IMG/VR virus record: IMGVR_UViG_3300032053_000117 | Coordinates: 1 to 50,879 of that record | Length of the DNA stretch: 50,879 bases | Direction: 5' to 3' (one strand) | Origin: a virus | Part shown: positions 1-50,879 of the stretch, piece after piece | Layout of the letters: every line of letters begins with the position of its first letter | Numbering within the stretch: the stretch's first letter is position 1 | Position numbers and translations under genes: made by a program | The notes under the pieces: model-generated | Database searches by the model: none | What the model saw: the letters and a program-made list of their open reading frames with translations, nothing else | What the model was told of the DNA's origin: nothing

Positions 1-1
1 C

Positions 2-67
2 GGCGGACCTCCTGTTCGTAAGAGAGCATTTTTTCGCCCGCGTAGGCCGCCCCAACAAATGGACTGA
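2..67 (+). CDS. possible C-terminal tail of an upstream gene (partial)
   Basis: Frame 2 is open from the window edge to a TGA at 65-67, three bases before the next start codon. The tail is basic and proline-rich (many R, P, Q). The tight spacing to the gene at 70 fits the overlapping layout that follows, but 21 codons are too few to identify or even to confirm a gene. Confidence 0.3.
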   Translation, partial: GGPPVRKRAFFRPRRPPQQMD

Positions 68-69
68 AC

Positions 70-504
70 ATGCGCAAGAAAAAGAAACGTCCAGCCCGGA
101 AGCGCCCGGTGCGCAAGCTCACGCTCGAAGAAGTGGTGACTGCCGCCGTGAACGCCGGAGCCACGGTCAGCGTAGGCTTGGTGCCCATCGGTTCTGGCGT
201 CGCACCCATTCAGTCGATGGTCAAGCCGGGGGTGGACAAGGCTGTCGAGTGGATCAACAGCTTGGAGAAGCCCGAGCGCCCCAAGCTCAACCTGCCCACC
301 AGCCAGTGGCCCGGCTCGCCGGGCACTCGCGACATCATGGCGGCGATGGAATACACCGACCGGGACGTGGACCGGGTGTTCAAGGACAACCCCAGCAGCC
401 AATGGATCATCACGCCCTTCGAGATCATCGAGCGAACCAAGTTCTATGCACCGAAGCCAAAGGCTTTGCCAGTGCCAGAGCAGTCAACGTCAAATCCATC
501 ATAA
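70..504 (+). CDS. hypothetical protein with basic N-terminus
   Basis: 144 aa, not recognised. Residues 2-16 are almost all Lys, Arg or Pro (MRKKKKRPARKRPVRK), as in a nucleic-acid-binding or virion-DNA-associated tail. Residues 20-50 are rich in Val, Ala and Gly and weakly hydrophobic, not a convincing membrane helix. The rest is polar with several Trp and Pro. It is the first complete gene of a plus-strand run of tightly packed genes, with only 3 nt before the next start. Function unknown. Confidence 0.7.
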   Translation: MRKKKKRPARKRPVRKLTLEEVVTAAVNAGATVSVGLVPIGSGVAPIQSMVKPGVDKAVEWINSLEKPERPKLNLPTSQWPGSPGTRDIMAAMEYTDRDVDRVFKDNPSSQWIITPFEIIERTKFYAPKPKALPVPEQSTSNPS

Positions 505-507
505 CCT

Positions 508-954
508 ATGCAAGACATCCAGACTATCAAGGAAGCCTTCGACGCCCTCATGATGCAGCGCTCCAGCCTCGACATGGACGAGGGCACGGACGGCGATAAG
601 CTCGAAGATGCTGAGAATGCGCTCGACCGGCTGGCCAAGAAGGCTCAGCGCCCCGTCGAGGAGTTGGCCGGGCAAATGTATACAGCCTATTGCGAGGCGG
701 TGGGCGGTGTGGCCTACGACGGCAAGCCGCTGCCCGCTTGGCCGGAGTTCTCCACGGACCCAACCAAACAGAAGCAGGCTGCCGGGTGGCTGGCAGCAGC
801 AAAGGTGGCAGCCTTGAACGCAACCGTGGACACGCCCGCGCTCACGCCGCAGGAGCGGGCCAAGGGCCGCAGCGAGAACTACCACAGCATGTCTTCGGAG
901 GACCAGTGGGCCGAGGACAAGCGCTTGGGCATTCTGGACTGGGATGGCAAATGA
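508..954 (+). CDS. hypothetical acidic helical protein
   Basis: 148 aa, not recognised. It looks mostly helical, with an acidic, Ala- and Lys-rich composition (for example EAFDALMMQRS near the N-terminus and ENALDRLAKKAQRPVEELAG in the middle). It has no Cys pairs, signal peptide or membrane segment. It starts 3 nt after the previous stop, and its TGA overlaps the next start (ATGA), so it is probably translationally coupled in one operon. Confidence 0.7.
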   Translation: MQDIQTIKEAFDALMMQRSSLDMDEGTDGDKLEDAENALDRLAKKAQRPVEELAGQMYTAYCEAVGGVAYDGKPLPAWPEFSTDPTKQKQAAGWLAAAKVAALNATVDTPALTPQERAKGRSENYHSMSSEDQWAEDKRLGILDWDGK

Positions 955-1238
955 CCGCACGCCCGGACATCACCAAGTCAGAGAACATGCTGGAGGTCCA
1001 AGGGGACCGGGTGTCTGTTTACAGGTACCGGGAGGACCATGTGCCGGACAAGGTGTGGGTCTTGACCTTGGTTCATGTCATCAGCGAAGCGGGGCACGAG
1101 ATGCGCATGAGCAACCGCGAGGCCAAGGACCGCAAGCCCGACTGGCCCTTCACGCAGGCGTACTACGACAAGCTGCGCCCAGCTCCGCCCGGCAACAAGG
1201 AAAACGCCAAGTGGGAGATCACCCTGAAGATCAAATAA
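951..1238 (+). CDS. small hypothetical protein
   Basis: 95 aa. The open frame extends upstream to 690, but the ATG at 951 overlaps the previous stop as ATGA and is the natural start. The protein begins MTARPDITKSENMLEVQGDR and has a beta-rich first half (VSVYRYRE, KVWVLTLVHVI) and a basic C-terminus ending in alternating charged and hydrophobic residues. No family recognised. Confidence 0.65.
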   Translation: MTARPDITKSENMLEVQGDRVSVYRYREDHVPDKVWVLTLVHVISEAGHEMRMSNREAKDRKPDWPFTQAYYDKLRPAPPGNKENAKWEITLKIK

Positions 1239-1251
1239 GAGAAAGGACATT

Positions 1252-1686
1252 ATGCTAGTTCGAGCCACCAGTGCTATTGCTTACGCAGAGAATACCGCCA
1301 GCGGTTTGATCGACGATCTCCGCTTGCTTGTTTACAACGCGGTACACAGTGCTCCGCATTCGACTGCCAACGAAATCAGTCGACGGCCAGAGTTTGCCGA
1401 TTACCAGATTGATAGTGTGCGCCCGCGCTTCGCAGAATTGCGGCGTGTCGGCATCATCGCCGAAGGAGCCGAGCGCAAAGACCAGCACACGGACATGCTG
1501 TCGATTACGTGGTATATCACTAACAACGTTGCGCAAGAATCGGACTTTGAAAAACTCAAGGCACGTGTTTTCTGGGGGGTGAAGCGCGAGGGTCGTGTGG
1601 GTAAGCTGTATGCGGACAAGGAGCAGGCGCAGGAGGTAGCCGGTCAGGCCGGGCTATCAGTCATCAAGCTGCGCGAAGCTAAATGA
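1252..1686 (+). CDS. winged-helix DNA-binding protein
   Basis: 144 aa. Residues about 20-80 look like a winged helix: a helix (SGLIDDLRLLVYNAV), a STANEISRRPE segment as first helix of the HTH, IDSVRPRFAELRRVGII as recognition helix and first strand, then a wing with GAERKDQHTDMLSITWYI. The pattern 'SVRPRxAELRRxGII' is typical of small phage winged-helix proteins that bind DNA or act in replication or regulation. The rest is a basic tail (EGRVGKLYADKEQAQEVAGQ). It has a good ribosome site (AAAGGA, 6 nt before ATG), and its stop overlaps the HIRAN gene. It could be a regulator; the target is unknown. Confidence 0.7.
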   Translation: MLVRATSAIAYAENTASGLIDDLRLLVYNAVHSAPHSTANEISRRPEFADYQIDSVRPRFAELRRVGIIAEGAERKDQHTDMLSITWYITNNVAQESDFEKLKARVFWGVKREGRVGKLYADKEQAQEVAGQAGLSVIKLREAK

Positions 1687-2012
1687 AGACACACCAGTTT
1701 GAAGTGGCGGGCGTGAAGTTCCGCAGCAAGGCGTTCGACGAGGCGCAGGTCCAGCGCGGCGACCGGCTGACCCTGATCTTGGAGCCGACCAACAAGTACG
1801 ACTCCGGCGCTATCGCCGTCTACAAGGGCGAGCACCACATCGGCTACGTGCCGCGCACCCACAACACCTTGATCCACGAGGCGGTCGCCCAGCGCCCAGC
1901 AGAGGTCGGCGTCTGCGTGGACGCGGCGTGGAAGGGCGGGTGCTGGGTCGTTGTAAACATTAAGGAACAAGATGGGAACAGTGATGTTGAGGTTTCCCAG
2001 ACCGCTGGATGA
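1683..2012 (+). CDS. HIRAN-domain protein
   Basis: 109 aa, nearly all one HIRAN domain. The pattern is V(A)GVKFR near residue 8, GDRLTLILEPTNKYD at 26-40, then AIAVYKGEHHIGYVPR and a helix NTLIHEAVA. The signature L-EP-N-YD-x-AI-V and IGYVP is characteristic. HIRAN domains occur in HLTF/Rad5 helicases, where they bind 3' DNA ends, and as stand-alone proteins in bacteria and phages. A role in handling damaged or branched phage DNA is inference. ATGA overlap with the winged-helix gene upstream; overlaps the next gene by 41 bp. Confidence 0.8.
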   Translation: MKTHQFEVAGVKFRSKAFDEAQVQRGDRLTLILEPTNKYDSGAIAVYKGEHHIGYVPRTHNTLIHEAVAQRPAEVGVCVDAAWKGGCWVVVNIKEQDGNSDVEVSQTAG

Positions 2013-2697
2013 ACACACGCACGCAGTTTTGAAGTGGGCGTATCTGAGCGCCACTGGTCGTATCGTTCGTCACAAGGGCTTGTTTGCGGCGTGTGCGAAA
2101 GGCAAGTGGCATACCTTCGACGCCTCTGATGTGAAGTACGCCAAGGCGGAGGGGTTCCTGACCATCACGCGCAGCGCAAGCAAGACCGGGCGTGAATCGA
2201 AGATGCTGCCCGGTGATCTGTACGTCGAGGAACTGGCTTTAACACCCATCGGCGAGGCTCTGGGCAGCGTGTGTGCTCAGCTTAATGAGGTTTATTACAT
2301 CATCAACGCGGGTGAGGTTGTTTACGGATCGCTGCGTGACTTCGGCTATCTCCACCTTGATTATGTCTGTCTCTCTGTTGGGAGCACACGTCGGCACTTG
2401 CTGCGCGGTCTGACTCCGGGGTCAAGGCTGCACATGAAGCCGAACCCGACTAAGCACAATGCTGACGCGTTGGGGCTGTTTACACTGGAGGGCAATTTTC
2501 TAGGGACTGTGCGCACGTACGATGTAGGCGTGTGGTGGCTTGATTTCGCCCGGTTTCGATCTCAACAGATCGTGGTTGAGGTAACGGTGGTGGGCGCAGG
2601 CAGCGTCTCCGCCCACGTGATTGCCAGAACCACAAGCCCCAAGCATAAAGCGTTGCCGGAAGACGCTGATTCGGTGCTGTTGGCTGACGCTTTATGA
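1972..2697 (+). CDS. hypothetical protein with C-terminal HIRAN-like domain
   Basis: 241 aa. The N-terminal 110 residues are unrecognised but resemble a winged helix (HAVLKWAYLSATGRIV; KYAKAEGFLTITRSASK). From about residue 140 the protein has LTPGSRLHMKPNPTKHNAD followed by ALGLFTLEGNFLGTV, which repeats the EP-N-YD-AI-V/GxV pattern of the HIRAN gene just upstream, so the two may be a divergent pair. I chose ATG 1972 because AAGGAACA lies just upstream; a GTG/ATG at 1981-1984 is also possible. The stop overlaps the next gene (ATGA). Confidence 0.65.
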   Translation: MGTVMLRFPRPLDEHTHAVLKWAYLSATGRIVRHKGLFAACAKGKWHTFDASDVKYAKAEGFLTITRSASKTGRESKMLPGDLYVEELALTPIGEALGSVCAQLNEVYYIINAGEVVYGSLRDFGYLHLDYVCLSVGSTRRHLLRGLTPGSRLHMKPNPTKHNADALGLFTLEGNFLGTVRTYDVGVWWLDFARFRSQQIVVEVTVVGAGSVSAHVIARTTSPKHKALPEDADSVLLADAL

Positions 2698-2906
2698 ATA
2701 GACTTCAACGCAGCAGCCGCGCCCGTGGCGGCAACCGTGGTGGCGTGGGCGGAGGGTACGAGCAGACCGACCCCGACTGGGACCGCAAGCGTATACAACG
2801 CCTGCGGGCCGAGTACGACAGCCTCGACCACGGCTGGCGGCAGACCTACCTCAAAGGGCTGAGCGACGCGGACAAGCGGGCGGTGATGCGGCGGGATGAA
2901 AGCTGA
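2694..2906 (+). CDS. small basic Arg/Gly-rich protein
   Basis: 70 aa. The N-terminal 25 residues are rich in Arg and Gly (RSSRARGGNRGGVGGGY), then a charged helical part with KRIQRLRAEYDSLDHGW. ATGA overlap with the upstream gene. It is the last plus-strand gene before the hairpin-repeat array. Possibly nucleic-acid binding by composition only. Confidence 0.6.
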   Translation: MNRLQRSSRARGGNRGGVGGGYEQTDPDWDRKRIQRLRAEYDSLDHGWRQTYLKGLSDADKRAVMRRDES

Positions 2907-2909
2907 CCC

Positions 2910-3780
2910 TGACTTCAACCCTCTCCGAAAAGAGGGCTGTGGTCAAGGCAGTGCAAGGCAGCGCATTGCAGCGCATTGCGTAGTATAGCGCAGTACCGCT
3001 ACGCTGACTTCAACCCTCCCATCGGAAGGGCTGTGGTCAAGGCAGTGCAAGGCACAGCAGCGCATGGCGCCGCATCGGTTGGGATCGTAATGCACGGTAC
3101 GGGAGTGCTACGCTGACTTCAACCCTCTCCGAAAAGAGGGCTGTGGTCAAGGCACGGCACAGGAGCGTACGGCATTGAACCGCTGCGCAAAGCAACGTAC
3201 CGCTGTGCTCAGGAATGCTGACTTCGGCTCTCTGTAAACAAAGAGCCGTGGGTCGGCAGTACATAGCACTGCATCGTATTGGATGGTATGGCACAGCGCG
3301 GCACTGCTGGGCTGCGCTGACTTCAACCCTCCCATCGGAAGGGCTGTGGTCAGGGCATTGGGACGCGTTGGATTGCAAGGTGCTGTATGGCACCGCAAGG
3401 CAGGGCACAGCACTGACTTCAGCCCTCTCAACAAGAAGGCTGTGGTCATGGCTGCGCGAGGCAGACCACGCCGACACACGGCCTTCGCAAAAGACCGAGT
3501 GTCAGTGGTGTATTGCATGGCAGGGCAGGGCATAGCAGCGCACAGCACGGCAAGGCAGCGCTGCGCTGACTTCAACCCTCTCCGAAAAGAGGGCTGTGGT
3601 CGGGGCATCGTACCGCTGTGGAATGCACGGTATTGCAGCGCAAAGTACGGCATAGGACTGCAATGTACGGCACAGACTTCAGCCCTCCCGGCGGAAGGGC
3701 TGTGGTCAGCGCAGTGTGACGCAGTGGGTTGCACGACTAGGCGTTGCAGGGCATAGCAGGGGACTGCGTTGCCAATGGTA
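2910..3780. repeat. array of eight hairpin repeats with pentamer-phased spacers
   Basis: Non-coding stretch between convergent genes. Eight copies of a 35-36 nt unit begin at 2910, 3005, 3114, 3219, 3318, 3414, 3567 and 3674; a degenerate ninth may lie near 3469-3507. Each unit has outer arms TGAC/GTCA and an inner stem (CCCTCT/AGAGGG in copy 1). The stem sequence changes but pairing is kept: copy 4 has GGCTCT/AGAGCC, copies 2 and 5 CCCT/AGGG, copy 8 AGCCCT/AGGGCT. Between units lie spacers of about 60-75 nt (one 118) built of NNGNA pentamers in strict phase, e.g. AGGCA GTGCA AGGCA. Open frames here are by-products of the period. Function unknown. It is not a CRISPR array because the spacers are low-complexity and alike. 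Confidence 0.9.
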
Positions 3781-3782
3781 TG

Positions 3783-4364
3783 CTAAGCTTCGTCGTCATC
3801 GCCATCACTGAGGCGACGCGAAACCTGTTTTTCGGCACGCTCGCTCAAGGTGCCGCGCAGTTTTTCAGCTTGCGCCTCCATGATGCGTTTTGTCGCCGCC
3901 TTGTTCGACTCGAATGCCAGCATCCGAGCCGAGTTTTCCTCCGCTTTTTGCAGCCGCATCTTCTGCTCTGGCGTGAGCACATGCGCGTGCTGAGCCAAGA
4001 CGGCCCGGCTAAGCCGAATCTGTCGGCAGCGGGTGTTGAGGATTTTCCGTTCCCAGAGTTTGAGTTGCTGCTCTGTGGTCGGAACAGGTATTAAACGGTA
4101 GCCTTTGCCGTTGTTGCCACGCTCCGCGAGGTAGAAACCGCGATCAATCAGTAGCTCGCGAACGGCCATGATCTCGGTCTTGTAGCGCAGGGTATCGTGT
4201 CTCAAGCCCAAGTTGTGCTCGAAATACTCGTGAGTCAGAAGTTCTGAGCCTTCCTTGCTGCCGACCAGCAGCCCGCTTGACTCCATCACATCCACGCAGT
4301 GAACGGATTCAGGCAACCGGGTTGTGGCTGGTCTTGGCAGCACAGGTGCGTCCTTAGCGTTCAT
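3783..4364 (-). CDS. hypothetical protein, possible winged helix
   Basis: 193 aa. Residues about 45-95 could form a winged helix: EYFEHNLGLRHDTLRYK as an HTH, a helix EIMAVRELLIDRGFYL and a wing NNGKGYRLIPVP. The second half is a long charged helix, probably a coiled coil (QKMRLQKAEENSARMLAFES; EAQAEKLRGTLSERAEK), ending in an acidic tail SDGDDDEA. The gene is 1 nt downstream of the neighbouring minus gene and is probably cotranscribed from the promoter near 5217-5245. Its stop is just right of the hairpin array, so read-through would transcribe the array. Family not recognised. Confidence 0.65.
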   Translation of the reverse strand: MNAKDAPVLPRPATTRLPESVHCVDVMESSGLLVGSKEGSELLTHEYFEHNLGLRHDTLRYKTEIMAVRELLIDRGFYLAERGNNGKGYRLIPVPTTEQQLKLWERKILNTRCRQIRLSRAVLAQHAHVLTPEQKMRLQKAEENSARMLAFESNKAATKRIMEAQAEKLRGTLSERAEKQVSRRLSDGDDDEA

Positions 4365-4365
4365 A

Positions 4366-5076
4366 TCAATCTAAGAACGCGACGGTGAACCGACCAAACT
4401 TCGGACGCCAGACGCCAATGCCGATCATGTAGCCGAGGTTGACGGCGGTTTTGCGTGCGTCGACTTCCGAAAGCATGTTGGTGTCGACCATCATTGTGTA
4501 CACCAGCTTGGCTCCCGTCGGGATTGACGGGCGGTGAAAAGCAACACGTGAGCCTGTCCGGGGTGGAATGCGCACCGGTTTTTTGAACACGTACTCGTTG
4601 TCGACCTGAACGTAGGTGTCGTAGACGAACGACAGGAGAGGGTCGATCTCAATGCCGTATTCTTCGGCAAACTCCACCGGACTCTTGTAGCCCTTTGGAA
4701 CGCTTACCGGGTGTTTCGTGCCCTCGAACTGGACCTGCGGTTCCACGAGTTGGATGGCTATTTCAGCCTGCTTGCCCAGCTTCTCCTTGGCGGCTGATTC
4801 GCGCAATCCCTTCTCGAAGTTGTCGCTGGGGATGTAAAAGCTCTTGGCTTCCGCGTCCCAGTAGGCAGCAGCGCACCACTGGAGTTTGAGGATGGCAGCT
4901 TCGAGGTCATCCGTGTTTTGCTTCTTGAGCTTTTTCTTTTTGACTTGGAGGTCTTTGATGCACTTCGTCCACAGGTGCGTGCTGTCCAGCGCAACAGTGT
5001 TGTGCAAAAGACAGGGACGAATGAGGGTGTTTTCGACCTTGATCTCCACAAGGCCGTTCGAGTGTTTTTTACTCAT
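4366..5076 (-). CDS. conserved phage protein with C-terminal WRPxFGRF motif
   Basis: 236 aa. The overall pattern is one I associate with a conserved phage family: LIRPCLLHNTVALDS at the N-terminus, a Lys-rich helix (KKKKLKKQ), CAAAYWDAEAKSFYIPSDN, a helix of KGLRESAAKEKLGK, and a C-terminus with LGYMIGIGVWRPKFGRFTV. The G-x-G-x-WRPxxGRFxV ending is distinctive. Members often sit near phage replication or recombination genes; function uncertain. A sigma70-like promoter lies 134 nt upstream, leaving a structured leader. Confidence 0.6.
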   Translation of the reverse strand: MSKKHSNGLVEIKVENTLIRPCLLHNTVALDSTHLWTKCIKDLQVKKKKLKKQNTDDLEAAILKLQWCAAAYWDAEAKSFYIPSDNFEKGLRESAAKEKLGKQAEIAIQLVEPQVQFEGTKHPVSVPKGYKSPVEFAEEYGIEIDPLLSFVYDTYVQVDNEYVFKKPVRIPPRTGSRVAFHRPSIPTGAKLVYTMMVDTNMLSEVDARKTAVNLGYMIGIGVWRPKFGRFTVAFLD

Positions 5077-5110
5077 AGGCAGAGTGCGCCGCCCGAATTC
5101 TGGTCGGGCC

Positions 5111-5171
5111 GTCAGTTAGCTGACATCATGCGCTGGCGATTGCGTGTTGCGTTTCATCCGGCGCACGCCGG
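5111..5171 (-). promoter_or_regulatory. structured leader with two inverted repeats
   Basis: In the 134-nt leader predicted for the minus gene at 5076 there are two inverted repeats: CCGGCG-ca-CGCCGG at 5158-5171 and GTCAG-ttag-CTGAC at 5111-5124. A 13-codon minus-strand frame starts just after the first hairpin. The arrangement could be an operator pair or an RNA control region; nothing in the sequence decides. Confidence 0.4.
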
Positions 5172-5216
5172 TTACTTTGCGTTCGCGTTTCGATAGCGAC
5201 AGACTAGCGTGGGCGC

Positions 5217-5245
5217 ACTGTAAACGAACACCAGATACCAGTCAA
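5217..5245 (-). promoter_or_regulatory. sigma70-like promoter, minus strand
   Basis: On the minus strand TTGACT (5245-5240) and TACAGT (5222-5217) are separated by exactly 17 nt, and the -10 is preceded by CGTT. The same GTNTACANT form recurs at the other promoters listed here. Predicted start near 5210, ahead of the genes at 5076 and 4364. Confidence 0.7.
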
Positions 5246-5299
5246 CGTATTTTTACACAAAATCAGAGCGGTCAAAACAAAAATCTCGTTCTGGCTTAT

Positions 5300-6364
5300 A
5301 TGGCACAAGACCAACCAATCAACCGGCCCGTGTCGCTCCCGACCGGGGAAGAACTCGAACGCCAGATCAAGGCGACCGCTGAACAGCACGAGCGCTTGAC
5401 GAAGCTGAAGGCAGCTTCGGATGCCCGCGCTGCCGCGCTGGCTGTAGCGCATGAGCAGGAGATGGTGATGGTCAACTTGCTCGCGCAAACACCGCTGGCG
5501 CTGGCTGTAGCGGACGGGCCAGCCAAGGCCGAACCGCCGCCTGTTGTGGACGTGGTACCACCAGCCGTGGTCGCGGCTACGGTGCGCTTGCGTGCTGGGG
5601 AGGGCGCGAACTTCAAGGTGTACCATTTGAATGACCATCCCGAACGCGAGCGCGAGGTCGCCGTCCTGATCGAAACAGGTCGTCAGCGGGTCGAGCGCAA
5701 GACAATGAAGCTCAACAGAAATCCAATCGCAGCGCTGGCCCAGCATCTATGGGTTGCCCGCAAGCACATCCATGACCATCCCGAGGCTGCGAACACACGG
5801 ATTTGGGTCGAAGACCTCTACCGCCCCTATCACTGCTCCATTCCCGAAACGATTATCCGCTTGAAGCTGGCGCGGGAGTTCAGCGCTGTGACTTTCTTGA
5901 ACGAGATCAACACGACGCCCAGTGGGCGCGGGCACCACGCTTACGTCAGCTTCGGTCCTGAGATTGGCCGGTTCACAGAGGACGACCTGCATTTGGCCAT
6001 CACGGAGATGACGCGCCTGCGTGGAGACGGGAGCTTGAGCGTTCTGGAGCAGGCTGTGCCCTCCGAGATGTCTCGCGCTTGGGCCAGCATCAACAACGAG
6101 AAAGATTGGCGTAAGTGCCGAGTTTTCTGTCCAAAGATGGCCTTCGAGGCGTTCGACGAGTGGTGGAAGCTGATGGATTACCACGTGCCTCAGCGCCCGA
6201 TGGCGTGGTCGTGGCTTCCGCAAGCGGACCTCGACCCAGACCCCGAACCGCAACGCGCCCAGCAGCCGAAGCCTGTGGTAATTCCTAAAGCTCCGGCTCC
6301 GAAACCCGCCACAAGTAAGGTTATCGCTGAGCGCATGAATCAGGACGGTCCCGGTCCAAAGTAA
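5300..6364 (+). CDS. hypothetical protein with helical N-terminus
   Basis: 354 aa from ATG 5300. The open frame runs back to 5144 across the minus promoter, so that extension is unlikely. Residues 12-60 form a charged helix or coiled coil (GEELERQIKATAEQHERL), followed by an Ala/Pro/Val linker (70-105). A compact central domain, about 105-325, is rich in aromatic residues (HLWVARKHIHDHPEA; EEWWK-like FDEWWKLMDYHV). The C-terminal 40 residues are Pro/Ala/Lys-rich and disordered. No family recognised. No promoter for it was seen. Confidence 0.65.
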   Translation: MAQDQPINRPVSLPTGEELERQIKATAEQHERLTKLKAASDARAAALAVAHEQEMVMVNLLAQTPLALAVADGPAKAEPPPVVDVVPPAVVAATVRLRAGEGANFKVYHLNDHPEREREVAVLIETGRQRVERKTMKLNRNPIAALAQHLWVARKHIHDHPEAANTRIWVEDLYRPYHCSIPETIIRLKLAREFSAVTFLNEINTTPSGRGHHAYVSFGPEIGRFTEDDLHLAITEMTRLRGDGSLSVLEQAVPSEMSRAWASINNEKDWRKCRVFCPKMAFEAFDEWWKLMDYHVPQRPMAWSWLPQADLDPDPEPQRAQQPKPVVIPKAPAPKPATSKVIAERMNQDGPGPK

Positions 6365-6380
6365 ACCGGGTTCTTACCCA

Positions 6381-6626
6381 GTGATGAAACCGGAAATCAC
6401 CGTAGACGTTAAGCGCTGTGCCCGTTGTGGCAAGGACCACGAGAAGATCGTGTTCAAGAAGCTCACCCAGCCCGGCCCGCGCCACTCGCACTGGGCACCG
6501 TGCCCCACCAATCAGGAGCCGATCATGATGCGCGTGGTCGAGATGGACATGGCGCACACCAAGGAGGACGGTGCCCAAGGGGCCGAGCAGATGGAGGTCA
6601 AGAGTTTCGTGTTCTCCAAGGAGTGA
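6381..6626 (+). CDS. small zinc-ribbon-like protein
   Basis: 81 aa from GTG 6381; ATG 6384 is an equal alternative. Residues near 12-15 have CARC, and a later Cys (APCP) and His residues (HSHW) could complete one zinc site. The pattern ITVDVKRCARCGKDHEKIVF is that of small phage proteins of unknown role. Its stop overlaps the next start (GTGA). Confidence 0.55.
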   Translation: MMKPEITVDVKRCARCGKDHEKIVFKKLTQPGPRHSHWAPCPTNQEPIMMRVVEMDMAHTKEDGAQGAEQMEVKSFVFSKE

Positions 6627-7261
6627 AACAAGAGCGTTGTTCGTACTGTGGCCGCCGGGGGCACTGGCGGCCAGACTGCCCAGAGATTGCGTGGTTGATG
6701 TCTCGACCCCGCAGTGTAAACATTCAACTGGTCAGCACACCGATAGTGGCCCGCACGCGGAAACTGAAGGCCCGCTGGCGCTGCGAAGAAGACCAAGACA
6801 TCAACGCCTTCTACGACATAAACGCCGAGGCCGAACTGGTCGGAGCGTTAGAAAGGTCCGCCATGAAGCAGGTCCGTGTAGACAAATCCAAGCTGTTGGA
6901 AATTCTCAAGAAGAACCGCGACGAGCATCGCGGCATCTTCCTCGAAGCGCAGAAGTCCTTCCGCGCCGTCGCCATCAAGATGCTCGATGCGCAACTCAAG
7001 GACGCCCGCACCGGCAAGCCCTTCGAGTTGGCCCGGCTGACGACGCTCCAAGCGCCGGAAGACCACACCGCCGACTACGACCGCTCCATCCAGATGTTGG
7101 AGATGAGCGTCGACAAGGAGATCGCCGTTGACGAGCGCGAGTTCCAGAACTACGTTCAGGACATCTGGTCGTGGAGCCGCGACTGGGCCACGAGCAACAT
7201 TGGCTACGTCAGCAAGAGCAGCCGTGGCTACGGCAAGCTCGCCGCGCTCTCGAACAGTTGA
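6623..7261 (+). CDS. CCHC zinc-knuckle protein fused to conserved phage domain
   Basis: 212 aa from GTG 6623, which overlaps the previous stop. Residues 6-19 read CSYCGRRGHWRPDC, an exact C-x2-C-x4-H-x4-C zinc knuckle, the single-strand nucleic-acid-binding fold of retroviral nucleocapsid. Residues about 50-78 have KLKARWRCEEDQDINAF, and from residue 81 comes a domain starting MKQVRVDKSKLLEILKKN with EDHTADYDRSIQMLEMSVD and a Trp-rich end; I recognise the last as a widespread phage protein of unknown function. An internal ATG at 6864 follows GAAAGG, so the last domain may also be made alone. Confidence 0.65.
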   Translation: MKQERCSYCGRRGHWRPDCPEIAWLMSRPRSVNIQLVSTPIVARTRKLKARWRCEEDQDINAFYDINAEAELVGALERSAMKQVRVDKSKLLEILKKNRDEHRGIFLEAQKSFRAVAIKMLDAQLKDARTGKPFELARLTTLQAPEDHTADYDRSIQMLEMSVDKEIAVDEREFQNYVQDIWSWSRDWATSNIGYVSKSSRGYGKLAALSNS

Positions 7262-7284
7262 TAGTATACGGACTGGCGAAGTAT

Positions 7285-7704
7285 ATGACCACAGGCCCAC
7301 ATGGATGCACCCCGGATCAAGAGATGCTCAGGCTGGCTCTTCAAGAAGTGACGCTGTCAAAGCGCATCGCGGAGTTGGAGGCGGCAATCGCAACGCCAGC
7401 CGCTGTCTGGACGAATATGTTGCGCGGGACGATAGCGATGCCGGGGCAGATGGCGCATTTGGAGGAGAGGGTGCAGGCCCAGGCTCAGCGCATCGCGGAG
7501 CTAGAGTCGGAGCACCTGCCGGAGTGCGACATCATGGACCGGCCTCCCGAGGGTATCAAAAAGCCGTGCAATTGCAGACGGTGGAGGAGAGTGGAATTGG
7601 ACGCGGCGCAGCGGCGCATCAAAGAGTTGGAGGAAGAGTTGCGAATAGAGTCCCGGTCAAGAAGCAGCGAGGGAAGCGGTGGTTGCGTGGTGGCGGGGGA
7701 ATGA
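7285..7704 (+). CDS. coiled-coil hypothetical protein
   Basis: 139 aa from ATG 7285; the frame is open further upstream but overlaps the previous gene there. Two heptad-like helices (SKRIAELEAAIA and RVQAQAQRIAELESEH; later AAQRRIKELEEELRIES) flank a short CNC segment near residue 95 that, with the upstream Cys, could bind metal. The protein is probably an elongated oligomer. Overlaps the next frame. Confidence 0.55.
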   Translation: MTTGPHGCTPDQEMLRLALQEVTLSKRIAELEAAIATPAAVWTNMLRGTIAMPGQMAHLEERVQAQAQRIAELESEHLPECDIMDRPPEGIKKPCNCRRWRRVELDAAQRRIKELEEELRIESRSRSSEGSGGCVVAGE

Positions 7705-7900
7705 TGCTGGCGTTCTCAGTACAGTTCGCACGCTCAACGAGCGGATGGACAAGTATCCCGACGCTCATGGAGTGTATGGATCGCCTGAGTTGCAACAGCT
7801 ATGGCAAAGAATTGCCGCGCTCCAGAAGCGCATCGTGGAGTTGGAGACGTCGATGCAGAACGCTCTCGATCACGTCGACGCCCTAAAGGGCCAGAAATGA
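7679..7900 (+). CDS. short coiled-coil protein
   Basis: 73 aa, or 52 aa if it starts at ATG 7742. The second half is a clear helix with heptads (QRIAALQKRIVELETSMQ). It resembles the C-terminal helices of the preceding gene, so the two may be paralogous or partner subunits. The stop overlaps the following ATG (ATGA). The N-terminal 20 residues overlap the upstream gene and may not be translated. Confidence 0.45.
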   Translation: MVAWWRGNDAGVLSTVRTLNERMDKYPDAHGVYGSPELQQLWQRIAALQKRIVELETSMQNALDHVDALKGQK

Positions 7901-8118
7901 CATTGGGAATACCAGATGAACCGACACAGGCGGACGTTGACCGCCTGCTGGGCCACTTGGTCACGGCCACCAAGGTTCAATGGCGCATGTCCAGCAGGTA
8001 TGTGAAGGAGTCCACCTTCACCAAGTGCTTGCGCTGGGAGGACTCCTTCGAGGCGATGCGGCAGGAGGCGATGTCCACAGGATGCGGCTTTCTCGTGGCT
8101 CAACAAATCAGTTCTTAA
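7897..8118 (+). CDS. small hypothetical protein
   Basis: 73 aa. The frame begins at 7801, but ATG 7897 overlaps the previous stop and starts MTLGIPDEPTQADVDRLLGH. One Cys in each half, mixed helix and strand, no recognised motif. Confidence 0.55.
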   Translation: MTLGIPDEPTQADVDRLLGHLVTATKVQWRMSSRYVKESTFTKCLRWEDSFEAMRQEAMSTGCGFLVAQQISS

Positions 8119-8123
8119 AGGTC

Positions 8124-8381
8124 ATGATACGAACCATTCTATATCGGCTGGGCGGTGACGGTGCGTACACTGAAGGCGTCCTCCACGGTTTCAGCGAAGG
8201 GCACGCCATCATCGAGAACATCGAGACAGGCGAGATCGGCCTTGTGCCGGTCAAGGCAGGCAACCTGAAGTTCAAGGTCAAGACCACGGAGTGGGTCGAG
8301 ATGCAGGTTCGCGCCCAGCGCGAGGCGCAGGCCCAGCAAGTCGTGGCCATGCCCAACGTCAACTTCCGCACAGGCCGTTAA
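8124..8381 (+). CDS. small hypothetical protein
   Basis: 85 aa from ATG 8124, preceded by AAAGG. The first 55 residues look like a small beta barrel (MIRTILYRLGGDGAYTEG; HAIIENIETGEIGLVPV), then a Gln/Ala-rich helix and an Asn-rich end. Function unknown. The upstream extension of the frame overlaps the preceding gene and was rejected. Confidence 0.6.
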   Translation: MIRTILYRLGGDGAYTEGVLHGFSEGHAIIENIETGEIGLVPVKAGNLKFKVKTTEWVEMQVRAQREAQAQQVVAMPNVNFRTGR

Positions 8382-8383
8382 GT

Positions 8384-8578
8384 GTGATCCCAGAGTCGCC
8401 AGACGCGCAGAGCATTCAGCCGATTATTTTGGCCTTGGCTCCGGCGCGTGAAGTGATTCTGGAAGAACTGCACAAGCGCGAGCGCGAAGGCCCGCCGGGC
8501 CATCCTTTTAACGGCATCGTGCTTTCGCTGGCGGAAGACTACGGAATCTATCCAGACGAATTTAAGGCAACACTATGA
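8384..8578 (+). CDS. small hypothetical protein
   Basis: 64 aa from GTG 8384, 2 nt after the previous stop. Helical (AREVILEELHKREREGP) with a C-terminal GIVLSLAEDYGIYPDEF; it looks like a small helical adaptor. Stop overlaps the next start. Confidence 0.5.
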   Translation: MIPESPDAQSIQPIILALAPAREVILEELHKREREGPPGHPFNGIVLSLAEDYGIYPDEFKATL

Positions 8579-8799
8579 ACATCGAAATCAGCCATCGCGA
8601 CATCACCGGCCCCGGACTCTACATCATGCGCTGGAACGGCCACACCGGGTTGACCCGCGTGGTGGGCGACGCCAAGCGCGGGTACAAGATCATCCAGCCC
8701 GAGGGCACGCCCGAAACCTACATGCGCGGCCTGCCTGAAGATGGGCACATCCCTGATGACGCCCTGTTCAGCGAGCCGCTGAACATCGTCAAGGTGTGA
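8575..8799 (+). CDS. small hypothetical protein
   Basis: 74 aa, ATGA overlap. Beta-rich (GPGLYIMRWNGHTGLTRVVG), with a central GDAKRGYKIIQPEG. Probably a small all-beta fold. The stop overlaps the start of the zinc protein that follows. Confidence 0.55.
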   Translation: MNIEISHRDITGPGLYIMRWNGHTGLTRVVGDAKRGYKIIQPEGTPETYMRGLPEDGHIPDDALFSEPLNIVKV

Positions 8800-9224
8800 T
8801 CGAGCACCCCGACGACGCCCTCCTAGACCCACGCGCAGAGTTCGAGCGCCTGCTCGCGCCCTGCGTCTGTGATTGGTGCGGGAAGGCGCACGTGGTGCGC
8901 AACGCCGAAGAAGGCGTCGACCGGCTGGTCATCATCAAGCCGGAATGGCGATGCCGGGAGGTAAAGCAGGGCGGCTACGTCTCCAAGCACTGGAAGGCGT
9001 GGCGCGTCTGCTCGCTGTGCCTGAGCAAAGGGCAGTTCGACAAGTGGATATTCCCGGTGATCGCCCACATGCCGGAGAACGACTTCTTGGCGCAGTTGGT
9101 TCAGGTCCAGCCGATGAACCTGCCCGCCGCGCAGGTGATGTACATGGACATCGTGGTGCTCCGGGCCTACGCCGAGCGCCCGCTGAACCTAGCCCTGTAT
9201 GGACGCGCCCAGATCGACCTGTAG
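8796..9224 (+). CDS. zinc-ribbon protein with DPRAE-RLL motif
   Basis: 142 aa from GTG 8796 (overlaps the previous stop). It starts with DDALLDPRAEFERLLA, the same motif seen in the protein encoded at 45502-46206 (DPRADLDRLVP) and near residue 160 of the protein encoded at 24134-24880 (DARAEVDRLLP). Cys pairs CVCDWC (about 27-32) and CSLC (about 70-73) can form one zinc ribbon. The C-terminal half is helical. Shared motifs suggest it belongs to the phage's modular protein family. Its TAG stop is part of a GTAGTTA element. Confidence 0.6.
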   Translation: MIEHPDDALLDPRAEFERLLAPCVCDWCGKAHVVRNAEEGVDRLVIIKPEWRCREVKQGGYVSKHWKAWRVCSLCLSKGQFDKWIFPVIAHMPENDFLAQLVQVQPMNLPAAQVMYMDIVVLRAYAERPLNLALYGRAQIDL

Positions 9225-9231
9225 TTATACC

Positions 9232-9495
9232 ATGAACTCGATGATAAAGCGGTTGACGGAGTCGGAGGACCAAGTGCGCACGGACAAGTCCACGCCGCTG
9301 CCGGTCATCATCGACAGCCGCCCGGTGGAGTTTTGGCGCTGCCCTCACTGTCAACAGGAAATCCACGAGAAGCACACGTACGTCAACGAGGGCGTCGACT
9401 ACCACTCCGACTGCAAGGGCGCGCTCAAGTTCCCGCCCACGGACTGGTCGAAGATCAACCCGGTATGGCGGAAAATCTTGGAGCCACACGCGTAG
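9232..9495 (+). CDS. small zinc-binding protein
   Basis: 87 aa from ATG 9232, which lies 4 nt after a GTAGTTA element; an upstream in-frame ATG at 9199 overlaps the previous gene. Residues about 38-65 contain WRCPHCQQEIHEKHTY and YHSDCKG, a LIM-like or treble-clef pattern C-x2-C...H-x2-C. Function unknown. Confidence 0.6.
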   Translation: MNSMIKRLTESEDQVRTDKSTPLPVIIDSRPVEFWRCPHCQQEIHEKHTYVNEGVDYHSDCKGALKFPPTDWSKINPVWRKILEPHA

Positions 9496-9506
9496 TTACT
9501 GCACGT

Positions 9507-10040
9507 ATGAAACACACCAAATACATGCTGGGGGCGCTTCTAGCGCTCGTGTGCCTGATAGCTGTAAACACCTATGCGGCGGGTGACAAGCCGCTGTTCG
9601 ACCCGGAGGGTTGGACGATGAGCCTTGGAGGGAGCGGGGGAACCACGCTCTCAGGGGACGCTGAGTCAGCCTTCGGCGCGACGATTGACTTGGGCCACAC
9701 CGGGCATCTCCTGCTTCCGCTTCAAGGTGGTTTGCGCCAGACCTTCAACTACGGCGACGGCGCAGACGGTGACGCCCAAGTGCTGTTCGACACGAAGCTC
9801 TACTTGGATGCCACGCTGTTCACGCTTGGCAAGAAGCTGGATGTTTTCGCGGGCGGCAACATCGGCATTCACTACGGCAACACGCCCCTGCTCTGGGAAG
9901 CGGCTCCTGAAGCTGGCCTGCGCTGGTGGGTCAAGGACGCTGTTAGCGTCGTGGGCCGGGTTGAGTACCCGTTTGACCTGAACAACGGGCGTGCCTCCGA
10001 AGTGCTGAGCTACTTCCTTGGGTTCCAGATCAAGCTGTAG
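9507..10040 (+). CDS. exported beta-barrel outer-membrane-like protein
   Basis: 177 aa from ATG 9507, 8 nt after a GTAGTTA element. Residues 1-26 are a signal peptide: Lys at 2 and 5, hydrophobic LGALLALVCLIAV, then NTYAA before the mature protein. The mature part has alternating hydrophobic and polar strands (ATIDLGHTGHLLLPLQGG; KLYLDATLF; LDVFAGGNIGIHYG; GLRWWVKDAVSVVGRVEY) and ends FLGFQIKL, as in small 8-stranded outer-membrane barrels. A phage copy could block superinfection, alter the host surface or act in lysis; which one is not shown. A strong terminator follows. Confidence 0.65.
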   Translation: MKHTKYMLGALLALVCLIAVNTYAAGDKPLFDPEGWTMSLGGSGGTTLSGDAESAFGATIDLGHTGHLLLPLQGGLRQTFNYGDGADGDAQVLFDTKLYLDATLFTLGKKLDVFAGGNIGIHYGNTPLLWEAAPEAGLRWWVKDAVSVVGRVEYPFDLNNGRASEVLSYFLGFQIKL

Positions 10041-10059
10041 CGCGTGAGTTTTCCTGTTA

Positions 10060-10100
10060 CCGCCAAGATCGGGGACATCCTCGTCTTGGCGGTTTTTGTT
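10060..10100 (+). terminator. rho-independent terminator
   Basis: A perfect 9-bp stem CCGCCAAGA (10060-10068) / TCTTGGCGG (10084-10092) is followed at once by TTTTTGTTTT. It lies 20 nt after the outer-membrane-like gene and is the clearest terminator in the window. Confidence 0.92.
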
Positions 10101-10143
10101 TTCCTCTGGCTCGTCGCCCTCTGCAATCCTCCGTAGTTAGAGC

Positions 10144-10527
10144 GTGACACGCGCCCGACGCCTCGTAGAACAACTGCTCGAAGAAGCGGTCCAACTGCTG
10201 CCTATGACGCAGTGGAACCTGCCGCACATCATGGAGGCGTACCGCAAGCGGCTGAAGAAGATTCCGCCCTTGGAGAAGGGCAACCACATGACCGCCATGA
10301 ACGAGATGTTCGACATCTTCGCGGCCAACTGGGCGACTGCCTGTACGCACATGGTGGGCAGCGGCCTTTGGCAGATGCCTCTGCCGTGGGGCTGGCGTCT
10401 CTTGGGCAACGGCAACAGCGCCAACACAGTGATCGGGCCGGGTGACGCCTCCGCTGCCGAGTGGATAGAAAACCCTTTGCTGCCAGACATTTACAAGGGC
10501 TTTTGGCGGGACAAGCGCGACTTGTAA
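10144..10527 (+). CDS. hypothetical protein with LLE-type N-terminus
   Basis: 127 aa from GTG 10144, 4 nt after a GTAGTTA element (10133-10139). The N-terminus MTRARRLVEQLLEEAVQL matches the (I/V)VxxLLE helix shared with several other genes here. The middle is helical (PHIMEAYRKRLKKI; MNEMFDIFAANWATA) and the second half is Gly/Pro/Trp-rich. It follows directly after the terminator, so it probably starts a new transcript. Function unknown. Confidence 0.6.
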   Translation: MTRARRLVEQLLEEAVQLLPMTQWNLPHIMEAYRKRLKKIPPLEKGNHMTAMNEMFDIFAANWATACTHMVGSGLWQMPLPWGWRLLGNGNSANTVIGPGDASAAEWIENPLLPDIYKGFWRDKRDL

Positions 10528-10536
10528 ATATAAGCG

Positions 10537-10565
10537 TTGACTGTAAGGCCCGTGTATACGATTAT
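10537..10565 (+). promoter_or_regulatory. sigma70-like promoter, leaderless
   Basis: TTGACT (10537-10542), a 17-nt spacer containing GTATAC, then GATTAT (10560-10565). The -10 ends 6 nt before ATG 10572, so the predicted mRNA starts at or next to the start codon. The -10 is a weaker match than at the other promoters. Confidence 0.6.
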
Positions 10566-10571
10566 GGTGCT

Positions 10572-10781
10572 ATGGAAAAGCTGACTGAATCTGAACTGGC
10601 GGAGTTGGACCGCGCCATGCGCGTGGCGGACGCCGCTCCGACGGCCAAGGAGCAGATCGAGGTCATGGGCAAGTGGCTCAATTTTGACCAGAACCGGCTC
10701 TCGCCGCAGATGCGCCAGCGCTACGAGCAGGTCATCGACAAGATCGCCTACAAGACCGTGATTCGACGCCATCAGGCGTAG
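10572..10781 (+). CDS. small charged helical protein
   Basis: 69 aa from ATG 10572; the open frame extends back to 10461 inside the previous gene, but the promoter just upstream points to 10572. Highly charged and helical (ELAELDRAMRVADAAPTAKE; MRQRYEQVIDKIAYK). Leaderless expression is predicted. Its end overlaps the convergent minus gene by 10 bp. Small early phage proteins like this often modify host functions, but nothing specific can be said. Confidence 0.6.
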   Translation: MEKLTESELAELDRAMRVADAAPTAKEQIEVMGKWLNFDQNRLSPQMRQRYEQVIDKIAYKTVIRRHQA

Positions 10782-11692
10782 TCTTTGAGTTCGTCGTACG
10801 TGAACTCCGTGACGGCGCACGCGCAGTCATCCACTCCATAGCTGACCAGCAGCCGGTCAGGCTTTGCGATCAAGCCGCAGGGGTAGACGACGCGGGTGCG
10901 CACAAGCTGGCACTCCATCCACGGCCAGCGCTTCATGCGGCGGCCACCCACCAAGAGCGGGCGCTGGAGCACCTTGATGGGGCGGTAGGGCCACTCCGGC
11001 TCGTGGTAGATGCCGCCCGCGAAGTAGCAGCGGTTGAACCTGCCGCCGCGCAGGAAGCCGTGGAAGATGGAGAAGCGCTCCCCGGACGGCAGGAGGACGC
11101 TGGGCGTGCCGCCCCAGATCGGCCCAAATCGCCACGAAAGGCGAGCGTCCATCTGGCGGTTGTCCACTAAGTCGCCACGGGAGTCGAATCGCAGGGCGCA
11201 GAAGGGCTGCCACATCTGCACGCAGTCCAAGTACTCGGAGCCGTTGATCCACGACCAGTTCTTCTCGTCCGGCCCGCCGACGATGTACCGGTTGCGCTGC
11301 CAGTCGGGCAGGAAGGGATCGCCCAGCTTCTCCCAGTGGTGGGACATGTTGACCTCCATGAGCCACACCCGCCACGACCGGGGGCACGTCGAGTAAGCAC
11401 ACCACGTGCGGTTCATGGCCCGGAACAGGCGAGGGTCTTCCCCCTCCCAGTGGACAAGCTCGCGGCCTGTGGGGTAGAAGTCCTCGCCCACTTCGCGCAC
11501 GATTACCCGGCGCTGGCGGCCCCAGTATTGGGCCGCGCTGGCGATCATGGGCCGGTTGACGAAGGTTTCCTCCAAGGTGTCCTGCCGGAAGGCCATGAGG
11601 TAGCCAGCGGCGCTGGGCACGAGGCTGGGCTGATAGGCGACCTCGCTGGGTAGGCAGAGGACGTTCAGATACGTGGGCGATTTTTGATCCAT
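10772..11692 (-). CDS. GH130/GH43-like five-bladed beta-propeller glycosidase or phosphorylase
   Basis: 306 aa. It has the propeller signatures of clan GH-F/GH130-type enzymes: YQPSLV and GYLMAFR at residues 20-36, EGEDPRLF at 83-90 (EDPR carries the catalytic-type acid in GH130), GGTPSVLLPSGE in the middle, and VVYPCGLIAKPDRLLVSYG near the end, followed by a C-terminal TYDELKDY. GH130 enzymes break beta-mannosides by phosphorolysis. In a phage it might act on cell-surface or capsid polysaccharide or on modified sugars; no secretion signal is seen. Overlaps its upstream neighbour by 28 bp and the convergent gene by 10 bp. Confidence 0.65.
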   Translation of the reverse strand: MDQKSPTYLNVLCLPSEVAYQPSLVPSAAGYLMAFRQDTLEETFVNRPMIASAAQYWGRQRRVIVREVGEDFYPTGRELVHWEGEDPRLFRAMNRTWCAYSTCPRSWRVWLMEVNMSHHWEKLGDPFLPDWQRNRYIVGGPDEKNWSWINGSEYLDCVQMWQPFCALRFDSRGDLVDNRQMDARLSWRFGPIWGGTPSVLLPSGERFSIFHGFLRGGRFNRCYFAGGIYHEPEWPYRPIKVLQRPLLVGGRRMKRWPWMECQLVRTRVVYPCGLIAKPDRLLVSYGVDDCACAVTEFTYDELKDYA

Positions 11693-11985
11693 TTGCCTGT
11701 GTCTTTGGATTTGAGGTTGACAGCAAACACGCGCTCCTTGGCGCGAATGCGCCGGTAGCTGGCCGCGCCGTAATCATTGGCGAAAATGTACTGGCAGGCG
11801 TCGGTGATGGCAGCTTCCGGGCTGGGGTAGCCCATGTGCGGCGCGTACATCTGGAACCATTGGCCGCAGTGCCCGCTGAAGATTGGAAAGTACCTTCCGT
11901 TAGGCAGGTTCACCCAATAGCGCGCTTTGGCGCGCAGGTCGGGCTTCCACGTCTTGTCGTGCTGGAGCTTGATGCGAATTTTCAT
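11665..11985 (-). CDS. hypothetical protein
   Basis: 106 aa from ATG 11985. The frame is open to 12069, but that part overlaps a likely tiny Cys-rich gene whose stop overlaps this ATG (ATGA). The protein is basic and aromatic-rich (KARYWVNLPNGRYFPIFSGH; WFQMYAPHMGY), with a helix SPEAAITDACQYIFAND. No family recognised. Confidence 0.55.
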   Translation of the reverse strand: MKIRIKLQHDKTWKPDLRAKARYWVNLPNGRYFPIFSGHCGQWFQMYAPHMGYPSPEAAITDACQYIFANDYGAASYRRIRAKERVFAVNLKSKDTGKWIKNRPRI

Positions 11986-12104
11986 CGTTTTGTGGGTTTT
12001 GGCAGCTTGCCGCAGTAGCACGGCATCAGCCTGCCGTTTTTGTATACGCCGCGAGGTTTGCCGCAGCATTCACAGCGCTGGCCGCTTGGTTTGGACTTCT
12101 TCAC
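11982..12104 (-). CDS. tiny Cys-rich (zinc-binding) protein
   Basis: 40 aa from GTG 12104. It reads MKKSKPSGQRCECCGKPRGV at the start and MPCYCGKLPKPTKR at the end, giving C-x-C-C and C-x-C clusters that can hold one zinc ion. ATGA overlap with the gene downstream supports it. No ribosome site is visible. Confidence 0.45.
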   Translation of the reverse strand: MKKSKPSGQRCECCGKPRGVYKNGRLMPCYCGKLPKPTKR

Positions 12105-12116
12105 GTTCTAAAGAAC
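12105..12116. promoter_or_regulatory. palindrome between divergent mini-genes
   Basis: GTTCT-AA-AGAAC fills the whole 12-bp gap between the divergent starts GTG 12104 (-) and ATG 12117 (+). It could be an operator; it could also be chance. Confidence 0.3.
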
Positions 12117-12209
12117 ATGGCAAAGCAAGTTCAGTGTGCGTGGACAGGGAAGCAGGCGGCGCTGGCCAAGGAACATGGCACCCCGGCGGAGTTTGCGGTG
12201 GCTGTCTAG
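12117..12209 (+). CDS. possible 30-aa peptide
   Basis: ATG 12117 to TAG 12207-12209. Begins MAKQVQCAWTGKQAALAKEH. It exactly fills the space between two minus genes and its stop shares CTAG with the stop of the convergent gene. Weak ribosome context (AAAGAAC). It may be spurious. Confidence 0.3.
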   Translation: MAKQVQCAWTGKQAALAKEHGTPAEFAVAV

Positions 12210-12754
12210 CTGCGCACGAAAGCCTCCGGGTCGTCCACGTCGACCGATTCGTTCTTCCAGCCCGGTTCGCCCGGCTTGGGCACGCCTGCGGGCCACGTGG
12301 CGAGGCGCTGGAGGATGGCACCGAGGAGGTAGTTCATCACCATCTCACTGCCTCTGACCAACTGCTGGTAGTCAGGGAAGCTCTTGACCTCGCGGCTGCG
12401 CTTGCAGTGCGGGCAGACGGCCTTGGTGGCGGGCCGGTCGTTGTTGCAGTACGCGCACTTGTTCGCTCTGCCTACCAGCAGGAATTCCCACGTGCGCCCG
12501 CCGCCGTGGCGGCCCGGATCGCGGGGGTCCATCGGCGGCTCCGGGGAGTCGTAAGGCGAACGCGCCGTGGTGCGCAGCCACGCCTCCTTGCCGTTGCTAA
12601 GCTTCTTGACCCAGCGCTCCTCACTCTCGGTGCGGTCGAGGCGCTTGAAGCCGTTCGTCTTGGCCAGCCGGGCGACCGGTGACTCAAGATGGGCTTGGAC
12701 ACCGAAGCTTTCGGGGTCGTCGATGCCGTCAAACAGTTGGCGTGCTTTGGCCAC
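12206..12754 (-). CDS. zinc-ribbon protein framed by DPE motifs
   Basis: 182 aa from GTG 12754. It begins MAKARQLFDGIDDPESF and ends SVDVDDPEAFVRS, two copies of the DDPExF linker motif that separates modules in the 1063-aa and 1183-aa proteins. The centre has CAYC and CPHC (about 110-125), a zinc ribbon, preceded by an Arg/Gly/Pro stretch. The protein stops directly after the second linker, as if a following module were lost or never joined. Function unknown. Overlaps its upstream neighbour by 26 bp. Confidence 0.6.
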   Translation of the reverse strand: MAKARQLFDGIDDPESFGVQAHLESPVARLAKTNGFKRLDRTESEERWVKKLSNGKEAWLRTTARSPYDSPEPPMDPRDPGRHGGGRTWEFLLVGRANKCAYCNNDRPATKAVCPHCKRSREVKSFPDYQQLVRGSEMVMNYLLGAILQRLATWPAGVPKPGEPGWKNESVDVDDPEAFVRS

Positions 12755-13208
12755 GACTTAAATACCCATTGGTGATTTTCAGGCGTCTGGCTTGGCCGAT
12801 CATCTGGAGAAATCGTTTTTGCTCAGCCGGGGTCATGTCATCCATTGGAGCGCTGCCAGTGATGAGCGTTTCATGGAGTTGGTCGGCGAGCCACTGTACG
12901 CGAGCCACCTTGCCCAGCAGGTTGGAGAGCCACATCTGGTTTTTTCGCTCTGATGGACTCCAGTTCATCTTGTCGGCCAGCAGGTCGAAACGGTTGACCT
13001 TCTCTTTCTGCATCATGGCTTCGTCGGGCCGAAGCCCGCAGGTGCCGTGGCAGGCTAGCGCTTCATAGTCCACGCTCAGCTTGAAGTTCTTGGTCCCGTT
13101 GAGATCGGCCATAAAGTCGCCCACGGCTGACCAGCGGTGGGGCGAAGCTAGCGCCACAAAATCAACGGTGTCGAACGCGTGCTCGTTTTGGCTTTTGTGC
13201 CGTCCCAT
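12729..13208 (-). CDS. hypothetical protein
   Basis: 159 aa. Two Cys (HGTCG) and several helices: DEAMMQKEKVNRFDLLADKM, then SERKNQMWLSNLLGKVARV and AEQKRFLQMIGQARRLK. No recognisable domain. It lies in a minus-strand operon starting at the leaderless promoter near 14347. Confidence 0.6.
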   Translation of the reverse strand: MGRHKSQNEHAFDTVDFVALASPHRWSAVGDFMADLNGTKNFKLSVDYEALACHGTCGLRPDEAMMQKEKVNRFDLLADKMNWSPSERKNQMWLSNLLGKVARVQWLADQLHETLITGSAPMDDMTPAEQKRFLQMIGQARRLKITNGYLSRGQSTPTV

Positions 13209-13211
13209 GAG

Positions 13212-13427
13212 TCAGCGTCGTAGAGGGTTCGGCGGCATGAGTTCTGTGATGTCCTGCGTGTTGAGCAGGTTCTCGCCGGGCATACACTTCACCTTGGCCA
13301 TCGCCGTGCCGCAGTCGCCGGAGACGATCTTGGCGCGGACGTAGAACTTGGGTTGAAACCGTCCGGTGACGAGCTTGTGGGAGTTGGTCAGCTTCTTGGG
13401 GCTGCCGTAGAGGATCAGGGATTTCAT
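13212..13427 (-). CDS. small hypothetical protein
   Basis: 71 aa, basic and strand-rich (MKSLILYGSPKKLTNSHKLV; KFYVRAKIV), with Cys residues at about 39 and 48 (GDCG, KCM). Its start overlaps the stop of the gene upstream (ATGA). No family recognised. Confidence 0.55.
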   Translation of the reverse strand: MKSLILYGSPKKLTNSHKLVTGRFQPKFYVRAKIVSGDCGTAMAKVKCMPGENLLNTQDITELMPPNPLRR

Positions 13428-14020
13428 GTGTTTGGCGTGGGTTCTTCTGTTTTTGCCTTCATCAAGGCTATCAGCGCGTCCATGCCGTCTTTGGCGAGAA
13501 CGTCCATGTAGGCACGCGGCAGCTTCTCCAGCTTCCGCATTTTGTTCAGGGTAAGCTGTATGACGCAGCCCTGTCGGCGCTCCATGTCGGTGAATGGGAA
13601 CGAGGTAAAGCTTATTTCGCCGTCGACTGGCTGGGTCGCGTTGATTCGGCGAAGGAGCATCGCCCTCACTTCTTCGTCCATGATGTCCGGGCTGGCTGAT
13701 TCTACCGCCGCTCTGAGCGCCGAGGTCGTTGTCTTCGTCAACAGGATAGCCTCTGTATCGGCGGGTTCAGTTGTGAGAATCATCAGCACATCGTAAAGGT
13801 GGACTTCGGTGATCTCACCTTCCGCCCCTCTGGAACTGCGCTCTTTGATGATCTCGATGTCTTCACGCGTGGCGATAAAGACTGAGCCGCCGATGTCCTT
13901 GAGCCAGCGCCCTTTCTTCTTCAGCGACCAGCCTACTTTGGCATCGAGGGTGAGCAGGCTGGGGTTCCACTTCAGGTGCTTTGAAAGCTCAACCCTTCCT
14001 TTGGTGTCTCGGTACTTCAT
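13424..14020 (-). CDS. hypothetical protein
   Basis: 198 aa. The N-terminal half is basic (HLKWNPSLLTLDAKVGWSLK), and the middle is a long mixed region with EITEVHLYDVLMILTTEPAD and SALRAAVESASPDIMDEE. The C-terminal 40 residues are helical. It looks like a compact cytoplasmic protein. Second gene after the leaderless promoter, ATGA overlap with the first. Confidence 0.6.
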   Translation of the reverse strand: MKYRDTKGRVELSKHLKWNPSLLTLDAKVGWSLKKKGRWLKDIGGSVFIATREDIEIIKERSSRGAEGEITEVHLYDVLMILTTEPADTEAILLTKTTTSALRAAVESASPDIMDEEVRAMLLRRINATQPVDGEISFTSFPFTDMERRQGCVIQLTLNKMRKLEKLPRAYMDVLAKDGMDALIALMKAKTEEPTPNT

Positions 14021-14340
14021 AGGAGATCGTTGATGTCGGTGACGGGGAGGGTTGTCTTGATGAGCGCCTTGCCGGAGCCGACGCTGGTGGCGTCAATGAC
14101 GAAGGGCTTCCTCTCAACCTCGTAGCGTGTGGCGTAGCCCAGTTCCTTGGCGACGATGGCGGTCATCTCGAACAGTTCGTCCTTGGGGCCGAAGAAGCAG
14201 ATGAAGACCTTGTTGGTCTTGTCGATGCGCCACGTGCTGTTGTTGCGCGGTATCTGCCACTGGCCGCCGTCGCGCAGGCCGTGGATCAGGTTGCGGGTAA
14301 ACCGCAGGTCCGTTTCAGTGGGTCGCCAATTCAGAGTCAC
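14017..14340 (-). CDS. hypothetical protein, first gene of leaderless operon
   Basis: 107 aa from ATG 14340, exactly 6 nt after a -10 element, so its mRNA should begin at the start codon. It has an alpha/beta look: RFTRNLIHGLRDGGQW, strands WRIDKTNKVFICFFG, a helix LFEMTAIVAKELGYA and a final strand FVIDATSVGSGKALIKT. No motif recognised. It heads an operon of at least four genes running to 12206. Confidence 0.65.
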   Translation of the reverse strand: MTLNWRPTETDLRFTRNLIHGLRDGGQWQIPRNNSTWRIDKTNKVFICFFGPKDELFEMTAIVAKELGYATRYEVERKPFVIDATSVGSGKALIKTTLPVTDINDLL

Positions 14341-14346
14341 CCGCTT

Positions 14347-14375
14347 AATGTAAACGAACGCACTTGAGCAGTCAA
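14347..14375 (-). promoter_or_regulatory. sigma70-like promoter, leaderless, minus strand
   Basis: Minus strand TTGACT (14375-14370), 17 nt, TACATT (14352-14347) preceded by CGTT. The -10 ends 6 nt before ATG 14340. Confidence 0.78.
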
Positions 14376-14384
14376 CCGTATATT

Positions 14385-15311
14385 TTAGATGGTATCCGAC
14401 CGGCTGATCGCTTCGTTGAACAGTATTTGTGAGCCAGTGCCTCCGAGATCAAGCCAGTCCGTTGAGACAGGAACGCCATCGGCAACATCGCTCATAGGGC
14501 AGTACACAACCAACTCTCCCGGTTGAACCGTTAGTGGAAGATCGCGAACCGGAGCGCTCAGCGCCAGCACTTCTGCCGCGCTCAGGGCTTTTTTCCAGAT
14601 CGCAACATCTGCGAGCCTGCCTGCGTAGTAGTCTGTGCTGAGCGCCATCGTCGCGGCTGCGATCCACCACCGCGTTCCGAACTTAACGATCTCGCCAACG
14701 GCCTTGGGAGCGCCGTCAGCAGCGCCGCTGACATACAGGATGAGCGTGCCGTTTTCGAGGCACGTCAGCGCGACGTGTATCCAAACACCCGGTACGACCG
14801 GGACTAGGCCCGTAACGGTTGGGTTTATGCCATCATCTTGGACAAAGCCTTTGAAAAACGGCCCTTGTGCGAGCAGGAACGACACGTTGTCCAACGGGTC
14901 AGCAACGGCTGATCCCGTTCTGGCTGCAATGGTACGATATGTTGCTGTCTGCTGCGGTTTTACCCATGCGCTGATCGTGTACTCGGTTGGCTTGATCGCT
15001 GCCGATCCGTTATAGAAGGCTGTGCGCACAGAGGCTCCGACCGGGAATTCGTATACGGTTGAAACAACGGTTGGCGCGAGGACTGGCAGACTGTACCCCA
15101 TCGGAGCGCCTGCGACGTTGGGTCCGTGGTTGGCCTTGGAGATGCCCGCCGCACCGAATCCCACGCGCAACGTGGAGTTGTCCAGCACGCCGTCACTTCC
15201 CAGCCCAGTGGGCGCTGTTCCATTTAAGACAGCTTGGACAGGTATGCGCCCGCAGCCTGCCGCGTTGGGTCCGTGGTCGTATCTGGCATTTGGATTGTCG
15301 GCGTTTGCCAT
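14385..15311 (-). CDS. LamG/concanavalin-like virion protein
   Basis: 308 aa. The N-terminal 80 residues are Gly/Asn-rich with two similar stretches (ARYDHGPNAAGCGRIP and NHGPNVAGAPMGY). From about residue 95 there is a LamG-type jelly roll: YTISAWVKPQQTATYRTIAA, a FLLAQG strand, GVWIHVALTCLENGTLILYV and YYAGRLADVAIWKKALSAAE. This set (SAWVKP, W-HVA-T, LADVAIW-ALSAAEV) is typical of LamG domains. The likely role is a virion decoration or fibre protein that binds glycans. Its ATG is preceded by TAACTAGATT, not the GTAGTTA element. Confidence 0.75.
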   Translation of the reverse strand: MANADNPNARYDHGPNAAGCGRIPVQAVLNGTAPTGLGSDGVLDNSTLRVGFGAAGISKANHGPNVAGAPMGYSLPVLAPTVVSTVYEFPVGASVRTAFYNGSAAIKPTEYTISAWVKPQQTATYRTIAARTGSAVADPLDNVSFLLAQGPFFKGFVQDDGINPTVTGLVPVVPGVWIHVALTCLENGTLILYVSGAADGAPKAVGEIVKFGTRWWIAAATMALSTDYYAGRLADVAIWKKALSAAEVLALSAPVRDLPLTVQPGELVVYCPMSDVADGVPVSTDWLDLGGTGSQILFNEAISRSDTI

Positions 15312-15318
15312 AATCTAG

Positions 15319-18300
15319 TTACGCAGGACGACCCGGCCCGATCCGACCCGGTATGTTGCCCTGTGCGTCGGCGTGCGGGTCCATGCGCAGCACAGGCCAG
15401 TCGCGCAGGGCTTGCCAGTACCAATCGCTGTAGTGGCTGGCGATCTTCTGGACGCTCTCACGCTCCTGCTCCGGGGGCAGGTTCTCGGCAGCGTTGCGCT
15501 CCATCATCTTGTCCACGTCGCGGATGAAGGCGCTCATGGCCGCGTGGCTCTGCGGATGGACCGTGGGAGGCGGCGCATCGTTGTCGTTGAACCAAGCCTT
15601 GGCCCGGTAATTGTAGACGTTTGCGTGGACTTCCGGGCTTTGGCCGCCGAAGAAGAAAAAGTAGGCGGCGTGCATGGTGCCATCCGGGGCTTCGTAGCCC
15701 TTGTACCAGTAGCGGGGCACGTTCTCCTCGTTGTAGAAGATCGCCAGCAGTTCCTTGTCCTTGGTGCCTGCCTTGAAGCCCAGCCGGTTGAGTTCGGGCA
15801 CGACCAGCCCCTTCTCATGGGAGCGAACCACATCCTCTGGGTCGTCCGGGTCAGGCTCAGGCACCGGGACAGCCGGGGTGGCTGCTTCAAGGTGGAGGCG
15901 GCGCATCCGGTCGTCATCGGGGATGAGCGGAATCTTGTAGCTGGTGGCGTCGATGTAGTGGCTGCGGGTTCCTTCCAGTTCCGGCGGCCCGCTGGTGACC
16001 TCCACGTTCCAGACGGGGTCAAGGTACATGCTCGCGCCGGGGTCGCCGTCGTGGACGCGCAGGATGTCCTCCCGCGAAGTGTCGAGCACCTTCACCACGA
16101 TGTCGCCCCAGACCTCCTTGGTGTCGTCGTGCTCGTCCATGCCCAAGACGTAGGGAACCGTGATGAACTTGCCGACGTGCGCCTCGTAGTTGGCCATCGC
16201 CTTCTGCTCTGCTTCCTCGCGTGAGCGCACCGGCTCATAGTCCTTTATGTCTTTTGGTGTTGACAGCAGGTACTCCTTGGGGTCGATGTCGGCATCTGGG
16301 TCCACTGATTCCTTGACCAGCCACTCTTTGTGCTCCGTGTCGAGGTCTTGCGCCCGCTCAGGGAAGTCGGTGTCATCGTAGTGCCGGGCGTACCACGACC
16401 ACGAGTCCTTATCGAGTTGGTTCTTGGGGATCGCCAGCTTGAAGAAAATGTGCGAGCCTTGGCCTCCTTCCACCTGTGCGTTGTGGATGGTGACGCCCAT
16501 GTCCTTGCAGAACTTCTCAAGCTGCTCGCGGAAGAACTCCGGGGGCAGGACGTTGCCCTCCCTGTCCACGGCCCAGTACGCGAATCCGTTTACAACGACC
16601 CACTTGCCCCACGGCTCGATGCGGTTGTGAGCGAGGCCGTAGTTGGTCAACTCGTGGAGCAGGTCGTCGAGCCGGTGAAGCTGGCGGATGTACGTCTCCG
16701 GCTCGCCTTCGCTGGACTCGACGAACGGGAACAGGTCGCTGGCGAAGTCCTTCCGGCAGTTGTTGCAGAAGTAAATGTTCTTCTCCACGAAGTGGGTGAT
16801 GGTCGAAGGATCGTTAGGTCCAACCTCCCACTCACTGCGGCCCCCGTACTTGGGCAGCGAGATGGTGCGATTCAACTGGATGGCATCGGTCGGGTGCGTG
16901 CGACCTTCGGCATCTACTCTGGCCGTGCGCCCGCAGAACTCGCACATGACCTCTGCTTGTAGACGTTTGACGTACTGCTCCGGCGCATCGAGGTCGCCCT
17001 CGCTTTCCACCGATTCGAGCTTCACCTGCGGGTAGACCATCTGCATGTAGGCGTTGAACTCCTTCGCGGCCACGAAGAACCAGATGGGCGCGTTGGTTTC
17101 GCAGACCCACTGGATTACCGGCACCGGGCACCCGATCTTGTCGAGCCATTGGCGCACAATGCTGCTGCCTTGGGGATTGTTCAGCCTGTAGCGGTAAGTG
17201 ACCACATCCACCGGCACGTTTGCTCCACGCTGCCGGTGGTCCGCCTTCATCTGCTGCAATATGTGGCGCATCTCGGTCACGCGGTTATAGCGGAACACGT
17301 CGATGCCGTTGACCTTATCGCGGACCCAGTTGGCGGGCGCGTCGGGGAAGTGAGGCTTGATGACATCAAAGTCGATGAAAACACGGCCCATCATCCGGGG
17401 CATGTAGCTGCGCACGAAAGCTTCCGGGTCGTCGAGGTCAGGCTCGTCAGCATCGGGGATGGCTTCCTTGAGTTCGTCCGGCATGATGTCAGAGACTTTG
17501 CCGTCGGGCGCGATGCGCAGGAACCGGAACACGTCGATGCCCGTCGTCAGCTTCAGGTGGTGGGCGAACTCCTTGAAGTCGGCGATGCAGGCAGGCAGAA
17601 TCTCTGGTGGAACGATGGAGCCGTCCTCCCAGCCGCCACGAGCGTCGTTGAGCAGGAACGAGAGCGAGTAGCCCAGATTCTCCGGCCTTAGCTGGGGCTT
17701 TTCCTCGTCAGGGATGTCGTCGTTGATGGCCGAGTCTGGATAGGTGACGAAGAACTTCCAGCCGTAGTAGTCGTACTCTGGCCCGTTGCGCCGCCCGCGC
17801 ACAGCGTAGGAGTCAAAGTCCACGTAGGGGTCGTCGTGGTGCGCGTGGTACTTCGACAGCACGTCGTCCTGACGGCTGATCTCGTCCAAGGCTTTGGGGG
17901 TCTGCGGCGTGGACTTCAGCGCGTCGATGTAATGCTGGGCAGGCGCGTCGAGGTCGTCGGCGCTCTCGGCGAGGTTGAGCTTCAGCCATTCAGCCAAGGC
18001 TTCGGTGCCGGTGAACTCCACGGCCACGTCGATCAGTTGGCGGCCAAGGTCGCTGATGTTGGCGTAGAGCATCGGCTCGCTGCCGGGGAAGAACGGCCAG
18101 AAGGTGCCGCTGGTTGTAGACGGCCAGTCGCCGTCGGCTTCCACGATCTTCTTGGCCCACTCCACTTGCTTCTCTGAAGGCTTGAGCCAGACGCTCGCGA
18201 CGCGTTCCCATGTGCTGCCGTGGCCTTCGTCGCTGACATGGAAGTCGAGCATCCGCAGGATGCCCAGCATGTTGGCCTCCAAGAGCGCGTAGTCGCGTTC

Positions 18301-18510
18301 CAGTTGCTCCGACACTTCCTTGGTGTCAACATCAATTCCTGAGTCACGGGCGTTGTCCTGCAAAACCTCCGGGTCCGTGGTGTGGATGTGAGCGCCGAAC
18401 CGGATGTCTTCCAACTTGCCCACGTCGGCTTTCTTGCCCAGCCAGTCGACGTAATGCTCCGGGCCGGGGTCCGCCAGCAATTTGTTTACAATGGCCTGTG
18501 GATCGGGCAT
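15319..18510 (-). CDS. 1063-aa modular protein with repeated DPExYV linkers
   Basis: Begins MPDPQAIVNKLLADPGPEHY, the LLE-type N-terminus. Linker motifs recur at about residues 182-197 (ESADDLDAPAQHYIDAL), 354-369 (DEPDLDDPEAFVRSY), 499-516 (ESVESEGDLDAPEQYVKRL), 598-610 (ESSEGEPETYIRQL), 734-748 (ESVDPDADIDPKEYL) and 884-897 (PEPDPDDPEDVVRS), cutting the chain into about seven modules of 90-190 aa. Module 4 holds CEFC (523-526) and CNNC (582-585), one zinc ribbon. No enzyme motif was recognised. I infer a virion-internal or ejected protein made of related modules. The gene is adjacent to the small LLE protein at 18512. Confidence 0.7.
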   Translation of the reverse strand: MPDPQAIVNKLLADPGPEHYVDWLGKKADVGKLEDIRFGAHIHTTDPEVLQDNARDSGIDVDTKEVSEQLERDYALLEANMLGILRMLDFHVSDEGHGSTWERVASVWLKPSEKQVEWAKKIVEADGDWPSTTSGTFWPFFPGSEPMLYANISDLGRQLIDVAVEFTGTEALAEWLKLNLAESADDLDAPAQHYIDALKSTPQTPKALDEISRQDDVLSKYHAHHDDPYVDFDSYAVRGRRNGPEYDYYGWKFFVTYPDSAINDDIPDEEKPQLRPENLGYSLSFLLNDARGGWEDGSIVPPEILPACIADFKEFAHHLKLTTGIDVFRFLRIAPDGKVSDIMPDELKEAIPDADEPDLDDPEAFVRSYMPRMMGRVFIDFDVIKPHFPDAPANWVRDKVNGIDVFRYNRVTEMRHILQQMKADHRQRGANVPVDVVTYRYRLNNPQGSSIVRQWLDKIGCPVPVIQWVCETNAPIWFFVAAKEFNAYMQMVYPQVKLESVESEGDLDAPEQYVKRLQAEVMCEFCGRTARVDAEGRTHPTDAIQLNRTISLPKYGGRSEWEVGPNDPSTITHFVEKNIYFCNNCRKDFASDLFPFVESSEGEPETYIRQLHRLDDLLHELTNYGLAHNRIEPWGKWVVVNGFAYWAVDREGNVLPPEFFREQLEKFCKDMGVTIHNAQVEGGQGSHIFFKLAIPKNQLDKDSWSWYARHYDDTDFPERAQDLDTEHKEWLVKESVDPDADIDPKEYLLSTPKDIKDYEPVRSREEAEQKAMANYEAHVGKFITVPYVLGMDEHDDTKEVWGDIVVKVLDTSREDILRVHDGDPGASMYLDPVWNVEVTSGPPELEGTRSHYIDATSYKIPLIPDDDRMRRLHLEAATPAVPVPEPDPDDPEDVVRSHEKGLVVPELNRLGFKAGTKDKELLAIFYNEENVPRYWYKGYEAPDGTMHAAYFFFFGGQSPEVHANVYNYRAKAWFNDNDAPPPTVHPQSHAAMSAFIRDVDKMMERNAAENLPPEQERESVQKIASHYSDWYWQALRDWPVLRMDPHADAQGNIPGRIGPGRPA

Positions 18511-18511
18511 A

Positions 18512-18844
18512 TTAGTCCCAGATCGAGTGCATTTCGCGTTTGAGGCGGCGGGCGTAGACTTCCGGCATTTTGAACTCGTCGTCGTACTGTTCCACGGCGA
18601 TAATCAGGAACGCCCGGTCGATGTCCACCTGCTTGGGTGCGCTGCCAATCGCGTTGGGGCGCATGATGAGGTTCAGCGCACCCGCTTGTTCGGCCTGCTG
18701 CTTGAGCATCTTGGCGTGCTCGATGATGTCGCGGATGTTCTGGTCAAACTCCAGCGGGCCGGTGTAGCGATCCAACTCTGGGATGTCCAGTGGATTGCTT
18801 TCCGGTTCTTCAAGTAAATGGCGAACGATGCCGTCAGCGCTCAT
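18512..18844 (-). CDS. small protein with LLE-type N-terminus
   Basis: 110 aa from ATG 18844; the frame is open to 19150, but ATG 18844 lies 4 nt after GTAGTTA (18855-18849 on the minus strand). It begins MSADGIVRHLLEEPESNPLD, the shared (I/V)VxxLLE helix, then a helical middle (NIRDIIEHAKMLKQQAEQAG) and a basic end. Just upstream of the 1063-aa modular gene with 1 nt between, so probably coexpressed. Its start is divergent from and may overlap the plus gene at 18818. Confidence 0.6.
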   Translation of the reverse strand: MSADGIVRHLLEEPESNPLDIPELDRYTGPLEFDQNIRDIIEHAKMLKQQAEQAGALNLIMRPNAIGSAPKQVDIDRAFLIIAVEQYDDEFKMPEVYARRLKREMHSIWD

Positions 18845-19273
18845 GCGATAACTACCGTGGAAGACGAGGTATCCACGGCGGAGGCGATTCGGCTGTTCAG
18901 CCTTCGACGCAAGAACACCAAGGCTCGCTGGGAGAACGTCTACCGTCTCTGGCAGGAAGGCAAGACGCTGGCCGAGATCGGCACATGGATCGGCAAGAGC
19001 GAGTCGACCGCCCGTCAGTTGCTCAAGCGGTCGGCCTTGGAGCGCCAGAAGCAGCCGGGCTTTGTCTGGCCGGTGGACGCGGAGGGCAAGAAGATTTGCG
19101 ACATCCCCCACCCGATGCCCAAAGGCGACCAAGCTTACCGGTGGGCGCATGTGCGGGCGCTGCCGTGCCCGCCCCGGAGCTTGGATAAGGAGGCAAAACC
19201 CGAACGGGCTTACTGCCCGGTTTGCCGCCGGGTTTACCCGATACCCAAGACCTTGATGGAGGTATTGACCTGA
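18818..19273 (+). CDS. HTH and zinc-ribbon DNA-binding protein
   Basis: 151 aa from ATG 18818, or 138 aa from GTG 18857, which avoids overlap with the divergent gene. A helix-turn-helix lies at about 40-70: ENVYRLWQEGKTLAEIGTWI then KSESTARQLLKRSAL, like resolvase or sigma region 4 HTHs. The C-terminus has CPVC with an upstream Cys pair in CPPRS, possibly a half zinc ribbon. A phage regulator is likely; its sites are unknown. Confidence 0.65.
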   Translation: MANDAVSAHAITTVEDEVSTAEAIRLFSLRRKNTKARWENVYRLWQEGKTLAEIGTWIGKSESTARQLLKRSALERQKQPGFVWPVDAEGKKICDIPHPMPKGDQAYRWAHVRALPCPPRSLDKEAKPERAYCPVCRRVYPIPKTLMEVLT

Positions 19274-19362
19274 CTTTGCTGTTCTTCTTCGTGTAGATGC
19301 GCTTGTCCCAAACAGTGAAGAAGTGGCTTGGCGTCCTATCGAGGGTCGCCGTGGAGATTCCT

Positions 19363-19596
19363 ATGAGCAAAGAGACACAGACCGAAGAAACAACCGAAGC
19401 AGCTAATACGATCTGGCGGGCGCACGCCGCGCTGGACGCTGTATACGGCAAGGGCTGGTCGAAAGACAACCCTGAAACAGTGGCGCGTTTCATGCAGGCG
19501 CTATCCACTCAACAGTTGGCCTCCGAAGCCGCCGCGCTGCGTGAGATTTTCGGCAGCGGCAGCGGAGCCATCACCATCGGCATCGAGAAATCATGA
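19363..19596 (+). CDS. small hypothetical helical protein
   Basis: 77 aa from ATG 19363 with GGAG upstream; the frame is open from 19297. Acidic Thr/Glu-rich N-terminus (SKETQTEETTEAAN), then helices (IWRAHAALDAVYG; TVARFMQALSTQQLASEAAA) and a Gly/Ser end. Stop overlaps the next ATG. Function unknown. Confidence 0.55.
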   Translation: MSKETQTEETTEAANTIWRAHAALDAVYGKGWSKDNPETVARFMQALSTQQLASEAAALREIFGSGSGAITIGIEKS

Positions 19597-20138
19597 AGAA
19601 GCGCACGGTCAGCAACACGACGCCCAAGCAGGCCGCCCAGAGCGGCGTTGAGTTCTTGGGCGATCCCAACAAGTGGGTTGTGCTCCACAAGGCGTGGAAT
19701 ACCCGCGAAGGCTGGATGCGGTCCACCAAAGCATTGGAAATCCCCGGCGTGGGCTGCATGGTTCAAGTGTCGATGCTGGACGAGGATAGGATCGCAGAGT
19801 CCCTGTGCTTCGTTCCTGATGTGGGAATTGCTGATGACAGCAATAGCGGGCGCAAGCTTGTGCGCAACCAATACAGCACCCTCATCAACTTTTCTTCCAG
19901 CGGCTCGTCCTCGACAGGCTGGGTGGGCACCGCTGGGGACGCTCTTGATGCCAAGCTGGAGGCGATGCGGAAGCAAGAGAAGGAGAACAACCCGCTCAAC
20001 TTGCCCGGCGCGGCCCCCGGCGACCCGTACAAGCTCATCCGTGAACTGACGGACTTCTTCAAGGAGAGTTGGAAGGTATGCCCGACGAACAAACAGTGGC
20101 AGCAGTTGATTGCGCTGCTGAAGGCCAACCTGTCTTAG
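19593..20138 (+). CDS. hypothetical protein
   Basis: 181 aa. Basic start, a beta-rich centre (KWVVLHKAWNTREGWMRST; GVGCMVQVSMLDEDRIAES) and a charged helical end. The segment GWMRSTKALEIPGVGCMVQV has the look of small phage proteins found beside tail or head genes; no name can be given. It overlaps the NADAR gene. Confidence 0.6.
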   Translation: MKKRTVSNTTPKQAAQSGVEFLGDPNKWVVLHKAWNTREGWMRSTKALEIPGVGCMVQVSMLDEDRIAESLCFVPDVGIADDSNSGRKLVRNQYSTLINFSSSGSSSTGWVGTAGDALDAKLEAMRKQEKENNPLNLPGAAPGDPYKLIRELTDFFKESWKVCPTNKQWQQLIALLKANLS

Positions 20139-20617
20139 CTTTCGCGAAGGAGTACCGCTTCCTGTCGAACTTCTGGCCGTGCCGGGTGTTCAACGGCCAC
20201 TGGTACCCGTCCGTCGAACATGCTTATCAGGCGGCCAAGTGCCTCCATAAGCGCGACGAGGTAACCATCAGGAACGCGGACAGCGCCAGCATGGCCAAGC
20301 GCATGGGCAAGTCGGTGGAGCTTCGCCCGGACTGGGCCAAGATCAAGCTGGAGGTCATGGCGGACCTGCTCTGGCAAAAGTTCGTGCTCAACCCGGAGCT
20401 TCGGGCGCGGCTCTTGGCGACGGGGCACGTGGACATCATCGAAGGCAACACATGGGGAGACACGTACTGGGGCAAGTGCGGCGGTGTCGGGCATAACCAC
20501 TTGGGAAAGCTCATCATGCTCATGCGCGATGTAGCCCGCCACATCGTTGAGAACACCTACGCCCCGGCGGAGGTAGTTAACAGCGATGGCCGAGAATCCA
20601 GAGAATCAGCCGGTTGA
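20078..20617 (+). CDS. NADAR-family (YbiA-like) hydrolase
   Basis: 179 aa from ATG 20078. Clear family pattern: YRFLSNFWPCRVF (about 26-38), YPSVEHAYQAAKCL (about 44-57), AKRMGKSVELRPDWAKIKLEVM, then FVLNPELRARLLATGHVDIIEG, NTWGDTYWG and GVGHNHLGKLIMLMR. NADAR proteins remove ADP-ribose-type groups from nucleobases or cleave related N-glycosidic bonds; some counter ADP-ribosylating toxins such as DarT1, and others act on riboflavin intermediates. In a phage an anti-defence role is plausible. The N-terminal 20 residues are Ala/Asp-rich. The last 32 bp overlap the 1183-aa gene and include a GTAGTTA element. Confidence 0.85.
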   Translation: MPDEQTVAAVDCAAEGQPVLAFAKEYRFLSNFWPCRVFNGHWYPSVEHAYQAAKCLHKRDEVTIRNADSASMAKRMGKSVELRPDWAKIKLEVMADLLWQKFVLNPELRARLLATGHVDIIEGNTWGDTYWGKCGGVGHNHLGKLIMLMRDVARHIVENTYAPAEVVNSDGRESRESAG

Positions 20618-23600
20618 CTTGGACGCGCCGACCGAAAAGGTCGTGAAGCAGGCGCTCGCCGATCTGCCGACTTGGGAGGAATGGCTTCGCAAGAATGGTT
20701 TCGCGCTGGGCAAGGAGCACAAGTACGCGTGGTCGGACGTGGAGTGGAACCGGGATTGGCCCGGTGCGGGGCGCGGCTGGACGCTCAAGGTTCACCCGGA
20801 GCAGAACGTCATCACCGTTGCTGTTTACAACAACTGGCTGCGCTATGGCCGGTCACTGGGCTTTCAGTTCTTCGTCAACGAGCGCACGCTGCCCAAGGTG
20901 GTCGGGGCGCTCATTAAGGAGATCGAGCGCAACGTCAGCGACCACACCCGCAAGCGGCGCATCAAGCTGCTCCACCAGCAGACCCCGTCGGATACCCGTG
21001 TTGAGCCACAGGAACCCGGCGGGTTCAACGGGCCACCCCAGCCTGTCCGGGTCGAGTCGATCCCGCGCAACAAGCCCATTCCCGATGACCCCACGAGCCT
21101 GACCCCGGAGCAGATGGACGACTTGGTGAGCCGGGTGCGCGTCACCTGCTTGCCCAAGGGCCAGCGCGTGCGCATCCGCCTGAGCCAGAACACGCGGCTC
21201 AACGGCATGATGGGCACCGTTGTAGACGCTGGCCCGCACGCCTGCTACGTGGCGCTCGACGATTACGTTCAGGCCGGGGACGACGATCCCTTCCGGTTCG
21301 AGGAGCAGGAGATGGAGCCGGTCTACGAGAACCAGCAGGAGCCAGACCTCGACGCCCCGGAGCCTTACGTTACGGCGCTCGACTACGCCTTGGGGTTGGG
21401 CAAGCTAGGCTATCAATTCCTCGCCAGCAGCTACCGTAAAACACTGAGTTTTCCTGATGGCGAAGGGCAGTTGCGCATCCTTGTTGAGCCGATGCCCAAC
21501 GCGTTGAGCCAGATGACGGTGGTCATCAACCTTGAATACATCCAGTTCGGTGACATGGAGCGCATTCAGGATGTGGTGACCGAAGCGCTCGACGTGGTGG
21601 ACTTGGTGCGTGAGATCGAGGTCATGGTGGGAGAGTCCAAGAACATCACCGAGTTTGCTGACAAGCTGCGCGAGCGCAATTTTCCGCACAGCAGCCCTGT
21701 CGCAGCGGACAACCGGCTGCGCCACATGTTTGGCGAGTCGGCGATGGAGCCAGATGTAGACAATCCTCAGCCTTACTTCGACCAGCTTCAGCGCCACACG
21801 GAGGTCATCAACGAGTTTCGCCGGAACGGGCTGCGCATGAGCCGCCGGATGACGGCCAAACATCCCTACTACGCGATGTTCTGGATTCCCACGGCGGTCG
21901 AGGGTGTCAGCTACGACGTGTTCATCGACCCGCAGCCGGACGCAAGCTGGCAGATCAGCGCCCGTGGCCAGAAGGAGTTTTCGGATGACAAGCATGGGGA
22001 CTGGCAGGAGGAATTCGGCATCTTCCACATGTGGGACATACCCGCCGGAGCGAGCGGCGAGGAACTGGCCAAGGAGGTTGACAACATCTTGTCAGACATC
22101 CGGCACAACAAGGGGCCGGAGGAACCGACCATCTACGAGCCGGACGTGGACGACGTGGACGAGAGCGAGGAGGAGATCGGGGACTATGCGGCCTACGCGG
22201 CGAGCAGTGGCGGGTACAACCCGGTGATGCTGCTGACCTCGAAAGACATCAGAAAGATCGTGCGCGAGCTTGGCTTCAAGGTGGGTGGACTTTACCGCAG
22301 TCGCCGTACACATGGTTGGACAATGAACCTCAGCCCGGCCACCGGCCAAGCGTTCGAGTTGTTTCAGAAGAACCCGCACCGCATGGCCGAGTACGTTAAG
22401 TATGAGTTGCGGGAGGGGATCATGAAGCGCTTGCCGACCTTGGCTAACATCGAGCGCAGTGTGTATGTGATCGACGACAAGCTCATCATCAACGCGTGGG
22501 TGTGGTCGTCGAGGAGCAGCGACCTGACGAACCCCAACAACTGGACGATTTACGCGGACATACTGCCCAGCGACCATGACCAGCGCCTTCGGGGTGGCCG
22601 GATGGCTGAAGGTGTCGACGACCCGGACGACATACAAGACTTGACGAGCTACGCCAAGGGCGCGACTGATCCAGTCAAGGCTTTGGAGGAAAACGGCTAC
22701 AGGTACGGGAAGTACAACGAGGCGGGCAACCCGCGTTGGAACAAATTCTGGCCGCTGCCTCAGCCGCTCACACCGCTGGTCAAGTGGGCACCAACGTTTA
22801 CAAAGTTTTGGGGCAGCCCTGACATTCACGGCCAGTATGTATACGGGTTTACGGCGGAGAACCGCCCGGCCAAGACCGGCTACATCGTCGTCAAGCCGCT
22901 TAACCGGAAGCTTGATGAGGACGACTGGGACATCGTGACCAGCATTCGCCGGGTGCTCCTGCGGGTGGAGGAACTGGTTCGCAACCTGCCGAACACGAAC
23001 GACCTCGATACGGTGTGGGACTACGTAGACACCGGGATGCAGAAGATCAAGGACGATGTAAACACCGAGGCTGACGCGACGTGGGAGGCCCGGCAGCCTG
23101 CGCCCACGCTGCCGACGGTGGCTGAGGGCTTGGAGGACTTCGAGGACGAGGTTGACCCGGCCAGCTACGCGAAGACCACCTTCGATCCAGAGCAGTTTTT
23201 GCGGGCGTCAGGCTGGAAATTCCACTCCGATCTGGCGTGGAAGTATTACGCAAAAACTTTCCCGACGCCGCGCCCGTACCAGCTTGGCGGTATGACATTC
23301 ATCGGGGTTCAGGTGCGCATTGGGATCACCAAGACCCTGTTCGACACGACCAACATCGGCTTTTACTTCACGGATGATAAGAACTGTTGCATGGGTATTC
23401 AGGGGTACGACCTGCGCTCTCAGCGCTTGCAGCCGGTGGCCGACGAGGAGGAAGAAAGCCCGAAGAACAGTGATCCCAACATGTCGATCCGGCGCTTTGC
23501 GCTGGGCATCGGCGAGGTCTTGGCAGCCTGCGACTGGCCGTCTGCTGGGGCCGCCTTGGCGGCTGGAAGCAAGGTACAATGGGACGTGGCCAAGTTCGTC

Positions 23601-24137
23601 AAGGAGTTGAACCAGCGGGCGGACGCGCCCCTGCGCCCGGCGCAGCAGGAAAGTATGGAGGACATGGACCCGGAGCGCTACGTGCGCGAGCTTGGCACCC
23701 TCGACCACGTGATGGCGCTCCACGGCCTGAGCAAGATGTACCGGAGCGAGGATGAAGGCGGCTGGGTGCGCACCTTCAAGTACACGCAGCCTGCCTACTT
23801 CACGATGGACGATGCCTCCATAAGCGCGACCGGCGTCACGGAGCTTAGGCTGGTCGTTGGGTCCAAGAAGCAGGTCGATCCAATCAACCATCAGCCCGTG
23901 TACGACGTGAGGATATTCGTGCGCATCCCGGCCAGCGCCGGGGAGTTTGTCGGCAGCCGTGTCATCTGGGGCACGAGCGAGGTCTTCAAGCAGGAGCACG
24001 AGGCGGCGCGGGCGCTCAACACGGTGGTCACACACGCTATCCAGACCTTGAAAGACGACCACAAGCACAGCCTGACGACGATGCGCCAGATTCTCCAGAT
24101 GGGGGTTGGCCCGTTTCTGAAAAAGGACGACGAATGA
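20586..24137 (+). CDS. 1183-aa modular protein with repeated DPExYV linkers
   Basis: Starts at ATG 20586, 6 nt after GTAGTTA. Linkers at about residues 10-20 (VDLDAPTEKVV), 252-264 (EPDLDAPEPYVTAL), 384-398 (ESAMEPDVDNPQPYF), 519-535, 675-690 (EGVDDPDDIQDLTSYA), 847-870 (EGLEDFEDEVDPASYA) and 1022-1035 (ESMEDMDPERYVREL) mark about seven modules. Many modules start with a helix and 'LxxxGxxxx', then paired strands with Trp and Tyr (e.g. WTLKVHPEQNVITVAVYNNW). Residues 187-246 resemble a KOW/SH3 barrel (GQRVRIR, GMMGTVVDAG, YVALDD). No catalytic motif seen. Same family as the 1063-aa protein; probably virion-associated. Confidence 0.7.
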   Translation: MAENPENQPVDLDAPTEKVVKQALADLPTWEEWLRKNGFALGKEHKYAWSDVEWNRDWPGAGRGWTLKVHPEQNVITVAVYNNWLRYGRSLGFQFFVNERTLPKVVGALIKEIERNVSDHTRKRRIKLLHQQTPSDTRVEPQEPGGFNGPPQPVRVESIPRNKPIPDDPTSLTPEQMDDLVSRVRVTCLPKGQRVRIRLSQNTRLNGMMGTVVDAGPHACYVALDDYVQAGDDDPFRFEEQEMEPVYENQQEPDLDAPEPYVTALDYALGLGKLGYQFLASSYRKTLSFPDGEGQLRILVEPMPNALSQMTVVINLEYIQFGDMERIQDVVTEALDVVDLVREIEVMVGESKNITEFADKLRERNFPHSSPVAADNRLRHMFGESAMEPDVDNPQPYFDQLQRHTEVINEFRRNGLRMSRRMTAKHPYYAMFWIPTAVEGVSYDVFIDPQPDASWQISARGQKEFSDDKHGDWQEEFGIFHMWDIPAGASGEELAKEVDNILSDIRHNKGPEEPTIYEPDVDDVDESEEEIGDYAAYAASSGGYNPVMLLTSKDIRKIVRELGFKVGGLYRSRRTHGWTMNLSPATGQAFELFQKNPHRMAEYVKYELREGIMKRLPTLANIERSVYVIDDKLIINAWVWSSRSSDLTNPNNWTIYADILPSDHDQRLRGGRMAEGVDDPDDIQDLTSYAKGATDPVKALEENGYRYGKYNEAGNPRWNKFWPLPQPLTPLVKWAPTFTKFWGSPDIHGQYVYGFTAENRPAKTGYIVVKPLNRKLDEDDWDIVTSIRRVLLRVEELVRNLPNTNDLDTVWDYVDTGMQKIKDDVNTEADATWEARQPAPTLPTVAEGLEDFEDEVDPASYAKTTFDPEQFLRASGWKFHSDLAWKYYAKTFPTPRPYQLGGMTFIGVQVRIGITKTLFDTTNIGFYFTDDKNCCMGIQGYDLRSQRLQPVADEEEESPKNSDPNMSIRRFALGIGEVLAACDWPSAGAALAAGSKVQWDVAKFVKELNQRADAPLRPAQQESMEDMDPERYVRELGTLDHVMALHGLSKMYRSEDEGGWVRTFKYTQPAYFTMDDASISATGVTELRLVVGSKKQVDPINHQPVYDVRIFVRIPASAGEFVGSRVIWGTSEVFKQEHEAARALNTVVTHAIQTLKDDHKHSLTTMRQILQMGVGPFLKKDDE

Positions 24138-24880
24138 GCAAGGCAACTGACATTGTAAACAAGCTCTTGGAGGCAGACGCGGAGCCGGACGAGGCGGACG
24201 AGGCGGAAGTCCAGCGCTACCTCGAACTCGTGAAGGCCAAGCCGGGTCTGCGCCGATTCAGCCGCGAAGAATTGCTGCGCTATCTGGCGCAGCGCCCGCC
24301 CGCGCAGCCGGAGCCTCCGGGGGAGCCGCACCAGATCGTGCGCGAGAGCGTCGAGCAGGAGTTGGTCGCCGCTTCCAAGAAGATCAAGCACTGCGGCGAC
24401 TACGGCTGCCTCTATTACCACCCCGGCAAGCACGAGGTTCACTGGACGGCAGGCGACTCGGATGGGCCGCCGGATTACACGCACCCCGACGAGATTGAGA
24501 AGCTTTTGAAGCTGCCCGGCATCAAGCACGTGGAGGTCGGCGACGAGTGGTCCCCGGATGAGGACGAGGGCTGGAAGCGTTTGAACGAGGCCGAGGAACT
24601 GCCGCCCGAAGACCCGCTGGACGCCCGCGCTGAGGTCGACCGCCTGCTGCCTACGAAGACCTATCGGCTGGCAGGCAACTCCATGATTCACGCGCCGGGC
24701 GTTATTCGCATGGCCCAGACCGAGTGGCGCTCGCGCAGCAAGAAGCAGAAGACGTGGGCGCTGAATCTCATTAAGGCATGGCAGGGGTTGCCGGAGGACG
24801 TGTACCTCAAGATTCTGAACGGCGAGTGTCATATCGAGACAGAGGGCGACGGCGCGGTCGTGACGATCAAGCAGTACTGA
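24134..24880 (+). CDS. modular protein with LLE-type N-terminus
   Basis: 248 aa, ATGA overlap with the 1183-aa gene. Begins MSKATDIVNKLLEADAEPDE, a clean LLE N-terminus. After RESVEQEL comes a domain at about 85-155: HCGDYGCLYYHPGKHEVHWT, an Asp-rich turn, a helix and IKHVEVGDEWSP; I have the impression of having seen this in other large-phage proteins but cannot name it. DARAEVDRLLP near 160 repeats the DPRAE-RLL motif of the genes at 8796 and 45502. C-terminus is basic then beta-rich. Confidence 0.65.
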   Translation: MSKATDIVNKLLEADAEPDEADEAEVQRYLELVKAKPGLRRFSREELLRYLAQRPPAQPEPPGEPHQIVRESVEQELVAASKKIKHCGDYGCLYYHPGKHEVHWTAGDSDGPPDYTHPDEIEKLLKLPGIKHVEVGDEWSPDEDEGWKRLNEAEELPPEDPLDARAEVDRLLPTKTYRLAGNSMIHAPGVIRMAQTEWRSRSKKQKTWALNLIKAWQGLPEDVYLKILNGECHIETEGDGAVVTIKQY

Positions 24881-24890
24881 AAATTTAATG

Positions 24891-24919
24891 TTGACCGCGA
24901 AGGGACGTTTGTCTACACT
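24891..24919 (+). promoter_or_regulatory. sigma70-like promoter, leaderless
   Basis: TTGACC (24891-24896), 17 nt, TACACT (24914-24919) preceded by TGTC. The -10 ends 6 nt before ATG 24926. It sits in the 45-bp gap after the modular gene. Confidence 0.78.
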
Positions 24920-24925
24920 ACCTGT

Positions 24926-25459
24926 ATGAATGCGACAAAGCTGGCGCTCCAACGGGCAAGCTGGTCATGCCTGCTCAAGACCAGCTTCAAGATGTTGGCG
25001 GGCTACAAGTGCCGGGAGCACGTCAACGACTACTCCAACCTGTTCGTGGTCACTCACCCGGAGTCGCCCAGTTGGAAGGTGGTCGTGGGCATCTGCTTCA
25101 GCGCCTTCGGCCAGAAGAACCGCTTGGAGGTCAACAGCAAGCTGTTTGCTCCGGGCGTGAGTCAGGCGACGGCTGCCAAGCTCATGGACCTGCTGCGCGA
25201 GATGCGCCGGATGTACGACAGAGGCATGACCGAGGCACGGGAGAAGGAGGCCAAGGCCGCCAACTGGCGAGAGCGCCAAGAATCCGAACTGCATGGCCTC
25301 GAAACCTTTGAGTGGCTGGACGCTGCGATCATAACGACCGGCCCGCACGCTGGAAACTACCGTGTCACGTTGGGGGTCGGCAACCCTCTGGAGCGCCTGA
25401 CGCTGGCGCAGTTCAAGGATTTCCACGAGCTATGCTGCCATTTTGTCCAGAACGGTTAG
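24926..25459 (+). CDS. hypothetical protein, leaderless
   Basis: 177 aa from ATG 24926 at the predicted transcript start. Beta strands with aromatic residues in the first half (NLFVVTHPESPSWKVVVGIC), then a long charged helix (AAKLMDLLREMRRMYDRG; EAREKEAKAANWRERQE), then a second beta segment (AAIITTGPHAGNYRVTLG) and a Cys-Cys-containing end. No family recognised. Its promoter class is shared with the small gene at 10572, so it may be an early protein. Confidence 0.65.
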   Translation: MNATKLALQRASWSCLLKTSFKMLAGYKCREHVNDYSNLFVVTHPESPSWKVVVGICFSAFGQKNRLEVNSKLFAPGVSQATAAKLMDLLREMRRMYDRGMTEAREKEAKAANWRERQESELHGLETFEWLDAAIITTGPHAGNYRVTLGVGNPLERLTLAQFKDFHELCCHFVQNG

Positions 25460-25464
25460 AGGCG

Positions 25465-25830
25465 ATGAAGGCGCGGCTCCCTGCCGCCCTTACGACTGTT
25501 TACGACGCAAACGATAGCGGCCCGCGCCCCGGCGAGCAGCGCAAGCAGGTCTTTGACTTCGAGGACGGCGTTCGGTGCGTCGTTTCCATCGACCACAACA
25601 GCGAGGCCAACGTCTTGCACCTGTCCTTCAGTTGTCAGGATTGGACGAAGCTTCAAGTGATTGAATTCCTGAACCGGATCGAAGCCATCCCGGTTGAGTT
25701 CTGGCCCGACATGCTTCTGCTGGAGTTGAGGCGCTTTCAGACCTCGTGCGCTATCCACGTTATTTACGAGGTTCCCCTGTTCTTTAAGGTATGCGAAAGC
25801 ATACCACGAACCGGCTCGTTTGTGCCCTGA
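25465..25830 (+). CDS. hypothetical protein
   Basis: 121 aa from ATG 25465; the frame extends to 25312 within the previous gene. Upstream context TTAGAGGCG resembles the sequence after other GTAGTTA elements but lacks the full motif. Alpha/beta look: GVRCVVSIDHNSEANVLHLS, then a helix KLQVIEFLNRIEAIP and strands CAIHVIYEVPLFF. It may be related in fold to the previous gene. Function unknown; overlaps the next gene by 40 bp. Confidence 0.6.
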   Translation: MKARLPAALTTVYDANDSGPRPGEQRKQVFDFEDGVRCVVSIDHNSEANVLHLSFSCQDWTKLQVIEFLNRIEAIPVEFWPDMLLLELRRFQTSCAIHVIYEVPLFFKVCESIPRTGSFVP

Positions 25831-26072
25831 TTTGGTGGTTCTACGAAAGCCACGCGCCGTGGCCCCGCCGCGTCCGCGTGATTCGTGTCTACAGCTTGAA
25901 GCAGTACTTCTGCGCTTCGGGCCAGCACGTTTGGGTTGAGCACCCGCATTACCTCCGCACTTTGTACCGGGCCGTCGGCATGGTCTTTCCTGCCTGCAAG
26001 TGGCTCTGGGATCGCGGCGAGGCTAAAATCTGGCCGGATAAGGAGAAACCAGAATTTGGTGGCGGGATGTAG
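25791..26072 (+). CDS. small aromatic-rich protein
   Basis: 93 aa, very rich in Trp, Tyr, His and Arg (ALIWWFYESHAPWPRRVRV). Basic overall. Could sit at a membrane surface but has no clean transmembrane helix. Its TAG stop is part of the GTAGTTA element (26069-26075) before the tail-fibre gene. Confidence 0.5.
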   Translation: MRKHTTNRLVCALIWWFYESHAPWPRRVRVIRVYSLKQYFCASGQHVWVEHPHYLRTLYRAVGMVFPACKWLWDRGEAKIWPDKEKPEFGGGM

Positions 26073-26079
26073 TTAAGGC

Positions 26080-29001
26080 GTGAGCGATCCTGTGGAATAC
26101 CCGCAGTTTTCCGTGGACGGTTTGCCGATCACGTACGTTCCTGATCCTTTCAAGGCGGACGGCGTGCCGACCGACGGCCAGTGGAAGGAACCGGTGCGCG
26201 TGCATTCGACCGGTGTCATTACGCTTTCCGGGCTGCAAACGGTGGACGGCGTCAGCGTCATGGAGGGCGACCGGGTACTGGTCAAGGATCAGGTTGATCC
26301 GGCCCAGAACGGCATCTACGTGGCCAGCGCGACCTCGTGGCGTCGTGCGCCGGACATGTACCTCTGGCCGCAGTTTGTGGGTGCGGTGGTGGCGGTGTCC
26401 GAGGGTATTTCGGTCGGCGATACGGTGTGGATTTGCCAAGTAGCATCAACCGGAACTGTGGGCGTGACGCCCAACTACTGGATCAGCGTTTCTCAGGTGG
26501 CTGGAACATTGCCTACTTTTACGCCGCTGCGGGCGATAGTGAGCGATGTGGCAGGTACTCCGGCGGCCAGTTCTACCACGGCACAGGAGATTGCGTTCGT
26601 CAGCGGGGTTACCAGCGCGGTTCAGCAGCAGTTCAATTTTCTCTACAACGAGGCCGGGGCGGCGTACACCATCGCCATCGCGGGCACCAACGCGGCCAGC
26701 AACGCGCAGTCGACGGCCAACAACGCCCAAGGCGCGGCGGCCACCGCCCAGAGCACGGCCAGCAGCGCCTACGGTATCGCTGTGGCGGGCACCAATGCCG
26801 CCGCTACCGCCCAGAGCACGGCCAGCAGCGCCTACGCCATCGCTGTAACCGGCACGATCATCGGTTCGTTGGCGTATACAACAGCCGTAGCACTAGGAGA
26901 CAAATATGTCCGTACCACAAGATTTGCAACGATTGGCGCAGGAACAAGCGGCACAGTCGCGCTTCCGTCGAACTCCACTATCGTCCTCGACGACTTCGGC
27001 GGAACGACCGACGCTGTTGTTACGGGTCTTAGCGGCGGGCGTCCGACCGCTAGTCACGTATTCACAGCGGCAGGGGCCATTGTCTCAACCACTTTCGATC
27101 TGGTCGGCAATTATGCTCTTTCTGGCGCTCCAAACGCTTACCCTGTTGCTCTGGTATATCGTGTTCGGCAGAAGCTGAGCGATTTCGACAGCCTATCCAC
27201 CGACATCATCGGCAGCTACGACGTGGAGGCGCTGGATTCGGTCACGGGCACACCCAATCAGGTCTTGGTCAACGGGACCACTGGAGCGCCCCAGTACGGC
27301 GGCGTGATCCTGACACTTCCGCAGAGCATCGCCCCAACTTCCAGCCCGACCTTCGCCGGGCTGACTTCGACGGGCAGCGTATACACTGGGTACGTTGACT
27401 TCAACACAGTCAACGCGGGCACGGTGCCGCGTGCGACGGGCCGCCTCTGGTGGGATAACGTGGCTCAGACTTTGCAGATTGGCATGGCGGGTACAGCGGT
27501 AACTCAGCAAATCGGGGAAGAATTTCTCATCCATGGCTACAACAGCACGGCAGGTATCATCGGCAATGGGCATGTTGTTTACATTACCGGGGCCACCGGA
27601 ACTTACCCGACTTTAGCGCTCGCGAGCGCGGCGGTGCGCAGCCAGTCAAGAGGGGTCGTGGGCTTGGCGACCGAGGATATTCTGCCTAGCGGGTTTGGCT
27701 ACGTGACCTCGCAAGGCATAGTTAACGGCATCGACACAGCTACGTTGACGCAGGGACGCCCGGTGTACTTGGACACAGTGGCAGGCGGCCTGACGCTCAC
27801 GCCTCCGCCTCCGCCGTATTCGACCGTGTTCATTGGCATCGTGGTGCGCCAGAACGGGAGCACAGGCGCAATCTACGTGGACCTGCGGCCCTCTGGGGCG
27901 TTGAGCGAGTTGCAGGACGTTTCCATCCCAGCGCCGCTGGCTGGGCAGAGGTTGATTTACAACGGGAGCGTTTGGACTGCTGCGTACGCGTCGGGGGAAG
28001 TGTCACACACATCTTTCAGCTATTACCTTAACGGAACCTACCCGGAATTTCCGGGCTACGAGCTACTGACTACAGAGCCAACAGGAGGCACCGAGGTCAT
28101 CGAGACAGTCTCCGTCACGTCGGCAGGCTCCGTTCTGATTGACCAGTACATCAGCGGGACGTTTGGCCGAACGCAGTTGGACGCGGGCGAGTGGCTGTAC
28201 GAAACCTACGCTTCAGCGAACAAGAAAGACAACTACCTTCAAGTCAAAACCTACGTGCTCTCAGGCACGACTGAGACATCGCTATGGTCGTTTACAACAA
28301 CTGAGATTCCAACGGCAGTGGGTCCGGTGCCTCAAACGATTTACGGCACGGTCACGCCGGTCAGCCTGACGGATCGTCTCTTGGTGCGCTATTACGCGGG
28401 GCGCACCGGCCCCGGCAGCGCGAACGTTTCGCTCTATCACAACGGCAACGCGCACTACACGCACATCGACACACCCTTCCCGGCGTTCCATAATAGCTTG
28501 GCGGGGTTGCAGGGCGGCGATGGGAGCGATCAGTTTTTCCACCTGTCGGGAACCCAGTACAGCCAGTTTGACGCGACGGTATCCACTGCCGCCGCTGCCC
28601 AGAGCACGGCCAATTCCGCGTGGGCTTTGGCTCAGATTGGAACGAACACCGGCACCGCCGCCTATAATCTGGCCAGCGCAGCTTACAATTTAGCCTCTGC
28701 GAACAGCCCGCTTTTCACACTTTTGTCTGCGTCTACAGGCACAATTTTGCCTGCTTCTCCAACCAACCTTGTGATCCTTGCGGACAGCAGCGGCGGTCAG
28801 GTGGTCGTCGCTCTGCCGGTTGCAACGAATTGGGTTGGCCGAATAATCCACGTCAAAAAGACAACTACGGATGGCAATACCGTCATCCTCCGCAGCGTGA
28901 ATGGCTCTAACACGGTGGACAGCACGCTGAATTGGTCGTTCACGACCCCGTTCACGTCAGTTCAGGTGACAACCAACGGCACAAACTGGTATATCCTCTA
29001 A
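26080..29001 (+). CDS. tail fibre protein
   Basis: 973 aa from GTG 26080, 4 nt after GTAGTTA. The N-terminus has the common fibre pattern VRVHSTGVITLSGLQTVDGV, GDRVLVKDQ, NGIYVASATSWRRAPDM, an attachment-end domain. Residues about 180-270 and 830-870 are Ala/Thr/Ser coiled-coil or triple-helix shaft repeats (AQSTASSAYGIAVAGTNAA). The middle holds beta-rich shaft and knob regions. The end (about 885-973) is a head-like domain: PTNLVILADSSGGQVVVALP, KKTTTDGNTVILRS, TNGTNWYIL. Likely a trimeric receptor-binding fibre on the tail. A second virion protein follows 4 nt later. Confidence 0.85.
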   Translation: MSDPVEYPQFSVDGLPITYVPDPFKADGVPTDGQWKEPVRVHSTGVITLSGLQTVDGVSVMEGDRVLVKDQVDPAQNGIYVASATSWRRAPDMYLWPQFVGAVVAVSEGISVGDTVWICQVASTGTVGVTPNYWISVSQVAGTLPTFTPLRAIVSDVAGTPAASSTTAQEIAFVSGVTSAVQQQFNFLYNEAGAAYTIAIAGTNAASNAQSTANNAQGAAATAQSTASSAYGIAVAGTNAAATAQSTASSAYAIAVTGTIIGSLAYTTAVALGDKYVRTTRFATIGAGTSGTVALPSNSTIVLDDFGGTTDAVVTGLSGGRPTASHVFTAAGAIVSTTFDLVGNYALSGAPNAYPVALVYRVRQKLSDFDSLSTDIIGSYDVEALDSVTGTPNQVLVNGTTGAPQYGGVILTLPQSIAPTSSPTFAGLTSTGSVYTGYVDFNTVNAGTVPRATGRLWWDNVAQTLQIGMAGTAVTQQIGEEFLIHGYNSTAGIIGNGHVVYITGATGTYPTLALASAAVRSQSRGVVGLATEDILPSGFGYVTSQGIVNGIDTATLTQGRPVYLDTVAGGLTLTPPPPPYSTVFIGIVVRQNGSTGAIYVDLRPSGALSELQDVSIPAPLAGQRLIYNGSVWTAAYASGEVSHTSFSYYLNGTYPEFPGYELLTTEPTGGTEVIETVSVTSAGSVLIDQYISGTFGRTQLDAGEWLYETYASANKKDNYLQVKTYVLSGTTETSLWSFTTTEIPTAVGPVPQTIYGTVTPVSLTDRLLVRYYAGRTGPGSANVSLYHNGNAHYTHIDTPFPAFHNSLAGLQGGDGSDQFFHLSGTQYSQFDATVSTAAAAQSTANSAWALAQIGTNTGTAAYNLASAAYNLASANSPLFTLLSASTGTILPASPTNLVILADSSGGQVVVALPVATNWVGRIIHVKKTTTDGNTVILRSVNGSNTVDSTLNWSFTTPFTSVQVTTNGTNWYIL
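26743..26836 (+). repeat. 63-bp in-frame repeat in fibre shaft
   Basis: Two near-identical 31-bp cores start at 26743 and 26806, a 63-bp (21-codon) period within the fibre gene; a diverged copy lies near 28597. They encode the AQSTASSAY shaft repeat and could allow length variation by recombination. Confidence 0.75.
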
Positions 29002-29005
29002 GCCT

Positions 29006-30667
29006 ATGTCCTACACCCCCATTGACTCCACGGTCCTGACTGGTGTCCTGAACAACCAAGGCACACAGGCCACCAGTGCGCTTCAGACGCTAATCCTGAA
29101 CAATCAAGGCACACAGGCCACCAGCGCTCTACAGACGACGGGCAATTCCACGGCAACGGTGGTAATGAATTCGCAAGGCACGCAAGCCACGGAAGCCACG
29201 CAAGCCAACATCTACAATGCCTTGGGAACGCTGGCCGTCGCCGCGTCCGGCACCCGCGCCGTGCTCTACGATGAGTCAGGAAATCCTGTCGAGGTTGTGA
29301 TCGACACGGACAACAAATACCACTTGGCCGTCAGTCTAATTCAGGATGTCAAAGTCAGCGCCCTCAACTCAACCAACGTCGCGCTGGGCGCTTCTGGCAG
29401 CTACACTGGCCTCTCCGAAACCACCCTTGGTGTTGCCGGTATTCAGGTGTCAATGAAGACCGACCAGAACACCGCTGTTTACGTTGACCAAAGCGCAGAC
29501 GGGACCAACTGGGACGTGACGGACGATTACGGCTATATCACCAGCAAGCCGTTTGGCGTCACGGTCCAAGCCGTTAGCAATTACTACCGGGTGAGAGCGG
29601 TAAACGCCCGAACCATACCTCAAACGTATCTGCGTCTTAATACCGCCCTCTGCCCAGTCATAGAAGCAGTCCCCCGCACGCTCAGCGACGAAGGCAATCT
29701 CAAGGTTGAAGTCTACGGAATCGAAAGCGAGATCGGCGACAAAGTCTACGTCAGTCAGCAGCGCGAACTGAAAACAGCAACCGCCGTGCGGCTGGCTGGG
29801 CAAGCCTTTTCCGGTTCAATTTTAGACGCCAACTTCTGGGGAAGCGCTGGGGTCAGTTCTGGCGTCGCCGCTCAAGGCAACGGCCAGCTTACCCTGAGCA
29901 CCGGCTCGTCGGCCAACGGATTGGTGCGCATTACGTCATCGCGCAGCGGTCGCTTTGTCGCTGGAAATTCCAACTACTATCGCGGCGTGATTCAATGCCC
30001 GGCAGCCAGCGGCTCAAATATCCGGCGCTGGGGCGCTTTCAGCACCACCGACGGCTTTTTCTTCGAGAGAGATGGCACGAACTTCAGTTGTGTCTCCCGC
30101 CTCAACAGCGTGGATACCCGAATCAGCACCGGGAGTTTTAACGGCGACTTAGGCGCGACCTTCACACCGACCTCCAACGTTGAAGTTTTCGACATCTACT
30201 ACGCCCCGTTTGAAGTCGTCTACTACATTGATAACGAATTGCTGCACCGGCTGCCCAGCACGACAGCGCCTTTGAGCAGCACCATGACGCTGCCGGTTGG
30301 TCTTGAGTGCAACAACCTTGCAGGCAACACCGCCAACAACACTTTGCAGGTTCGGGTTAGCTCCATTAGCCGACTGGGCGATCTGTACTCCGACAGCTTC
30401 GTCCGGGCCACTGCTGCCGCCACTTCAAGCATCTTCAAGTACGGCGCGGGAAAACTGCACCGGATCGTTTTCACTGGCATCGCTGCCGGTTCGGTCGCGG
30501 TTTACGACAACATCAACGCCAGTGGCGTTGCCTTTATTGACCTGACTCTGCCTACGGGCGCCGGGGCTTTTGTCAGCCCATTCAGCCTTGAAATTATGGC
30601 CAACTTTTACACCGGGATGACCGTCGTTACGACCGCCAACGTCAAAGCTACGTGGATTTACGAATAG
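29006..30667 (+). CDS. virion structural or fibre protein with N-terminal NQGTQAT repeats
   Basis: 553 aa, 4 nt after the tail-fibre stop. Residues 15-60 contain three repeats of NNQGTQATSALQT (15-aa period), a small trimeric coiled coil. About 85-215 form a beta-sandwich (GVAGIQVSMKTDQNTAVYVD; SNYYRVRAVNA), and about 265-450 a jelly-roll or lectin-like domain (RFVAGNSNYYRGVIQCPAAS; GFFFERDGTNFSCVSRL; EVFDIYYAPFEVVYYIDNE). The last 90 residues resemble a small knob (KYGAGKLHRIVFTG). Probably an accessory fibre or baseplate-decoration protein acting with the fibre. Confidence 0.75.
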   Translation: MSYTPIDSTVLTGVLNNQGTQATSALQTLILNNQGTQATSALQTTGNSTATVVMNSQGTQATEATQANIYNALGTLAVAASGTRAVLYDESGNPVEVVIDTDNKYHLAVSLIQDVKVSALNSTNVALGASGSYTGLSETTLGVAGIQVSMKTDQNTAVYVDQSADGTNWDVTDDYGYITSKPFGVTVQAVSNYYRVRAVNARTIPQTYLRLNTALCPVIEAVPRTLSDEGNLKVEVYGIESEIGDKVYVSQQRELKTATAVRLAGQAFSGSILDANFWGSAGVSSGVAAQGNGQLTLSTGSSANGLVRITSSRSGRFVAGNSNYYRGVIQCPAASGSNIRRWGAFSTTDGFFFERDGTNFSCVSRLNSVDTRISTGSFNGDLGATFTPTSNVEVFDIYYAPFEVVYYIDNELLHRLPSTTAPLSSTMTLPVGLECNNLAGNTANNTLQVRVSSISRLGDLYSDSFVRATAAATSSIFKYGAGKLHRIVFTGIAAGSVAVYDNINASGVAFIDLTLPTGAGAFVSPFSLEIMANFYTGMTVVTTANVKATWIYE

Positions 30668-30668
30668 C

Positions 30669-30698
30669 TTGCCGCCGGTCAGTGCTGTTGTATACACT
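30669..30698 (+). promoter_or_regulatory. sigma70-like promoter, leaderless
   Basis: TTGCCG (30669-30674), 18 nt, TACACT (30693-30698) within GTATACACT. The -10 ends 6 nt before ATG 30705. Confidence 0.65.
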
Positions 30699-30704
30699 GA
30701 CCGG
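30675..30704. promoter_or_regulatory. 10-bp perfect inverted repeat over promoter
   Basis: CCGGTCAGTG (30675-30684) and CACTGACCGG (30695-30704) flank a 10-bp centre that holds the start of the -10. The right arm ends at the base before ATG 30705. Fits a repressor operator better than a terminator, since no T-run follows. Confidence 0.6.
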
Positions 30705-31376
30705 ATGAGCTTTGAAGCCCTCGATAGCCCGGCGGTGGTTTTGCCGCGAGTGGGAGATGTGGATGGCACGCTCCTGCGGCTGGGATTTGCCGGGCACACC
30801 GCCAAGGGGATGCAGTTTTACCGGCAGTACGTTCCGCTGTTTGAGGGCGGCGTCAAGGCGCAGTTCGTCACCCGGAACATCAGCCACGTCAGCATCGTGA
30901 TCTTGCTCACGGAAGATCGGGCGCTCCACGGCAAGGTCTGGATGAAGTACGGCTACCCGGAGCGCTACATGCGGGGCAAGCGGCTCATTGACAGCTTCAA
31001 GCCGCTCACCAGCGCGGAAACCTACCTGACCATCGACTTCTACCCGGACTGGGCGCTGCGCGAGGCGGAGAAGTCGCTGGGCTTCCTGATCGAGAGCATC
31101 AAGACCAAGCGCATCGACATGGTGCTGGAGGTCAACGGTGAGAAAAAGGACATCCCGCCGTGGGAAGCCGTGGTCTGCGCGGTTCAGCAAACCCTCAGCA
31201 GCAAGAGCCGGATGCGTTGCAGCGGTGAGTGGTGGATCGAGCCAGCGCCGCACCCTCCACAGCCCAAGCTCAGGATCATTGAGGCCAGCAAGTACTCACG
31301 CCTCCCCAGCTTCAATCGCGGCGTACTCCGGCAGTTTCGAGTCCGGCCACGGGATGTTCACCGCCGCAATCACTGA
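30705..31376 (+). CDS. hypothetical protein under leaderless promoter
   Basis: 223 aa from ATG 30705; an earlier in-frame codon at 30669 lies inside the promoter. Alpha/beta: VGDVDGTLLRLGFAGHTAKG, FVTRNISHVSIVILLTEDRA, TYLTIDFYPDWALREAEK. The last 27 codons overlap the end of the convergent modular gene by 81 bp and are Arg-rich, so the natural end may have been extended by a frameshift. Function unknown. Confidence 0.6.
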   Translation: MSFEALDSPAVVLPRVGDVDGTLLRLGFAGHTAKGMQFYRQYVPLFEGGVKAQFVTRNISHVSIVILLTEDRALHGKVWMKYGYPERYMRGKRLIDSFKPLTSAETYLTIDFYPDWALREAEKSLGFLIESIKTKRIDMVLEVNGEKKDIPPWEAVVCAVQQTLSSKSRMRCSGEWWIEPAPHPPQPKLRIIEASKYSRLPSFNRGVLRQFRVRPRDVHRRNH

Positions 31377-32963
31377 GTGCTCCTCGTTGGTGAGCGGCTT
31401 GAAGCTGTAGCCGGGGCGCTTGTCGGCGTGCTCGAACGTATACAGCTTCACGAACTTCACCGGGAAGATGCGCTTGGCCTCGAACCATGACTTCACGAAC
31501 GCGCCGAAGCGCTGGATGAAACCGTCCTTGGTGGGGTCGAACATGGTCCGGGCAACCACGTAGGCCCGCTGGTTCAGGTCGAGAACTTCGTAGCCGATGC
31601 CGTAGGGGTGAAACTTCCAGAGGTCTTGGTAGAGTTCGCGCTCCCACTCGCTCGTGGCTACGTGGTGCGCCACGACCTGCTCCGGGGTGATGTCCTCCTC
31701 GTTTTCCCTGATCGGTTTGCCGCTCATGAGGCCGGTGCCCGCCTTCCAAGGCAGGTGCGTCTCGAACTGAAACACCGGGTCTTTGCGCAGCCTGCCGTAG
31801 ATCGTGAACGTTCTCATCGAGACACCGGCCCGGAGTGCCCAGTCCTCGAACCATGTTTCAGCCTGTGCCCGCCATGAGTTCGGGTCTGGCCCACGGTGGC
31901 CGACGTAGGGCCGCGTCTTGGGAAGCTGGAGCGGTGTTTCCCGTTTGCAGTGGACCGTCCACTTCCAGTAGTCCGGCAGCCCTTTGAAGATGCGTGCCCA
32001 GCGGGAAGGCTCGCGGTGGATGTGAACGGTGTCGTAGATTTTGCCCAGCATGACGCGCAGGTCGCTCTCCATCTGCTCGTACTTGGGCTGCTGGGAGAAC
32101 TTGTCAGGGTTTGTATACAACTCCGGGTCGTCGGGGTCCAAGCTCTCGTACTTCATCCCGAACAGGTCGTTCTTGAGCCGGTAGCCCCGCTTCTCAGCCT
32201 CCTGTTTGATCCAAGCCCGGACCTGACCCATTGACTCAGCGTCGATTTGCCAGACGGGTTCGCCGCCGCACAGGTCAAGGCCGCCGGTTGGGCGCTCCAT
32301 GAGAGTGGCGGCGAAGTAGCGGCTGACGAACTGGCCCTGAGCATGGTGGAACTTCATCCAATCGGTGTAGATCAGGTCGTAGAACTCCACCACCGGCTGA
32401 ATTTCAGGCGCTGCGAGCTTTCCGTCTTTGAACACCCTGCCTGCCGAGGGCTGGTCCCAGACCAGCTTGACCCGGAACGGTCGGCCCGTGCCCGCGCTCA
32501 CGATCTCCATGCTGATCGGCTGGTTGGAGCTTGCCGCCGTGCGCTCGATGGTGCCCTCGATGTCTTCGGGGTCTTCGGGGTCGTCGATGCCCTCGCCCAC
32601 CTTCTTGCGCTTCTTCCAAGCGGGAGGAATGATGGCTTCCAGCGCGTTGTCGAAGGTGGCGTGGGTGGTTGGATCGTTGGCGATGGGACAAGCGGTCCAG
32701 CGGTGCGCCTCGTGGTACTTCCGGGCCTCCGGGGTCATGACCTCGACCGGCGCGTCCTCCATGTCGTCGTAGTAGATGGAGCCGATGTGGAAGCGGGCGG
32801 TGACTCCGAGTTCGCTGTCGACGTGGAAAACAGCCCAGTGGTTGTATGCAGATTCGATCTCGATGCCGGGGTGCGGGGTGCCGGTATAGCGCTGCAATTC
32901 GGCGCGGACATCGAAGTCCTCGTCGGCTTCCAAGAGACGGTACGCAAGGAGTCTGGCCTGCAC
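31296..32963 (-). CDS. 555-aa modular protein with LLE-type N-terminus
   Basis: Starts with GTG 32963, 4 nt after a GTAGTTA element. Begins MQARLLAYRLLEADEDFDVR. Linker-like motifs EGIDDPEDPEDIE (about 127-139) and ESLDPDDPELY (about 271-281) give three modules. Each has paired strands with Trp, Tyr and His (NHWAVFHVDSELGVTARFHI; RPFRVKLVWDQPSAG; FQFETHLPWKAG). The C-terminal module is rich in aromatic residues (WKFHPYGIGYEVLDL). No enzymatic signature. Same family as the 1063- and 1183-aa proteins. Divergent from the gene at 32996. Confidence 0.65.
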   Translation of the reverse strand: MQARLLAYRLLEADEDFDVRAELQRYTGTPHPGIEIESAYNHWAVFHVDSELGVTARFHIGSIYYDDMEDAPVEVMTPEARKYHEAHRWTACPIANDPTTHATFDNALEAIIPPAWKKRKKVGEGIDDPEDPEDIEGTIERTAASSNQPISMEIVSAGTGRPFRVKLVWDQPSAGRVFKDGKLAAPEIQPVVEFYDLIYTDWMKFHHAQGQFVSRYFAATLMERPTGGLDLCGGEPVWQIDAESMGQVRAWIKQEAEKRGYRLKNDLFGMKYESLDPDDPELYTNPDKFSQQPKYEQMESDLRVMLGKIYDTVHIHREPSRWARIFKGLPDYWKWTVHCKRETPLQLPKTRPYVGHRGPDPNSWRAQAETWFEDWALRAGVSMRTFTIYGRLRKDPVFQFETHLPWKAGTGLMSGKPIRENEEDITPEQVVAHHVATSEWERELYQDLWKFHPYGIGYEVLDLNQRAYVVARTMFDPTKDGFIQRFGAFVKSWFEAKRIFPVKFVKLYTFEHADKRPGYSFKPLTNEEHSVIAAVNIPWPDSKLPEYAAIEAGEA

Positions 32964-32967
32964 GCTT

Positions 32968-32988
32968 TAACTACGGCCACGGTAGTTA
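32968..32988. promoter_or_regulatory. back-to-back GTAGTTA elements between divergent genes
   Basis: TAACTAC (32968-32974) and GTAGTTA (32982-32988) form a perfect 7-bp inverted repeat in the 32-bp gap. One copy faces GTG 32963, 4 nt away; the other faces ATG 32996, 7 nt away. Other copies, all just before starts: 9221, 9492, 10133, 20573 and 26069 (+); 18849, 39699 and 46529 (TAACTAC, -). Neither copy here is a stop codon, so the element is independent of gene ends. Confidence 0.75.
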
Positions 32989-32995
32989 GAACAGC

Positions 32996-33262
32996 ATGAG
33001 CAAAAGCGCAAAGCAGATCGTCGACGCCCTGCTTGAATACGGCATCGACCCCGACGCTCCACGGCCCGGAAGCCCGGAAGACCCCTGGCGTCAAAGCACC
33101 GGCCCTCTGCCCCCGATGAAGTTCGGCGGGCGGCCCGGACCCCCGGAGGACGAGGAAGAAACCGTGCCGCTGCCGCCCCCGGTGAAGAAAAAGACGCCGC
33201 TGCCGCCCCACGGCGGCCAGCCTGCGAGTTCCCGTTTCAACTGGAAGCCACCCACAGCGTAA
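32996..33262 (+). CDS. short proline-rich LLE protein
   Basis: 88 aa from ATG 32996. N-terminal [20 protein letters not shown] matches the LLE family, then the chain is Pro-rich and disordered ([31 protein letters not shown]). In effect an LLE N-terminus on a disordered tail. Overlaps the next gene by one base (TAATG). Confidence 0.6.
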
Positions 33263-34110
33263 TGGAAGGTTCACGCGACGATTATCTCCGGCAGGTGGCT
33301 GCCGGGCTAGGGCCGCTCCAGAAGCTCATGCTTGATCTGGAAGTGGCCGTCTTGGGCACTGCCCCGGAGCGGATCGTCTCGCAGTACCACCACATGCCGG
33401 AGACGCTGGAGCAGTGGCTTGAGCAGCCCGGCGGCAACCCGCTGTGGTACATGGGCGACGGCGGCTACAGCCGCGTCGTCTGGGGCACCGACACCGGTAA
33501 CCTCTGGCTGACCTACAACAGCAGCAGCAAGGCCAAGGCGAACTGGGACAAGGCGCTCCCGCAGCGCGAGGCGCTGGTCAAATACCTGAAGGCCGAGTAC
33601 GAGCGCCTGCTGGGGCACCCCCGCGAGTGGCGCACCGAGTCCAAGGCGGAGAGGATTGTAAACACTCTCTTGGAGATTCGCTTTCAGGACCGGCTTCCCC
33701 CGCGCCAGCAGTTCGCTGACCAAGAGCAGGAGATCGAGCTAGCGACTCGCCAGCCTTTCACCGCGCTCGACTACGCCCTGCAATACGGCCCCAACCCCAA
33801 GCTCTGGGCAGTCATCAAGGGAAGTGTATACGAACCTCAGTACCGCAAGCGCTTTCATGTGGCGGAGTCAGGGCCGAAGATGAAGACCCTCAAGGCCAAC
33901 CGGGTGGACTTGGACGACGACGAGCGCAAGGAAGTCATGCGCCGGGGCGCAGTCTGGCACAAGAATGAAGGCAAGCCCAGCCCGGCAGTCTGGAAGGCTG
34001 AGGTTAGGGGCAAGACGTGGTACGTGTGCAACACGCACCGGGCTATGCAGGTGAAACCAACCCTCAAGGGCGCTATCCGGGCGTTCCGATTTATCAAGAC
34101 GACGGCATGA
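33262..34110 (+). CDS. two-part protein with internal LLE motif
   Basis: 282 aa. Residues 1-120 are one domain ([36 protein letters not shown]). Near 127-140 comes [16 protein letters not shown], an LLE segment normally found at N-termini, followed by a second domain that contains [12 protein letters not shown], echoing YVTALDYALGLG of the 1183-aa protein. At DNA level the GTAAACNCTCTTGGAG stretch near 33657 resembles that at 24155. It looks like a fusion of two genes of the modular family. Stop overlaps the next start. Confidence 0.6.
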
Positions 34111-34385
34111 AACTGACCGCCCAAGAGATCGTGTGCGAACTGGTCGAAGAACTGGGCGCTCCTTTTGCCAAGACCAAGACGACGTTGCAGTACCGTCCTT
34201 TCCTGCTGAATGGTGACTGGAAGTGGTTTTGGGTTCTGCTGCCCTCAGATCGAAGCAAGGCGCTGGCCACCGGGCAGTCTGACAGCCGGGCCGAAGCGGC
34301 TACGGCAGCGCGGCAGCAGGCCCGAAAACTGAGCGTTGTCATCGACAAGATTGACGTGATGATGCCTTACTCTCCAAAGACATGA
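34107..34385 (+). CDS. small LLE-like protein
   Basis: 92 aa from ATG 34107 (ATGA overlap; the frame is open from 34017). N-terminus [20 protein letters not shown] is a variant of the shared helix. It continues with strands rich in Trp ([17 protein letters not shown]) and a helix [18 protein letters not shown]-like at the end. Stop overlaps the big tail gene. Function unknown. Confidence 0.55.
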
Positions 34386-37300
34386 TTCGACGCACCATCG
34401 CTTATGCGCCCAATCTGCCGCAGGTCCGGGTGGCTTATGTTCCCAACACGCCGCTGCCGCCCGCCTCGCCGATCCCGCCGATTACGACCTACCTCATATC
34501 AGGGAGTGTGGCTGAGGCAGGTGTTGGCTTCGCAGCAGCGCTGCAAGTGGACGGGCTGGGCACCATCACGAGCGCCGCGTCGGGCAGCTACGGCTTTCAG
34601 GTCATTTCCGGTTACTCTGGGACGGTCATCCCTCACCAGGCTTACGGCACATTTGATCCAGCGCTCAGGATGTATACAAGCGTCGGCAGCGACTCCCCCA
34701 GCCAGCATTACGCTTTCTACCCTGACCTGTACTTTATGGAGGGCTTCGTCACCAACAACGGAACCTCTGCCAGCGTAGTCCTGCTTACAGATGGACTCAT
34801 CGCGATTTCTCCTGACGTGCTGGACGGCTACTACGCCTACGACTATGTGGGAGGCTGGAGCGGCACGATTAGGCCGATTGTTTACATCACCAATCCGAGC
34901 CAGCGCGTGTACAGCAGTCAGGTTGGCGATCTGACCGGGCAGGACTTTGACGCGCCGACGCCGTTCCTCTTTAGCGCCGCCAACCTCCTTGGATGGTCTT
35001 GGTCGTTGGTCGAGCCTAACCGGTGGTTCGTCGCGGCTAGGAACCCGGTTGATTCGGCGCTCACCGTGGTTGGGACTGTAGCAGGCACGGCCACCGGCTT
35101 CGACACAGGCACCAACACAGGCACCTACTACAGCGTCTACGGTGTCAACGGAGCGTCAGTTCAGAACACGTACCAATCCAACGAGGTCATGACCACACCG
35201 CCGCTTCCTTCGGCTCACATCGTGACCGGCGCGTTGACCGATTCCGGCACCGCTATGGTGGGAATCGGGGTGGAGATGACCAGCTACGGAACGCTGGTCA
35301 CTAATGGTTCCGGCACCTACAGCCAATACGTGCCCGCTGGCTGGAGCGGCAGCGTGGTGCCCCACTCCACGGGCGGCACGTTCAGCCCGGAGTTCCGCAC
35401 GTACGTCAGCCTTGGCACCGACGCCTACAATCAGGACTTCGCCTTCTACGGCACGACCGTTTCAGGCGACTGCCCGCTGCCCGGTACCAACGTGAACATC
35501 CCGCTGCCGATGGGCAACAACGCCAGCCGGAACGTCATCGACCCTATAAACAATCTCCTGTGGGTCATCGACGAGAGCAACACCAGCGTCTACTACGTCG
35601 ACGTGGTGGCGGGAACCTATGCGGGTTCTGTGGACGTGAACTCGCCCTTTGGCAGTTCAGGCATCGCTTACGACCGGGCCAACCGAAAGGTGCTGGTCAC
35701 CACCTACGACGGCAGCCTCGCTTTCATCAACCCGGTGACCAAGGCCGTAACGTTCTCGGACTTTGTCCAGCGCTGGCCCAACTACCACATGCTGGCGGTC
35801 AGTGATGCAGGCACGGCTTTTGTGGCGGACTACCGCAACGACTTTGGCTGGCTCTATGAGGTGAACTGCGCGACCGAGCAGCTTATCACGCGCTTCTCGT
35901 TTACGCCCGATGCGGTGTTCACCGACAGCATCGCGTACGCGGAGAACATCCAGAAATTGGTGCTGATGAGTTCGCTACCGCTTGACCAGTGGTTCTTCGT
36001 GTTCGACCCGGTTACCGGGGTGTTCACGCCCAGCGTGCTCCAGACGCCCGCTTCCTTCTCTTACGAGAACTACTACGTCCGGGCTTTGGGCCACATGCTC
36101 ATGTCCCGCGACGGCTCTACCGCAGTGGAGGTCGTCGACATCTCTGCCGGAGCTAACGCCACGATCCTCACGTCGCTGTCCGGGCCGACGCGCATCAGCG
36201 ACGCGACGGAAGACACCTGCCGCAGCTACTTGTTTGTCAGCAACGGCAATGATTCGGTTTGGGAGTACACGCTCGACGGAAGCTACGCGCTGCTCAATCA
36301 GTTTGACAACGGAGGTGCCGGTCTTGACGCGGTAGGTTTGGCGCACTCGCGAGCGACGAACCTCGTTTACTACGAACAGTGGAGTGGGACGCCGATCCCG
36401 GTGCGCTCGATTACCGCCACCTTCAACGGGCAGTTTATCGCCGACATCTATGCGGCATTGAAGACTTTTGACGGCGCGGCGGCCTATACGCCCGGCGTGG
36501 CCGTGGTGACGGATGGGTCGTATGGGCCGTCGTTCAGCGGCGTGATGAGCGGCAGTCTTACCGGTGTGGCCAACCCGGAGGACTACGAGGTCAGGATTTA
36601 TCACGTGGCTGACATCGGATACTTCCAGGGCACTGGGGTTTTCAGCTATGCGGACATCGGCTTCACAGGCTCCTATGGCTACTCGTACAGCGGAAGCGCG
36701 GCAGGTACCGTGGCCAATTACGCTGGCAGCAGCGCCCAGTACCGGGTGGATGTCTACGTGCGGACGGACGCGGACTACTTCCAACAGAGCAGCAATGTTT
36801 TCATAGCGGCGCTGGCGTGGGGCGGCTCGTACGCTTATGGGTATACGGGAAGCGTGTTTGGCCGCGTCACCGACCTCGACGTGGCGGAGTTCGGAAGTTA
36901 TCGGGTTGGCGTCTACGCCCGCATTCCGGGTGATACGGATTACATCCAGGGAACAAGCTCGATTGATCCGAACGGCTGGTTTTCAGTCAATCCGGTCTTT
37001 TCGGGCGACAAGGTAGCCAAGCTTGAGCGCCTTTCTGACAGCGAGATTTTTGGTCAGACCGACACGGCTGGCTCGAATGCGTGGGCGAGCAACCAAGGCT
37101 TGGACCCCGGTATCAAGGTGGCCAAGATCGTTCGCCTGTCGGACGACCGCATTATTGGCAGCACAGACTCAGCCGGTGCTGGCAAGTGGACTTTCGGCGA
37201 CAGCGGCACCAACTGCCGTCTGATCCAACTCTACCAGCGCTCCAACGGATCGCTCGTCGCTGAGACATACTTTGGCCAAGGGCTGCTGCGCTCGTACAAC

Positions 37301-38320
37301 GTGCCGCTGTCGGACCCCGACTGGTGGGTTTTGGGCCACCGGAACTACACCTACGACCAAGCGGCTGCGGTTGTGGCAGCCTGCCAAATGGACGACCAAC
37401 CTACCGCAGAACGTTGGGTTGGTGGTCTTATGGCCGCTGTGCGCGTCGACGACCAATGGTCGTTTGCCGTCAACGCCATTTCGGGTCAATTTGACGAGGG
37501 GTACTACCGCAACGGAGCACAGTTCTGGTGCGGGTACGCGCTGCTGTTTTTCGTCCAGAAGTTTCCGGCTTCGCTGCTTGTCCCAGAAGTTACCGCGCAG
37601 GTTCAGCGCTGGCTGACGGCAATGGAGGCGTACTGGAAGACAGACCCCGACTTTCAGCAGAACACGTATACCGGTGGCCGTGGTCGCTATATCCTTCCGC
37701 TCTGGACTTTTGACGCAGGTTATACGCCTGCGTGGTCGAGTACGGAGCACAACACGGATGCCTATTTTGCGGTCAAGCTCGCGGGCACTGTGCTGGGTGA
37801 TGGCACCTTGGTTCAGCGTGCCGCCGACATCGGTGCCGCTCTCCAGACCAATTACTGGTTCTCTGGATCGGATCGAGGGTACCAAGGCCAAAGCAATGGC
37901 ACGACGCACGACACGGCTCACGCGCTCGACGTGGGTTCGTGGCTGTCGTTCGTCTTCCGCAGCCTTGGCGATAGCGCCAAGCAGCAGGCGTGCGTTGACA
38001 TCACGTCCCAGTACGCTGTGAGCATGAGCGGCACCATCAGCGGGTATACGGCATATTTGGCTGAGTACGGGTACCCTTTGGCGTCCGACTCTCTGTGGGT
38101 CGAAGGAACTTTTGGTGTTGTGCTCGCCAAGTACGCCAACGGCGCGGTCGCTCAGGCGGTCACCGAGTACAACCAGCTTCAGCCTTTGCTCACCGCCACT
38201 GGGTTCAGCTACGTGGTGCAGAACGACCCGTCAAATGAACTTCGTGATTGGACAAGCGTGGCTTCGACGGCTTGGGGAATTATTGCTGCCCGGCCCGGCG
38301 GCTTCTGGGAAATCACGTGA
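34382..38320 (+). CDS. 1312-aa tail protein with propeller and six-hairpin glycosidase-like domain
   Basis: Residues about 38-365 hold three beta-sandwich repeats (ISGSVAEAGVGFAAALQV; VTGALTDSGTAMVGIGVEM) of carboxypeptidase-regulatory type. About 368-670 look like a beta-propeller (NNLLWVIDESNTSVYYVDVV; FINPVTKAVTF). About 715-860 have three more beta repeats (YRVDVYVRTDADYFQ). About 970-1312 resemble an (alpha/alpha)6 six-hairpin glycosidase: STEHNTDAYFAVKLAG, HALDVGSWLSFVFRSL, DSLWVEGTFGVVLAKY and SVASTAWGIIAA. I infer a receptor-binding tail protein that cuts surface polysaccharide; catalytic acids cannot be assigned. No signal peptide. Convergent with the next gene, 3 bp between. Confidence 0.72.
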   Translation: MIRRTIAYAPNLPQVRVAYVPNTPLPPASPIPPITTYLISGSVAEAGVGFAAALQVDGLGTITSAASGSYGFQVISGYSGTVIPHQAYGTFDPALRMYTSVGSDSPSQHYAFYPDLYFMEGFVTNNGTSASVVLLTDGLIAISPDVLDGYYAYDYVGGWSGTIRPIVYITNPSQRVYSSQVGDLTGQDFDAPTPFLFSAANLLGWSWSLVEPNRWFVAARNPVDSALTVVGTVAGTATGFDTGTNTGTYYSVYGVNGASVQNTYQSNEVMTTPPLPSAHIVTGALTDSGTAMVGIGVEMTSYGTLVTNGSGTYSQYVPAGWSGSVVPHSTGGTFSPEFRTYVSLGTDAYNQDFAFYGTTVSGDCPLPGTNVNIPLPMGNNASRNVIDPINNLLWVIDESNTSVYYVDVVAGTYAGSVDVNSPFGSSGIAYDRANRKVLVTTYDGSLAFINPVTKAVTFSDFVQRWPNYHMLAVSDAGTAFVADYRNDFGWLYEVNCATEQLITRFSFTPDAVFTDSIAYAENIQKLVLMSSLPLDQWFFVFDPVTGVFTPSVLQTPASFSYENYYVRALGHMLMSRDGSTAVEVVDISAGANATILTSLSGPTRISDATEDTCRSYLFVSNGNDSVWEYTLDGSYALLNQFDNGGAGLDAVGLAHSRATNLVYYEQWSGTPIPVRSITATFNGQFIADIYAALKTFDGAAAYTPGVAVVTDGSYGPSFSGVMSGSLTGVANPEDYEVRIYHVADIGYFQGTGVFSYADIGFTGSYGYSYSGSAAGTVANYAGSSAQYRVDVYVRTDADYFQQSSNVFIAALAWGGSYAYGYTGSVFGRVTDLDVAEFGSYRVGVYARIPGDTDYIQGTSSIDPNGWFSVNPVFSGDKVAKLERLSDSEIFGQTDTAGSNAWASNQGLDPGIKVAKIVRLSDDRIIGSTDSAGAGKWTFGDSGTNCRLIQLYQRSNGSLVAETYFGQGLLRSYNVPLSDPDWWVLGHRNYTYDQAAAVVAACQMDDQPTAERWVGGLMAAVRVDDQWSFAVNAISGQFDEGYYRNGAQFWCGYALLFFVQKFPASLLVPEVTAQVQRWLTAMEAYWKTDPDFQQNTYTGGRGRYILPLWTFDAGYTPAWSSTEHNTDAYFAVKLAGTVLGDGTLVQRAADIGAALQTNYWFSGSDRGYQGQSNGTTHDTAHALDVGSWLSFVFRSLGDSAKQQACVDITSQYAVSMSGTISGYTAYLAEYGYPLASDSLWVEGTFGVVLAKYANGAVAQAVTEYNQLQPLLTATGFSYVVQNDPSNELRDWTSVASTAWGIIAARPGGFWEIT

Positions 38321-38323
38321 GAA

Positions 38324-38593
38324 CTAGGTCGCCGTAACCGTCTGCTTGGCCGCAAGATACTGGCGCTGGGCCTCGACCTTGGACTTCTTGCGAAGCTCCA
38401 AAAGGGCCGTGGCCTCCTGACGGTAGCGCCAGCAGAAGCATTGGGCGCTGGCGCGTATCAGCGCGTCTTTGTCTTTCCGGCTGAGCTTCTGCTCGCGGAT
38501 GTTCTCGCTCAGTTCAGCGTACTGGGCACGCCACTCGGTGCGCCATGCGAGGTATTCAGCTTTGTTCGTGAACCACTTGTTTTGAGCATTCAT
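38324..38593 (-). CDS. small helical phage protein
   Basis: 89 aa from ATG 38593; the upstream extension to 38689 overlaps Pth2. It is almost all helix with many Arg, Gln and Trp (KAEYLAWRTEWRAQYAELSE; ALLELRKKSKVEAQRQY). I have the impression of similar short proteins in other large phages. It follows Pth2 by 4 nt. Confidence 0.55.
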   Translation of the reverse strand: MNAQNKWFTNKAEYLAWRTEWRAQYAELSENIREQKLSRKDKDALIRASAQCFCWRYRQEATALLELRKKSKVEAQRQYLAAKQTVTAT

Positions 38594-38597
38594 TTGT

Positions 38598-38951
38598 TTA
38601 CAGGAGTTGGAGTCTGCGGATGAACTTGGGGACTTCGGACTTGGACGCCGGGCCGAAGCCCAAGGCGGTGATGGTGGGCCTGCCGTCAAAGAAGTTGGGA
38701 CAGCCGGAGTCGACCACGAGGTACGTGGGCAGACCGGCGCGTTCCGCTTCTTCCTTAGCTCTCAGCAGGTGATGCAGGGGTGCTTGAAGGCACACCTTGG
38801 TACCGGGGAGGTCGGCAGCATAAAGCTCAGCAGCCGTTGGTGACGACTGCTGGGCGGTGAGAAATGCGCCGAGATAGGCGTGGCCCGATTGGCTGGCGCA
38901 CTTTCCGGGGGACATGCCTATGTCATTGCGGACCACGGCATATAGAGACAC
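38598..38951 (-). CDS. pth2: peptidyl-tRNA hydrolase, Pth2 family
   Basis: 117 aa from GTG 38951. Family motifs in order: VVRNDIGMSPGKCASQSGHA (residues 6-25, with the conserved GK and H), GTKVCLQAP, helix HLLRAKEEAERAGLP, YLVVDSGCPNF (conserved Asp) and TITALGFGP. Pth2 is the archaeal/eukaryotic type that frees peptides from tRNA; it also occurs in some bacteria and phages. It probably recycles stalled peptidyl-tRNA during phage translation. The start codon and its CGGAGG lie in an RNA hairpin, and a promoter is 65 nt upstream. 4 nt separate it from the next gene. Confidence 0.85.
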   Translation of the reverse strand: MSLYAVVRNDIGMSPGKCASQSGHAYLGAFLTAQQSSPTAAELYAADLPGTKVCLQAPLHHLLRAKEEAERAGLPTYLVVDSGCPNFFDGRPTITALGFGPASKSEVPKFIRRLQLL

Positions 38952-38978
38952 GACCTCCGTAGAGGATTCGGGGGTCGT
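38950..38978 (-). promoter_or_regulatory. hairpin over pth2 ribosome site
   Basis: In minus-strand RNA ACGACC-c-CCG (38978-38969) pairs with CGG-a-GGTCGT (38959-38950), leaving one mismatch and a 9-nt loop. The CGGAGG ribosome site and the first base of GTG are in the right arm, so folding should lower translation. Confidence 0.55.
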
Positions 38979-39015
38979 CCGACAGTCTGAAACCTACGTC
39001 TCTTTCATTGGGCGA

Positions 39016-39044
39016 ACTGTATACGAAGGCCGGTTTGCTGTCAA
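39016..39044 (-). promoter_or_regulatory. sigma70-like promoter, minus strand
   Basis: Minus strand TTGACA (39044-39039), 17 nt, TACAGT (39021-39016) inside GTATACAGT. This is the best -35 match in the window. An ATG at 39008 falls at the expected start site but ends after four codons, so here the transcript has a leader of about 58 nt to pth2. Confidence 0.75.
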
Positions 39045-39047
39045 CAC

Positions 39048-39431
39048 CTAGTTCGTGACCGGCTGGAGCCGGTAGAACAGCACTGGTTGCGTACCCACGG
39101 TGTCGCTGGTCAGGGAGAGGCTAACTGCGTCGTAAACTACCGCGACCGGCCACCATGTCACAAGGTCTGTGCTGGCGTCGATCTGGTAGGTTCCGCTGAT
39201 GTTGGTGAACGCCCACGCAGGAGCGGCCTTGGCCAGCGCAGATTGCCGCGAGGCAAGGAGAGGTCCGGCTACGGCTTTGGCTCTGGCCTTGGGTGCAAGC
39301 ACAGGAAGCGGAGGCACCCCCGGTGGCGCAGGCGGCATGGGTGTCGCTGCGCCCGGCGCGACCGGAGCTTCGGGTTTCTGAACCGTCGTACAGCCAGCAA
39401 GCAGGGCGGCAATCAAGAGGATTTTCTTCAC
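39048..39431 (-). CDS. lipoprotein with Verrucomicrobia-style C-terminus
   Basis: 127 aa from GTG 39431, which overlaps the previous stop (GTGA). Signal MKKILLIAALLAGC with lipobox LLAGC, so Cys14 should be lipidated. Then a Pro/Ala linker (PEAPVAPGAATPMPPAPP) and a beta domain with TYQIDASTDLVTWWPVAVV and VLFYRLQPV. The 'ASTDLxxW...FYRL' pattern is common in secreted Verrucomicrobia proteins. It could be a spanin-like lysis protein or a surface-exclusion factor; the position near a Pth2 gene does not decide. Confidence 0.65.
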   Translation of the reverse strand: MKKILLIAALLAGCTTVQKPEAPVAPGAATPMPPAPPGVPPLPVLAPKARAKAVAGPLLASRQSALAKAAPAWAFTNISGTYQIDASTDLVTWWPVAVVYDAVSLSLTSDTVGTQPVLFYRLQPVTN

Positions 39432-39694
39432 ATCAACAAGTCTTTTGCGACGGAGAACTTGATGTTGCGGTTCCACTTTTGTTTGACCTCCGGGCCGGGC
39501 GTGATGGTCATTTCACTGGGGATCACACCGTGGAGAGCCAAGAGCGCGTCGATCTCCGCTTTGGCCTTCTGGTACGTGGTGTCATCGTGGATGACGCTGA
39601 ACATGATGGCCATGCCCTGTGGGCGCGGGAAAGCGCCACCGTACTGGTCGTGCAGGTCGATCAGCAGGTCCGGCAGAGCTTCGGTCAATGTCAT
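39428..39694 (-). CDS. small hypothetical protein
   Basis: 88 aa from ATG 39694, 4 nt after GTAGTTA (39705-39699, minus). Alpha/beta: LPDLLIDLHDQYGGAF, GMAIMFSVIHDDTTY, then a helix KAKAEIDALLALHG and a basic end. No family recognised. Between a Nudix gene and a lipoprotein gene. Confidence 0.55.
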   Translation of the reverse strand: MTLTEALPDLLIDLHDQYGGAFPRPQGMAIMFSVIHDDTTYQKAKAEIDALLALHGVIPSEMTITPGPEVKQKWNRNIKFSVAKDLLM

Positions 39695-39697
39695 GCT

Positions 39698-41071
39698 CTA
39701 ACTACGGCGAGGCCAGTCACTCGGCTTCCCCTGCCACTGGCTGAACACGTCCTGCGCCAGATCGCTGATGGCTTCCTGCTGCCAGAATTCTTCCAAGGCG
39801 TCGTCGGCCCGCGCCTGTTTCAATTCGTCGGCCATGTTCAGCTTTAAGTTGTCGATGGCGATGTCGACGGCGTGGGTTGCGGTCACCATCCGCACCGCTT
39901 CGGCCTCTGGCATGTCGAAGGCGTCTACAAGTTCCCGTACGATGGCGTCGCCGGTTACCCAGCCCTTCACCCACTTCTTGCCGGTGACCGCCGTGACCAC
40001 CTTCTTGGGCTTCTTGGGGCGCATCGGTGGACGCCCGTCGTACTTGGCTTTGATGGCGTCCATTTCGGCCCACGTTTCTGCGCTGGCTGGGGCGCTGTAG
40101 AGCGCCCAGAACCTTTCGGCGTCGGCTTCTTCGTCCTTCATGCCTTCGATGGAGTCCTTGAGAACTTGGAACTCGCTCAGGGTGAAATTCTCGCCCACGT
40201 CGAACATGGCCGGGCGGGGAATGCGGGAGTCCATCTCGGTCCAGAGGTCGGGAGGCAGGCCGCGCTCCAAGAGGCGGCGCTTGTCGATCTCCGGGCCGAT
40301 CTCGATGACGATGTGACCTTCCTTCAGGCGGGGTGCCACAACGCTCTCGTAGCGCCACAGCGCGTCGGAGACGTGGAGGATGCCGTCCACCAAGGGTGTG
40401 AGCCTGCGGCCCTTGCTGGCCCTCTGGAGCGCGTCCACGGTGCTTTGGAACGGACTGGTGTCTACCACGGTGGACGGCCAGCCAAGGCTCTCGGCCCAGT
40501 TTTCCAGACGCCGGGCGTAGCTGTGAGCAGCTTTCCCGTTGATTCTGAAGTAGATACCCGGTACAGGCTCCGGCGGAGCGGCGACGGTTGCGACGGCAAA
40601 GCCCAGTGATTCAGCCACTTCCACAGCATCATCCACAATCTGTTGGGGTTTGTGGACTCGGTTGGCCCCAAGGTGTATGGCCAGACGGTCGGTGCCGTTC
40701 AGGTCGCCAAGCTCGTTGACAGGTGCCCACCGAACCTTGGTCACGTCTCCACCGCCGGGCCGGGCTTCGGCTTGGTCGGTGATGGCGTAGAACAGGTTGA
40801 CCTCGCGCCCCGGTCCTCTGGCAGCGTGCCTTGCCCAGATCAAGGGTTCTGGCTCCACGTCGAGGCCAGTCTCCTCCTTCACTTCCCGCTTGGCGGCTTC
40901 CGCGTGGCTCTCGCTGCCTTTGGCGTGGCCGCCGGGGATGCTCCAGCGTCCTTTCTCGTCGGCAACCAAGAGCGCTTCCATGCCAGCCTCGCCGGAGCGG
41001 AGGACGACGCAGAGGTTGGACTGATCCACCGCTTCAGTGAGCCGGTCAACGATGAGCTTTGCGTTCATCAT
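39698..41071 (-). CDS. Nudix hydrolase fused to a large unknown domain
   Basis: 457 aa. Begins MMNAKLIVDRLTEAVDQ, an LLE-like N-terminus (LTE in place of LLE). Residues 18-140 are a Nudix domain: the box GGHAKGSESHAEAAKREVKE then ETGL fits G-x5-E-x7-RE-x2-EE-x-G. It should hydrolyse a nucleoside diphosphate derivative, which cannot be named. Residues 150-457 are unrecognised: an alpha/beta part (YFRINGKAAHSYARRLENWA), then charged helices with Lys/Pro-rich stretches. A fused Nudix with a virion-type N-terminus would be unusual. Its TAG stop opens the GTAGTTA element of the next gene. Confidence 0.75.
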   Translation of the reverse strand: MMNAKLIVDRLTEAVDQSNLCVVLRSGEAGMEALLVADEKGRWSIPGGHAKGSESHAEAAKREVKEETGLDVEPEPLIWARHAARGPGREVNLFYAITDQAEARPGGGDVTKVRWAPVNELGDLNGTDRLAIHLGANRVHKPQQIVDDAVEVAESLGFAVATVAAPPEPVPGIYFRINGKAAHSYARRLENWAESLGWPSTVVDTSPFQSTVDALQRASKGRRLTPLVDGILHVSDALWRYESVVAPRLKEGHIVIEIGPEIDKRRLLERGLPPDLWTEMDSRIPRPAMFDVGENFTLSEFQVLKDSIEGMKDEEADAERFWALYSAPASAETWAEMDAIKAKYDGRPPMRPKKPKKVVTAVTGKKWVKGWVTGDAIVRELVDAFDMPEAEAVRMVTATHAVDIAIDNLKLNMADELKQARADDALEEFWQQEAISDLAQDVFSQWQGKPSDWPRRS

Positions 41072-41072
41072 A

Positions 41073-44000
41073 TCATGTCATGTTCAGAGTGACCACCGTG
41101 TCTCCGAGCACAACGAAGCTGACCGGGTTGGTCAGGTACGTGTTGCCGTTGATGACCCAACTACCGAATGTATACGAAAGCACGGTCAAGATTTGATTCT
41201 TGGTCACGTCCACGAAAGCCGAGGTAAAGGCAGTGGCGTCGGAGCCGCCGTTGCGCAGGATTTCCAAGTCCCACTCGGAGCCAGCCAGCGGCTGCGGGTC
41301 CGGCACGACTTCGGCCACTTGGCAGTAATCGACGACGACATCCTTAACCAAGTCGCCGGAGACGATGGTGTTGAGCGTGGACGTGAGGTAGTAGGGAGGC
41401 GACAGGTCTTTGATGTATACAGTCGTCCCCTTGCGGCCAATCGCCGGGCTGGCGGCGATGTCGGTAATCTGGGCGTTGACTACACAGGCCAACTGGACTT
41501 CGGCAGCTTGGAGTGCTGCTGTGATGCTGGCTTTGGTCACGACTCCGGCGGTGAGGTCTTCGCGGCCCTCGTCGGTGATAAGGATAAACAGTTTCACCGC
41601 GCCGGGCCGGTACGCGTAGCTGGAAAGTGCAAAATCCATCGCTTCGTACCCATCCTCGTTACTGCCGTTGGTGACCAGCCCAGCGGCGGCGGTTTCCAGT
41701 TGGGATGCGGTGCCCCAGTCGCCCCCGCCAACGGCAATCTTGAACGCTTTTTGACCGGGGCCAAAGAGAACGGTTCCAAAGCCTACCATCGCGTAGCTGT
41801 TCACGTCGATACCTGCGCCGATTCCGGCAGCTACCAGAGCGCTCTCCAAGAGCGACGGCAGAAACGGTGGCGTGCCCGGCGGTCTGCCGAGCCACGCCTG
41901 CTCTGCCAGCATGGAGCCGGAGCAGTCTACGAGGAACACCACGTCCACGTACCCGGTAGCGGGCATGAGGGCAGGAATGGCTGTCAAGGTTATGACTGAT
42001 CCGTAACGGTAGGTGCCGAGGCCCAAAATGACGGCGGACCCCGGTGGCGCAAGGATGCTGCTAACCACCACGTCAGGCACCGGGATGGTGGGCGGGAACA
42101 GGCCCAGAGCTTCCGGCATCCAGAAGTCTGACTGGGCCACGTAGATGCCTTGCTCGATCATCCACGGCTGGCAAGCCACAAGGACGGGTGTCGAGAGTAG
42201 GGTGTCGTAGTAGGCTTTGGCTTTCTTTTCGTCTTCGTCGAAGTAGAGGCCGCGTGGCATCAAGGCAGGCTTGCCGACGTGTCCGGCTTTGCTTTTCATG
42301 AAAGCGCCGACTTGATGGACTGTGCCGGAACTATAGGCGGTGCCCGCGCTTTCCGTCGCGTAGAACTTTTGGCCTTCTGTGAAGGTAGTTCCGTTGTACA
42401 CAACAAAGGTCGTGTCCACTTCGTACTGGCGGCCCGGCGCTAGGCCGTCTTGTGCGATGGCAGGAACTTCGCGCAGGCGAGGGGTGCAGACCTCCGTGAA
42501 GCTCATCCAGTTCTCTGAGGCGTCCGGCGTCCAGTATGAGCCGCTGTCGCGGAAGGTCGGGGTGTCCGTGCCGTAATCAGCCAGCGCCAACGCGTAGCCC
42601 TGCTGGACGACCCGCTCTGAGCGGTCCAAACACTCCTGCCGCCACGACTGAAAGCCCCGGCTGAGCGGCGTGCTCTGGTACTCGGTGAGCGTCTGCACCT
42701 GAACTTGCTGAAGCTGGATCGGCAGCGTGGCGTCTTCAGTGTAGCTCGCGATGAACGGAACGGTGCCGGTGTGCGTTCCCATGCTGACGAACTGCCAGCG
42801 CAGAACGTCCGGTGTTTTGTTCTCGCCGTTGACATCGGCGTAGGCGGTGCTGCCGACGAAGCTGCCGGTTATGGCGAAGCGGGCCGTGCTCACGTCCGTT
42901 TTCTCGAAGGTGACCTTGCGGATGTGCAGTTCCCCGTTGCCGCCGGTCCAGTAGATCGGGAAAGTGAACGGACCTATGCTGTCCACGTCCACGCCTGCCG
43001 CCGAGGTTATGGCGATGTTGCCGTTGGTGGCTGTAAACGGGATGGGAGCCGTGTCTTGGATCACGGTCACGGCGTCGGCTCCCGAAGCCACGTACTGGGC
43101 CTTGATCCTGAAGCCGTCGGTCGTCCCGCTGAGGTTGGTGTACTCCAGCGCGACGCTCCACGACCCAAGAGGCAGCGCCAGCCCGAAGTTGAGCGCGTAT
43201 TGGCGCACGGTGCTGGGCACGACGCCGTACTGGGCGTAGGTGGGCACCGTGTTGGTGCCGGAGAAGGGGTCGCCCGGCAGGTAGAGCGATCCGTTGTATA
43301 CAATACCATCGCCGTTTTCGACCACGTAAACCTTGTTGCTCACGCTGCCGCTGACGACGTTGATGTCGAAGGTTGCGCCCCCGAGCGTGCCGCTGGTGTC
43401 GGACGTGTTCTGCGCTCCGGCCAGTTCAACCAGACCGTTGGGCTTGGAGAGCACGCTGACCCGGTAACCGGCGGCGGGTAACGTTCCGATCATGCTGAAC
43501 GTGATGTCGTCCGGTACGCTGAAGCTGACGCTGCCGGACTGCATGAGGCCGCCTGCCACAGAGTCGTTGTTGGTGCTGGTCAGGCAGAGGTCTGTGTCGG
43601 CAACCTCCATGCCTTCCGGCTTGAGCAGGCCCGCTTTCCCGCGCCAGTACTGAGGGTCCATGCGCTCTGGTATATGGGCCAAGGTTTCAAGGTACTGGCC
43701 GAAGGCGATGCCCGGAATCACCATCGCGTAAATCTGGGGCACGTGTACCTCATCCACGCGCTCGCGAATCCATTGCAGGGTTTTGCTCTGCGTGTCGTAG
43801 ATGATCTCGTTGGCTCCCGGCAGCGCCGGTTCAGACTGAAACACCCGGCGCGTGCCGTTGTCGCTGATGAGCGCGTAGATGTCCGCCTCCTGCTGAACGG
43901 TTCCAAAAGATTCGACCTGAACGTAGAGGCGCAGGGCGTGCTCGAAAGGGTTTTTCAGCACTTGCGCCAGCCGGGCGACGTAGCCCGCAAGCTGGTTGTC

Positions 44001-44585
44001 CCGGTCAGCGAGGTTGCGGTCGGGGTTCTTGAACAGGTCGCGGTTGAGCGGAAGGACGGCGTTGATGTCCGCCTGCATCGCAGCGCCCTGACCCAGCGAC
44101 CAGATGCTTGTGCTGGGGATGTCCGTGCCCGCCTGCGGGATGCTGGGGTCGACGAAGGCGCTGGCGCAGGCGCGGGCCAGAACTTCATAGACCAGCGCGT
44201 CGCGACCGTAGAGGTCCGCGTCGGCGTATCGGGCGGCGTCGTAGGGGATGCTGACGTTGGTGACGTGGCGTATCTGGCTGCTGAACGTTCCCGCTTCCGT
44301 GCCGACGAAGGGAAGCGTAAAAGGGGTTGGGCCTTGGAGGCTGGGCTTGAGGGTCGAGTAGTTGTATACATCTCCGACTTGGACGGAGACTTCCACGACC
44401 GCCGCGCCGACGATCAGGTCGCGGTAGGCAAGCTGCCGGTCGCGCTCTTGGTACACCTTGCAGTCAAAGGGAAGGTCCGGGTTGACCGGGGTGAGCGTCC
44501 CGCTGGAGGGAGCATCCACCGCTGACTCCCATCGGATGGTGTCGCGGAGCGCGATAACCAGTGCGCTTTCAAGTTGAGCGGCCAT
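41073..44585 (-). CDS. 1170-aa virion protein with vWA domain
   Basis: The first 860 residues are beta-rich and unrecognised, with features of tail or baseplate proteins (many Thr, Val, Tyr; no Cys clusters). About 880-1065 is a von Willebrand A domain: DVVFLVDCSGSM (DCSGS at 887-891 is the MIDAS metal site), SYAMVGFGTVLFG, VKLFILITDEGRED and a final YIKDL. A beta-rich domain ends the chain. vWA domains bind protein or sugar ligands through a metal ion, so it may be an adhesion or assembly part of the virion. It follows two smaller paralogous genes. Confidence 0.7.
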   Translation of the reverse strand: MAAQLESALVIALRDTIRWESAVDAPSSGTLTPVNPDLPFDCKVYQERDRQLAYRDLIVGAAVVEVSVQVGDVYNYSTLKPSLQGPTPFTLPFVGTEAGTFSSQIRHVTNVSIPYDAARYADADLYGRDALVYEVLARACASAFVDPSIPQAGTDIPSTSIWSLGQGAAMQADINAVLPLNRDLFKNPDRNLADRDNQLAGYVARLAQVLKNPFEHALRLYVQVESFGTVQQEADIYALISDNGTRRVFQSEPALPGANEIIYDTQSKTLQWIRERVDEVHVPQIYAMVIPGIAFGQYLETLAHIPERMDPQYWRGKAGLLKPEGMEVADTDLCLTSTNNDSVAGGLMQSGSVSFSVPDDITFSMIGTLPAAGYRVSVLSKPNGLVELAGAQNTSDTSGTLGGATFDINVVSGSVSNKVYVVENGDGIVYNGSLYLPGDPFSGTNTVPTYAQYGVVPSTVRQYALNFGLALPLGSWSVALEYTNLSGTTDGFRIKAQYVASGADAVTVIQDTAPIPFTATNGNIAITSAAGVDVDSIGPFTFPIYWTGGNGELHIRKVTFEKTDVSTARFAITGSFVGSTAYADVNGENKTPDVLRWQFVSMGTHTGTVPFIASYTEDATLPIQLQQVQVQTLTEYQSTPLSRGFQSWRQECLDRSERVVQQGYALALADYGTDTPTFRDSGSYWTPDASENWMSFTEVCTPRLREVPAIAQDGLAPGRQYEVDTTFVVYNGTTFTEGQKFYATESAGTAYSSGTVHQVGAFMKSKAGHVGKPALMPRGLYFDEDEKKAKAYYDTLLSTPVLVACQPWMIEQGIYVAQSDFWMPEALGLFPPTIPVPDVVVSSILAPPGSAVILGLGTYRYGSVITLTAIPALMPATGYVDVVFLVDCSGSMLAEQAWLGRPPGTPPFLPSLLESALVAAGIGAGIDVNSYAMVGFGTVLFGPGQKAFKIAVGGGDWGTASQLETAAAGLVTNGSNEDGYEAMDFALSSYAYRPGAVKLFILITDEGREDLTAGVVTKASITAALQAAEVQLACVVNAQITDIAASPAIGRKGTTVYIKDLSPPYYLTSTLNTIVSGDLVKDVVVDYCQVAEVVPDPQPLAGSEWDLEILRNGGSDATAFTSAFVDVTKNQILTVLSYTFGSWVINGNTYLTNPVSFVVLGDTVVTLNMT

Positions 44586-44586
44586 A

Positions 44587-45003
44587 TCAGTAATAGAACC
44601 TGAGCGAACCGGTTGCGGCTACCGAGAGATCGGTGTTGTTCGTGTTGTTGCTGATGACCACACGGTAAGTTCCGGGGGTTTCCACGACGCACACGGCAAA
44701 AGGGTTCGTGGTGCAGTTCTGATCGGTGAAGGAAGCGTAAGCCAGCGGGCCGGTAATCATGGTGCCCCGGTACAGGCCGACGCTGCACAGGCCCATCGCA
44801 GTATTCAGGTAGAAGGGAACTACTCCCGGCGTCAGGATGGCGAGGACGGAGAGGGTCAGCGACCTCAGTTCAAACCGCTCATGGAGCGCCAGAGGCAGTT
44901 CAGCGATGACGATGGACTTCCCGCTCCGAAGTTCCGTCTGGGCGAAGCTCAGAGGGACGCTCAGGGTGCGGGCGTACCGGTTGGTGGTAATGAAGCCGTT
45001 CAT
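44587..45003 (-). CDS. virion-type paralog A
   Basis: 138 aa. Begins MNGFITTNRYARTLSVPLSF. A beta-rich single domain with ETPGTYRVVISNNTNNTDLS and a final TGSLRFYY. Matches the next gene upstream along its length (GFITxN start, TPGTY-V/I-I-NN, V/A-TGS-R), so the two are paralogs. Probably a structural protein of the tail or baseplate. Its start overlaps the upstream stop (ATG 45003 over TAG 45002-45000). Confidence 0.65.
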   Translation of the reverse strand: MNGFITTNRYARTLSVPLSFAQTELRSGKSIVIAELPLALHERFELRSLTLSVLAILTPGVVPFYLNTAMGLCSVGLYRGTMITGPLAYASFTDQNCTTNPFAVCVVETPGTYRVVISNNTNNTDLSVAATGSLRFYY

Positions 45004-45488
45004 GCGCTATCTAGTTCCAGCCGCACGCTGCCAGTGACAGCGAGGCGAAAATCAATCGAGGTCGACGGTGGAATGACAGGGATGGCGTCCGTCGACGGCT
45101 GCATGTTGTTGGCGATGATCCACGAGTAGGTGCCGGGCGTGGTCGCCACAATGACGTTGGTCAGCGTGCGGGAGAAGGTGCCGAGGCCAGTTGCGACCAG
45201 CACGTCCAAGCCCCCGGCGGCTCCGGGGTTGCCGCTGGAGTAGCTTCTGCGCATGGTGAGGAACGAGAGGCCGAGGTTGCCGTAGGTTTTGTTCCCGTTG
45301 GTGATGAGCGCGGTGTCGACGTTGCACGCGAACAGTTGCAGCGTGGCCATCTTGTACGTGATGCGCATGGGAGCCACGACTTTGACGGTCGCCACGACGA
45401 CCCAGTCGCCCATGTGCAGGTCGGTGGCCGGGAGCGCGATGGGGAGGTCCACCACGTTGCTCAGCATGTTTTCGGTTATGAATCCCAT
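45000..45488 (-). CDS. virion-type paralog B
   Basis: 162 aa from ATG 45488; the frame is open to 45614, but this start aligns with paralog A. Begins MGFITENMLSNVVDLPIALP, then METHOD-like strands (VVVATVKVVAPMRITYKMAT), a Gly/Ser turn, TPGTYSWIIANN and VTGSVRLELDS. Same fold expected as paralog A. Likely a small structural protein. Confidence 0.65.
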   Translation of the reverse strand: MGFITENMLSNVVDLPIALPATDLHMGDWVVVATVKVVAPMRITYKMATLQLFACNVDTALITNGNKTYGNLGLSFLTMRRSYSSGNPGAAGGLDVLVATGLGTFSRTLTNVIVATTPGTYSWIIANNMQPSTDAIPVIPPSTSIDFRLAVTGSVRLELDSA

Positions 45489-45501
45489 AAAAATCAGCAG
45501 G

Positions 45502-46206
45502 TTAGTGTCGTAGTCGTCGTTCGTGCATCCTATCCCAGATTTCTTTCTCCTGTTCAGGCGTGAAATCTTCCAGATGGAAATTTCGTTCTTCTGCCTCGCC
45601 TGTGCTGTAATCAAGGGTGCTCCATTCCGTGGAGTACCAGACGCCGGTACCAGCGGCGCTGGAAGATGCTTCGTCTGCGCCTTTGTCTCTCAGGAATTTC
45701 ACGGCCTTGTCTACAACGGTCAGGCCATCTTCACGGTCCCATTCGTCCGGCTCCATGTCTATGCCTTCCTCATCTTCCCAGCCGCTTTCGCTGAAGTCGC
45801 CATCCTCCACGCTTTCAGGCGTGGTGCGGGCGTAGGTGATGGTGATGCGCGGGCGCAGAACAGGCATCCGGCGGATAAAGTCTTCAGGGTTTTCCGAGTC
45901 GTCCGAGTCGACGTTCTCGCGCACCGGGCGCTCTTTCCAGAGCATGGGGTCTGGGAAGTTGCCCGCGACGCCGGGGGCGTTGGCCGGGTGGAGCGGGTTG
46001 AACCAGATGCCGCAGTCGAGGCAGTCGATCAGTCCTTCGTCATCCGCCTCGCTGACGTTGGTGCCTCCGCAGTCGGGGCAGCGGTTGGGCACGAGCCGGT
46101 CGAGGTCAGCGCGAGGGTCCAGCGCATCCGGGTCAGCATCCAGCAGCCGATGCACAACGCGGCGGGCTTCGGCCCGGCTTTCGGGAAAATGTAAGCGCTC
46201 AGACAT
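45502..46206 (-). CDS. zinc-ribbon modular protein with LLE-type N-terminus
   Basis: 234 aa from ATG 46206, overlapping the upstream stop by 8 bp. Begins MSERLHFPESRAEARRVVHR then LLDADPDALDPRADLDRLVP: both the LLE-type helix (LLD) and the DPRAD-RLV motif. A zinc ribbon follows (CPDCGG at about 43 and CLDCGIWFN at about 61). Near residue 95 comes SDDSENPEDFIRR, a linker, and then an acidic C-terminal domain (SESGWEDEEGIDMEPDEW). Not recognised as an enzyme. Confidence 0.65.
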   Translation of the reverse strand: MSERLHFPESRAEARRVVHRLLDADPDALDPRADLDRLVPNRCPDCGGTNVSEADDEGLIDCLDCGIWFNPLHPANAPGVAGNFPDPMLWKERPVRENVDSDDSENPEDFIRRMPVLRPRITITYARTTPESVEDGDFSESGWEDEEGIDMEPDEWDREDGLTVVDKAVKFLRDKGADEASSSAAGTGVWYSTEWSTLDYSTGEAEERNFHLEDFTPEQEKEIWDRMHERRLRH

Positions 46207-46522
46207 TGAGGATGCCTTCAGCTGACAGCCTCTCCTTGGTCGGCACTCGAAACTTCGTGCCCTCCGGCACACTGACCAAGGGATCGAGGATATTGTTTAC
46301 ACTGGCCAGCACCCACCAAAGCTGCGGGGTGCCGTAAAAGTCGCTGGCTAAGAGGTCGAGGCGCGGCACTCCTGCCGAGGGCATTGACCACAGTTCGTCG
46401 CTATCGTTGGGCACCACCGCAGGTTGCATCAGGCCAAACACGATGGTATCGCCGCCCAGATCGTAGATCGGGGTCTTGGCGAACATCGAATACTGCGGCA
46501 GTTCAATACGTTGACCAGCCAT
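46199..46522 (-). CDS. gp53-like baseplate wedge protein (LysM-like)
   Basis: 107 aa from ATG 46522, 6 nt after GTAGTTA. It has a clear gp53 family pattern: RLDLLASDFYGTPQLWWVLA at about 52-71, then NNILDPLVSVPEGTKFRVPT, i.e. R-D-LA-x-x-YG-x-x-x-LWW...N...DP...G...IP. In T4 gp53 joins baseplate wedges around the hub. Its presence implies a contractile (myovirus-type) tail. It sits between terminase and a zinc-ribbon protein. Confidence 0.8.
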   Translation of the reverse strand: MAGQRIELPQYSMFAKTPIYDLGGDTIVFGLMQPAVVPNDSDELWSMPSAGVPRLDLLASDFYGTPQLWWVLASVNNILDPLVSVPEGTKFRVPTKERLSAEGILNV

Positions 46523-46540
46523 ACGCCATAACTACCCGCC

Positions 46541-49500
46541 CTAAGCCTTGAACACTTTGGAGCGCGTGTAGCCTCTCGCTGGCAGGGGAATTGCGACAGG
46601 CGGCGCTTCCTGTTCATACTGCTGCATTTGCTGCCCCGTGTACATCGACGGAGCGTTGTGGCTCGACATGCTGATCTTTTCCTCCGAGTTGACGGCGTTG
46701 AAGTAGGCTCCGGCAGCGCCGTCGGTGGTGTCCTTGGAGTTGTGTACGAAGACGCCCGCCTCTAGGCCAAAGTTTTCAACACCGGGAATTGAAATATCGT
46801 ATACATCTGTAGGAGGAACCGTTACTGAGCGGCAGGATATAACCTTGTGATTGCGCGGTAGGCATTTTTGAAGGCGAATCGTTGCGGCTTTTTGAATGGA
46901 TTGACGGTGTTTAGCCAAACGTTCCGGTGACCAGTTCTGTCGATTTTCGCGATTTGTTCGCGCAGCGGTTTTAGCTGAGTTTTGTCTACCAGTTTCGGAT
47001 TTTGCGTAGTCAGCGAGGCGCTGGGTCATTTTAGACCGGTAAACAGGGTCAGCCCATCTGGCTTTATTGCGTTCGGATGTGCGCTGGCTGGCGGCTAGTG
47101 AAGTTACGGAGGCGTGCAGACGGGCTTTTTGTTCCGTTGTCATGCCTTTGTATACAATCTTGCCAGCTTTTTGTTTTTTAGCGATAAAAGCAGAGTTGTT
47201 GCTGTAGCGCATTTTGAATGTCAAAGCGCGTCGTTTCACGATTTCAGGATTAGAAGTGGCTTTGGAGATTAGAACATGCCGCCGATTGTGCTCGCTCGCG
47301 GTCAGACGCTCAAGCAGGTCTGGGTCGTTGTTGAGTGAGTTCAGACTTGCGTGATGAATAACCTCACCAGTTCTGGCCGGAAAACCACAGTGTTTGGCTA
47401 CGAGTTTGTGGGTCATGCGCCAGTTGCCTTCGCTCCAAACCTGTTCGTAGTAGCCGGTGCCGCGTTGGTATCTTACTTTGTACAGCTTTGTATACAGCGG
47501 CATCAAACTATCCCCAGCCTTTAGATTTTTGGCCGCGCAGTAACCACCTGTCTTGAGCATGAATCGGTGGTCAGGTGTGCAGCGCACGACTTTTTGATTA
47601 TCGAGCGTGACTTCAACAAGCTCTGTGACGGTTTTTGTTTTTCTGGCGTTGACTGCTTTTGCAGGTATTACTTCTCCTTTGCCTGTGTTGGCGTAAATCC
47701 ACACTGGTTTTGTTTCTTGCGCGAGTTCGGTCAGTGACTTGGTTGTGCCGTTGAGCAATTTTACCTTAGTGTCGCCGGTAAAACAGCCGTCGGGCGGATG
47801 GTCGAACTTCTTGTCCATCTCCAGCAGGTTCTCCGCCTCGCGGATCATTTGCTCGTTGCGGGGCAGCCGTATGCGGTGTTCCTCGAATCCGGCCCGCCAA
47901 GCGGTGTATACGGATTTGTCCTTGTCGACAGAGAGCTTGTCGACTTTGAACTGGCGGGCTTCCAATTCCTGTAGGGGCATGACGGACTGGTACATATCTG
48001 CTGTAATCAAGCCGAACCGGTAGCTGCACATGTCCCTAAGCCAGAAAAAGAACTTCTGAATCTTACCGAGGTTGATCGGTTTGTTCTGCCCGGCGCAGAT
48101 GGTCAGGATGAAATCGTACTCCACGATCAGGCGGTATTCGGCAAACGGCTCCCCGTCCTTGACCAACCCTTCCACAAGCTGGCTGCCCGCCAAGTGGCAG
48201 ACTGCGACGCCCGCCAAGCTCTGCGTGGCCAAGTCCAGATGCGCGTAGCGCTGGCTCTGCGGGTGGCGGATCGGCTGGATGCGCGAGGCGACGCGGGTGA
48301 GGAAGGATTTGTGTTCGAGGTAGTCCCAGATGTTCTTGTTGTCCTCCGAACTGATGGGGATGCGCTGGATGCCGGGCTTGAGCGGGTTGGGCACCCCTTC
48401 CTGCGCGGCCACCTGTATACAATGCTCGATGTCGATGAGGCTGGGAAAGAGCCGGTGAGCGCCGCCGCAGGAGATGCCGGACAGGTTTTGAAGCTGGGAC
48501 TTGCAGTTGCGCCGGTACGCCTCGTGGTAGAACTTGGGCACCAGTTCGGTCTTGGCACCGTTGGGCGGCTCCTCGTGCGGCTCATCAAGAACTGGCTCTC
48601 CGTCCTCCGTGTACCAGCCGGACATGATGAACGGCTCCATGTTCTTCAGGCCGTAGGCGACCTTGAACCAGTGATGGTCGGGGCCGATGCCGGTCAGGGC
48701 GTGGCGCTTGATCTTGTAGACAGCGTTGCGGAAGACGATCTGGCTGATGGGCCGAGGCTCAACACCCGCCGGGAGCTTGCGATTTTCAAGATCGCGCTGG
48801 CGGTTGGATTCTTCGATTTCTCCGACCACCTTCTCCGTGAAGCTGGACTCGTCTTGCGCGGATGACGCGATGATGGAGATGGCCGGGAGGTACGCTTCGA
48901 TTTTCTGGAAGCGGTTGGCGATGCGCGTGCGGACCTGATCGTAAAGCTCGTACGCCTTGAGGTCTGGGTCTTTTTCCAAACGGAAGTTGCCCTCGTCCAG
49001 CCCGATGCCGACAAGGTTGCGCCCCAGCACATGCTGGCCCTTGGACCCGGCGGTGAGCCAGATGCGCGAGAGGCGTCCGTCGGGCAGGGTGTTCTCCATT
49101 GGCACGCGGTAGCCGCTGTAATCAAGCTCCGCGTTGTACTTGCAGACCTCCAAGAAGTAGGGGCTGTCGGACATGTAGGTCATGGCCGTGCCGAAAGCTG
49201 TGTCCTTGACCGCCTCCTTGGTGACGGACAGGAGATTGTAGACAATGTTCGAGTTGCGGTTCAGCCCGAAGAAGTGCTGCGGGTTCTTCAGGTACGTGGC
49301 AATGCACATCCGGTAGAGCAGCACGGTCACCATCATGGCCGTGTTGTGCGTGACCGTGAAATCTTTGAGCAAAAACCGGTGGTTCCCATCAAGTTCAAAA
49401 CCGTAGTAATCGCCTTCGTCTAAAGGTATTACAGCGAACTTCGTTTTCAAGCAGTCTGCCTGTCGTTGGTGCCCTGTGATTGGGCTGGTGACTGGCTGGC

Positions 49501-50845
49501 CTTTTTTGCCTGTCTGTTTGCGCAAAAGTTTAGGATTTGCGTCGTAAGCGCCGGAGATGATCGTCCTGTAGTAGGCCGTACTATTGCAGATTTTGATTTT
49601 TGTCTGGGCAAAGTAGCCAAGCGATTGGGCGAGAAAACGGATTGAATCAGCAAACTTCTTAGGCTTTACTGTGATCTCGTAGACTCCGTTGCTCTGTTTG
49701 GCGGTTCGATTTTTTGCGCGTTTACCGCCTGTTGACTTGGAGCCATCCGTGTCTATAAGACCGGCAAAGACCTTTTGCCTGACGTGCTTTGAATTGAATA
49801 GATAAGCAGAAGGAATGTGCTTTTCCTGTGAGCCGTCTAGAGCGCAAAGACCGTAGCTCTTGAGTAAGTTTCTAAGTGGATTGCCGTCGATCCTGGCCTT
49901 TTTACGGTCTATAACGGAAGCGGAATAGGTTTTGGCCGCATTGCCGCGCTTGTCTACACCGACCGTAACGTGAAGTCCGAATGACTGCGCATAGGCCGTG
50001 TGGTAGGCCGCTATTTCGTCATCTGCGGTCGTTATCGTTGGAGAATCCGTATCTCCGTCGCCAAGCCAAAGCCCAAGCCAGTACGGGTCTACGGCCACAG
50101 GTTTTTCTACCCAGTCGCAGCCTGTCCTATAAAGACGTGCCTGATGGCGCTTTTGTCGTGGCCACTTCAAAAAGTCAGTGACGCTGACGTGTTCAATTTT
50201 TGAGCTGACCGAGCTTTTAAGGCAAAGGACGTGAGCATCGTTGCAGACAAACGGTTCACCTTTCGCCGGATAAATCTGGTACAGTGGCCCGCGCCCGCGT
50301 GTTGTAGACAGCACCTTGCGTGGCGTTGAATCGTCTCCCATCAGGAGTTCACCTGCTTTGATTTCCTGCACAGGCTTGACTGTTCCGTCTGACATCAAGC
50401 ATAACTCGTTGTAGCCTAAACACTTACCTATGCCCAGTGATCCGGTGATTACCATGTTGTGGATGCGGCTGTTTACATTCAGGTGGGCGCTGAGCAGTTC
50501 AATCCACGCAGGCCAGATGCCCTCGTTTTCGCCTTCAATGGGCCGCCACGATCTGCCGAGGAAGTAGTCTTTGAGGATGAACTCCTCGATGTCGGGCGGC
50601 TTCTTGACGTAGTCCAGACGCCAGAGTTCGCTGTCGGCGTTGAGGCAGCCGGGGCTGCCCGAGCGCATGATGGCAGCCAGTTCGTCGAACCGTTGCTGCT
50701 CCAGCGGCGTTAAAGACGAGTCGCGTATGCCCGGCGTGATGTTGCGCTCCCCCGTCAGGGTTTGCTCCATCGCCCGGTCAACCCGCTCCGTCACCATGCG
50801 GTGCGTTACCGTCTTGGGAGTAGCGTTGTCGGGCGTAGAACTCAT
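46541..50845 (-). CDS. terL: terminase large subunit with two inteins
   Basis: 1434-aa precursor; the spliced product would be 725 aa. The exteins carry the ATPase P-loop GSLGIGK/T (residues 135-141 then 502), Walker B GIGLDE (614-618) with the SSA coupling motif (about 660), and an RNase H-like nuclease: HLDLA (D871), LITADM (D950) and G/SKDTTDG (1370-1376). Intein 1 (142-501) splits the P-loop after its Lys; intein 2 (1021-1369) splits the third nuclease motif. The enzyme packages DNA into proheads and cuts it. The second half of the N-terminus is unrelated to any other gene here. ATG 50845 has no strong ribosome site. Confidence 0.93.
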   Translation of the reverse strand: MSSTPDNATPKTVTHRMVTERVDRAMEQTLTGERNITPGIRDSSLTPLEQQRFDELAAIMRSGSPGCLNADSELWRLDYVKKPPDIEEFILKDYFLGRSWRPIEGENEGIWPAWIELLSAHLNVNSRIHNMVITGSLGIGKCLGYNELCLMSDGTVKPVQEIKAGELLMGDDSTPRKVLSTTRGRGPLYQIYPAKGEPFVCNDAHVLCLKSSVSSKIEHVSVTDFLKWPRQKRHQARLYRTGCDWVEKPVAVDPYWLGLWLGDGDTDSPTITTADDEIAAYHTAYAQSFGLHVTVGVDKRGNAAKTYSASVIDRKKARIDGNPLRNLLKSYGLCALDGSQEKHIPSAYLFNSKHVRQKVFAGLIDTDGSKSTGGKRAKNRTAKQSNGVYEITVKPKKFADSIRFLAQSLGYFAQTKIKICNSTAYYRTIISGAYDANPKLLRKQTGKKGQPVTSPITGHQRQADCLKTKFAVIPLDEGDYYGFELDGNHRFLLKDFTVTHNTAMMVTVLLYRMCIATYLKNPQHFFGLNRNSNIVYNLLSVTKEAVKDTAFGTAMTYMSDSPYFLEVCKYNAELDYSGYRVPMENTLPDGRLSRIWLTAGSKGQHVLGRNLVGIGLDEGNFRLEKDPDLKAYELYDQVRTRIANRFQKIEAYLPAISIIASSAQDESSFTEKVVGEIEESNRQRDLENRKLPAGVEPRPISQIVFRNAVYKIKRHALTGIGPDHHWFKVAYGLKNMEPFIMSGWYTEDGEPVLDEPHEEPPNGAKTELVPKFYHEAYRRNCKSQLQNLSGISCGGAHRLFPSLIDIEHCIQVAAQEGVPNPLKPGIQRIPISSEDNKNIWDYLEHKSFLTRVASRIQPIRHPQSQRYAHLDLATQSLAGVAVCHLAGSQLVEGLVKDGEPFAEYRLIVEYDFILTICAGQNKPINLGKIQKFFFWLRDMCSYRFGLITADMYQSVMPLQELEARQFKVDKLSVDKDKSVYTAWRAGFEEHRIRLPRNEQMIREAENLLEMDKKFDHPPDGCFTGDTKVKLLNGTTKSLTELAQETKPVWIYANTGKGEVIPAKAVNARKTKTVTELVEVTLDNQKVVRCTPDHRFMLKTGGYCAAKNLKAGDSLMPLYTKLYKVRYQRGTGYYEQVWSEGNWRMTHKLVAKHCGFPARTGEVIHHASLNSLNNDPDLLERLTASEHNRRHVLISKATSNPEIVKRRALTFKMRYSNNSAFIAKKQKAGKIVYKGMTTEQKARLHASVTSLAASQRTSERNKARWADPVYRSKMTQRLADYAKSETGRQNSAKTAARTNRENRQNWSPERLAKHRQSIQKAATIRLQKCLPRNHKVISCRSVTVPPTDVYDISIPGVENFGLEAGVFVHNSKDTTDGAAGAYFNAVNSEEKISMSSHNAPSMYTGQQMQQYEQEAPPVAIPLPARGYTRSKVFKA
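46739..47785 (-). other. intein 2 of terminase, HNH endonuclease type
   Basis: 349 aa, precursor residues 1021-1369. Starts with CFTGDTKVKLLNG (block A), has TPDHRFML (block B) and ends NFGLEAGVFVHN (blocks F-G) before Ser. Residues about 140-170 are an HNH-type homing endonuclease: EVIHHASLNSLNND and ASEHNRRH. Then about 130 residues of basic, Thr/Arg/Lys/Gln-rich DNA-binding-like helices. The region looks less GC-rich than the exteins, which suggests later gain. Confidence 0.92.
49343..50422 (-). other. intein 1 of terminase, LAGLIDADG type
   Basis: 360 aa, precursor residues 142-501. Starts CLGYNELCLMSDGTVKPVQE (block A), has NDAHVL (block B, His present) and ends HRFLLKDFTVTHN (blocks F-G) before Thr. 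The two LAGLIDADG helices are WLGLWLGDGDTD (about 116-126) and VFAGLIDTDGS (about 218-228), so the homing endonuclease looks intact. Confidence 0.94.
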
Positions 50846-50879
50846 GGACCGAAAAACCTTTGGCTGTTACGTAGTAGCG

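Follow-up and report, generated by a model that had tools for sequence, protein, structure and literature searches.

A probable VIPR guide RNA array built on a GCA triplet in a virus record

Results

Hairpins and pentamer tracts alternate between two convergent genes

The DNA analysed here, hereafter the window, is the whole 50,879-nucleotide stretch of IMG/VR virus record IMGVR_UViG_3300032053_000117 (positions 1 to 50,879). Between the stop codon of a plus-strand gene (2694-2906) and the end of a convergent minus-strand gene (3783-4364), the gap is filled by a plus-strand array of eight units (2908-3782), each a hairpin followed by a tract of pentamers, which we read as a very probable array of guide RNAs (vrRNAs). 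The hairpin units share the pattern GACTTC..GGTC and begin at 2911, 3006, 3115, 3220, 3319, 3415, 3568 and 3675; a first-pass annotation of the sequence had correctly counted eight of them but sized them at 35-36 nt, where we measure 33-35 nt each. They alternate with tracts of 12-15 pentamers of the form NNGCA, giving a unit period of 95-153 nt, mostly 95-109.

Reading along the plus strand, on which all of these features lie, hairpin 1 (2911-2944) stands without a tract in front and is followed by tract 1 (2945-3005; NN words AG GT AG GC TT GC TT TA TA CA CC AC), hairpin 2 (3006-3038), tract 2 (3039-3114), hairpin 3 (3115-3148), tract 3 (3149-3219), hairpin 4 (3220-3254), which is the most diverged of the hairpins and carries compensatory changes in its stem, tract 4 (3255-3318), hairpin 5 (3319-3351), tract 5 (3352-3414) and hairpin 6 (3415-3447). 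Spacer 6 has a stretch without clean pentamers (3448-3502) and an extra hairpin unrelated to the eight (about 3463-3510), together with tract 6 (3503-3567), the cleanest of all, with ten consecutive GYA triplets. Hairpin 7 (3568-3601), tract 7 (3602-3674), hairpin 8 (3675-3707) and tract 8 (3708-3782), which is degraded toward its 3' end, complete the array. A conserved hairpin lies directly 3' of each of tracts 1-7, the place of the structured tail in VIPR guide RNAs; a clear hairpin tail was also looked for downstream of tract 8, and none was found.

Across 117 pentamers the consensus is G in 91%, C in 68% and A in 66%, with near-uniform NN positions; GCA is the array triplet, and GTA and GGA are minor forms. 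The G holds its phase at 92-100% in seven of the eight tracts and at 80% in tract 8. Set against expectation, the least frequent NN word is TA (0.55x). Codon positions 1-2 would show such a deficit, but this is weak evidence because TA is rare in most genomes.

The autocorrelation that the first-pass annotation proposed as a check on its central claim, a hairpin array with spacers phased at 5 nt, bears that claim out. Within the tracts, lag-5 identity reaches 0.51, whereas dinucleotide shuffles give 0.264 +/- 0.020 (z 12.2); the signal recurs at the harmonic lags 10, 15 and 20 while other lags are flat, and no region in the rest of the 50,879-base window comes near this signal. The pentamer phase had been said to carry over from unit to unit; measured from the 3' end of the hairpin before each tract, it is constant in six of the eight tracts, and so not throughout. 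Similarly, the first three spacers (given as 59, 74 and 69 nt; 61, 76 and 71 nt by our boundaries) do share a residue class modulo 5, but the proposed rule that spacer length changes only by whole pentamers is broken by the later ones, at 64, 63, 120 and 73 nt. All eight hairpins fold better than nearly all of their shuffles (z -2.6 to -5.7). Three stem pairs are altered on both sides in compensatory fashion, and the stem register leaves 90% of cells paired, against 34-50% when the partner is slid. The tracts that were folded fold no better than shuffles.

We agree with the first-pass annotation that the array is non-coding, because it takes up the whole interval from one stop codon to the other of two convergent genes, and because the openness of the minus strand across it is explained by the repeat itself, TGCNN being unable to form stops. 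Nor is it a CRISPR-Cas array: the spacers are built of one pentamer pattern, and no cas gene was found among the window proteins scanned. The iteron reading, already discounted in that annotation, is set aside here too, and an Rfam RNA family was rejected, since no family matched the array beyond its gathering score. A search for promoter-like sites gave none that exceeded chance.

Among the other genes of the window, a small HIRAN-domain gene (1683-2012, plus strand) belongs to the series of genes that precedes the array on its upstream side. On the minus strand, a 1434-aa frame (46541-50845) matches terminase large subunits and contains two intein-like regions (Hint/LAGLIDADG at residues about 150-433, Hint/HNH at about 1020-1369), and a gene for a NUDIX-domain protein (39698-41071) adjoins one for a 1170-aa protein with a possible VWA domain (41073-44585).

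A RAMP-like protein is encoded beside the array

An intact open frame on the minus strand (4366-5076) encodes a 236-aa protein, Vipr, predicted to be a RAMP-like guide-RNA-binding protein, with a C-terminal glycine loop GIGVWRPKFGRF. It falls in phrog_4652 (E 4.5e-18), a family of ~195 aa whose function is unassigned in PHROGs and whose profile has one PDB match, 36pp, the 'SUSP1 Vipr protein' (E 3.1e-39). The window protein alone also matches 36pp (E 6.4e-11), and by BLASTP it aligns over nearly its full length with the homologue in phage wV8 (E 3e-18, 28% identity). The AlphaFold model of the family (pLDDT 87) matches Csm3/Cas7-type CRISPR RAMPs, and the model of the window protein (pLDDT 66, moderate confidence) also matches Csm3-like RAMPs by Foldseek. 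The gene product is, in short, a small RAMP homologue with an RRM core and a glycine loop, as expected of a Vipr. Close relatives were found neither in viral contigs nor in plasmids.

One base downstream of vipr on the same strand lies a candidate vap (Vipr accessory protein) gene of 193 aa (3783-4364). Its product has a weak profile match (E 1.7e-4, 58 columns, probability 49%) to a ~145 aa family of array neighbours, which itself aligns by profile with the gene beside vipr in wV8 (probability 93%); it has no BLASTP match to that wV8 gene.

Related arrays adjoin the same protein family

The first-pass annotation had suggested searching for the hairpin unit in relatives, and at the level of sequence nothing was found: the exact hairpin pattern has no match in viral or bacterial collections, and the whole array has none by BLASTN among phages or plasmids. 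A looser pattern of eight GYA triplets spaced by two free bases was matched in over 100 contigs of viral origin and in over 100 bacterial stretches; the bacterial matches are nearly all simple tandem repeats, and many of the viral ones carry free NN words. In 26 viral records selected for free NN words, the pattern keeps to one strand, except that a single record has 2 of its 26 occurrences on the opposite one; a reversed-pattern control gave zero in every record. These arrays lie mostly between co-directional genes, in tracts of ~50-100 nt, many with hairpin-like sequence between. The same degenerate arrays occur in ~25 other viral contigs, most of them adjoining phrog_4652 genes, and the adjoining genes belong largely to two families, of ~195 aa (phrog_4652) and ~145 aa.

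The triplet is GCA, not GGY, in most array-bearing contigs from this search and also in phiHSIC and Vibrio phage 1.266.O, a frequency that is no measure of abundance since the search pattern was itself GYA. The published GGY form was recovered by the scan as GGT in phage wV8 and as GGC in phages LittleE and Trine, and GGC arrays are present in four of five Burkholderiales loci with the phrog_4652 family. Where one of these GCA loci includes a Vipr, array and vipr share a strand, apart from one stray tract on the other strand in contig L102.

Several individual loci deserve mention. In L020, L058, L107, L018 and L090, consecutive pentamer blocks without long hairpins are each shifted by 4 modulo 5; these may be the preprint's 'staggered array with overlapping vrRNAs', here with GCA. 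ORF21 of Listonella phage phiHSIC (L243:3114-3395, minus strand), annotated as a hypothetical protein, runs antisense on a pentamer array (tracts 3134-3392) and is probably not a gene, because the TGCNN strand cannot form stop codons. The annotated DR_4 repeats of phage wV8 (L246:2262-2319 and 3655-3712) are probably vrRNA tails, since they flank vipr and adjoin GGT pentamer tracts. On the minus strand of L095, 23 tracts with the triplet GCG lie opposite a weak Vipr-like frame of 637 aa and could be coding repeats.

In the Vipr tree, the window protein sits on a long branch whose position lacks support; no row shares more than 28% identity with it, and it falls outside a well supported clade formed by sixteen Viprs from GCA loci. 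A tree that unites the window and every GCA row in a single clade is rejected (AU p 0.0017), which suggests that the otherwise fixed triplet has switched more than once. This reading of the tree is provisional, since several branches are long and the sample comes from a GCA-biased search.

Searches for targets

When 114 guides were compared with 4 Mb of DNA (both strands counted), allowing skips of 0 to 3 bases between words, there was no excess for any skip. In public exact-pattern scans, window guides 7 and 6 (10 NN words each, 1-nt skip) had no match, and guides 1 and 3 (8 words) had 4 and 8, in which agreement of the outer words is about what chance would give. For the window guides these negatives weigh little against targeting, because the collections may include neither the host nor the other phages that infect it. 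A single guide from Vibrio phage 1.266 had no match in 228 genomes (genus of a Vibrio centre) or in viral contigs. Read as NNx codons, a guide of Vibrio phage 1.266.O (L244:3245-3304) gives G-(N/K)-G-(K/N)-S-T, like a Walker A motif; the resemblance was spotted post hoc, and no target was found for it.

Discussion

The first-pass annotation considered the array to be of no known type, a view overtaken by the description of VIPR systems in a 2026 preprint. In that preprint (PMC13142463), VIPR, a relative of CRISPR carried by viruses, pairs a small ancestral RAMP, Vipr, with guide RNAs of ~100 nt, each consisting of 9-16 YNNGG repeats and then a structured tail. Double-stranded DNA is paired by the NN words, one base being skipped between words and the triplet remaining unpaired. 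Targets are predicted to lie chiefly in competing phages, prophages and satellites, where binding has the effect of repressing transcription. The preprint distinguishes seven VIPR types, all GGY/NN 'or a related consensus', and the authors hold VIPR to be older than CRISPR (PMC13142463).

We believe that the window array is, with high probability, a vrRNA array of a VIPR system, because the phrog_4652 gene found beside such arrays matches SUSP1 Vipr and the protein models resemble Csm3/Cas7 RAMPs. The identification draws on the array anatomy, the protein family, its predicted RAMP-like fold and the association of array type with protein family. Tracts of 12-15 pentamers fall inside the 9-16 repeats, and a period of mostly 95-109 nt compares with the ~100 nt of the RNAs, as reported in the preprint. 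The closest described system, that of SUSP1 and the Felixounavirus phages (type II; PDB 36pp; wV8, L246), is likewise phage-borne, with a Vipr homologous along almost the entire protein, 9-16 pentamers per tract with variable NN words, a structured tail and a short gene beside vipr. The guesses of a protein-coated scaffold or a structured RNA in the first-pass annotation pointed in the right direction, in that the evidence favours an RNA with hairpin tails coated by a RAMP-like Vipr.

By analogy with the published systems, the NN pairs would form a discontinuous guide whose triplet is held by Vipr and whose hairpin is the RNA tail. Transcription of the plus strand would yield, after processing, eight vrRNAs of ~100 nt in which 12-15 NNGCA repeats run into a hairpin tail; tracts 1-7 would have hairpins 2-8 as their 3' tails, hairpin 2 serving tract 1 as in other vrRNAs. 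On the model of the SUSP1 system, Vipr would form a polymer along the tract with one subunit on each pentamer, gripping the GCA triplet and exposing the two variable bases for pairing. Pairing of the NN words with double-stranded DNA would then, presumably for GCA repeats as well, pass over one target base between successive words. Once bound, the complex would keep genes of competing phages or prophages from being transcribed, an effect that the preprint shows for GGY systems only. That the window's own VIPR copy carries out such guided DNA silencing seems probable to us, with less assurance than the identity of the array.

At the same time, the window system departs from described VIPR in its triplet, in the orientation of its array and in a Vipr with less than 30% identity to any relative. 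Several points count against the VIPR assignment: the ends of the array break the tract-then-tail order, with no tract before hairpin 1 and no clear tail after tract 8; the GCA triplet is looser than that of the relatives and differs from the published GGY, although the preprint admits 'a related consensus'; array and vipr occupy opposite strands; the searches for DNA targets and for promoter-like sites were negative; and confidence in the model of the window protein is moderate. Compared with SUSP1 and the Felixounavirus phages, where the triplet is GGT, the window has GCA, a ~40-residue insertion in the middle of Vipr, an array opposite vipr and the candidate vap, and an accessory gene not recognisably theirs. 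The GCA-triplet VIPR-like loci (Listonella phage phiHSIC, Vibrio phage 1.266.O and ~20 metagenomic contigs) share NNGCA tracts between hairpins and an adjoining phrog_4652 gene, but have the array on the vipr strand and tails that are often double hairpins. Class 1 CRISPR systems, with their Cas7/Csm3 backbones, resemble the window in alternating hairpin handles with guides and in coating the guide RNA with a RAMP (predicted here), whereas their spacer is contiguous with a 6-nt period and the window's guide is discontinuous, in pentamers. It is possible, on a tentative view, that GCA-coded VIPR arose repeatedly from GGY-coded VIPR (or the reverse) by switching of the triplet, and that the window represents a separate, undescribed type whose array forms its own transcription unit opposite vipr and vap.

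The departures could instead mark a VIPR locus that is decaying or silent, with the loose triplets (C 68% and A 66%, against often 90-100% in relatives), the degraded tract 8 (G phase 80%), the foreign hairpin within spacer 6 and the inversion all reflecting loss of function. We consider this unlikely, given that the G stands at 92-100% in seven of the eight tracts, compensatory changes are kept in the hairpin stems and the vipr frame is intact.

Far less probable is a DNA element, an origin, partition or packaging site in which half-turn repeats are bound by protein on double-stranded DNA. Five base pairs is indeed half a helical turn and the hairpins could form cruciforms, but arrays in the relatives are strictly oriented on one strand and co-directional with flanking genes, they associate with an RNA-binding RAMP family, and the pattern is not repeated elsewhere in the window. 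We do not follow the first-pass annotation in its suggestions of bent DNA or of a role in replication or packaging; a period of 5 nt agrees with the length of the vrRNA repeat that Vipr reads. The TRAP-binding leader comprises 11 (G/U)AG triplets at two-base spacing, plus the TRAP protein. A comparable RNA of pentamer repeats (KAGNN in TRAP), to which a ring protein binds in order to regulate mRNA and which is not a guide, would account for a triplet with a two-base spacer at ~11 repeats per tract and for relatives' arrays that often lie between genes or in 5' leaders, but it is the least credible reading, for the triplet is GCA and not TRAP's, the neighbouring partner is a RAMP whose family has a solved guide-RNA-binding member, and the NN words are hypervariable between tracts, as in guides.

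Regardless of how the GCA triplet arose, a VIPR system of this kind would be useful in several respects. A divergent Vipr paired with another triplet would allow a direct test of the residues that read the triplet, and a GCA system would allow the 1-nt skip rule to be tested beyond GGY systems. With two VIPR codes side by side in one cell, crosstalk between them would become testable. More generally, the period of five allows arrays of the VIPR type to be recognised in raw sequence.

Follow-up and report, generated by a model that had tools for sequence, protein, structure and literature searches.

The window analysed in this work is a 50,879-nt stretch of DNA, the metagenome-derived virus record IMGVR_UViG_3300032053_000117. 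Its minus strand carries, at 46541..50845, an open reading frame of 1434 codons plus stop, which begins with ATG, remains open to the stop at 46541 and contains no frameshift or internal stop. The frame encodes a large terminase (TerL) precursor built from three exteins and two inteins, all parts named below lying on the minus strand. Extein 1 (aa 1-141, 50423..50845) ends with the P-loop residues GSLGIGK and is followed by intein 1 (aa 142-501, 360 aa, 49343..50422), which is flanked by Lys141 and Thr502. Extein 2 (aa 502-1020, 47786..49342) spans Walker B to HPPDG, and intein 2 (aa 1021-1369, 349 aa, 46739..47785) lies between Gly1020 and Ser1370. Extein 3 (aa 1370-1434, 46544..46738) opens with SKDTTDG, the nuclease motif III. 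With a slash marking the splice junctions, the sequences read GSLGIGK/CLGYNELC...FTVTHN/TAMMVT for intein 1 and FDHPPDG/CFTGDTKV...GVFVHN/SKDTTDG for intein 2. Joined together, the exteins form a single protein of 725 aa, which matches phage terminases in a sequence search and TerL folds in a structure search, and which has the motifs of a phage large terminase (in the numbering of the relative L002): Walker A K141, Walker B D257/E258, and nuclease D511, D590, and D663 with D666.

Other genes of the window deserve a brief mention. A 1170-aa protein (41073-44585, minus strand), encoded close to the baseplate wedge gene at 46199-46522, shows a weak von Willebrand A match near its C-terminus (0.001, below the cut-off). 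A NUDIX domain (6.6e-16) forms the N-terminal part of a 457-aa protein (39698-41071, minus strand), the long remaining part of which has no assigned function.

Intein identity and splicing residues

Both inteins are of class 1. Intein 1 begins with C142, has the block B motif CNDAH and ends with HN501, followed by T502. Its block B carries Asn at the Thr position of the TxxH motif, a variant that the block B of PI-SceI resembles. The matches to Hom_end_hint (3.8e-17), Hom_end and LAGLIDADG_3 (8.7e-9) correspond to a Hint domain split around an endonuclease. The alignment with PI-SceI (1.2e-16) covers the C-terminal HN and both LAGLIDADG motifs, LGLWLGDGD at 50051..50077 and FAGLIDTDG at 49742..49768, in which the Asp residues are present. 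Intein 2 begins with C1021, has the block B motif TPDH (TxxH) and ends with HN1369, followed by S1370; it matches the profile Intein_splicing (1.1e-15), and intein_Nterm and intein_Cterm score above their cut-offs. Its putative endonuclease is of the HNH type: the region HHASLNSLNNDPDLLERLTASEHNRRH (47276..47356) retains the HNH His residues and matches HNH_3 with an E value of 0.0059, below the Pfam cut-off, and the PHROG HNH endonuclease families at 1.7e-7 and 4.2e-6. Judging by these residues, both inteins are probably splicing-competent, each independently of the other.

Intein-free relatives and foreign composition

In IMG/VR the extein has two close relatives, both devoid of inteins: L002, with 725 aa and about 82% identity, and L003, with about 71% identity. 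The uninterrupted TerL of L002 reads GSLGIGKTVMMVT and HPPDGSKDTTDAA over the two junctions, L003 reads likewise, and the empty sites of both are GSLGIGKT and HPPDGSKDTTDA. These relatives demonstrate that the exteins, once joined, correspond to a normal TerL. At the DNA level, the matches between the window and L002, which also extend to the downstream neighbour genes, end at the intein boundaries or within a few bases of them, the exception being the 5' flank of intein 1, in which the match resumes 20 bases off. Since the relatives are continuous over the junctions and the DNA matches break at the intein boundaries, a chance arrangement is excluded. The first-pass annotation had proposed two inteins in TerL, one at the P-loop K/T position and one in the third acidic motif of the nuclease (HPPDG/SKDTTDG), and this proposal is borne out by the exact junctions, the profile matches and the empty sites. 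The splicing residues that it had listed (Cys1, block B His, His-Asn and +1 Thr/Ser) are present in the translation of both inteins, and the 725-aa product that it had predicted agrees with the length of the joined exteins, as well as with that of the L002 TerL.

The inteins also differ from the exteins in composition. Third-position GC (GC3) is 0.55 in intein 1 and 0.50 in intein 2, whereas the three exteins have values of 0.79, 0.84 and 0.77, and in eight other large ORFs every 350-codon segment reaches at least 0.67. Such low GC3 is as expected of imported homing elements and, taken together with the empty sites of the relatives, makes later insertion of DNA of foreign composition the simplest account of the inteins. 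We also looked for a co-conversion signature, i.e. raised identity between the window and L002 beside the insertion sites: there is none at the P-loop, and the slightly raised identity in the motif III flank is no more than conservation alone would give.

Distribution of the two insertion sites

The site of intein 1, GSLGIGK/T, is the known TerL1-a, located between the Lys and Thr of Walker A, as defined in PMC5050341. The seven sites at which that mycobacteriophage survey places terminase inteins, K/T among them, all belong to the ATPase domain. The nearest full-length relatives of intein 1 are phage helicase inteins (Klebsiella pKp383 and others), about 37-39% identical to it, which share its K/T site and LAGLIDADG endonuclease but reside in a helicase as the host protein. 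Intein 1 groups with these helicase inteins, with a TerL mini-intein at K/T (L067), with that of Segz1 (TerL, GGRG/SGKT) and with L066, an IMG/VR intein that resides in a helicase. The TerL1-a inteins of mycobacteriophages occupy the same position in the TerL P-loop, yet the mycobacteriophage, K64-1 and RcMenchie TerL P-loop inteins that we examined have no Cys1 and fall outside the intein 1 group. For RcMenchie, the idea of a mutated first residue (Arg) was dropped, as the blocks read like those of a class 3 intein. From these groupings we reasonably infer that inteins may have moved between P-loop proteins.

The site of intein 2 was searched with a pattern for motif III intein ends, V-H-N-[STC]-K-D-x-[AT]-D-[AG], which yielded 34 contigs (33 from IMG/VR and one bacterial genome contig), every one of them with an intein C-terminus before SKD. 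A search with intein 2 itself added further TerLs of the form HPxxG/C...HN/SKD (L006, L009, L010, L016, L024 and L031, with L041 seen at the N-side), and also a second group at DH(A)/C.../CDALRY, a site like that of Microcystis phage Mic1. The tree shows strong clustering of the motif III inteins (2 changes versus 16.6 when shuffled) and places intein 2, with weak support (84/75), in the company of most of them; the intein of L016 is the most similar to it, at 44% identity over 194 columns. No close relative of intein 2 was detected in the isolate collection, which may omit near relatives of the window. To judge from these sequences, the G/SKD nuclease site is common in uncultured phages. We found no description of it in the open-access literature, and it is not in the mycobacteriophage survey PMC5050341.

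Most of the other TerLs with an intein at the nuclease site carry that intein alone. Both sites, K/T and G/SKD, are filled in an unrelated TerL, L192 (IMGVR_UViG_3300033141_004862), the only such case among the approximately 20 full-length TerLs whose motif III carries an intein; the K/T intein occurs in none of approximately 70 TerLs that lack the motif III intein. In these small, hand-counted numbers, co-occurrence of the two inteins is not above chance (Fisher p = 0.22), the P-loop status in the motif III set having been judged by a script from junctions and ORF lengths, with some contigs partial. L192 differs from the window in that its P-loop mini-intein has no endonuclease match and its extein is a distant TerL.

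Position of the insertion sites in the TerL fold

A sequence search of TerL against solved structures reached no terminase, hence a fold search was needed. A structure model from a two-sequence alignment was useless (pLDDT 31) and was replaced by an AlphaFold model of the L002 TerL (mean pLDDT 84.9) based on an alignment of 52 rows, which also served to assess invariance. Residues invariant in the 52 TerLs include, in L002 numbering, K141, D257, E258, D511, D590, G660, S661, K662, D663 and D666. The invariance of G660-D666 is partly built in, because the pattern that fetched most of the 52 loci contained these residues; motif III is largely kept in isolate phages that were not picked by that pattern.

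In the fold search, residues 83-435 of the L002 model match the ATPase of P74-26 TerL (Z 18.6), residues 434-677 match the G20c nuclease (Z 15.8) and the two domains together match HK97 TerL (Z 17.8), so that in the model both insertion sites fall within TerL-like ATPase and nuclease folds. As modelled, the helix that follows the P-loop strand begins at K141, and the long last helix of the nuclease begins at D663. Where L002 reads GSKDTTDAAAGAY, the P74-26 TerL reads GHDDIVMSLALAY, with the Asp pair D428 and D429, which we take to be catalytic. The alignment of the L002-type TerL with HK97 by hhalign is weak, and the structural ranges and motif reading, rather than a residue alignment, suggest that L002 motif III is likely the equivalent of P74-26 Asp428/Asp429. 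The intein 2 junction therefore lies two residues upstream of the invariant D663, the likely Asp of motif III.

Discussion

The locus is very probably a TerL precursor gene of a tailed phage with two self-splicing, selfish homing inteins, which differ in endonuclease type and are inserted at conserved catalytic codons. Each intein would remove itself after translation by an acyl shift at Cys1, transfer to the +1 Thr or Ser and cyclisation of Asn, to give a 725-aa terminase with Walker A and nuclease motif III intact. The predicted endonuclease that each intein carries, LAGLIDADG or HNH, would cut the intein-free terminase alleles of co-infecting phages, and by such cutting, we propose, the intein spreads. 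Homing is the best explanation for the active-site positions, because these codons are among the most conserved of the gene and would provide a stable DNA target; in addition, imprecise loss of an intein at catalytic codons would destroy TerL.

A TerL with two inteins is a known kind, since Mic1, a crAss-like phage and L192 precede or parallel the window. In the consulted passages of PMC7156551, each of the two domains of the Mic1 TerL, ATPase and nuclease, contains one intein, and the two inteins are proposed, there without test, to control packaging. The Mic1 TerL (MN013189) thus resembles that of the window in having one intein per domain, but its P-loop is uninterrupted, the sites being LLTG/C.../TPKG and DHL/C.../CDALRY with +1 Thr and Cys. 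A delta crAss-like phage also has two inteins in one TerL, described as of the Hint-Hop type (PMC7886860). AceL-TerL, GOS-TerL and Cat-TerL (PMC11766414) are likewise natural inteins named after TerL, yet they are split and have +1 Cys. As a single case, the window adds one two-intein terminase to the known set.

It follows from the positions that each insertion would block one activity until spliced, and the precursor would have both activities blocked. From this the first-pass annotation had drawn a possible delay of DNA packaging, for which we found no support. A splicing timer, in which slow or conditional splicing withholds ATPase and nuclease and makes packaging and genome cutting late or condition-bound, is in line with the idea published for Mic1 (PMC7156551) and with the recurrence of the two-site combination in L192; we consider it very unlikely. 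The close relatives do without either intein, most TerLs with the motif III intein have that one only, K/T and motif III inteins are not associated beyond chance, and the five terminase inteins tested as reporter fusions in PMC5050341 spliced readily. Moreover, the inteins look recently imported, and their foreign composition and endonuclease domains, the motifs of which are apparently intact, suit a selfish element. Very improbable, too, is a two-lock gate, where both splicing events would be conditional and together release motor and nuclease, tying packaging to an infection-stage signal. We therefore regard the inteins as homing elements that probably have no regulatory role.

Decay, with one or both inteins no longer splicing or homing and the terminase gene dead or only partly working, could be imagined for a fragment from a metagenome. 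It is highly improbable given 1434 codons free of frameshifts and stops, the retention of Cys1, block B His, penultimate His, terminal Asn and +1 Thr/Ser together with the LAGLIDADG Asp and HNH His residues, and extein catalytic motifs that are fully conserved relative to L002. The same metagenomic origin, and the fact that no second copy of the exact two-intein allele was found, might point to an assembly artefact in which inteins of other phages were fused in silico with the TerL. The reading frame is kept at each of the four junctions, the intein ends are complete, the sites are known or recurrent and the L192 contig carries the same combination, which makes such an artefact hardly credible. 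The matched intein-bearing and intein-free TerL alleles offer a system in which homing to conserved DNA can be set against regulation at active sites.

Other inteins in phage terminases

Further TerL inteins were seen in uncultured and isolate phages. An HNH intein at nuclease motif II (DGFQ/S or DQFQ/S) is present in the TerLs of L007 (666-3449, plus strand), L143 (3764-6574, plus strand) and L175 (5488-9402, minus strand); in L175 both nuclease motifs are filled, because a motif III intein is present as well. The motif III intein looks naturally split in L163, L166, L178 and L185 (with L183 and L189 as partial cases), where the TerL part has an N-intein of approximately 105 aa at its end and is followed by a small ORF composed of the C-intein and SKD...; in L163, L166 and L178 a free-standing ORF lies between the two pieces. 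In L187 (7140-10676, minus strand), a possible intein right after the Walker B-like VGLDE (VGLDE/CFGED) accompanies the motif III intein. Thus the TerL P-loop, nuclease motifs II and III and probably the Walker B region are intein targets in uncultured phages, the TerLs of which offer new natural inteins as well as split ones.

In the isolate Streptococcus phage vB_SagM-GXN1 (PQ819873), the unannotated terminase region (L209, 2087-5057, plus strand) shows an intein end just before CALMDE, which is probably Walker B, and apart from it a small ORF with HN/SKDISDS at its end, so that this phage probably has two inteins, one of them split. The motif III intein of L162 (reverse complement, C-junction at 8403) was considered as a further split intein and rejected, being continuous if TGA encodes Gly: all 45 of its in-frame stop codons are TGA, none being TAA or TAG, and with TGA read as Gly 963 codons are open, giving CFTGDTRIALADG. 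This reading suggests a phage of a host in which TGA encodes Gly.
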